34,821 bases of DNA from a virus, in IMG/VR virus record IMGVR_UViG_3300033064_005668, positions 1 through 34,821 of that record. One strand, written 5' to 3'. Positions 1 through 34,821 of the stretch are shown here, piece after piece; position 1 is the stretch's first letter, and each line of letters opens with the position of its first letter. Below the pieces are notes generated by a model. The model did no database searches and was not told the DNA's origin. It was given only the letters and a program-made list of their open reading frames with translations. Position numbers and translations under genes: made by a program.

Positions 1-3000
1 CAAATGTAGCTAAAAAAATAGGATACTCTAAGCTAGACAAGATGAATCAGGCTGATCGTAATGGAATGAAGGGATTTGCTAGCGGCGGCATAAGCACATT
101 TAAAGGGGCTGGCAATGGTACTAGTGATAGTATTGGACCAATAGGATTACCAACAGGCAGTTATGTTATAAGAGAAAAGGCTACTAAAGCTCTTGGTTTA
201 AATAAAGGTGGTGGTGTTGGAATAAGAAAATTTGAAGAAGGTGGTAGACTTAGTAAAGATGAAAGAAAGCGCAGAAAAGAGGAATTCTTAGCAACTCAAA
301 GAGGTGGGATTACTAGAGAAGAAGCAAGAGCTGTTGGTATGCCACGACCAGATTTTGGAGCTGGCGCTAGTAGAAAACGAGATGTAATGGCAACGCCTCA
401 AGGAGAAATCAACGTAAAAAATATTGAGGCTGAAGTTTTAAATAACTATGAGAAACTTTACGCTGAAGAGAAAAAAAGAATAGATGAGCTTTATACAACA
501 TTACAATCAGAAGCAGCCGACAGATATTTTAAAGGAGAAATAAATTTTGATGAGTTTAATACCACAATCGATGATCTTGTATCCTTTGCTGATTTAAGTA
601 AAAAACAAGCAAAAGATAAATTAACAGCACAAGCTCAAACAGCACAAGTTAAAGCTGTAGAAGAATATAAAACCGGTAAACAAGCCCCAGCAATCGAACA
701 AAGGAAGTCGGCAGATGCTGGCACATTCTCGACCGAAGTACAATCGTCTATGGATCAGGTTGTTAAAGAAGCTAAAGCAAAATATGAAGCTCTTTATTCC
801 GAAGAAAAACAAAGCTTAAAGGATTATTATCAGGCAAAAGCTAAGAATGTAGCGGACGAAGGCGGAGATGTTGCCGCAGTAATAGATGAGTATAAGGCTG
901 CTATTGGAGAATTAAAACAATCCATAGAATCTGGGTTTGGAACAGAAGTTAAAGAAAAACAAGCCCAGGTTCCTGAACAAATAGCAGAACAAAAAAGGGT
1001 TCAAGTAGAAGAAAAAAGAGAAACTGAAGCTAGAGCAGCAGATCCTTTTTATGATGCTAAAAAAGCTGCTGATGAATATGCTTTATCTGTTGGAAACGCA
1101 GCAGAAACTTCTAAACAAATGGCAGAAGAACAGAAAAGTTATATTGAATATTTAGCTAGAGAAAAAGGATTAAGCTCCAAAGGATTAAAAAGAGAGTTAA
1201 CTAAAAATGTGGCTAAAGAATCATACCAAGTTAAAGCTAGATCAAGATTTGGTCAAGAAGAACTTAAAGCCGTTGCGGCCGGAAGTTCTCAATCTCTAAG
1301 AGGTAAAGATGTTGCGGCTTTGGTACAACCAGGATCAGATGATCAAGAATCCCGAAAGGTTCAAGATATTGTGAGTGCTTTTGAGGCCAAAATCAAAGAA
1401 ATCAACCCTACTATTGATGGTGGACAAGCTAGAGCAGCAGCTATTAAACTAGCAGACGGATTATCAAAAGGAGATAAATCAGTACAACAGTTAATCGCAT
1501 CTGACGAAGAATTAAATAAATTGTTGGGTACTCAGATTTCAGATGCCGACGCGTATAATGAAGCAATTAGAAGAACCGCTGCTGCTGCTGGAATTAGTGA
1601 AGAAGCTCTCAGATCATTGGCATCTTCTACAGAAGTTGAAAGAAGAGAATTTGCAGAAACTCCAGAAGGAAAAAGGTATGGTGTTTTGGCTGAAATGATG
1701 CCAGATCAAGTTAAGCAATTTTCTCAAGGTGGCTTAGGAAAAGGTCTTGGAAAAGTAGATGACTTTTTTACTGGTAAGGGTGGTATATTGAGTAAAGGAG
1801 CTGCTAAGCTTGGTGGCTTTAGTGGTATAGCCGCTGGAGCAACCGCAGCAATTCCATTTGCGGCAGAAAGTCTTTTGACCAAAGAGCAAATGAAAGACCC
1901 AAATGTAGCTGGCGGACTTTCTGCTGCTACCGGAGCTTTATCTATGGGTGCTGCGGCTTATCAAATGACTGGTGGTGGAGTAACCGGATTAATAGCTGCT
2001 GCTGGAGCCGCTTTGCTAGGAGGAATTAAGGGATGGTTCGAAGGAAAAAATCAAGCTATATTCACAAACGCTATGGATAATTTAGCAAAAACAACTAGTG
2101 GTTTAGAACATGCATTTAAAGAATTAGAAAAAGAAGCTAGTCCTAAAAACATAAAAGAATTTAACAAGGCTGCTGGAGACGCTTTTATTGCACAACAAGA
2201 TATCTCCAATATAGCCTTTTCTGAAGAAAGAAGTGTTCTTGGCTCAGCTACTAGTGGAGAAGCTCTTGCTGGAGCAGCCAGTGGCGCGGCTATAGGAGCC
2301 GCAATAGGATCCATAGTTCCTGTTGTAGGTACAGCAGTAGGTGCCGCTGTGGGGGCTGGCTTAGGATATCTAGCTGGGGCGTTTACAGATTATTACAGTA
2401 AGTTCGACCCTCAGCAAATAGCAGAAGCTGGGGCCGCTTACGTTAATTCAGCAGTATCTCAATATGAGATGCAAACAAGAGGTGCTGAAATAAAAACAGA
2501 CAAAAAGTCTATTGATGAAGTTGACGCTATGATGAAAGCGATAAAAGATGGTTCCACAGCAGCTGGACCAATAGTTCAATCATATGCAGAGGCTTTAAGA
2601 GCAACTGGAAAATTTGGGAAAGAACAAATTGATGTTATGGCAGACGAAGAATCTGCTATTGCAGCATTTCTTCAAGTTAAAAAAGCTCAGTTAGGAAGCG
2701 AAGAACTTGCTATAGTAGAATTAAAAAAGAATAAAGATGCTGCGATAGAAGCTGGTAGAGGATTCAGAACCGCAGCAGAAGAAAGAATGTTAAAAGAAAA
2801 TCAATTAAAAAATGCTATTAAAGAGGTAGCCGTAGCCACAGAAAGCTTACTAGATATTTATCGTAGATTAGGTGCGAATATTCAAAGATTTTCCGATGAA
2901 ATGGGAGACGTTGTTGGGAATGTAAATAGTTATACGAATGACCTAACCGGCTCATCAACCGTTAAAGATGTAGATAGGGGTGGATCAGAAAGAATTCTAG

Positions 3001-5810
3001 GAAACATATCAGCCTACAGTGCCGAAGAGGTAAAATCAGCAGCCGGTAACGTGTCAGCTACTCTTGGAAACACACCAGAAGCAAAGACGTTGGCAGACAC
3101 AGCGACCGCATCAAAAATAATTTCCGATCAACTACCCGCTCTTTTAAAATCCAACCAAGGTAATCGAGGAGACGCAATAGACCAACTAGAACAGTTACTA
3201 TCCTCTCAAGGACTAGATAGCGCTGCAATAACAACAGTTCTGGAAGATATGAGGAAAACAGTTGGCGATTCAGAAGGAAAAGATACTGGCACACTAATAG
3301 GAGAAATAGAGAGCGGAATTCTAAATGAATTTTCTAAGGCAGCTGATGAAGGAGCAAAAAAACTACAAGAACTTTCAAAAACATATAATGATACTATTCA
3401 AAACTTTATTAATTTACAAAATCAGCAAAACGCAGCTATTCTAAAAGCAAACGAGTATTACAGACAATCTGCTCAAATAAGACTAAATGCTGAACTGGAC
3501 CTTGCTAAAGCTTTAGGTAAAAATCTAAGTCTAGACGAACTTAATAAGCCATTTGAAACTGAAATGGGCAGCCTAACACAAGGATTAAAAGATATCGGCG
3601 TTCTTGGCGAGGGAGCGTCTATGGATCCAGCAGCTATTGCACAAGGTATACAAACAGCCACAGAAAGAAACGCAGCCATAGAGCAATCTCAAACAGAAAT
3701 AGGCGGCCAGCTCAAAGGAACCACAGATGACGGACAAAGAAGAGCATTAAATGACGCACAGCTAAATAATACACAAGCTCTCGGTGAAAACGCAAGAGCG
3801 TTAGAAGAGGGCAAGGCCGCTCTACAAAAACTAGCAACCGATGGATCAAAGGCCGCAAACGCCCTAGCGAAAATACAAGAAGAACAAAAGAAGTTAGAAG
3901 CATTTGGCTCCGCTTTAGATACTGCATTAACAGCTAGTCCAGAAGAATTAGCTAAAATGAATACGAATACCGATGCTATGAATAGAGTTCTAGCTGGAGA
4001 TACTCGCAAATTAAAAACTAGTGAAGGAAGGCAACAAGCTTTTGCCGGATTGCAGCAAGATAAAGATCTTATTGGACAAGAAGAATACAATAAAAGATTA
4101 GCTGTTTTTCGCAGATCTGCTTTGATAGAAACTCAAGGAGAGGTCACTCCAGAACAAGAAAAAATGCTTAGTAGACTTGAAACAGGATTACCTGACGAAG
4201 AAGATCCTAATGTTAAAGCCTATAGAGAAGCTGTTGCAGTCCAGGTAGACGCAACAAACAAACTTGGTGATTTACAGATGCAATCTGCTGATAAAATCGG
4301 TATAGCTATGGATGATTTGCGAATGTTTTTACAGGATAAATTTCCGGATCTTCTAGCCAAAGCTGTTACAGATGCTAAAACGGCGTCAGCAACAGCTACT
4401 GAAGTTGGTAAACCAAAAGAAACTTCTCCAGAAGTTAAAGCAGAGAAACAACGCAGAGAAGAAGCAGACAAATCTGCTGCCGAAAGACAAAAAGAAATTG
4501 AAAAAGCAGAGAAGCAAGCTAAAATGGAATCAGATAGAGCGGTAAGATTAGATAAAAAAGCTACTAGCTCGGAATCTTGGGGAGCAGATCCTGTTGGTCG
4601 AGGTTTGGCAACAAACGCGGCCGAACAAGCTAGAGAATCTGAAGCGAAACTAGAAAGATTAAAAGCAGAAGATAAAGTAGCTAAAGATAAAGAAGAAAAA
4701 GAAAGAGGAACTTTTGATAGTAGTCGTAAACAACAAGAAGAAGAAGCTAAACAAGCTAAAAGTGCTGACGAAGCTAAAAAAGCCTCAGACGATAGAGCAA
4801 AAACAGAAGATGTTATAGATAGAGCTAGAGGCACAAGACAAGGAACCACAGCACCACCAATCGAAGCCCCACCACCGCCAGGACCAAGAACCAGAGCAGC
4901 GGTGGAATACCAAGCACAAACTGCTGTTCAAGCCACCAGAGTGGACCCTATTGAACAAACAATGAGACAATCCCAAACACGACAATCAACAGCAAATCTA
5001 GAACAATTAGAGCTAGCAAAAACCAATAGAAAAGAAGAAATACAGAAAAGAGCAAATAAACTCAAAGTGTCTAGAGTTGCAGCTATAGGTGCTGACACAC
5101 TTAAAGACGAAAGTGGGCAAGTGGTTAATCCAAATGTTTTGGCTGCTCAGAGTAGTTTACAAGCATCCGAGGACGCTTTAGTTACTATTGAAAAACAAAT
5201 TGCGGAAGAAAAAGCTAAACTAGCAGCATTAAAAGAACTAGAACAAACACAAGCCCAAACGGTACAAACACAACAAGTGTCGGGTGGACTGGTCGGCCCG
5301 TCTGGTAATGTTTATTCACGTTCTAGGCCGACTGAGCAGCAGTCCGTCACAGCCTATGACACACTATACCGGGCGGCTAGGGGCGAAGAAATAAGGCCGC
5401 CCCGATTATCACAAACATCACCTATTCCAACCCCACCTGTTTCAACTACCTCTCAACCAGAAACCGAAAGACCACCAAGAGGAGGCCCCGCCGAAGGAAT
5501 GGGCTACTCACTAACAGTAGACGACAAATCTGTACAATTTTTAACTGATTTAACAAATACTTTTAATACATTTGGAACATATGTAGATAAATTAGCTAAT
5601 CTTGATCTTAAACTTGAACTAACTGGTAACTATACTATAGATGTAAATATAACTGGCTCTGCTGGATTAGCAGCACTAGATAAGAATATGAGAGAATTAG
5701 CAACAGATTTAATAGAAGTAAAAATCTCAGAATTGCGAAACGAAATATCTTCTGTGACCAGAGGGGCTGTTAAGCCTAGTGGGTCTAAACCCAAAGGAGG
5801 TAAAAAATGA
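1..5810 (+). CDS. Tail tape-measure-like protein, partial (5' end outside window)
   Basis: The frame is open from base 3 through the first ATG at 42, with no stop between, so the visible 1922 residues from that ATG are most likely the C-terminal part of a longer protein. Near the left edge there is a glycine-rich stretch ending in SYVIREKA, the type of motif found in many phage tape-measure proteins. Long Lys/Glu/Ala/Gln-rich regions, probably coiled coil, surround three small-residue hydrophobic stretches at roughly residues 590-610, 645-665 and 739-782 (numbered from the ATG at 42). A Pro-rich linker lies near residue 1607 and the last 120 residues look globular. Tape-measure proteins span the tail tube, set its length and can enter the host envelope at infection. 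The following genes are tail-tip-like, which fits. Size, composition and position support the call; no enzymatic domain was recognised. Confidence 0.75.
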   Translation, partial: NVAKKIGYSKLDKMNQADRNGMKGFASGGISTFKGAGNGTSDSIGPIGLPTGSYVIREKATKALGLNKGGGVGIRKFEEGGRLSKDERKRRKEEFLATQRGGITREEARAVGMPRPDFGAGASRKRDVMATPQGEINVKNIEAEVLNNYEKLYAEEKKRIDELYTTLQSEAADRYFKGEINFDEFNTTIDDLVSFADLSKKQAKDKLTAQAQTAQVKAVEEYKTGKQAPAIEQRKSADAGTFSTEVQSSMDQVVKEAKAKYEALYSEEKQSLKDYYQAKAKNVADEGGDVAAVIDEYKAAIGELKQSIESGFGTEVKEKQAQVPEQIAEQKRVQVEEKRETEARAADPFYDAKKAADEYALSVGNAAETSKQMAEEQKSYIEYLAREKGLSSKGLKRELTKNVAKESYQVKARSRFGQEELKAVAAGSSQSLRGKDVAALVQPGSDDQESRKVQDIVSAFEAKIKEINPTIDGGQARAAAIKLADGLSKGDKSVQQLIASDEELNKLLGTQISDADAYNEAIRRTAAAAGISEEALRSLASSTEVERREFAETPEGKRYGVLAEMMPDQVKQFSQGGLGKGLGKVDDFFTGKGGILSKGAAKLGGFSGIAAGATAAIPFAAESLLTKEQMKDPNVAGGLSAATGALSMGAAAYQMTGGGVTGLIAAAGAALLGGIKGWFEGKNQAIFTNAMDNLAKTTSGLEHAFKELEKEASPKNIKEFNKAAGDAFIAQQDISNIAFSEERSVLGSATSGEALAGAASGAAIGAAIGSIVPVVGTAVGAAVGAGLGYLAGAFTDYYSKFDPQQIAEAGAAYVNSAVSQYEMQTRGAEIKTDKKSIDEVDAMMKAIKDGSTAAGPIVQSYAEALRATGKFGKEQIDVMADEESAIAAFLQVKKAQLGSEELAIVELKKNKDAAIEAGRGFRTAAEERMLKENQLKNAIKEVAVATESLLDIYRRLGANIQRFSDEMGDVVGNVNSYTNDLTGSSTVKDVDRGGSERILGNISAYSAEEVKSAAGNVSATLGNTPEAKTLADTATASKIISDQLPALLKSNQGNRGDAIDQLEQLLSSQGLDSAAITTVLEDMRKTVGDSEGKDTGTLIGEIESGILNEFSKAADEGAKKLQELSKTYNDTIQNFINLQNQQNAAILKANEYYRQSAQIRLNAELDLAKALGKNLSLDELNKPFETEMGSLTQGLKDIGVLGEGASMDPAAIAQGIQTATERNAAIEQSQTEIGGQLKGTTDDGQRRALNDAQLNNTQALGENARALEEGKAALQKLATDGSKAANALAKIQEEQKKLEAFGSALDTALTASPEELAKMNTNTDAMNRVLAGDTRKLKTSEGRQQAFAGLQQDKDLIGQEEYNKRLAVFRRSALIETQGEVTPEQEKMLSRLETGLPDEEDPNVKAYREAVAVQVDATNKLGDLQMQSADKIGIAMDDLRMFLQDKFPDLLAKAVTDAKTASATATEVGKPKETSPEVKAEKQRREEADKSAAERQKEIEKAEKQAKMESDRAVRLDKKATSSESWGADPVGRGLATNAAEQARESEAKLERLKAEDKVAKDKEEKERGTFDSSRKQQEEEAKQAKSADEAKKASDDRAKTEDVIDRARGTRQGTTAPPIEAPPPPGPRTRAAVEYQAQTAVQATRVDPIEQTMRQSQTRQSTANLEQLELAKTNRKEEIQKRANKLKVSRVAAIGADTLKDESGQVVNPNVLAAQSSLQASEDALVTIEKQIAEEKAKLAALKELEQTQAQTVQTQQVSGGLVGPSGNVYSRSRPTEQQSVTAYDTLYRAARGEEIRPPRLSQTSPIPTPPVSTTSQPETERPPRGGPAEGMGYSLTVDDKSVQFLTDLTNTFNTFGTYVDKLANLDLKLELTGNYTIDVNITGSAGLAALDKNMRELATDLIEVKISELRNEISSVTRGAVKPSGSKPKGGKK
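5793..5801 (+). promoter_or_regulatory. Strong ribosome binding site for the first tail protein
   Basis: AAAGGAGGT lies inside the last codons of the tape-measure-like gene, five bases before the ATG at 5807. That ATG overlaps the TGA of the upstream gene. This is a near-perfect anti-16S match and fixes the start. Confidence 0.75.
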
Positions 5811-7531
5811 CATATAATCCTTCTATAAAGATGTATTATTATGATTCTTTGCCGGGGTCTGGCTCTGATGAAAGCAATAGAATTGTTCCTGTGCCCATAA
5901 TGAAGATTAATCCGGAATACTACTATGCTAATGATACTATTATTGGATATACATATAATGTTGAATTGTTAGGATATGCTACGTCGATAGATCTAAGACA
6001 ACAGCAAACCGGTGTTCTAGGCATAGAGGAGACTCTAACTTCTATTCAAGTTATTAAAAATATCTTTAATAGAAATAATGGAATATTAGAAATAGTAGAT
6101 AATGACGGAACCATATTTAAGGGATATGGTGGGATTATAAGAAACATAAGTTTTAACGAGTCTTCTAATTTATGGATTAATTACTCACAATATACCATAC
6201 AAATAGAATTTGGTGAAATAGAACTTGCCGACTGTTCCGGACAAGGAGAAGCCATAATTTGTGACACCATAGCTAGTGGTATTTCAGACTCCCCGTATCT
6301 AATAGATATGAGACAATACAAAGTCAAATCTTTCTCTGACGGATGGTCTTTTTCTGTGGATGACAATGCCTATAATACATACAATGAATTTAAAAATGAA
6401 TATATTAATATTTCATATAACATATCAGCTAATGGTAAGCATTATTTGTCTAATATATCAGATGGCAAATTATTGCCCGCATGGGAGCAAGCTAAAAATT
6501 TTTGTCAGTATAGATTGCACCAACAAGTTAATAGGCTTATCGGAGACGCACTTCGATCTCCACACAATTCAGACGATGGGTGCTTGGTCGATGGTACCTT
6601 ATCAACAATATTTCGAAGTGCTGATGGAGTATTAGAAGATTTGACTGGATCATACAAAATATATAATGAAAAAATAAGTTGTAATACATCAGAGTCAGAG
6701 GGCTCTTTTGAAGCAAGCTATTCATCTATTTTGAAAAGAATAGTAGACGACAATGAAAACCTATGTAGCTATTCCGGAGACTGTATCCACACTTTCACCA
6801 TTGCTAAAAATGTTGATGATGACGGAAGAAAACAAAAAAACATACAACTGTCGCTACAGGGAAATATACAGGGTTTAGTACCTGGCGGACTAATTAAATC
6901 TAGTGGTATAATAGGTTTTCCAAACCAGGGATCAATTTTTGTATCATCTCAACCAACAAATAATAAATATGAAAACGCAAAAATATTATACGACAAAATT
7001 GGAGATAATAAAAAACTAAAAGATAAATTTTTACAGTGTTTAGAGATAAATAATGCTGCTCTAGGCGTCAGTGGCGCGTGTTTTGATCCAAGCGGAGTGC
7101 CAATTTCCAACAACCTTAATCTGACCCATAATTACATAGAAGGAAGTGTCAATTACTCAAGTAGTTTTGATACTAATACATCGTCCAAACCATCTGGTGT
7201 TGGTTATCAAAATATAGATATAAGTGTTGAGGAGTCTGTTCCTGTTATAGCAGAATTTGTGGTTCCTGGACGAAGCGGCGGACCAATTATACAGAGGTTA
7301 AATGTTGACACCCCTAAAAAAATCACTATTAATATACAAGGATCTAATCCTCCTTCTGATTGTTGTATTACTCCATCGGGTATGGTAACCACAGCTTGTT
7401 CGTCACCAACCGTTTTTTCTGGCATTCCTAATATTAATATTAATGGTGGTATTCTGACTCAGAATCAATATACTTCGAGCACTGATGGGTCGTTTAGCTT
7501 AACAAAATCATATATTTATTGTGATAATTAA
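5807..7531 (+). CDS. Tail/baseplate structural protein, paralogue 1
   Basis: A 574-residue protein translated from an ATG that overlaps the previous stop (ATGA). I do not recognise a named family. It is clearly a paralogue of the next gene. Both begin with a Tyr-rich strand followed by RIVP.P and YAND.I.GY, and both carry FNRN/FSRN then SISF/NISF about 100-150 residues in. Both also share SYKIYNE..CNTSESEG (near residue 281 here) and VEE.VPVI.EF.VP (near 473 here). The composition is rich in Ser, Asn, Ile and Tyr, as expected for beta-rich virion proteins, and there is no signal peptide. Position after the tape-measure gene suggests a role at the tail tip or baseplate. That role is inferred from synteny only. 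Confidence 0.65.
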   Translation: MTYNPSIKMYYYDSLPGSGSDESNRIVPVPIMKINPEYYYANDTIIGYTYNVELLGYATSIDLRQQQTGVLGIEETLTSIQVIKNIFNRNNGILEIVDNDGTIFKGYGGIIRNISFNESSNLWINYSQYTIQIEFGEIELADCSGQGEAIICDTIASGISDSPYLIDMRQYKVKSFSDGWSFSVDDNAYNTYNEFKNEYINISYNISANGKHYLSNISDGKLLPAWEQAKNFCQYRLHQQVNRLIGDALRSPHNSDDGCLVDGTLSTIFRSADGVLEDLTGSYKIYNEKISCNTSESEGSFEASYSSILKRIVDDNENLCSYSGDCIHTFTIAKNVDDDGRKQKNIQLSLQGNIQGLVPGGLIKSSGIIGFPNQGSIFVSSQPTNNKYENAKILYDKIGDNKKLKDKFLQCLEINNAALGVSGACFDPSGVPISNNLNLTHNYIEGSVNYSSSFDTNTSSKPSGVGYQNIDISVEESVPVIAEFVVPGRSGGPIIQRLNVDTPKKITINIQGSNPPSDCCITPSGMVTTACSSPTVFSGIPNININGGILTQNQYTSSTDGSFSLTKSYIYCDN

Positions 7532-7545
7532 CGGACTTATATAAT

Positions 7546-9375
7546 ATGATAAAATTTTATTATGGACCAGAATTAGGTGTTTTAGAAGACTATCGAATAG
7601 TTCCAGCTCCATTAATTAGTATTAATACCCAGTTATCTTATGCTAATGATATTATTGTTGGATATTCATATACCATTTCTATTAATGGTACTATTAGTAC
7701 GTTAGATAAGAAATATATCGAAAGTCTAGAAAATGATTTAATATACCAACAAGAAATTCCGAATTCAGGTCTGATTACCACAGAAAATGAGTTGGTTATT
7801 ATTGACGAGGCAGAAACTATTTTATATCAAGACGACCCTAATGCTATAGATAGAATAAGAAATATCAGACCAATACTATATGGTATAGAAAATGTTCGTA
7901 AACTTTTTAGTCGTAATGGTAGTTCTTTAACAGTTCGAGATGATCAAAACAATAATCTTATTAGGGCAAGAGGGGGCACTCTTAGAAGTATAAGCTTTGA
8001 CAATGGTTCAAATCAGTGGTCGGCAACATGCCCATATTCCGTGGAAATTGAATTTAATGAACTTGAAATAAATGGAGAAACTCAAGAGTGTAATAGTGGT
8101 CTTGTTGATGATAGTTCTATTACATCTAATCTTATAGATATAAACCAACATAAGATAAAAACCTTCAGTGAAAATTGGAATTTTAATGCCGAAGATGATA
8201 TATATAATTTTGTTAGTACAAATAATTTAGATATTTTTAATCCAGAACTATCTATCTCATACTCATTGTCTGCTACTGGTAAAAATTATTATATCGAAGA
8301 TGAATTAAATCCCGCCTGGGTACAAGCAAAGAATTTTGTACAAGCTCGATTATACGACAGGGTTAACAGTATAGCTTCTGTTTTAACCATTTCTGGTTCT
8401 GATGCATGTGATGGAGTGCAAACCCTAGATAATTTACATGAAAATATTGAAAATAGCGGAATAATCTCCGGGCTACAAAATTCTTATAAAATATATAACG
8501 AAACACTAACTTGTAATACATCAGAGTCTGAGGGAAAGTTTGACATTCAATATAATGCGATTTTAAAAAAAGATTGCATATCTGGATATTGTGCTGGTAA
8601 TGTGAGACACACAGTCAATAAAAATATAAGCTCTACATTGAACGGAAATAAAAATTCTGTTTCTATAAGCATAGATGGAGAGATAGAGGGCTTGTGTGAA
8701 GGAGGTATTGTGCAGGACTTTGGGGCATTCTCTCTTCCAAGAACCGGAAATATTTTAAAACAAGGAACAACATCTACTAAATATACTAATGCTAATATTT
8801 TTTTAAGTACTATTTTAAATATGGATCTAGACGATCTGTCGAATAGTTTCAAAACAGATTTGGATATAACACCAGAAGCGCTTGAACTAGTATCATCGTC
8901 TGGGTCTTGTGGCGGGATTTCAATAAAACCTGCTACTTTTAATATTACGAAAAACTTTATGACAGGATCAATATCCTATAATGCAGAATACTCCTCTGAT
9001 AGGTCATGCGCAACAGAAACTAACGGAAATTCTATATATAAAACCAGCATAAGTGTTGAGGAACCAGTACCTATAATATCAGAATTTAGTGTTCCAAACG
9101 GAAACTATATAATACAAGACATAGGAACAGTAACAGCAAGAAAAATCTCCGTAACAGCAGAAGGAAAAGAGAATAGAGCTTTTTGTGATCTGGATGACAT
9201 TAATTTATATTTAGAAGATATACTACAACAAGATATGGAAATATTATTTCCATTTTTAGAACTTCCTAATGAAGAAGATTTTATATTGACAAACAAGGGT
9301 TTCTCATATAATATAATAGAAGGATCATATACTGTTAATTTAGCCTATATTTGTGTCGAAGGATGTGATTTATGA
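7546..9375 (+). CDS. Tail/baseplate structural protein, paralogue 2
   Basis: A 609-residue protein whose whole length parallels the preceding gene. Shared blocks include RIVPAPL near the N-terminus, YAND.I.GY, an RN-G-L-V-D/RD strand followed by SISF and an IEFNELE-like strand. SYKIYNE..CNTSESEG lies near residue 313 and VEEPVPI.SEF.VP near 503. It differs by an insertion of about 40 residues after the first 50 residues, and by a longer C-terminal region. The gap after the previous gene is only 14 bases and shows no convincing Shine-Dalgarno sequence, so translation may depend on reinitiation. The pair probably arose by tandem duplication and may form a hetero-oligomeric ring or successive tail-tip layers (inference). 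Confidence 0.65.
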   Translation: MIKFYYGPELGVLEDYRIVPAPLISINTQLSYANDIIVGYSYTISINGTISTLDKKYIESLENDLIYQQEIPNSGLITTENELVIIDEAETILYQDDPNAIDRIRNIRPILYGIENVRKLFSRNGSSLTVRDDQNNNLIRARGGTLRSISFDNGSNQWSATCPYSVEIEFNELEINGETQECNSGLVDDSSITSNLIDINQHKIKTFSENWNFNAEDDIYNFVSTNNLDIFNPELSISYSLSATGKNYYIEDELNPAWVQAKNFVQARLYDRVNSIASVLTISGSDACDGVQTLDNLHENIENSGIISGLQNSYKIYNETLTCNTSESEGKFDIQYNAILKKDCISGYCAGNVRHTVNKNISSTLNGNKNSVSISIDGEIEGLCEGGIVQDFGAFSLPRTGNILKQGTTSTKYTNANIFLSTILNMDLDDLSNSFKTDLDITPEALELVSSSGSCGGISIKPATFNITKNFMTGSISYNAEYSSDRSCATETNGNSIYKTSISVEEPVPIISEFSVPNGNYIIQDIGTVTARKISVTAEGKENRAFCDLDDINLYLEDILQQDMEILFPFLELPNEEDFILTNKGFSYNIIEGSYTVNLAYICVEGCDL

Positions 9376-10994
9376 GTACTCAATGCCAAGGTCCAATTTT
9401 AATTGAGCCTATTAAATTTTTAGGCGCTAGCGTTATATCTTTTAATACTAATTTAGGTATTGGTTCAGCTAGTGAAAGTACGTTAACGGTTGATCTAATA
9501 GAGGATTGCGAAGCCGATCCACCAGATTTATTTTTGCCAGCTAGCACAGGAAATAACAAAGTAGAGGTAGGAGAGCCAGCATATTTTGATACTACCATAT
9601 ATGGGGGAGGATTTTCTTTTGGTGGAGTTCTAACTTCTTGGAGCAAAACACAGGGTTCTTCGGGCAGAACATTTAATGTAACCGTATCCGATCCTAGGCA
9701 ATTATTACAGAATGTGGGTGTTGTTGTTGATTCTTATGTAGGTCCACCATCATATGGTATTAACTATATAAATGTTTATGCTCATTATGAGCAAGAAGTA
9801 TTGTCTGGAAATTGTAATGTATTTGGTAGTTCATTGGGCAACGAAAGAGGAATGCCATATCAAAAAGTTATACAAGCACTGCAAAGTATGAATTCAACTA
9901 TTTATTCACCAACCGGCTATCCCTATACCGTTAACTGGGGCTCTTTTCCCACAGGATTACCAGAATACTATAGGGTTACAGGTCCACAAACAGTATCTCA
10001 ATTATTACAAGATGTTTGTGACGTATTAGGATTTTCTTTTTTTGTAAGCTTAGCTCCAGGTAATATAATTACTGTGGGTTTAATTGATCTTAAAAGTGTT
10101 CCTCAAAGTTTTAGTACTATTATCGACGAGTTTGATGGTGTAGCGACCGAATTAAGCTTCGGAGAAGAACTAAGAAACGAGGTTACAAAAGCTATAATTT
10201 TTGGTGAACAACAACATTATTTAACTTATGTTGATGAATTTCAGTTCTATTTTGGCGAAGATATGATAAATGGAGAACCCGTGGCCGTTGTTCCTTTTAA
10301 AATAGATAGAGATAATAATACATTTTGGATAAATAAAAAAATTAATAATCTTAATGGAACACTAGAAAAACCATTTCCTAATGACGGCCCCTATGAAATA
10401 AGCGAACTGGATATTAGAGCAGCAATGGGCTCGCTTGAGCTATGGAAAAGTAGAGTATTTGATCCAGATATAGTTGGAAATTTTAATGCTGCTATAAGAG
10501 CTAATTACCCAGAAGGTGTGGATCAGTTGAAACAAAGAATAAATGATATTAAACCAAACAGAGCTATTAATGACATAGCTCTTAATCCAAACGCTGCAAA
10601 AGTGGATCTATTAAATGAAATAAGGTCTAATGATTTAAAAAAAATACATTCTTTTATAGCAGATTTGGGAAATACTTATTATGGCAAACAATTTATAACA
10701 CCACTAAAAGAAACAATTTGTTATTATCAAGGAGAAAATTTTCAAGAAAAAATATTCTCTAGTGTTCCTACAAATGCTGGTGGGTGGATAGATGGAGATA
10801 TTCCAATACTAGGATTAGCAGATCCAGATTTAGGATTATACAGATCTGATGACAACAGATTGACTTCGTTTGGGGTTTTTACTCTGGATGGAGATAATGA
10901 CGATAAGTCTGGCGACGAAGTAGATCCAAAGTATGAAAACACATCACCGCCAGACGATTACAGCGACAGCGAATATATTCCTGGTGGGCCTTAA
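9372..10994 (+). CDS. Baseplate/tail hub-like protein
   Basis: A 540-residue protein starting on an ATG that overlaps the previous stop. The N-terminal part opens with a strand reading FLGASVISFNTNLG. Near residues 95-120 it carries FNVTVSDPRQLLQNVGVVV, and near 206 VSQLLQDVCDVLGFSFFV. A domain around a (S/T)xxxLLxxhxxxxG helix followed by a beta strand is typical of gpD/gp27-like tail hub proteins, which form the ring at the tube tip that carries the spike. The C-terminus is acidic and Asp/Ser/Pro-rich, probably disordered. Assignment as hub-like rests on these motifs and on the position between tail-tip proteins. A generic tail protein is the alternative. Confidence 0.55.
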   Translation: MSTQCQGPILIEPIKFLGASVISFNTNLGIGSASESTLTVDLIEDCEADPPDLFLPASTGNNKVEVGEPAYFDTTIYGGGFSFGGVLTSWSKTQGSSGRTFNVTVSDPRQLLQNVGVVVDSYVGPPSYGINYINVYAHYEQEVLSGNCNVFGSSLGNERGMPYQKVIQALQSMNSTIYSPTGYPYTVNWGSFPTGLPEYYRVTGPQTVSQLLQDVCDVLGFSFFVSLAPGNIITVGLIDLKSVPQSFSTIIDEFDGVATELSFGEELRNEVTKAIIFGEQQHYLTYVDEFQFYFGEDMINGEPVAVVPFKIDRDNNTFWINKKINNLNGTLEKPFPNDGPYEISELDIRAAMGSLELWKSRVFDPDIVGNFNAAIRANYPEGVDQLKQRINDIKPNRAINDIALNPNAAKVDLLNEIRSNDLKKIHSFIADLGNTYYGKQFITPLKETICYYQGENFQEKIFSSVPTNAGGWIDGDIPILGLADPDLGLYRSDDNRLTSFGVFTLDGDNDDKSGDEVDPKYENTSPPDDYSDSEYIPGGP

Positions 10995-11000
10995 AAGGAG
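10994..11000 (+). promoter_or_regulatory. Ribosome binding site for the 1202-residue virion protein
   Basis: AAAGGAG sits six bases before the ATG at 11007 and overlaps the TAA of the hub-like gene, so the two genes are translationally close and the start is well fixed. Confidence 0.7.
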
Positions 11001-11006
11001 ATAATT

Positions 11007-14000
11007 ATGGCCGGAGTAGAGTGTGGCAAATTCGATCTAGATGGTCTACCTCAAGATGAAATTATTGCTTTAGAACAAGTACTGTGGGTAAAAGCACAAG
11101 TCGAAGAAAAAATATTTATAGTCGACAATAGACCACACGCCGTTATTATATTTCCTGGACAAGTTAGTGTTGGGTTGTGCGAAAACAATAAGGGTGTTAA
11201 TAAACAAATAGGACACTTTACACAAACTATTTTAGATAACAGCAACTCGTCAGGATCAAATTCTGCTGAACACAAAGCAGAAGCTATTTCGTCTAGCGCA
11301 ACTTCTAGTACGCTAGAAGCTCAAAAGGCTTTAGGTGCGTCTGATCTTAATAGTATGGGGTATGGTCCAGCGCCGGTGATACCGTCTGCTGCTGTTATTC
11401 CTATGAAAAGTAATATAAAAACATATGGTCCATATACATCTTCAAATTTTTCAAGTAGTTTTGGTGGCACAAGCATAGAAACAGTAGCGGATTTATGTCC
11501 GTGGGTTTTTGGTTCCGTTGCTCTTATGAACTCCACTGGGTCGGCTATGGTGGAATCTAGGGCTCTTGGCTTAGTTAAAGCAGAGACTGGGTCGGCAACA
11601 GTGCCAGGGTTACCAATAGCTGGGTTGTCCTCTCTTGGTGCTCAAATAAATGGTACTGGTCCTAATCTAAGCGGTATGACTTTTACATTTGGTTCTAACG
11701 GCATAACAACTTCGTATCAATTTAGCACATATACTCCTAAATTTGGTAATCTAACTAATAGTCAAATAGATAAAATTAAAAGTATAGCTAAAAATAGACA
11801 AGAACAACTTAAATTTTTACGTAGTCAAGCAATTCTACAAAATAAAATCGGTAGACAAATACAACAATTTAATAGAGCACTAGATAAAGCCGCTAAGGAC
11901 GTTTTACAAAAACCAGCAAATGATAAAAATACAGTACAAAGACTATTGATGGGAGAAATCTATGAAGTTTCTGTAACAACAAATAATGAAACAACCTCAC
12001 AAAATAAAACTGTTGTAAATATAGGTAGTTTGGAAAAGGGCTCAGTGGAAATGAGAGAGGAATATGACAAAAAAGCATATATGAGCTTGGATGGAATATT
12101 TGGTCCAGTATCATTGAATGGAGATGGAGATTTTCCAAGATTCACAAACTACGAAACAGGGTGCCATAAGGCGTCTCCTCTGCAACCACAACCACCATTT
12201 TCAACAGATGAGGAATTATCCAGCGGTCTAGATCAATACAATCTAGAAATTGACCAAGATCATACAAATCCGTTGACTAATGATTTCGGTGCTGACGACC
12301 ATCATCACGAAGGACCGGGAAAGGGCCACACAATAGATATTGTTGGTAGAGAAGATACGGTACCAGAAAATGGACTAATGACAACTTTCTATAATACGGA
12401 AGATCAGGCTAGGTACAGCGAAGATTATAGATTTTTGGGTTTAAGAGGACCGATGGTATTACACGCCTGGGGGTACGATACTGAGGGCAAGCCGATACCC
12501 AATGCAGCAGACGAGCTTGAAAATATGGCTACTGGTGATTTTACAGAAAATAATTTGAAAGACAAATTTTTCAATAATTGGTTACAGCATCCTTCTGCGT
12601 GGCCGGTTGGTCCAATAGATTTAAGATTTGACAGAAAAAGAGGAATGTGGGTAACGCCACAAGGCTACAAGATTGTTGTAGCACAACTAACCGAGGCTCT
12701 GGAACCTTATGGCTCGGCAACGGCTAAACTTATTAATAAAAATTCTGACGAAGATCAGACCTATGGTGAAGACCTATGGGATAGTGATGGCAATGCTGTT
12801 AAAGCCACAGAAGAAAATGATACACAAGCATATATCAAATTAGTAGATAGAATAGGATCATCTTTTAATGAAGACGATTTGGTTTATGCTTATTACGATA
12901 CTTTCAATTGTGAATATATAGTATTAGCTACATCAAAACAGGATTCTGTAATTAAATTTGCACTAGTGCAAGATAAAAATTTAACTACACGAGAAGTACA
13001 AGCTATAATTGTGGATAAGTACGGCTATCCCCTTAGAAAAGATGGAAAAACTCCTGTTGTTGATCAAAACGATTTTAATGCTAATATTATTACTGTTAGA
13101 GATCCATATTTGAATAATAGTGATTTGCCACCTCCTCGTGGACCAGGTCAAATTCTAACAGAATTAACAGCTTTTGGTCCAGCTCTTGGATCAATTAGTT
13201 TAGAAGAACACATTAATGGTATACAGCTAACAGATGGATATTCGGATAATTATAAAATAATAGGACCCTTTATTGGTTATGCTTTAAAAAGAGAATCTAA
13301 AAAAATAGAAACATATATTCCTGGAGGAGGAGAGGTTCTTACACAAGAAGATGTTATATATGAAATAATTACCTTAGAACATTTTGCAAAATATGTGATC
13401 GGTAAAATTGGTACTATAAATGGTAGCTATGAAGAAAGCACCGAAGGCGCTGGAGATGGCTATTATTTAGGGGCAAGAATTGGACACAGACAAGGTGTGG
13501 TGCCAGTTGGTAGAGGTCATGGGGATTTACCAAATAATTTAAATGTAATTATACGAAAAAATTTACAAGATTTTATTGGTATGCACACCTTTATGATAGG
13601 CGACAAGATCGATAATCCTGATAATACAGGAAATATTTTAGACGATATTGATGGATGTAGATTTATAGCCTCATTAGATAATGAAGTTTCAACTACTACT
13701 AATTTAGTATATGATATTATTGAATGTGAAACATCAGCACTAACCTGTAGTTATCACATCAAAGATCAAGGATATGGAAATATTTTAAACAAAGGAGATG
13801 AGGTTAAGTTTGATGATACGAATTACATAGAGGGAGAATTTTTACATGGATTTATGTGGGATCCTGTAATAAGCAAAATACATTATGACGAAACAATATT
13901 ACAAAATGGTGGGGTTGAAAATAATGACCACAAGACTGCTGAAATTATTGTTGGTTGTAGAGGTATGGGTCAGTTAACAGGAATTACTGTTGGCGGAGAT

Positions 14001-14615
14001 TTAGAGTATACAATTGTTACTAAAAGTGAAATAGCTAATGTTGCACAGAGAATTTTGAATGTCACTAATCCTGGATTGTTTGGTTGTCCAGATTTTGATA
14101 CTATCGACGCTAGGAAGATAAACAGCCAATCAGACAACTTCTGGGATGGTCTTGAACCAGGAGATATCCCCAATGAGAATAAACCAATTATTACGATGAG
14201 CGACGGTCAACAATGGATGACTTATGATCAATCTATTATCACGGCGTCGTGGGACGAATACGAAGACGCTGACGGAGCAGTCGAGGACTGTAAATACAAA
14301 ATTGTATATGCTCAAGAAGCTCCTGTTATTATGACATGTATTGCTGCTAGTGAGTTCACTCCAGAAGATGACAAAGGAGTAAATCTTGAATTTATTGATA
14401 CAGTTCTACCATCTTGTCAGGGAGCAGACAGAGATCCAGTTCCCAATATATTAGAGGGTAATGTTTTTAATCCTATGGGCCACGGAGCAGCGCTTGGAGA
14501 TCTGGTTACGATACAAAGAGTTTTCGTTGGCGTAGATATGACTACTCAAGAACTATCACACCCAAGATGTAATTACAAATATATTGTTATAGGAACCGGA
14601 AAACCACCAGAGTAA
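11007..14615 (+). CDS. Large virion protein, probably tail tip or receptor-binding component
   Basis: A 1202-residue protein with a strong RBS. Residues 1-60 look like a small globular head, and a Ser/Ala/Gly-rich region follows (about 70-260). A Lys/Gln-rich helix lies near 255-310. A His/Asp cluster (DDHHHEGPGKGH) appears near 430. From about 477 to 550 there is a distinctive block: LRGPMVLHAWGYDTEGKPIP, then WLQHP, then WPVGPIDLRFDRKRGMW. I recall this block from tail proteins of uncultured aquatic phages, but cannot cite a specific relative. The remainder is beta-rich and acidic with Gly-rich turns. No hydrolase motif was recognised. The His/Asp cluster could bind metal. Size and place near the end of the tail operon suggest a tail-tip or adhesion role, which is inference. 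Confidence 0.6.
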   Translation: MAGVECGKFDLDGLPQDEIIALEQVLWVKAQVEEKIFIVDNRPHAVIIFPGQVSVGLCENNKGVNKQIGHFTQTILDNSNSSGSNSAEHKAEAISSSATSSTLEAQKALGASDLNSMGYGPAPVIPSAAVIPMKSNIKTYGPYTSSNFSSSFGGTSIETVADLCPWVFGSVALMNSTGSAMVESRALGLVKAETGSATVPGLPIAGLSSLGAQINGTGPNLSGMTFTFGSNGITTSYQFSTYTPKFGNLTNSQIDKIKSIAKNRQEQLKFLRSQAILQNKIGRQIQQFNRALDKAAKDVLQKPANDKNTVQRLLMGEIYEVSVTTNNETTSQNKTVVNIGSLEKGSVEMREEYDKKAYMSLDGIFGPVSLNGDGDFPRFTNYETGCHKASPLQPQPPFSTDEELSSGLDQYNLEIDQDHTNPLTNDFGADDHHHEGPGKGHTIDIVGREDTVPENGLMTTFYNTEDQARYSEDYRFLGLRGPMVLHAWGYDTEGKPIPNAADELENMATGDFTENNLKDKFFNNWLQHPSAWPVGPIDLRFDRKRGMWVTPQGYKIVVAQLTEALEPYGSATAKLINKNSDEDQTYGEDLWDSDGNAVKATEENDTQAYIKLVDRIGSSFNEDDLVYAYYDTFNCEYIVLATSKQDSVIKFALVQDKNLTTREVQAIIVDKYGYPLRKDGKTPVVDQNDFNANIITVRDPYLNNSDLPPPRGPGQILTELTAFGPALGSISLEEHINGIQLTDGYSDNYKIIGPFIGYALKRESKKIETYIPGGGEVLTQEDVIYEIITLEHFAKYVIGKIGTINGSYEESTEGAGDGYYLGARIGHRQGVVPVGRGHGDLPNNLNVIIRKNLQDFIGMHTFMIGDKIDNPDNTGNILDDIDGCRFIASLDNEVSTTTNLVYDIIECETSALTCSYHIKDQGYGNILNKGDEVKFDDTNYIEGEFLHGFMWDPVISKIHYDETILQNGGVENNDHKTAEIIVGCRGMGQLTGITVGGDLEYTIVTKSEIANVAQRILNVTNPGLFGCPDFDTIDARKINSQSDNFWDGLEPGDIPNENKPIITMSDGQQWMTYDQSIITASWDEYEDADGAVEDCKYKIVYAQEAPVIMTCIAASEFTPEDDKGVNLEFIDTVLPSCQGADRDPVPNILEGNVFNPMGHGAALGDLVTIQRVFVGVDMTTQELSHPRCNYKYIVIGTGKPPE

Positions 14616-14619
14616 GGAG
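14614..14619 (+). promoter_or_regulatory. Ribosome binding site for the serine-capped protein
   Basis: AAGGAG lies six bases before the ATG at 14626 and straddles the end of the upstream stop codon, confirming that this small gene is translated as part of the virion operon. Confidence 0.7.
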
Positions 14620-14625
14620 TAAAAA

Positions 14626-14955
14626 ATGTCAAGTTCATCATCGTCATGTGATTTCAATGAAATCATTTTGGATCCCAGCGAAAAAAAATATAGATATTTT
14701 AATCAACCAATAGAACAAATTCCAAAGTGGGAAGAAGACAAATTTCAAATATTGGTACATCCGCCTACCGGAGGTCTGCATTGGTTAACAATAGAAGAGT
14801 GTGTGAATGTAGTAACATGCCTTACCCTTGATGGTTGTATTATTAAACCAACTCTGACTCCCATAGCAACTATTAAATTTTTTGATCCAGAAAACTCAGA
14901 AGAGTGCGATATAGATATAAGCGAATGCTCATCATCATCGTCATCCTCGCCTTAA
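14626..14955 (+). CDS. Small serine-capped virion-associated protein
   Basis: A 109-residue protein of unknown function and the last gene of the plus-strand virion operon. It has a run of six serines directly after Met1 and seven serines directly before the terminal proline. Between them is an acidic core with a WxxxKFQxLVHPP.GGLHWLT-type segment and five cysteines. The serine codons are mixed (TCA, TCG, TCC, AGT), so the runs are kept at protein level and are not a simple nucleotide repeat. Low-complexity serine ends suggest flexible, surface-exposed or modified tails. Two glycosyltransferase genes abut it on the other strand, so O-glycosylation of the serines is a reasonable but untested idea. 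Confidence 0.65.
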   Translation: MSSSSSSCDFNEIILDPSEKKYRYFNQPIEQIPKWEEDKFQILVHPPTGGLHWLTIEECVNVVTCLTLDGCIIKPTLTPIATIKFFDPENSEECDIDISECSSSSSSSP

Positions 14956-14978
14956 TCGTGCTATTAAATTTTATTAAG

Positions 14979-15731
14979 TCAATTAAGTATTTCTATAGAT
15001 CCCAACTTAATATGCTTTATGCTAATCTCCGTTTGTTTTTCTTTATATATAGCGTCTAGCTTAATAAATTTTTCATATTCGTCGTAGTCTGGCTCTATAT
15101 GATATTGCTTACCCAACAAATCGAGGTTAAGTAATTGTTTATGAGCAATTTTTTCTATATCCCCGATATTAGAACAACTTAGATGATAATTTATACCACC
15201 AAAATTATAAATTAAATCTATTAAAGAGACATCGTTTGTAATAAAATGATTTTGAATATTCTTTTTAAACTCTCTGTCTTCGCCCGTACTTATGTCAGGA
15301 TATCCCCCAACGCTTAACCAAGTTTGTTTGGTGTAAGAAATCATATTAGGCGTTGGATGAGTAATTGTAAATTTATTACCATATATTGTATAACACTTAT
15401 TATTACTAAATAATCCAATGTTTTTATTATTGGCGTGTTGTTTGACACAATTTGTTATTCTGTTTGGTAACATAATATCATCATCGTCGCACGGAATCAA
15501 TAGAGAATAATTGCCAATATTGCATCCTATGTTTCTTTTAGCTCCTACAGAAATTTTTTTTGTTAAATTAATACAAACAACATTTTTATAATTACATTTT
15601 AATTCAATGTTATTATCGTCATTTATTATTACTAATGTTTTATCATCATAATTCTGTTTTAAAAAGCTAGCCAAAGCCCTGTTTAAAAAAGGTATGCGTC
15701 CATACGTTGGCATAATAATAAGTGTTTTCAT
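14979..15731 (-). CDS. Family 2-type glycosyltransferase (GT-A fold)
   Basis: A 250-residue protein opening with LIIMPTYGRIPFLNRALAS, the standard start of GT-A/GT2 enzymes. It continues with VGAKRNIG and a metal/nucleotide-sugar site at residues 82-85 (CDDDD, the DxD position). GGYPD and GEDREF around 140-152 correspond to the usual acceptor-side and catalytic-base (ED) region. It would transfer a sugar from a nucleotide donor in the cytoplasm. The acceptor is unknown and could be a virion protein, DNA or a glycan. The ATG overlaps the stop of the upstream glycosyltransferase (ATGA), so the two are translationally coupled. It is the last gene of the minus-strand region and ends 23 bases from the convergent virion operon. 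Confidence 0.8.
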   Translation of the reverse strand: MKTLIIMPTYGRIPFLNRALASFLKQNYDDKTLVIINDDNNIELKCNYKNVVCINLTKKISVGAKRNIGCNIGNYSLLIPCDDDDIMLPNRITNCVKQHANNKNIGLFSNNKCYTIYGNKFTITHPTPNMISYTKQTWLSVGGYPDISTGEDREFKKNIQNHFITNDVSLIDLIYNFGGINYHLSCSNIGDIEKIAHKQLLNLDLLGKQYHIEPDYDEYEKFIKLDAIYKEKQTEISIKHIKLGSIEILN

Positions 15732-16753
15732 ATCTTATCCAGTCGTACAAATATTTTTTCCCAGCACCTTATGCTAGGCTCTTCACCCCACTCTCTTTCT
15801 AATTTCTCTTTTGCTTTAATCCTCATATCGTTTGTATCATTTGTCTCAAAAGCGGTTCTCGAAGCCTTATAAACAAATTCTCTATCGTCATTACACAACC
15901 ATCCGGTTTTGCCGTCTTCTACCAATACTTTCCATCCTCCCTTATTATCAACAACTAATAGCGACCCACTACTCATCGCTTCAAAACCAATTCGTGGCAA
16001 ATTTTCAAATGTGTCTGTCGTCATAATTAAAACATCACAATCCTTATAGAATTCTTGTTGAGTAATTTGACCCTCTTTAAATCCATTAACATATGATGGT
16101 AGTGTTCCTAATTTTTTTTCAGCCCTATGGTCCCACCCTAATACAATTCCACTTTTTAATACTGGTGCTGTCATTGTTTCATAAATCCATAGTTGACGGC
16201 CGCCATACTTATCGGCATCTCCACGAGATATTCTTCCAAACTTAAAAAAATCATTATTTTTTCTCTCAACAAAAGGAAAGGCTTCTCTATGAAAGTACGG
16301 TTTAAAGAATAATGGCTTATATTTTTCTGGATTACTAGCTTTTAATTTAATACTCACTTTGTCGAATTGGTGCTGGGTTTGATATAGGTGGAAATCTATT
16401 AATCCTTCTTTATGCATCTCTAGCTCTTTGTTAAAATTCCATGTCATACAATTAACAAATGTCGTAGACCTAGCATATTTTTTTATTTCTGGTAGATTCT
16501 CTAAAAATTTACCGTTGCAAAAAGAAATAACATCAAAACCAATAAGATCTTTCCAGGAATTGGATTCAAGATACTTACATCCTATATGCTCCATCTCCGC
16601 CCTCATTTTTGTGCAGTTGTCGTCATATCCACCAGTATGACAAATATAAACATCTATATTCATTATTCTCCAAAGTCTAATTTGGTGTTCTAGTTCGGTG
16701 TCCGCACCACCCAATTTTGACGGATGGCCAATAACGCATAATTGGCTTATCAT
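15728..16753 (-). CDS. GT-B fold glycosyltransferase (family 1/4-like)
   Basis: A 341-residue protein. The N-terminus reads VIGHPSKLGGADTELEHQ, a GT-B start with the G-G-A donor/acceptor loop. The C-terminal Rossmann-like half has DVLIMTTDTFENLPRIGFEA, carrying the E-x7-E motif (ENLPRIGFE) of retaining GT4-type enzymes, then GWLC. It is preceded by AAGGA six bases before the ATG and by a 150-base gap that contains a TATAAT on this strand. It probably starts its own transcription unit with the GT2 gene that follows. The sugar and acceptor cannot be told from sequence. Confidence 0.8.
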   Translation of the reverse strand: MISQLCVIGHPSKLGGADTELEHQIRLWRIMNIDVYICHTGGYDDNCTKMRAEMEHIGCKYLESNSWKDLIGFDVISFCNGKFLENLPEIKKYARSTTFVNCMTWNFNKELEMHKEGLIDFHLYQTQHQFDKVSIKLKASNPEKYKPLFFKPYFHREAFPFVERKNNDFFKFGRISRGDADKYGGRQLWIYETMTAPVLKSGIVLGWDHRAEKKLGTLPSYVNGFKEGQITQQEFYKDCDVLIMTTDTFENLPRIGFEAMSSGSLLVVDNKGGWKVLVEDGKTGWLCNDDREFVYKASRTAFETNDTNDMRIKAKEKLEREWGEEPSIRCWEKIFVRLDKI

Positions 16754-16768
16754 TTTCTATCCTTACGA

Positions 16769-16797
16769 TTGACAGAGAATCAGAGAAAGATTATACA
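16769..16797 (+). promoter_or_regulatory. Sigma-70-like promoter candidate on the strand opposite the genes
   Basis: TTGACA at 16769-16774, a 17-base spacer and TATACA at 16792-16797 give a near-consensus promoter pointing rightward. There is no rightward gene downstream. Transcription would run through a hairpin at 16846-16877 and then antisense to the zinc-ribbon gene at 16904-17251. Confidence 0.45.
16790..16795 (-). promoter_or_regulatory. TATAAT -10 element upstream of the glycosyltransferase pair
   Basis: On the minus strand the bases read GATG-TATAAT-C, a perfect -10 overlapping the -10 of the plus-strand candidate. No good -35 is seen at the usual distance. It lies 37 bases before the glycosyltransferase ATG at 16753, so a start near 16783 would give a short leader. 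Confidence 0.35.
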
Positions 16798-16845
16798 TCT
16801 TACGAAGACGCAGGGTTTTCGCAACAGTATTTTTCGTTAACGACT

Positions 16846-16877
16846 AAAGCATTATTTTCTATTAATAATTTAGCTTT
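16846..16877. repeat. AT-rich inverted repeat in the 150-base intergenic gap
   Basis: AAAGC-ATTATT pairs with AATAAT-(TTA)-GCTTT around a seven-base loop, giving an 11-bp stem with a three-base bulge. Neither strand has a U-run after it, so it is not a convincing terminator. It could be an RNA structural element or an operator. Confidence 0.35.
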
Positions 16878-16903
16878 GTTCCCATAGACATAATGAGATT
16901 AGG

Positions 16904-17251
16904 TCACCACGACTGCTGTTTCTGCTCGTTATGACTCTCCTTGTTCCATTTATGCCATCCTTTGCTCGGAAGATAATTACCGTCGTCATCTTTGCGTTTC
17001 GGAAATAGCGTTCCTCCCTTTTTGTGTTGGCCAAATGCTAGCAAGGCCCCACAATCAACACAACGAAGTTCATAATAGTCATTGCCTTCTACGGTTCTCA
17101 CCACAAATCTAAGGTTGGTACTTTTACACAGACCGCAACTTTCTTCAGCAAAGATTTCTTGAATAATTGCTAGTTCTTTAAAAATTTCTTTTTGACCAGC
17201 ACCCTCAAGTTCGAATTCTAATCTGTCACCAACCTTGTATTTAACTTTCAT
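16904..17251 (-). CDS. Zinc-ribbon protein, recombination-associated
   Basis: A 115-residue protein with cysteines at 39, 42, 64 and 67 (CGLC ... CVDC), a classic zinc ribbon. The segment after it, FGQHKKGGTLFPKRK then GWHKW, I recognise from small phage proteins that sit next to recombination or annealing genes. The N-terminal 35 residues form a small strand-rich region (KVGDRLEFELEG). It directly follows the putative annealing protein with a 7-base gap and has an AGGTGA sequence just before the ATG. Nucleic-acid or partner binding is the likely role. No catalytic motif is visible. Confidence 0.6.
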   Translation of the reverse strand: MKVKYKVGDRLEFELEGAGQKEIFKELAIIQEIFAEESCGLCKSTNLRFVVRTVEGNDYYELRCVDCGALLAFGQHKKGGTLFPKRKDDDGNYLPSKGWHKWNKESHNEQKQQSW

Positions 17252-17258
17252 AAATCAC

Positions 17259-18029
17259 CTATTTCCAGCTTGATTCATACCCCAATATATCTTCGGATAC
17301 ATTGTTTTGCTGCTGATATTCGGTCAATTGCTTGACAATACCAACGGCATCTGTGTGTGATATATTATAGATATTATCCCTGGAAATTGCAAGTTTATTT
17401 AACAGTTTTTCCATATTAATATCCATTCTCTTAGATAGAACATCCATAAAATTTAACTGATTATTAGTTATTTTTGTCACACTATCATGGTCCGGATGAT
17501 CCTCAATGTCTTTTGCGATCTCTTCTGCTGCTACTACTTTGCGTAGTTTAAGGGCTCTACGTAAAGCTCGTCCTTCTGCTCGTGTTTCGGCCACGGCAAC
17601 AGGGTGATTTCTGTAGATCTTGTCACAATTACCCCAATAAACGTCAGCAGCACCGCTTACAGACCTTACATTTAAACGGTTCTCGATTCCACCCTCACGA
17701 TTTAAAACAAAGGTTAGGGAGTGAACCACGGTGGCTCTTTTTTCATTTTCTGGACTAGGACATTGGACCACATTAGAAGTAGAATCCGTTATTGTACAGT
17801 TTAGGGCTATTTCAAAAATTCGTCTTAATCCGTCTGTTGTTGGGTTGCCGCTAATTTTTTCATCATCCGATAATAGGCTAAGCACATAATCAGTCCATTC
17901 AATATCGTTTGCTGAAAGGATTTTGGTATTGTTGTTTTGCTCTGTGTTTGTTGACCTAGACTCAGTACAAATAGCTACGGTTTCTGTAGAAACACTTTGG
18001 TCGATATCTGTTTTTTTTGGTCTTCCCAT
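17259..18029 (-). CDS. Putative single-strand DNA annealing/binding protein
   Basis: A 256-residue protein with a Ser/Thr/Asn-rich N-terminal 40 residues, then WTDYVLSLLSDDE and GNPTTDGLRR. The core reads SGAADVYWGN and continues into HPVAVAETRAEGRALRRAL, near residues 140-160. The (A)ETRA.GRALR motif resembles those in Rad52/Erf/Sak-type annealing proteins. The C-terminal 70 residues form predicted helices (LNFMDVLSKRMDINMEKLLN, then SHTDAVGIVKQL) like the small helical domain appended to many phage ssDNA annealing and recombination proteins. The zinc-ribbon gene that follows fits a recombination pair. Function is inferred from motif resemblance; a different DNA-binding role is possible. Confidence 0.5.
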   Translation of the reverse strand: MGRPKKTDIDQSVSTETVAICTESRSTNTEQNNNTKILSANDIEWTDYVLSLLSDDEKISGNPTTDGLRRIFEIALNCTITDSTSNVVQCPSPENEKRATVVHSLTFVLNREGGIENRLNVRSVSGAADVYWGNCDKIYRNHPVAVAETRAEGRALRRALKLRKVVAAEEIAKDIEDHPDHDSVTKITNNQLNFMDVLSKRMDINMEKLLNKLAISRDNIYNISHTDAVGIVKQLTEYQQQNNVSEDILGYESSWK

Positions 18030-18030
18030 A

Positions 18031-18822
18031 TCACTCGTCTCCTATTTTTAGTATTTTATTTTGTGATAATTTACCAGCTCGTATATCCTGCAACAATTTT
18101 GATAGTTTTTGAAAAACGATTAGTCCTCGTGTTTTAGAAAAGTCTTTACTTTGTTTAATTCTTATTAAGTGTAATCCCTTACCAATAATTAATCCGGTTT
18201 TTTTATCATCATATTTATTATTTCTTTTCAGGGCGTCGTCACCCCATACTGGTTCGAAATGAGATGGTCCATCAATCTCAATAGCTACATTTATTTTAGG
18301 CACAAAAAGATCGATCTGCAACCTGGTATTTAGTATGCTTTGTTCCTTATGAAATTCTACCGCCCAGCCATCTGATAATAACTTATTTAACAAGAATTTT
18401 TCTAATTTCGATCCTGTTTTTCCGGCTTCCCTAACAGCAGCATTTGCTTGTTTAAGAATATCTTGTTTTTCTATGTCGCTTTTATTGTCCCAGCTTGCTT
18501 TAGCTCTAAGCCTACGTTTTTCTATCTCGTTATTATCTATATTTTCCCAAGCATGTAATACCGATAAACCAATTTTTTCTTTAGTTTCCAAAGATCTCTT
18601 TGTTCCTTTAGTAGGGTGCTTAATCCTACCGCTACTTAAGGCGCTTTTTTGCGCTTCGCTTTTGTCTCTTATTTTTATATTTAGTCTCATTGCGTCTCTA
18701 CGAATTTTGTTAGCATAGGTACCAATGTTTTTAGCAATATCTCCAAAACTTTTTTTATCTATTTCGTATTCTTTTTTTAAAAAGGAACCTTTATCTTTAT
18801 CGTTCATATTCTTATATATCAT
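18031..18822 (-). CDS. NUMOD3/HTH plus Vsr-like (PD-(D/E)XK) nuclease
   Basis: A 263-residue protein. Residues 18-60 look like a helix-turn-helix (SFGDIAKNIGTYANKIRRDA). Around 66-86 is a NUMOD3-like segment (KHPTKGTKRSLETKEKIGLS), a DNA-binding motif of homing endonucleases. From about 137 there is a nuclease domain: SKLEKFL (E141), then IDLFVP (D171), then IEIDGPSH (E182, D184). Later charged residues include KRNNKYDDKK. This is the order found in Vsr/DUF559-type restriction-fold nucleases. The ATG overlaps the previous stop (ATGA). It may be a free-standing homing endonuclease or a phage junction-resolving/repair nuclease. The tight operon placement slightly favours a resident function. 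Confidence 0.6.
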   Translation of the reverse strand: MIYKNMNDKDKGSFLKKEYEIDKKSFGDIAKNIGTYANKIRRDAMRLNIKIRDKSEAQKSALSSGRIKHPTKGTKRSLETKEKIGLSVLHAWENIDNNEIEKRRLRAKASWDNKSDIEKQDILKQANAAVREAGKTGSKLEKFLLNKLLSDGWAVEFHKEQSILNTRLQIDLFVPKINVAIEIDGPSHFEPVWGDDALKRNNKYDDKKTGLIIGKGLHLIRIKQSKDFSKTRGLIVFQKLSKLLQDIRAGKLSQNKILKIGDE

Positions 18823-19145
18823 AGTTCAAATACCTTTACATTTTTGAGATTATTTTTACATAACCCAGACTCTAAAATTTGTTTTGTGGAACAGAACAAG
18901 GAGATGTTCTCGGACCGAATATCGTCTTTGTTCTCTAGCCAATCTTGAATTTCCAAGAAAACAACCTCTATATCCTCAAACCTTGTGTAGTAAGAAGGAA
19001 TGACGGCGTAAGAACATATACCAATATTATGGTCAGATATTATAAATACATCATCTATATTATTATATTTTGACAAAACGACATCTATGGTGTTAAGATG
19101 TTCTACTTTTGATATCCATATTCCTAAATTAATTTGTGTATTCAT
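18819..19145 (-). CDS. Unknown protein in the sugar cassette
   Basis: A 108-residue protein of unknown function with alternating hydrophobic strands (DVFIISDHNIGICSYAVIP) and a helix with EIQDWLENKDD. No catalytic motif is recognised. Its start lies inside the end of the nucleotidyltransferase-like gene, and its stop overlaps the next start, so it is translated as part of this block. A Rossmann-like half-domain or an accessory subunit of the neighbouring enzyme is possible. Confidence 0.5.
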   Translation of the reverse strand: MNTQINLGIWISKVEHLNTIDVVLSKYNNIDDVFIISDHNIGICSYAVIPSYYTRFEDIEVVFLEIQDWLENKDDIRSENISLFCSTKQILESGLCKNNLKNVKVFEL

Positions 19146-19770
19146 AATATTTACTTTTTATTTTTTTATGATAAAACAATGGCCTAAAAACTACCCCTAA
19201 ATCAATAAGACGATTAATTAGTTCGAACACAAAATAATTTTTATGTTTTGTCTCTTTGAGAATATCTTGTAATATTCTAATATCTTTTTGTGTTATATAA
19301 TAGATATCTTCTATATAGTTTGGTAAATTAAAACTAATATTGTCAATTCTACCCTCGTTGATGATGCACCCTATTTGTTTTTCGTGATTTGGAACCACAA
19401 CAATTTGATTTCCTAGTTCTTTACTGAACGCCTGGAATATATTTTTCTCTAAAATTGTATAACCACAAACAATAAAAGTATTCTGATCCAGTAAATTCTT
19501 GACCAAGGACAAGCTATGTCCGTCGTTAAGATTTTCATAATCGACATTATTAACATAAATAACATCCTTGTAATTTTGAATTAGAAAATTTTCTATTTTT
19601 TTTGATTCAAATCCTCCGACATAAACTATGCGAGATTTTGGAAATCTTTTTTTGATAGTATCATGCTGCTGTTGCATTAGATTTAGATTTTTATCCACCC
19701 TAAGTAAGCCTGCACACCCTTTAGATTTCATTCCCTTATTATATTTGTCTGCTATAATGATAAAATTCAT
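19129..19770 (-). CDS. Nucleotidyltransferase-like (GT-A fold) protein
   Basis: A 213-residue protein. The N-terminus (FIIIADKYNKGMKSKGCAGLL) occupies the place of the nucleotide-binding loop of sugar-nucleotidyltransferases. It is followed by an L-x4-Q-x-D-T-I-K helix and SRIVYVGGFESKKIENFL, matching the VVxGFxxxxI strand-turn of the family. The expected loop glycines and arginine are only partly kept, and a DxD-like site is not obvious. It may be a diverged enzyme or a non-catalytic relative. Genuine members make NDP-sugars from sugar phosphates and NTP, which would feed the neighbouring glycosyltransferases. The ATG overlaps the previous stop. Confidence 0.55.
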   Translation of the reverse strand: MNFIIIADKYNKGMKSKGCAGLLRVDKNLNLMQQQHDTIKKRFPKSRIVYVGGFESKKIENFLIQNYKDVIYVNNVDYENLNDGHSLSLVKNLLDQNTFIVCGYTILEKNIFQAFSKELGNQIVVVPNHEKQIGCIINEGRIDNISFNLPNYIEDIYYITQKDIRILQDILKETKHKNYFVFELINRLIDLGVVFRPLFYHKKIKSKYYEYTN

Positions 19771-20510
19771 ACAATTATATGGTCTTTATCTTCTTCTAGA
19801 ATATCTTTTTTTTCTACTATCAAAGAATATCTATAGTTTAAGGTACTAAAAAGCATATATGACCTATCTTTATTTCTAATAACAACAAATCTTTCCATAT
19901 CTTCGTACACAGTTGTGTTTGCCCTATTTATAATATCTTCCATATTGGTTGATACTTGCGTTACACTTAACACGAACCTATACTTTTTGTTTGTTACAAC
20001 AACTTCATCCAAAACATATTTTTCTACCAACATAGTTTGAACACGCCACTTGCAATCTAGATTAGCTCGTAAAAGAATATTTTTGATAGTCTCATATGAG
20101 AACCTATTATCATCATTCTGATATCTGACAAAGATAATTTTTCGTGGTTTTATAGATAGTTTTTTGAGCTCTGATATCAATTGATCAACATCATTAAGAC
20201 CTATATGTTTTAAATCTATAACTAATAAATAGTGTATAAAGTTTTTCTCTTGAAACTTTTGTATTTTTTCTTCTATAGATAAATGTTCAAGTTTTCTTTT
20301 TTCAAACCAGCTATTTTCTCTATATCCTATGCATTTCTTGTTGTTTATAATGTAGAATTCTTTATTTTCGTCATATGCTTCTACTATTTCTATATTTTTA
20401 TTTCTATATTTTTCTATGTACGACAAATGACAGTCAATCTGGGTGTTGTCTTCATATTTTGCAAAAACGCAATTTTTACAAGGAGTATGAACAGAATTTA
20501 TTGTTGACAT
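19767..20510 (-). CDS. Four-cysteine protein of the sugar cassette
   Basis: A 247-residue protein of unknown function. Cysteines at 11, 14, 27 and 60 (C-x2-C-x12-C-x32-C) lie in an N-terminal module that probably binds zinc or an Fe-S cluster. The rest (about 90-240) alternates strands and helices, for example HYLLVIDLKHIGLNDVDQL and PRKIIFVRY, like a GT-A/Rossmann fold without a visible DxD motif. It overlaps the glycosyltransferase upstream by 13 bases and the nucleotidyltransferase-like gene downstream by four. This coupling suggests a shared pathway, possibly as a non-catalytic glycosyltransferase-like partner. Confidence 0.5.
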   Translation of the reverse strand: MSTINSVHTPCKNCVFAKYEDNTQIDCHLSYIEKYRNKNIEIVEAYDENKEFYIINNKKCIGYRENSWFEKRKLEHLSIEEKIQKFQEKNFIHYLLVIDLKHIGLNDVDQLISELKKLSIKPRKIIFVRYQNDDNRFSYETIKNILLRANLDCKWRVQTMLVEKYVLDEVVVTNKKYRFVLSVTQVSTNMEDIINRANTTVYEDMERFVVIRNKDRSYMLFSTLNYRYSLIVEKKDILEEDKDHIIV

Positions 20511-22144
20511 TTTAAAAAATCCTCTTTGGCTATTGTTGATTCCTTTTCTCTTAGTTCTTCGCAGCCAATTTTATTGTTCAGATATTGTTCTAATGTCTGA
20601 ATGGCGTCGTTAAATGTAAAAGACTTTATGGATCCCCCACGAGCAATAATTTTTGAATTAAGATCTCTAATGATTTGTTGAATACCAGCAGTTTTAGTCA
20701 GATATGGCTCATTAATAATGTTTAAGCAAACATATTCTATAAATTCTCTAGGATTGAGATTTCCTGGAACACTCATATTTTCATGATTAGTTGTAAATTT
20801 TTGTTTAGTGTCCCAGGGTGTTTTTGTTGTTGTGTCTATATTTTCAAAACACTCGTCCCACACCCTGTATACATTGTCCCAAGTGTAGACGGATAAACAT
20901 TTTTCTCTTATTTTTTTAGAGTTTTCTTTTTTTATCTGATCAGATGTTTCGTTGAAGTATTCATACAATAGTCGTGTTGTAAAATTGTTGTCTGGGTATA
21001 CCCTATCCGCATTAGTTTCTAATTCTCGAAATTTTCTTTTAACTGGAATTTTTACTCCGTATAAATTTTCTGAGATTTCTGTCATAGCACTATAATCTAC
21101 AGAAGCTATTTGTAATCCACAAGCAGCCGCCTCAATTTGTGGCATACCAAAACCCTCACATATAGCATACTGAATGAAGATATCAAATAGGTTGTAGATC
21201 TCGTTAAGGGATTGTGTAGATACGCTATTGGCGACACTAGCAAAACAAGCACTATTATCAGCATTACAATATTTGCATTTAACTAAAGAGCTATTAAATT
21301 TAGCTGGAAAATATCGTTGACAATTCCTACAAGTATATGTAAAATACGTTTTATTTAAAAGACCAAACTCTAATAGTAAACTAGGTAAATCCCATCCGTT
21401 TTCTTCTGGATATGATGTGTGTAAATATAAATATGTCTTATTATACTTTTGAGTATCTTTTATTAAATTGAGATAGTTTTTAAAGGCTAATAAAATATCT
21501 GGAATTAATTTTCTTTTCTGGTTCCTCATAACGATACCCACGACATCGACATCTTCTCCAAAATATTTGATCTTATGAGCCCTTTTTTCTTCTATTGGAT
21601 AAAACTCGTTTGGGTTTATACCAGCATTGGCTATCTTTGGGAATATATTTAACTTATTGCCACCACCGGATATCAAAGTTTGCCTAGCCCACTCAGTATA
21701 TGGAATGATAACATCGGCATTGGCAAAAGTATAATACCATTCAACTTTTTGTGGTGCAGAGTCGACCGTAGGCATTAATATCCAATGAAAGTGTTTTCGA
21801 TAAGGAGTAGATTCTTGATAAGCGCTCATCCAATAGTCTCTTACGTCAAAAACTATGTGTGGCTTAAAATCTAAAATTGCTCTATTAAACCTCCAGGCTC
21901 CGAACTGATTAAGAGTATTATTCTTGTATGTTTCAAAGGCCGGGTCTGTATGAGTTACTGCATTTGGGTAAAATTTCCATGGAGTTGTTTTTATTTCTGG
22001 ACGAGTACTCTCGGCATAGCAGCCTAGCTCGGCTACTTCATATTTTCCAGAATTGTGTAGTCTCGACAATAATTCGTTGCCATATACGCCATATCCACTG
22101 GCAATAAAATGAGAATCATTAACGATAAAAACTCTTTTTTTCAT
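20498..22144 (-). CDS. GT-B glycosyltransferase with embedded zinc ribbon
   Basis: A 548-residue protein. It starts with KRVFIVNDSHFIASGYGVYG, a GT-B N-terminal loop, and ends its nucleotide-binding half with EGFGMPQIEAAACG, which carries the E-x7-E motif (E330 and E338). Between the two, residues 272, 275, 290 and 293 are cysteines (CRNC ... CKYC), forming a zinc ribbon inserted just before the donor-binding helix. About 130 residues after the catalytic half look helical. It is the first gene after a terminator-like hairpin and probably heads the sugar cassette. The donor sugar and acceptor are unknown. No signal peptide or membrane segment is seen, so action in the cytoplasm is expected. 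Confidence 0.75.
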   Translation of the reverse strand: MKKRVFIVNDSHFIASGYGVYGNELLSRLHNSGKYEVAELGCYAESTRPEIKTTPWKFYPNAVTHTDPAFETYKNNTLNQFGAWRFNRAILDFKPHIVFDVRDYWMSAYQESTPYRKHFHWILMPTVDSAPQKVEWYYTFANADVIIPYTEWARQTLISGGGNKLNIFPKIANAGINPNEFYPIEEKRAHKIKYFGEDVDVVGIVMRNQKRKLIPDILLAFKNYLNLIKDTQKYNKTYLYLHTSYPEENGWDLPSLLLEFGLLNKTYFTYTCRNCQRYFPAKFNSSLVKCKYCNADNSACFASVANSVSTQSLNEIYNLFDIFIQYAICEGFGMPQIEAAACGLQIASVDYSAMTEISENLYGVKIPVKRKFRELETNADRVYPDNNFTTRLLYEYFNETSDQIKKENSKKIREKCLSVYTWDNVYRVWDECFENIDTTTKTPWDTKQKFTTNHENMSVPGNLNPREFIEYVCLNIINEPYLTKTAGIQQIIRDLNSKIIARGGSIKSFTFNDAIQTLEQYLNNKIGCEELREKESTIAKEDFLKCQQ

Positions 22145-22167
22145 TTTTGTTCCATTTATAATAGAAA

Positions 22168-22203
22168 ATGGTTAAAACCCCTATTTCTAGAGGCTCTAAC
22201 CAT
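22168..22203 (-). terminator. Rho-independent terminator or attenuator after ssb
   Basis: On the minus strand ATGGTTA pairs with TAACCAT, with an inner CCTCT/AGGGG stem (one G-U pair) and a six-base loop. It is followed by TTTTCTATTAT. It lies 11 bases after the ssb stop and before the glycosyltransferase ATG at 22144, so it would end or attenuate ssb transcription. Confidence 0.55.
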
Positions 22204-22214
22204 ATTCTTGTTTT

Positions 22215-22583
22215 TTAGAAAGCGACAGTTTCTGTTGCAGATTCCCTATTCTTTTTTGCCCTAACTATTGGTGCAAAATTATTTACTCTAACCTTAAGAG
22301 TGCTATGCTTAACACCATCTTTTTCCCAGCTGTCGTTCCTTAGACTTCCTTCGATCATAACAAGATCCCCTTTCTTCAAGGAGGACGACACGGCTTCTGC
22401 TCCACTATCCCATGCCTCGCACTGAATAAACGAAGTCGCTTTATCCTGTGTGCCATCGGCTTTTATAAACTCTCTGGATGTAGCAACAGTAAAGTTAACA
22501 ACAGATGTTTGTTTACTTCCGATGTTAACTGTTCTTAGTTCTGGATCTCTAGCCAGATTACCTCTCAACACGACAATATTCAT
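22215..22583 (-). CDS. ssb: Single-stranded DNA-binding protein
   Basis: A 122-residue OB-fold SSB. The start MNIVVLRGNLARDPELR, then TVATSREF and a W-x-S/G-type strand (IQCEAWDSGAEAVS), match bacterial/phage SSB. KGDLVMIEGSLR.DSW is the usual L45 loop and following strand. A longer frame reaches back to 22634, but the ATG at 22583 has AAGGAG seven bases upstream and gives the canonical N-terminus, so it is preferred. The C-terminus ends ATETVAF. It keeps the final Phe but lacks the acidic DDDIPF-type tail of bacterial SSB, so interaction with host SSB partners may be altered. It follows the polymerase C-half but has its own promoter. Confidence 0.92.
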   Translation of the reverse strand: MNIVVLRGNLARDPELRTVNIGSKQTSVVNFTVATSREFIKADGTQDKATSFIQCEAWDSGAEAVSSSLKKGDLVMIEGSLRNDSWEKDGVKHSTLKVRVNNFAPIVRAKKNRESATETVAF

Positions 22584-22590
22584 AAAGGAA

Positions 22591-22596
22591 CTCCTT
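22591..22596 (-). promoter_or_regulatory. Ribosome binding site that fixes the ssb start
   Basis: AAGGAG on the minus strand lies seven bases before the ATG at 22583 and decides in favour of this start over the longer open frame. Confidence 0.75.
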
Positions 22597-22622
22597 CTTA
22601 AAAGTAAAATGCCAACTACAAC

Positions 22623-22650
22623 ATTATAAACCATGCTGACGGTGTGTCAA
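22623..22650 (-). promoter_or_regulatory. Consensus sigma-70 promoter for ssb
   Basis: On the minus strand TTGACA (22650-22645), a 16-base spacer and TATAAT (22628-22623) match the bacterial consensus at all twelve positions. The -35 overlaps the TGA stop of the polymerase C-half. The predicted start of transcription near 22616 leaves a leader of about 33 bases with the AAGGAG site. Confidence 0.75.
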
Positions 22651-24254
22651 GTACGGGCCATGTATGCTTTTTCTACAATAAAACTATCTTTGCTTTTAGA
22701 TTTGCTGCCACTAACAATAATAACGTTACCGCTAAATAATATTGACCTATATTTTCTATAAACTTCTGGAAAGAATATAACAGAATCAACACACCCTGTG
22801 CCATCGCAAAGAGTAACAAAGCTCATTTCTTCACCAGGATTTTTACCTTTTTTAGTTTTTGTCACATTTATAGAATCCACCTCGCCACCCATTATCAGTT
22901 TTTCTGTTAATATAGAAGTTTTAAAATTTTTGCAAGTTATGTTGGTCATACTAATGTCGTACATATCAACTTTTGAACAAGTGATTGGGCATCCCAAACC
23001 AGCATCCTCAACATCCGCTATCCATTCTGGACTATCTTGTAGACTAAACGGAGGATTATTGAGAGTGTTAATACAATCAGATATTATTTTTTTTCTATTC
23101 TTATTAATCTTGGGTTGATTTTGTAAAACTAATAGAGCTTCCTGAAGTGGAATATCAACATTTATATAGGCTATCTCTTTTTTGGTTAAATTGCTGATTA
23201 TATCATATTCAAATAGCATAGATGTTCTGGTTTTATTTAAATATGACAACGCACCACATTCTATCATAGTCCTGGCTGCTGTGGAATTAATATTGCACAA
23301 AATATTTAACAACACTGCTAGCCAGGACGATTCTGCCAAAGGTTTTTTTAGGTCGCTAACTATTTTAGTTAATTTATCAAAAACAGATTTTCCAACACCT
23401 TTGATATCTGTTAGTCCAAAATAAATATCATTATCTTTTAATACAAAAAGCTTATTCATAATCCTTAGATCGGGAGTTCGTATCGTGATATCCATCTCGT
23501 TAGCATTTTGTACTAATGCCTTGATTTCTTCTTGTGGATTAATTTTATCTCCAGCAAATCTGAGATAAGATGCAAAAAATATCTTTGGAAAGTGTGCTTT
23601 AGCATATGCCGACAAATAAGCATTAATAGCATAGCTAACGCTGTGAGACTTATTAAATGAATATCTTTGACTTTTTTCTATCCATCCGAAAATTTGTTCA
23701 GCCTCGTTTTCTGTAACAACTTTTGTTTTGGATACTCCTTCTAGGAATTTGGTTTTAACTTTTGCCATTTCTTCTGGTTTCTTTTTGCCGATAGCTTTAC
23801 GTAACATGTCTGCTTCTTGCAAATTAAAGCCAGCAATATTTTTGGCTATTTCCATAGCCTGTTCTTGGTATATCATTTCCCCATATGTGGTTTTGAGAAT
23901 CGGCTCCAGTGCGGGATGAAAGTAATCCAGTGACTCTTCGCCATTCTTTTTGTCAATATAGTGATTAGTAACACTTTTTCCATTGCGAATTGCTTCCAAT
24001 GTTCCTGGTCTAAGGATCGCTATCAAAGCAGATAATTGTTCGATATTCTCTGGTTTTAGTTTTTTGGCTATAGATCTACCAAGTCTAGATTCCAGTTGAA
24101 ATATCCCCTTGGTATTACCGTCGCTAATCAAATCCCATGTCCTAGAACATTCTAAATTAATATGCTCTATGGTAGGATCGAAATCGATGCTTTTGTTGGC
24201 TTCGTTCAATAAGTCAAAGGAGCATCCACAACTATACGCAAATTTTTGTTTCAT
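22647..24254 (-). CDS. dnaE: DNA polymerase III alpha subunit, C-terminal half (DnaE-C)
   Basis: A 535-residue protein colinear with the fingers and C-terminal part of bacterial DnaE. GIFQLES is at 50-56, LRPGTLEA near 81, YQEQAMEIA near 129 and ADMLRKAIGKKKPEEM at 148-163. FNKSHSVSYA is at 200-209 and a helix-hairpin-helix GLTDIKGVG at 280-288. An OB-fold-like region occupies about 450-530. It lacks the tau-binding C-terminal domain of E. coli DnaE. Residues 1-20 (KFAYSCGCSF) form an extra N-terminal extension with two cysteines, and a third cysteine is at 36. All three catalytic aspartates are in the separate N-half gene, so this piece cannot polymerise alone. Its ATG overlaps the stop of the exonuclease gene. 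Confidence 0.9.
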   Translation of the reverse strand: MKQKFAYSCGCSFDLLNEANKSIDFDPTIEHINLECSRTWDLISDGNTKGIFQLESRLGRSIAKKLKPENIEQLSALIAILRPGTLEAIRNGKSVTNHYIDKKNGEESLDYFHPALEPILKTTYGEMIYQEQAMEIAKNIAGFNLQEADMLRKAIGKKKPEEMAKVKTKFLEGVSKTKVVTENEAEQIFGWIEKSQRYSFNKSHSVSYAINAYLSAYAKAHFPKIFFASYLRFAGDKINPQEEIKALVQNANEMDITIRTPDLRIMNKLFVLKDNDIYFGLTDIKGVGKSVFDKLTKIVSDLKKPLAESSWLAVLLNILCNINSTAARTMIECGALSYLNKTRTSMLFEYDIISNLTKKEIAYINVDIPLQEALLVLQNQPKINKNRKKIISDCINTLNNPPFSLQDSPEWIADVEDAGLGCPITCSKVDMYDISMTNITCKNFKTSILTEKLIMGGEVDSINVTKTKKGKNPGEEMSFVTLCDGTGCVDSVIFFPEVYRKYRSILFSGNVIIVSGSKSKSKDSFIVEKAYMART

Positions 24255-24937
24255 CTAAATGAATCTTTAAACTTTACCTTTGATGCCAAACTTCTGTGTA
24301 ATCTCATAAACCTAATTAAGATATCAGCAGTGTCTCTTACGTCTTTGATAGCATCGTGAGCACCAGTTTTATCTATACCAAAATATTCTCGTAAATTATC
24401 CATACTATAGCTTTTTAACTCGGCGTTATGTTCAAACCAATAAAATACCAAATTCATTACATCTATTACGTCCCTAGGATAAAATATATCTGTAGTGTTT
24501 TCTTTGTTAATATTTCCATACTTGATGCTTAGTCTATCTATAATTTTTAAATCGAACCTATTGATATTATATCCAGAGGCAATCGGAGCACTAAATTGGC
24601 TTTTCCTAGATGATCTGGAATGGTATTTTTGTAAATACGCAATAAATAAATTCCATGATTGTTGTTGTTTTGGATAGTTTTTCCATTCACTTAACACATC
24701 GTCTTTTGAACATCCTTTTACCTTGGAATGAAAATCAAGAATATCCGTTGTGTAAGTATAGTCATCATTATTTTCCAATACTTCTGGCTTAAAGTTTATA
24801 TTAAATTCAGAGTTTGGAATAATTTCTAAATTTATCGGATCTACCATCACAGCAGCGATTTGCACTGGGCTACAAATCTTAGGGTCGCAACCATCAGTTT
24901 CAAAATCAAATATGCAAATTTTATTATAATTAATCAT
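24251..24937 (-). CDS. DEDDh 3'-5' exonuclease, epsilon-like proofreading subunit
   Basis: A 228-residue exonuclease of the DnaQ/epsilon family. Exo I is FDFETDG (D11, E13), Exo II is GYNINRFDLKIID (D129) and Exo III is GAHDAIKD with H194 and D199 in H-x4-D spacing. All four metal-binding acids and the general-base histidine are present, so it should remove mispaired 3' ends. There is an insertion of about 40 residues between Exo I and Exo II. It lies between the two halves of the polymerase gene, overlaps the 61-residue gene by eight bases and the C-half by four. Stoichiometric assembly with the polymerase is therefore likely. No clamp-binding motif was identified with confidence. Confidence 0.88.
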   Translation of the reverse strand: MINYNKICIFDFETDGCDPKICSPVQIAAVMVDPINLEIIPNSEFNINFKPEVLENNDDYTYTTDILDFHSKVKGCSKDDVLSEWKNYPKQQQSWNLFIAYLQKYHSRSSRKSQFSAPIASGYNINRFDLKIIDRLSIKYGNINKENTTDIFYPRDVIDVMNLVFYWFEHNAELKSYSMDNLREYFGIDKTGAHDAIKDVRDTADILIRFMRLHRSLASKVKFKDSFR

Positions 24938-25115
24938 TAACTTGTACTACTGTTGTTAGAGGCTTAATCTGAATAACTTCTGACGGATCGGCTGTGTTTG
25001 CGGCGTTTAGTATTTTACAGCAGCTAACTTTTTTGTCTACTATTTTCTTATATTGTTTACCATTTAGAGTAAACACATCATCAGTTTTTAATTCTTGAAA
25101 CTTTATATCTCTCAT
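24930..25115 (-). CDS. Small unknown protein between the polymerase halves
   Basis: A 61-residue protein, with AAGGAG in the 3' end of the polymerase N-half six bases before its ATG. It reads as a small beta-rich domain (VFTLNGKQYKKI, then VSCCKILNAAN, then VIQIKPLTTVVQV). The adjacent Cys-Cys at about 32-33 is the only notable feature. I recall similar short proteins in other phages but no function for them. Position between DnaE-N and the exonuclease makes an adaptor or bridging role worth testing. Nothing in the sequence proves it. Confidence 0.6.
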   Translation of the reverse strand: MRDIKFQELKTDDVFTLNGKQYKKIVDKKVSCCKILNAANTADPSEVIQIKPLTTVVQVND

Positions 25116-25116
25116 T

Positions 25117-26985
25117 TCAAACTCCTTGTTGAAGTAAAAATCTTATAGTCATAATTTTATCTAACATAGCAACGCCTAAAATATCAAACTTAATAATACC
25201 TATATTTTCTAAGTCTTGCATTTCCATACCAGCAATTAGCTGTTCGTTTTTGCTGTCGTAAATCATAGGACAAATTTCATTAAGAGGTTCTGAACTAATA
25301 GCTATACCAGCAGCGTGTTTAGATTGGTTTGATTTTGTTCCCTCTAGACGAATAGCTTGTTCGAATCTTTTTGCTAATGGACCCTGTAGTGTGTCGTTTT
25401 CATCAATATAGCACCATTCTTTCAGTTTGTCAGCGTGATTTTCTAATGCCCACCTAATAATTGATGATTCACCAGTTTCCTCTTTCATTTCCTGAAGTTC
25501 GTCAGCAATTTTAGCTTCGTCTGGGATGTTTTTCGTAATTTGGTTCATTTCATCAAAGCTAATATTGCCATATACCCTTAATACATCTTTAAGAGCGCCT
25601 CGTCCCTTGATAGTATTAAAAGTTATCATTTGAGATACTTTATCGTGGCCATATTTATTCTTAATATATTCTATAATAGCTTCTCGCTTATCGATTGGAA
25701 CATCAACATCAATATCGGGCATACTTATGTGATTCGTACTATTTCTACCAGCATTATAAAATCTATCAAATAATAATCCATACTTAATTGGGTCAATACT
25801 AGTAATACCAATAAGATATGATACTAGACATCCGGCGGCCGATCCGCGTCCTGGTCCTGGTAACCAACTGTTTTTTCTCACATAATCGACGATATCTTGC
25901 ACAATAAGAAAATAACTACTTAATCCTGCTCCTTGTAAAACTTCTAACTCATACTTGATACGATCAACATAAATTTGTTGACCATCTTTTGATATAATGT
26001 CTGCTATTTTATCTCGCCAGCCATTTCGGCAAAGTTGTCGTAGGTACTCGTCTGGATTCTGATTATCTGGACATTCAAACGGAGGAAGCTTCGGCTTACT
26101 TAATATGTCGTAATCCTCTATTAAATTTGCTACATATATTGTATTTTTGATTTCATCTTCTGTGTGAAGAGACTGAATTTCTTCTTGAGATGGAATATGA
26201 TAATTGTCAGATGTAAAAAAACATCCTAGAGGAACTTCTTCGTCATTACTAATTTTACGACTAATTTCCTGGAAAGTAGTTTTTAGATTATTACACAAAA
26301 GAATTCTTTGATCGGCAGCATCCGCTTTTCTGCAATAATGAGCGTCTGGGGTACATATAACATATGTGCTTGTTTGTTCTCCAATGTGGCGAATAGCGTC
26401 TGTTAAAATTTTCTGTACGGTCAAATTTTCCACATCCATTAACTGAGACTCTAAAAAAACACAATTATTAAATATTGATTTTAAGTATGTAACATGTTGT
26501 ATGCCCAGCTCTAGCCAATCTGATTTTAGATCATAGTTATCCAAAATAGTATCTGCTAATGTTGAACCCAAATGGCCAGTGATAGCAACTAGATTTCCGC
26601 TGTTTAGTTTCTGAAGAGTTTTTAGGTCTAGTCTTGGCTTATGATAATAATGCTCTGGCTTATTGGATTCTGAAATTATTCTAATTAAATCTTTCCACCC
26701 TTTATAGTTTTTTGCCAAAATAATAAAATGAGACAGATTTCTATTTTCTTTGTCTTTTATTTTTGGATCGCCATTGCAGATATATAGTTCACATCCCAGA
26801 ATTGGTTTTATCCCCGCTTTTTTCATAGCAGTATAAAACTTGATAGACCCGGCTATATTACCATGATCTGTTAATGCACACGCATTTGCTCCTATCTCTT
26901 TACATCTATCTGCTATTTGTTCTGGCTTACTTAACCCGTCCAATAACGAAAAATGACTGTGAACGTGAAGAGGTATGTAGTTCAT
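25117..26985 (-). CDS. dnaE: DNA polymerase III alpha subunit, N-terminal half (PHP and palm)
   Basis: A 622-residue protein. Residues 1-230 form a PHP domain with HVHSHFS (H7, H9), D16, TDHGN (D40, H41), GCELY (E66), H86, ITGHLGS (H138) and TPDAHY (D214, H216). From about 340 the polymerase palm follows: GPGRGSAAGCLV at 377-388, MPDIDVDV with catalytic D426 and D428, and IIKFDILG with the third catalytic aspartate D601 (equivalents of E. coli D401, D403 and D555). The protein stops 21 residues later, where a full DnaE would enter the fingers. With the C-half the total is 1157 residues, close to E. coli DnaE. The ATG overlaps the stop of the RecB-like nuclease gene. Confidence 0.92.
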   Translation of the reverse strand: MNYIPLHVHSHFSLLDGLSKPEQIADRCKEIGANACALTDHGNIAGSIKFYTAMKKAGIKPILGCELYICNGDPKIKDKENRNLSHFIILAKNYKGWKDLIRIISESNKPEHYYHKPRLDLKTLQKLNSGNLVAITGHLGSTLADTILDNYDLKSDWLELGIQHVTYLKSIFNNCVFLESQLMDVENLTVQKILTDAIRHIGEQTSTYVICTPDAHYCRKADAADQRILLCNNLKTTFQEISRKISNDEEVPLGCFFTSDNYHIPSQEEIQSLHTEDEIKNTIYVANLIEDYDILSKPKLPPFECPDNQNPDEYLRQLCRNGWRDKIADIISKDGQQIYVDRIKYELEVLQGAGLSSYFLIVQDIVDYVRKNSWLPGPGRGSAAGCLVSYLIGITSIDPIKYGLLFDRFYNAGRNSTNHISMPDIDVDVPIDKREAIIEYIKNKYGHDKVSQMITFNTIKGRGALKDVLRVYGNISFDEMNQITKNIPDEAKIADELQEMKEETGESSIIRWALENHADKLKEWCYIDENDTLQGPLAKRFEQAIRLEGTKSNQSKHAAGIAISSEPLNEICPMIYDSKNEQLIAGMEMQDLENIGIIKFDILGVAMLDKIMTIRFLLQQGV

Positions 26986-28028
26986 TCTGTGCCGCCCGGT
27001 GCTTTGTATTTATCAACAGTATATCCTGGCGTTGTGTACTCGTCAACCACGGAGTCCATACCTTTTAATTCGGTGTTGTGCTTAATTTGTTCGCATATGG
27101 TCATATAACTACCCTTGCTACACGTTTGATTATCTCTGTATTCTAAAATCGGCAATATAGACGGATGATTTTCAAAAGTCTTTTTTCCATAATGGCATAA
27201 TTTAGTACATTTCCAAGTTCTAGTAAGTTTTGGTCTTTTGCACTTTTTGATAGTTTCAAATTTTTTTCTTATCATTTCTTCTGTTTTAGACAAATCTTCT
27301 TTAGTAAATAATACGCTAAAAGGACCCCCATCATTAATAAAATTAATAGTTACAATAACATATTCATATTGAGGATACATCTTACTAACAGCATAATGAT
27401 ATATTCTTAATTGAGCATCGTCATATAATTTTTCGATAGTTTTTTCTTTCCCTGTTGCCCAATCTAGTCTTCGTCCAGTTTTTAAATCAACTATCTCTAA
27501 AGTTTCACTATTAGCTTTAGTTATTAAGTCTATGGTGCCCTTTATGCCTAACTTACCCTTTAAAGTTTTTCCATCAATTTTGTACTCATAATCTGCCCAA
27601 GGCTTATCTATAATAATATCAAAGTGTCCTTCGCTACTGACCATTTCTCTGTTCCTTGGGTCAAACATGCCACTATGGCTGCTGATCATTGTATTTACGT
27701 TCTGGTGGCAGGTTTTTAAATCTTTGTCGGTCCATACATGATGTTCAAATAGCGTCTTGTAATGCTCAAAAACCCTAGTTGTAATATCTTCTAAATTATA
27801 ATTATCAACATCTATTGAACCTAGAATATCATCAACATAAAATTGTTCATTATTTTGAATAGATAATTTAATACCGGCTAATATTTCCATAACTTTGTGA
27901 GTATTAGTTCCTAAATCGGCCTTTTTTCCAGAAGGACTTTTTATTCCTAGAACATAGTCGAGAAAAAACTGTTGTTCACACATAGAGTGACAATTATATG
28001 AAGAGCTTCTAAGATAGGTAATAATCAT
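26982..28028 (-). CDS. RecB/Cas4-like PD-(D/E)XK nuclease
   Basis: A 348-residue nuclease. SYNCHSMCEQQFFLDY near the N-terminus and GTNTHKVME (H44) begin the fold. GIKGTIDLI (D167) and EIVDLKTGR (D181, K183) supply the D...(E/D)xK active site, and a Q-containing helix follows (DDAQLRIYHYA). Cysteines at 274, 278, 303 and 312, with others at 13 and 17, resemble the Fe-S-anchored C-terminus of Cas4/AddB-type nucleases. The exact ligand set is uncertain. It probably processes DNA ends for recombination or replication. It overlaps the dNMP kinase stop and the polymerase N-half start by four bases each. Confidence 0.8.
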   Translation of the reverse strand: MIITYLRSSSYNCHSMCEQQFFLDYVLGIKSPSGKKADLGTNTHKVMEILAGIKLSIQNNEQFYVDDILGSIDVDNYNLEDITTRVFEHYKTLFEHHVWTDKDLKTCHQNVNTMISSHSGMFDPRNREMVSSEGHFDIIIDKPWADYEYKIDGKTLKGKLGIKGTIDLITKANSETLEIVDLKTGRRLDWATGKEKTIEKLYDDAQLRIYHYAVSKMYPQYEYVIVTINFINDGGPFSVLFTKEDLSKTEEMIRKKFETIKKCKRPKLTRTWKCTKLCHYGKKTFENHPSILPILEYRDNQTCSKGSYMTICEQIKHNTELKGMDSVVDEYTTPGYTVDKYKAPGGTE

Positions 28029-28627
28029 TGGTTATATTCTGCTACTTTCTTACAAATGTCAACAAATTTACCAAGGTAAAGATTGATTTGTTCATTTTGT
28101 TCAGTAATGGAGAGATCGTTATTATCTACTATGTAGTCAAAATTATTTTGATCATACTGTTCAGCATCCAGGGCCGTTTCGCTAGCGTGAAAAGAATTAT
28201 ATGGATTCCTAGTAAGTTTTATCACTAGTCCCCCAGCCTTTTTTATTGCGTCCACCTCATTAGGAAATCTACAGTCCGCTATAATTGCTATACTTAGTTT
28301 ATCTCTTAAGATTTTTCTAATAGTAGCATCGGACCACACATTGTTTTGCATCTTACGGAACATATCTGTTCCGACTATTTGTAAAACTTCTCTAGCGGTA
28401 AGTTGATGATTATCCGAATAGCAATTTACTAGTTCGTTCTTATCTTCGTCTGAACCATAACATTGTCTGTATTCTAGTCCCAATATATCTATGCATAAAC
28501 TTTTAAGAGGATCTGCGAAATTGTATATTTTAGAATCTCCGTATTTCCAAAATAAATTTGCTACAAATTCTGCGGATGTTGTTTTACCAGACTGTTTACG
28601 ACCAGCAAATGCTATTATTTTTGTCAT
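28025..28627 (-). CDS. Deoxynucleoside monophosphate kinase
   Basis: A 200-residue P-loop kinase with GRKQSGKT at residues 9-16. It continues with FADPLK, LTAREVLQIVGTDMFR, and AIIADCRFPNEVDAIKKAGG. These are the marks of the phage T4 gp1-type dNMP kinase family. Such enzymes phosphorylate dNMPs to dNDPs and in T4 also handle the hydroxymethylated nucleotide. No enzyme making a modified base is in this window. It lies between primase and the RecB-like nuclease with ATGA overlaps on both sides, so it belongs to the replication operon. Confidence 0.85.
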   Translation of the reverse strand: MTKIIAFAGRKQSGKTTSAEFVANLFWKYGDSKIYNFADPLKSLCIDILGLEYRQCYGSDEDKNELVNCYSDNHQLTAREVLQIVGTDMFRKMQNNVWSDATIRKILRDKLSIAIIADCRFPNEVDAIKKAGGLVIKLTRNPYNSFHASETALDAEQYDQNNFDYIVDNNDLSITEQNEQINLYLGKFVDICKKVAEYNQ

Positions 28628-29781
28628 ACTACACTTTGAATGTATTCTTTGATCTCTGTATTAATTTCGTCGCCATTCATTTCACCAACATCGTTTTTAC
28701 TAATTTGTGGCATAAAAATTCTGTATGTATTTTGGCATTTATTTTTGATTTGTTCAGCAGCTTTTTTACCAGCTTCATCATTATCTGTGAGAACTATCAG
28801 CGTCATCGCCCCCGAAGAATCTAACAATATCTTTTGTCTGTCGCTAAGGGATGAACCAAATATGGCTACGCTGTTATGAATTTCATTTTCCTCTAAACGC
28901 CAAACATTGCCAGGACTCTCAACAAGAATAGCTACTCCAGTATCTAGTATATGATCTTTGGCAAACCAGAAATTGTAAAGATAATTTTGACTCTTAAGTT
29001 CTGTACTATGTTTCCATTTTGGATAAAACCAGCTTTTGTCTGGTGTTGGACATTCGTGGTTGGGATCGTGATAAGACGAACAAGTAGAGCATTTTTCAAA
29101 AATACTTCTTCCAGTGCATCCTACCATATATTCATAATTATTGTCGTAAATTGGTACAACAGCGCGATTACACATTGGCTTATTTGGATTATCACATAAT
29201 CCAACATCGTATTTAGTTAATGCTTCTGATGAGTAATTTCTATCTAAATAGTATCTTGATGGTATTTTTATAGCCTTGACTATTTGAGATCTAGTTACTT
29301 TACTTTCAGAGTTTTCTATTTTAGCATTTATATAATTAACGGTGTTGGTAAATTCTTTTTTGTCTTTTTCTGATTTAGAAATCTTAATACTGGATAGGTC
29401 TTTATTTAAGAAGGCTTGAATATAATCTAGAGCTTCATTAAAAGAACAACTAGCATCCCCAGGTTCTCTCCACTCATACTTTTGATATGATATAATTCCT
29501 CTCACAAAACCTATGATCGACGATTTGAATTCCTGTTCGCACCCGTGTGTTCTACACTTCCAATTTCCTCTGTACGAGTCACCATCTGGATAAATATTGA
29601 GTGCTGACGGATTATCCCCTCCGTGTATCGGACAACTCATTGAGATCATTTTGGAATTAGTCTTGTGCTCAAGACCAAATCCATCTAAAAGACTCTCAAT
29701 ATTATCGCACAGATCATCACACAAAATTTTAAGTTTGGCTTGATCAGGAGAACGGTATTTCTGGTTCATTGTTTTTATCAA
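28624..29781 (-). CDS. DnaG-type DNA primase with TOPRIM domain
   Basis: A 385-residue primase. A zinc-binding module has C50-x2-H53 and C76/C81 (SCPIHGG ... WKCRTHGC), similar to the CHC2 finger. The TOPRIM core shows VESPG and TDNDEAG (acidic residues near 333-335). A second Cys/His-rich insertion (CSTCSSYHDPNHEC) occurs near the middle. Two starts are possible. A TTG at 29781 has GAAGGA seven bases upstream; the ATG at 29769 has no well-spaced site. The TTG is preferred but not proven. It overlaps the helicase gene by 38 bases. It makes primers for the DnaE-type polymerase. Confidence 0.85.
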   Translation of the reverse strand: MIKTMNQKYRSPDQAKLKILCDDLCDNIESLLDGFGLEHKTNSKMISMSCPIHGGDNPSALNIYPDGDSYRGNWKCRTHGCEQEFKSSIIGFVRGIISYQKYEWREPGDASCSFNEALDYIQAFLNKDLSSIKISKSEKDKKEFTNTVNYINAKIENSESKVTRSQIVKAIKIPSRYYLDRNYSSEALTKYDVGLCDNPNKPMCNRAVVPIYDNNYEYMVGCTGRSIFEKCSTCSSYHDPNHECPTPDKSWFYPKWKHSTELKSQNYLYNFWFAKDHILDTGVAILVESPGNVWRLEENEIHNSVAIFGSSLSDRQKILLDSSGAMTLIVLTDNDEAGKKAAEQIKNKCQNTYRIFMPQISKNDVGEMNGDEINTEIKEYIQSVV

Positions 29782-31201
29782 CTATAAATCCTTCATCTGT
29801 ATCCTTGTTATTGTTAACAATCTCTAGTCTAGTTTTACCCTCTGTAATTTTTGCACACCAGCCCTTCATATGACAATTGATATAATCGTTATCGTCCAAA
29901 CCTCCACCGTGGCGGCTGACTAGCGGCAATAGCTTACGATTACCATTACTTGGTCCGTCTTCTGCTATTTCCTCGTCGCTCTTTCTTTTAAATATGCTAA
30001 AATTACTACATAGCCAAATGATTCTATCGGATCCGCTTGCTGTGTCGGTGCTTTCTTTTGTAATTCCGTCTCTATTTAGTTGTATAAAAGCAACAATTGG
30101 GATTTGATACCTAACAGCAAAATTGTGTAAACTTGTCATCATGAAACCCAATAACTGATACTCTTTCATATCCTGGCTTAATCCTTGAGTATCCATAAGC
30201 TTAAGATAGTCATAAAATATAACACATCTCTTTGCTGTGCCGTCATCATTAAGACCAACTTCTTTTAATACCCATCTTCTCATAATTGCTAACTGTTCTT
30301 CAAATGGCTTACCAGCAATACTCTTGTAGAAAAGTTTAGTAGATTTGAGTTCTTGTGCCGCTTTTGTAATTTTCATTTTAGTATCTGCTGATTCTGCGAA
30401 TTTTCCAGTTTCAATACTATTTATTTCTACTTCGGTCATCATAGCCAAAACTCTATTAATGTGGTCTACAGTATTCATTTCCGTATCCATATTAAGTACT
30501 GGTATATTATGTTTGTTCGCTATGTTAAAACCAATATTGTCTGATAAAAGAGTCTTACCTATCTTGGGTCTGGCTGCTATCACATTGACCGTTCCTTTTC
30601 TTAAGCCTCCCCCGATAGCTTGGTCGTATATAGGAAATCCTGTAGGTATGCCAATTTGATCAACCCTATTTTCTTGCAAGCTTTGAATATACCCGTCAAT
30701 ATCTTTACCGATAGCCACAGGATTATTGTCTGTGTCGTTTAGTAAAGAAGAGAAATTAAAGACGGCATCTTCCGCAATACCCAAAATAGATGTGATGGGT
30801 TCATTTCCATTAATTTCTAATAGCTTGTCCCCAGCGTTTTCTAGTTGTTTGCGTAATAGTCTTGTTATTTCTAACTTGCGTATTTTTGCAGCAAATTTTC
30901 TTACATTTTCTAAACTAACAGGAAAATCTAGTATCGCCCTAAGATGTTGAGCCTCTTCCTTCTTAGCAAAGATATTACCAATGCCCAAATCTTGAGCAGC
31001 AGAATATATGGATGCTATGTCGATTGATGGCTTTTGGGCACCGTCAAATAAAGATTTTAAACACCTATAAATTATACTATTACTATCAATAGTAAATGAT
31101 GATTCTTGAATAATGTCAGCAACATCCAGATAAGCATCTTCGCCATATCTGCAAATACCAGAAAGAACGGCTCTTTCTGAAGCGGGGTCACAGAGTATCA
31201 T
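29744..31201 (-). CDS. dnaB: DnaB-type replicative helicase
   Basis: A 485-residue helicase with a DnaB N-terminal domain (residues 1-110). A linker helix and RecA-fold motor follow. The Walker A is AARPKIGKT at 209-217, then the NMDTEM segment with the catalytic glutamate, Walker B CVIFYDYLKLMD and FIQLNR. The motor begins with GIPTGFPIYDQAIGGGL, the standard DnaB GxxTGxxxLD motif. Length is in the normal range. The acidic C-terminus may contact partners. It starts seven bases after the zinc-ribbon gene and overlaps the primase gene. It unwinds the fork and should recruit primase. Confidence 0.9.
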   Translation of the reverse strand: MILCDPASERAVLSGICRYGEDAYLDVADIIQESSFTIDSNSIIYRCLKSLFDGAQKPSIDIASIYSAAQDLGIGNIFAKKEEAQHLRAILDFPVSLENVRKFAAKIRKLEITRLLRKQLENAGDKLLEINGNEPITSILGIAEDAVFNFSSLLNDTDNNPVAIGKDIDGYIQSLQENRVDQIGIPTGFPIYDQAIGGGLRKGTVNVIAARPKIGKTLLSDNIGFNIANKHNIPVLNMDTEMNTVDHINRVLAMMTEVEINSIETGKFAESADTKMKITKAAQELKSTKLFYKSIAGKPFEEQLAIMRRWVLKEVGLNDDGTAKRCVIFYDYLKLMDTQGLSQDMKEYQLLGFMMTSLHNFAVRYQIPIVAFIQLNRDGITKESTDTASGSDRIIWLCSNFSIFKRKSDEEIAEDGPSNGNRKLLPLVSRHGGGLDDNDYINCHMKGWCAKITEGKTRLEIVNNNKDTDEGFIVDKNNEPEIPFS

Positions 31202-31206
31202 TTATT

Positions 31207-31572
31207 TCAACCTGATGATGTACAACATTTATTACACTTGTATCGTTCTATCGATTCAACTAAGGACGGATTTACTTGCTCGTTTTTACCACACACCCTG
31301 CATCGTGCGTTTATTGGTTTGTAGTTTCTTGCTCTTTGGGTTGGTGGGAATTTGGACAACTTTTTATCTATTTCTATATCGTCTTTGTGCATCCTGGACT
31401 CGGACATTTGTTCGAATAGATTTTTGTATTTTTTCTTAGTTTTTTGCTTAGTTTTTTTTGTGGCTGGGGGCCTGGGTTCTAATACCTCTTCATTATCGTC
31501 GTCTAAATCATCACCGAGACCCTTTTGTAAGATAGCTATTAGCTGTCTTATATCCTCTTTATCAAGACCCAT
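31207..31572 (-). CDS. Unknown zinc-ribbon protein upstream of the helicase
   Basis: A 121-residue protein with an acidic N-terminus (GDDLDDDNEE), a Lys-rich linker (TKKTKQKTKKKYKN) and a C-terminal zinc ribbon (CRVCG ... CNKC). The function is unknown. It directly precedes the DnaB-type helicase and overlaps the previous gene by 11 bases. A helicase- or DNA-binding accessory is plausible. It shows no resemblance to known helicase loaders that I can defend. Confidence 0.6.
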   Translation of the reverse strand: MGLDKEDIRQLIAILQKGLGDDLDDDNEEVLEPRPPATKKTKQKTKKKYKNLFEQMSESRMHKDDIEIDKKLSKFPPTQRARNYKPINARCRVCGKNEQVNPSLVESIERYKCNKCCTSSG

Positions 31573-32050
31573 TTTTCACCTTATTTCTCTGTATAGAGAT
31601 TAGAATATCGGATAAGTTTTTTATGCCATTAGACAGATATGATAGCCTATCACTTCGTTGTTTTGCATACACCTTTATTTTACTCACAGATGCTGCTTTT
31701 TCGTTATGTTTTATTGCTTGTCCAGCCTTTTCTAAATAACCATACCCTTTGTAATTATTGATTTCATCAGCAATGGTTTCCTTAATAATTTCATCGGCCC
31801 AATTATATCTAGCTATTTCTCTATTAATTGTACGCTGAATATGAAATGAGTATTGAGATAGCCTGTATGAAATTTGAGCACAATCTTCTGGTCCTAGTTT
31901 TTCTAGTATATCACGACTCATAGTTAGGTATTCGTTAAGTTCTTGTTCTGGTAATACATCGCTATGATATTTGGGCAATCCTATAGATTTTTCATATTCG
32001 TCTAGAATATCGTCCCAATATTTGACTTCTTCTTTAGAGTTTTTATTCAT
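31562..32050 (-). CDS. Unknown helical protein between recombination and helicase genes
   Basis: A 162-residue, mostly helical, charged protein. Features are LTMSRDILEKLGPEDCAQIS, a helix with SFHIQRTINREIARYNWAD, and a basic C-terminal helix (KVYAKQRSDRLSYLSNGI) ending in LSDILISIQR. No catalytic motif is seen. The size, the Tyr/Arg-rich helical layout and the place after RecA recall recombination mediators such as T4 UvsY. That is a resemblance in architecture, not shown homology. It overlaps its neighbours by 8 and 11 bases. Confidence 0.55.
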   Translation of the reverse strand: MNKNSKEEVKYWDDILDEYEKSIGLPKYHSDVLPEQELNEYLTMSRDILEKLGPEDCAQISYRLSQYSFHIQRTINREIARYNWADEIIKETIADEINNYKGYGYLEKAGQAIKHNEKAASVSKIKVYAKQRSDRLSYLSNGIKNLSDILISIQRNKVKNGS

Positions 32051-32450
32051 TTATAATTCTCTGTTTCCATTGACTGACATCTTCAAAGTGGGGCAACACT
32101 ATATGCTTTATGTTGTTTATTGAACACCATTCCTCTTTTTCTCTGTCTCTTTTTTGAGATTTTAAAAATCCCAACATATTATTATGATAAAAACCAACAA
32201 ACTTATAGTGTTGTTCTCCGTGTACTTCTACGGCCAAATTTTTAAGAGGCAGATAAAAATCTAAATAGAGCGTTTCTCTTTTTTTTAAAGGGACAGATAC
32301 CTCTTCCAATAGTTGTAGTGTTGGGAAAACCTCTTTTAGTAACTGACGAGCAACTAGGTGATGACTGGACTTATTCGTGATTTTACCACGAGCTATGTTA
32401 CCTGTCAAGTGCCACAGGTGAGGATTTCCATCCAAATCCTTTATGTGCAT
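32043..32450 (-). CDS. Small Vsr/DUF559-like endonuclease
   Basis: A 135-residue protein with a compact restriction-fold active site. LYLDFYLP (D64), ten residues, then VEVHGEQHYK (E75, H77, H81) are followed by QKRDREKEEWC. The same D-x10-E-(I/V)-(D/H)-G-x-x-H pattern occurs in the NUMOD-bearing nuclease at 18031-18822. The N-terminal third has HHLVARQLLKE, a helix that precedes the active site in Vsr-like enzymes. The start ATG lies inside the end of the RecA gene (10-base overlap). Junction resolution, repair or DNA degradation are all possible. Coupling to RecA suggests recombination. Confidence 0.6.
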   Translation of the reverse strand: MHIKDLDGNPHLWHLTGNIARGKITNKSSHHLVARQLLKEVFPTLQLLEEVSVPLKKRETLYLDFYLPLKNLAVEVHGEQHYKFVGFYHNNMLGFLKSQKRDREKEEWCSINNIKHIVLPHFEDVSQWKQRIINE

Positions 32451-33460
32451 TTGATTCCCATAGTGTCCTTTATAGACTTGACCAACTCTTCATATGCTTT
32501 AGGATTAGATAGAAGAAAATTTCGCACTTTTTCTGTACCTTGAAATTTAGGCTTATCTTCTAACATAGCCATAGTATACCAAGCCCCACCCTTTTGTATT
32601 AGACCCATATCTGACGCTAAACATATAGCTTCCATATATTTGTCTATGCCTTGACCATATCTAATATAGCTAGTAATTTGTCCTCCTGGAGGTCCAAGTG
32701 CGGAGCAAATTACCTGCCATTCTATCTCTTGCCCTATTTGACTACTATCGGCACTTAAAACCCACGGCTTGAAGGTTTTTGCCCGTATTTTAACATCTGT
32801 TTGATATGCGATAGCCTGCCCACTCTTCTCCTTAAATTCTGCACCATATCCTGTGGGATTGCCCATAAGATGAGTTATTCCAATAACTACATTTTTGTTT
32901 ACTGGAATAACGTTAGCTACTTTTCTACAAAATTTTGCCAGTAATTTAGCTCCGTCTGCTCTTTGCATTTTATCCATTTGGCTTGTAATTTCTGCTTCTG
33001 TACATAAAGCAGAGTATGAGTCTATGATTAGTACGCATCCTGGAACTTCATTAATAATCTTTTCTCCTATCTGAAGATATTCTTCTGCATGTAATATTTT
33101 ACCTTGTTGACTACCTATAACGTGAAATTTAGAAAGATCTAATCCTGGTATTCCTTCTAGATCTCTCTTCTTCAACCTACCTTCAATATTTAGGTAGTAC
33201 ACCTCTCTACCTTCTTTAAAAGATGAGTGTGCATATTCTTTCTTTTGTGCTGTTGCCGCGAAGTCTAAGGATGTTGTAGTTTTCCCACATTTTGGCTGTC
33301 CTGTAAACACAACAAAACTACCTTCTGGAATACCTCCATTCAATATGATATCTAAGGAGGGGCTAACTGGTATCACAACACACTTACGATCCACCACCGC
33401 AGTGCCGCTCAATATGATGTCGTCACCAAATGTTTTGGTAACATCTTCTTTAATGCTCAT
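32441..33460 (-). CDS. recA: RecA/UvsX-type recombinase
   Basis: A 339-residue recombinase. Walker A is GQPKCGKT at residues 54-61, and E93 in YLNIEG is in the place of the RecA catalytic glutamate. Walker B is CVLIIDSYSAL at about 142-152. VVIGITHLMGNP is in the position of the conserved glutamine/L2 region, with His where RecA usually has Asn/Gln. SLDIILNGGIPEGSFV is the normal RecA lead-in. Length and order match RecA, and the N-terminal domain is short, as in phage forms. It would pair homologous strands during recombination-dependent replication and repair. It starts 11 bases inside the end of the preceding gene. Confidence 0.88.
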   Translation of the reverse strand: MSIKEDVTKTFGDDIILSGTAVVDRKCVVIPVSPSLDIILNGGIPEGSFVVFTGQPKCGKTTTSLDFAATAQKKEYAHSSFKEGREVYYLNIEGRLKKRDLEGIPGLDLSKFHVIGSQQGKILHAEEYLQIGEKIINEVPGCVLIIDSYSALCTEAEITSQMDKMQRADGAKLLAKFCRKVANVIPVNKNVVIGITHLMGNPTGYGAEFKEKSGQAIAYQTDVKIRAKTFKPWVLSADSSQIGQEIEWQVICSALGPPGGQITSYIRYGQGIDKYMEAICLASDMGLIQKGGAWYTMAMLEDKPKFQGTEKVRNFLLSNPKAYEELVKSIKDTMGIKCT

Positions 33461-33875
33461 TATCTATATCCTTTAGTCTAGAAAATATGTTTTTTTGTTT
33501 ATTGCCTTTTGAGCCAAACCGAACATCCTGTGGCCTATTTAAATCCAGGGTTAAGATTTTGTTCTCATTACCCAGTTTAGCGTTTTCTTCCTCTATGATA
33601 GCGATGAGGTGCGGGGCTCGCAGAGAATAAATTTTTGATGCTTTGGCATTTTTTAAAGCTCTTACTATCGATACATCGTCATATTTTTGTATCAACTTAT
33701 TTGCAGACGCTATTTGGTTTCTATAGTATGACGCCCATTCTTTATTAAGCCAAAACCTGTAATGTAAATCTAGTTTATCTTTTTTTGCTTTGTTTTCACA
33801 GATTAGTTCGGTTATATATTGTGCCGCACTTACCTCTTTGTTGTTCGAATACTTTGATATATATTTTTTAGCCAT
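33450..33875 (-). CDS. Unknown protein upstream of recA
   Basis: A 141-residue protein from the ATG at 33875. A longer frame back to 33923 needs a TTG start with poor RBS spacing and would overlap the previous gene by 56 bases. The ATG choice leaves an 8-base overlap and a natural N-terminus (MAKKYISKYSNNKEVS). The protein is basic, with helices (QYITELICENKAKKDKLD), a Trp/Tyr-rich segment (HYRFWLNKEWASYYRNQI), and LRAPHLIAIIEEE. The function is unknown. The basic aromatic segment and coupling to recA suggest DNA contact (inference). Confidence 0.6.
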   Translation of the reverse strand: MAKKYISKYSNNKEVSAAQYITELICENKAKKDKLDLHYRFWLNKEWASYYRNQIASANKLIQKYDDVSIVRALKNAKASKIYSLRAPHLIAIIEEENAKLGNENKILTLDLNRPQDVRFGSKGNKQKNIFSRLKDIDNEH

Positions 33876-34197
33876 TTGGTCTGAATATAGAATTTTTCCC
33901 TGTTCTTGATTGAGTGCTTCCAAAACCTTTCACCATCTCATCATTTAATTGAGATGCTGATTCCGTCATTACACTTACATTATTAATCTTTTTTCCCGCT
34001 GTTTGTCTAACCATAAGATTCTGGCTTTTGCTTTCTTTTCTTGGTTTAGACTCTGGTTGTTGATTAACTATACCATCTACGATAGCTTCAGCAACCCCTA
34101 GCTCTAGGGCTATTTGTGTTAATGTTAATTTTTTTGTTTCGTATAGATATTTTATCGCGTATTCTATCTCTTTTGTTTTCTTTTTTTCTTTAGGCAT
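33868..34197 (-). CDS. Small protein with N-terminal helix-turn-helix
   Basis: A 109-residue protein. After a Lys-rich start, residues 13-45 form a helix-turn-helix (IKYLYETKKLTLTQIALELG followed by VAEAIVDGIV), with the A-x-x-L-G-V core. The C-terminal 60 residues are polar and probably disordered. It could be a regulator of the replication operon or a structural DNA-binding protein. The stop of the previous gene and this ATG share one base (TAATG). Confidence 0.55.
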   Translation of the reverse strand: MPKEKKKTKEIEYAIKYLYETKKLTLTQIALELGVAEAIVDGIVNQQPESKPRKESKSQNLMVRQTAGKKINNVSVMTESASQLNDEMVKGFGSTQSRTGKNSIFRPNG

Positions 34198-34592
34198 TAG
34201 ATAAACTCCCTCTCTGCATTATTAAGCCATGCTATATTTTTGGTGGATAAAAAATTAATATACATATCGAATATTTTTTGATTGACTTGCTTGAACTCAA
34301 ATTCTTTTTTGCCTATTTTGGAATTGAACTTATTTTCTTTACCTTCACTGAACATACCCATAGGATTATAGATTCTACCATATGTGCCAGTTTTAATAAA
34401 AAATTTTGTATTTAGTATTTTTGCGAAGGTCGAGTTAGTTTCTGCTTTAGTGCAGGGTCTCTTATTCTCATCTATATAGTCATGATTACCTAATATTGTA
34501 AAAAACCGACTATTTGATTCATGGGTTGTCTGTGTTGTGGTATCTGTATTGGTTTTAGCATTAGGAACAAATATACAATTTTCTGGTTTCAT
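34197..34592 (-). CDS. Unknown protein
   Basis: A 131-residue protein of unknown function. The N-terminal 30 residues are Thr/Asn-rich and probably disordered. The rest looks folded: GNHDY near 35, FFIKTGTYGRIYNPMGMFSE, then FEFKQVNQKIFDMYINFLST and AWLNNAERE. GNHD resembles motif III of metallophosphoesterases, but none of the family's other motifs is present, so that role is not supported. The ATG overlaps the preceding partial gene by four bases. Confidence 0.5.
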   Translation of the reverse strand: MKPENCIFVPNAKTNTDTTTQTTHESNSRFFTILGNHDYIDENKRPCTKAETNSTFAKILNTKFFIKTGTYGRIYNPMGMFSEGKENKFNSKIGKKEFEFKQVNQKIFDMYINFLSTKNIAWLNNAEREFI

Positions 34593-34821
34593 TTTGATAA
34601 ACCCCTTCTTTTTTTATCTAGAGATCCTGGCCATTTTACTTTATTTGGCTTTTCCATTCTTTTCATACCTGGAGGTAGTGGTTTTGCTTCTTCGATACTT
34701 TCTTTATAAGAGTTGTGTTTCATATGCAAACTAATTTTTTTGTCTTCGCTCATTCTTTCAGCATTTCTCATAGCTATATCTCCGATGGTTTTGAGTTCAG
34801 AATCTGATTTTTTAACAGAAA
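34589..34821 (-). CDS. Unknown protein, partial (5' end beyond right edge)
   Basis: The frame is open to the window edge. An ATG at 34771 exists, but the reading continues upstream without a stop (SDSELKTIGDIAMRNAERMS), so the visible 76 codons are probably the C-terminus of a larger protein. It ends in a Lys/Pro-rich tail (PPGMKRMEKPNKVKWPG). No family is recognised. Confidence 0.5.
   Translation of the reverse strand, partial: SVKKSDSELKTIGDIAMRNAERMSEDKKISLHMKHNSYKESIEEAKPLPPGMKRMEKPNKVKWPGSLDKKRRGLSK

Follow-up and report, generated by a model that had tools for sequence, protein, structure and literature searches.

The stretch of DNA analyzed here (the window) is a 34.8 kb fragment of an uncultured phage, in which a DnaE-type C-family DNA polymerase is split over two genes, designated polN and polC. 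These genes belong to an operon that encodes a helicase, a primase, a dNMP kinase, a PD-(D/E)XK nuclease, the split DnaE, an exonuclease and an SSB, an order common to its relatives. The features are listed below in the direction of the genes.

29744-31201, minus strand: DnaB-like helicase, upstream replication gene (profile matches and synteny)
28624-29781, minus strand: Toprim primase, upstream replication gene (profile matches and synteny)
28025-28627, minus strand: dNMP kinase, upstream replication gene (profile matches and synteny)
26982-28028, minus strand: PD-(D/E)XK (Cas4-like) nuclease, upstream neighbour of polN (PF12705)
25117-26985, minus strand: polN, N-terminal half of DnaE with PHP and palm/thumb, 622 aa (PF02811, PF07733, PHROG 405)
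25708-25710, 25702-25704 and 25183-25185, minus strand: polN codons for the catalytic residues D426, D428 and D601, respectively
24930-25115, minus strand: 61-aa ORF between polN and exo, specific to the window's clade (clade A; no Pfam or PHROG match)
24251-24937, minus strand: exo, epsilon-like DEDDh 3'-5' exonuclease, 228 aa (Pfam RNase_T, PHROG 192)
22647-24254, minus strand: polC, C-terminal half of DnaE with fingers, HhH and OB, 535 aa (PF17657, PF14579, PF01336)
22215-22634, minus strand: SSB, directly 3' of polC (PF00436)

The PD-(D/E)XK gene, whose position 5' of polN is kept in nearly all relatives, overlaps polN by 4 nt (26982-26985). A gap of 1 nt (25116) separates polN from the 61-aa gene, which in turn overlaps exo by 8 nt (24930-24937), and exo and polC share a 4-nt ATGA (24251-24254) in which polC's own ATG overlaps the exo stop codon. 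An earlier reading of this DNA from its letters (the sequence-only reading) had described a DnaE split into two genes around its exonuclease, and the coordinates, lengths and overlaps were all as claimed. Its assignment of the PHP domain and three catalytic aspartates to the N-half, and of the fingers, HhH and OB to the C-half, agrees with Pfam: polN matched PHP and DNA_pol3_alpha, polC matched DNA_pol3_finger, HHH_6 and OB, and exo matched RNase_T. The DnaE-type domain set (PHP, palm, fingers, HhH and OB) is complete only across both proteins together. On the PHROG 405 (DNA polymerase) model, polN occupies positions 42-611 and polC positions 605-1070 of 1190, with almost no overlap. The polN stop codon lies 21 residues past D601, which places the break between palm and fingers, as had been proposed; the cyanobacterial split-intein site, from which that reading had distinguished the break, is indeed a different one, with FNKSHS uninterrupted in polC (residues 200-205).

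The summed length of the halves, 1157 aa, had been taken as that of a whole DnaE. The figure is correct, but its agreement with a whole DnaE is coincidental, with insertions in the N-half and a domain absent from the C-half. When aligned to E. coli alpha, polC matched residues 585-848 and then, weakly, 994-1055 of 1160, and the last 120 positions of the PHROG 405 model (1190) were left unmatched by polC. Because the matches end at approximately 1055/1160 of E. coli alpha and 1070/1190 of PHROG 405, we concluded that the C-terminal (tau-binding, DnaE1) domain is absent.

We modelled each half singly with AlphaFold2, using an alignment of relatives as input, and obtained mean pLDDT values of 88.5 for polN and 86.0 for polC. 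The polN model terminates in a helix (606-619) right behind the strand bearing D601. In Foldseek comparisons, both models matched the corresponding parts of the Taq, E. coli and M. tuberculosis DnaE; the best E-value for polN was 4e-45, and polC aligned with 4iqj, 7pu7 and 5fku over about 530 columns.

Scans of viral contigs with each half yielded 160 loci, none of which contained a fused ORF, and the reuse of ever more distant matches as queries led to further clades. After identical copies were removed, both halves were present in 125 loci from many metagenomes, likewise with none fused, and the exonuclease gene lay between the halves in 124 of them. In the exception, a deep relative (L213), a 110-aa gene, an RNase HII gene and an 80-aa gene replace the exonuclease. 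The order of the halves and the break point are kept in six deep virus clades: all 115 intact N-halves end 17-30 residues past the third aspartate, mostly 21 or 22, and D426, D428 and D601 are invariant among 116 full-length N-halves. Beyond the exonuclease itself, the distance between the halves ranges from only a few bases up to 3.6 kb filled with additional genes. Continuous relatives were also sought in a genome collection, where only five contigs were retrieved, each of which came from a metagenome-assembled genome and had the split gene; no cultivated isolate of the split-DnaE clade is known. None of the relatives retrieved carries a continuous dnaE free of the inserted genes, and the suggestion of an architecture fixed within a virus clade was borne out. 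As judged from these sequences, the two-piece DnaE is well supported as the fixed form of this virus group.

A frameshift, an assembly error or a decaying pseudogene could produce a similar picture in a metagenomic fragment such as the window, and a few relatives do look damaged inside the N-half; in L031 (3205-4933), for example, the apparent damage lies between residues 421 and 456 and the catalytic DxD is gone, possibly through a deletion or an assembly fault. However, such an origin is extremely improbable, given that the order recurs in 125 non-identical loci, that complete genes separate the halves and that purifying selection is strong. For close pairs, in which dS was measurable, dN/dS was approximately 0.01-0.07 in both halves; several more distant pairs were saturated in dS and were given no ratio. 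The exonuclease was also under strong purifying selection in close pairs, and selection on the 61-aa gene was weaker.

The 61-aa gene was found between polN and exo in most members of clade A. Clade B has an unrelated 72-aa ORF instead, and no small gene was recognized in clades C, D and E. The proposed order of N-half, small protein, exonuclease and C-half therefore recurs with respect to the exonuclease, but the 61-aa gene is confined to one clade, and we rejected the 61-aa protein as a general essential bridge on the same grounds. Nor would a strict N-exo-C particle hold for all clades, in that the small gene is replaced in other clades and the exonuclease too in L213. Other inserts were also observed. 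In L138, a gene (8071-10662) for an 863-aa protein with RCC1 repeats separates the 61-aa gene from the exonuclease; an HMM search (E 0.01) gave no support for a 61-aa-like domain perceived by eye within this protein. L037 and L038 carry ThyX-like and PF07596 (pilin-like, typical of Planctomycetota) genes between exo and polC. The PF07596 gene is a possible hint of the host for these two relatives only, and a planctomycete host for the whole clade was dismissed because the gene occurs in just these two.

A split intein at the break might join two polypeptides encoded in this way once they have been translated, in the style of cyanobacterial DnaE. Split inteins do appear in this gene: the N-halves of L013, L149 and L151 are cut at GPGRG^SAAG by apparent intein halves (N-intein CFLPDSRV..., C-intein ...IGVHN^S), for which the Pfam Intein_splicing matches fall under the curated cut-off. 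At the palm/fingers break, however, intein blocks were absent. In each clade the N-half ends about 21 residues past the third aspartate and the C-half opens directly with fingers-side sequence; the window halves gave no intein/Hint match. We accordingly regard rejoining by an intein at this position as having next to no likelihood. Apparent split inteins at GPGRG^SAAG were also seen in the N-halves of L152, L154, L019 and L023. In these loci, as in L013 (2050-5126), L149 and L151, a free-standing endonuclease-like gene of about 0.8 kb lies between the intein halves, so that the polymerase there comes from three genes.

Splicing at the RNA level would be another route, with a self-splicing intron holding the middle genes and the exons joined in the mRNA. 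Introns are frequent in phage polymerase genes, and a LAGLIDADG-type gene is inserted elsewhere in this gene, just before the catalytic DxD, in L077 (3353-4282) and L204 (3230-4081), with a Pfam match for L077. Nevertheless, such an intron is very unlikely: no Rfam match to a group I or II intron was obtained in the window or in five relatives, polC has an ATG of its own overlapping the exo stop, and the intervening genes are clade-specific, and the spacing is variable.

The sequence-only reading had further proposed that the break is perhaps the scar of a mobile element. Such an origin is possible but unproven. The most obvious elements of the relatives occupy other parts of the gene or flank a gene that is split already, and no homing endonuclease was found within the break in the window. 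Beside the break, such genes were seen in five relatives only: a possible HNH gene lies between polN and the 61-aa gene in L007 and L008 (identified by eye, Pfam nuclease match absent), and L183, L191 and L206 contain an EndoVII-type (recombination endonuclease VII) gene between exo and polC, with a Pfam match for L206. The mobile elements of the relatives occur sporadically and seem to postdate the shared split, and they show how a break could arise. Outside the break, a 263-aa ORF in the window (18031-18822, minus strand) gave PHROG matches to HNH/homing endonucleases, and the PD-(D/E)XK (Cas4-like) gene of L204 (2-1945) has an apparent intein of its own.

We constructed a maximum-likelihood tree of the concatenated halves together with single-chain polymerases. 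Clades A-E formed one group (100/100), and with L213 joining them as clade F all six split clades grouped together (96/93); several terminal branches are long, including that of L213, the placement of which is therefore less sure. The cultivated Rossellomorea phage phiT1 (gp20-gp19-gp18, PV767480) is cut at the same place between palm and fingers, but differs in that a 49-aa gene, and no exonuclease, lies between its halves. Because phiT1 grouped with single-chain Bacillus phage polymerases (82/65), its split is probably independent of that of the clade, as far as the sequences indicate. One shared origin is disfavoured by the tree, and an AU test of a single origin was marginal (P = 0.059), with no clear rejection. 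An apparently independent break at the same joint suggests that the palm-fingers joint tolerates cutting.

We compared this arrangement with known systems. Single-chain DnaE proteins (E. coli, T. aquaticus, M. tuberculosis and phage) have the same domain order and Asp triad and include the closest solved folds, whereas here there are two polypeptides cut between palm and fingers, with no C-terminal domain and with an exonuclease gene inside. DnaE is likewise encoded by two genes, with no recognized intein, in Microbacterium phages of cluster EF (Karate gp55/56), where this state has already been noted (PMC7302621), and in Mycobacterium phage Aikoy (gp83/85). Karate and Aikoy are cut at the PHP/polymerase boundary, which leaves the catalytic core whole, whereas here the core itself is cut. 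The cut at the PHP boundary was also found in Bacillus phage vB_BpsS-140 and in contig L214; in the former (L215 2885-6492), the PHP part and the polymerase part form a two-ORF dnaE in an unannotated stretch of the record. The B-family polymerase gp43A/gp43B of the T4-related Aeromonas phages 25 and 44RR is also a replicative phage polymerase in two pieces, and the halves from phage 25 co-purify as an active polymerase (PMC2988022). However, that split is sporadic and associated with a homing endonuclease or an untranslated insert, whereas the present one concerns the C family and is fixed across deep clades. Cyanobacterial DnaE, also encoded by two genes, is trans-spliced at FNKSHS, a site intact here, and the break described here is intein-free. 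In PolC, a DEDDh exonuclease is similarly nested in a C-family polymerase, but as a domain inserted in the PHP of one chain, whereas here the exonuclease has a gene of its own, placed between those for palm and fingers. Within a partial search of earlier reports, the present case differs from known split polymerases in its family and in the site of its cut, which lies within the catalytic core, and also in that a deep virus group has it as its standard form.

Another question is whether the halves act as the replicative polymerase at all. They could instead work separately or in repair while a host polymerase copies the genome, since phages are able to use host replisomes; consistent with this, no match to the beta clamp family PF00712 was found in 12 related contigs of 140-238 kb. 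Each of these contigs contained exactly one PF07733 match, namely the split DnaE, and none matched PolA or PolB. The redundant full-length polymerase that would have undermined the sequence-only reading was thus not found in these 12 long relatives, which may be incomplete. Moreover, the halves are kept together, their operon also encodes helicase, primase, SSB and exonuclease, and a single half lacks either the catalytic residues or the fingers. We therefore consider separate or repair functions unlikely.

The exonuclease matches PF00929 and PHROG 192 ('DNA polymerase exonuclease subunit') and contains the Exo I-III motifs FDFET, NRFD and HDA. Its C-terminus carries a conserved FKx(S/A)F motif (residues 223-227), with F223 present in 123/123 and F227 in 119/123 aligned sequences. 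The tail of E. coli epsilon docks to the polymerase; by its position and conservation, the FKx(S/A)F tail may dock in the same manner. Clades A, B, D and F have for the most part kept their PHP metal ligands, clade C has lost them and clade E has lost most of them; a few clade A sequences deviate at the first two ligands, where the chosen reading-frame starts are possibly wrong. Clades C and E retain the exonuclease, and L213, which is without the exonuclease, has intact ligands. This distribution, together with the exonuclease holding its place in 124 of 125 loci whereas the small genes and inserts vary, led us to a tentative reading in which coupled translation would assemble polymerase and proofreader into a three-part core, comparable to a PolC in separate pieces. 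This would explain the position of exo. The gene order of the distant phage contig L214 (5373-9560), in which exonuclease-like and 73-aa genes lie between PHP and polymerase at a different cut, also points in this direction. We regard this reading as possible but rather doubtful.

Taken together, these results make it highly probable that polN and polC are two non-covalently docked subunits of one replicative C-family polymerase, with exo probably its proofreading subunit. With no intein or known intron at the break, the halves would have to associate non-covalently, and since deeply diverged clades have retained the arrangement, they almost certainly reassemble into a working polymerase, for which both would be needed. 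The N subunit would supply the PHP scaffold and the palm/thumb with every catalytic carboxylate, and the C subunit the fingers, on the side of the incoming nucleotide, and the HhH and OB DNA-binding parts. Made from adjacent cistrons that are probably translationally coupled, the two would dock across the palm-fingers joint, and the exonuclease would probably join them, perhaps through its C-terminal FKx(S/A)F.

If this is the case, a widespread uncultured group of viruses would have, as its standard enzyme, a natural two-piece replicative C-family polymerase that is cut within its core and rejoined by neither protein nor RNA splicing. Such a polymerase would provide split sites that need no design, along with many natural variants, for probing palm/fingers cooperation, and would allow tests in which halves are swapped between phages or the coupling of a proofreading subunit to the core is followed.
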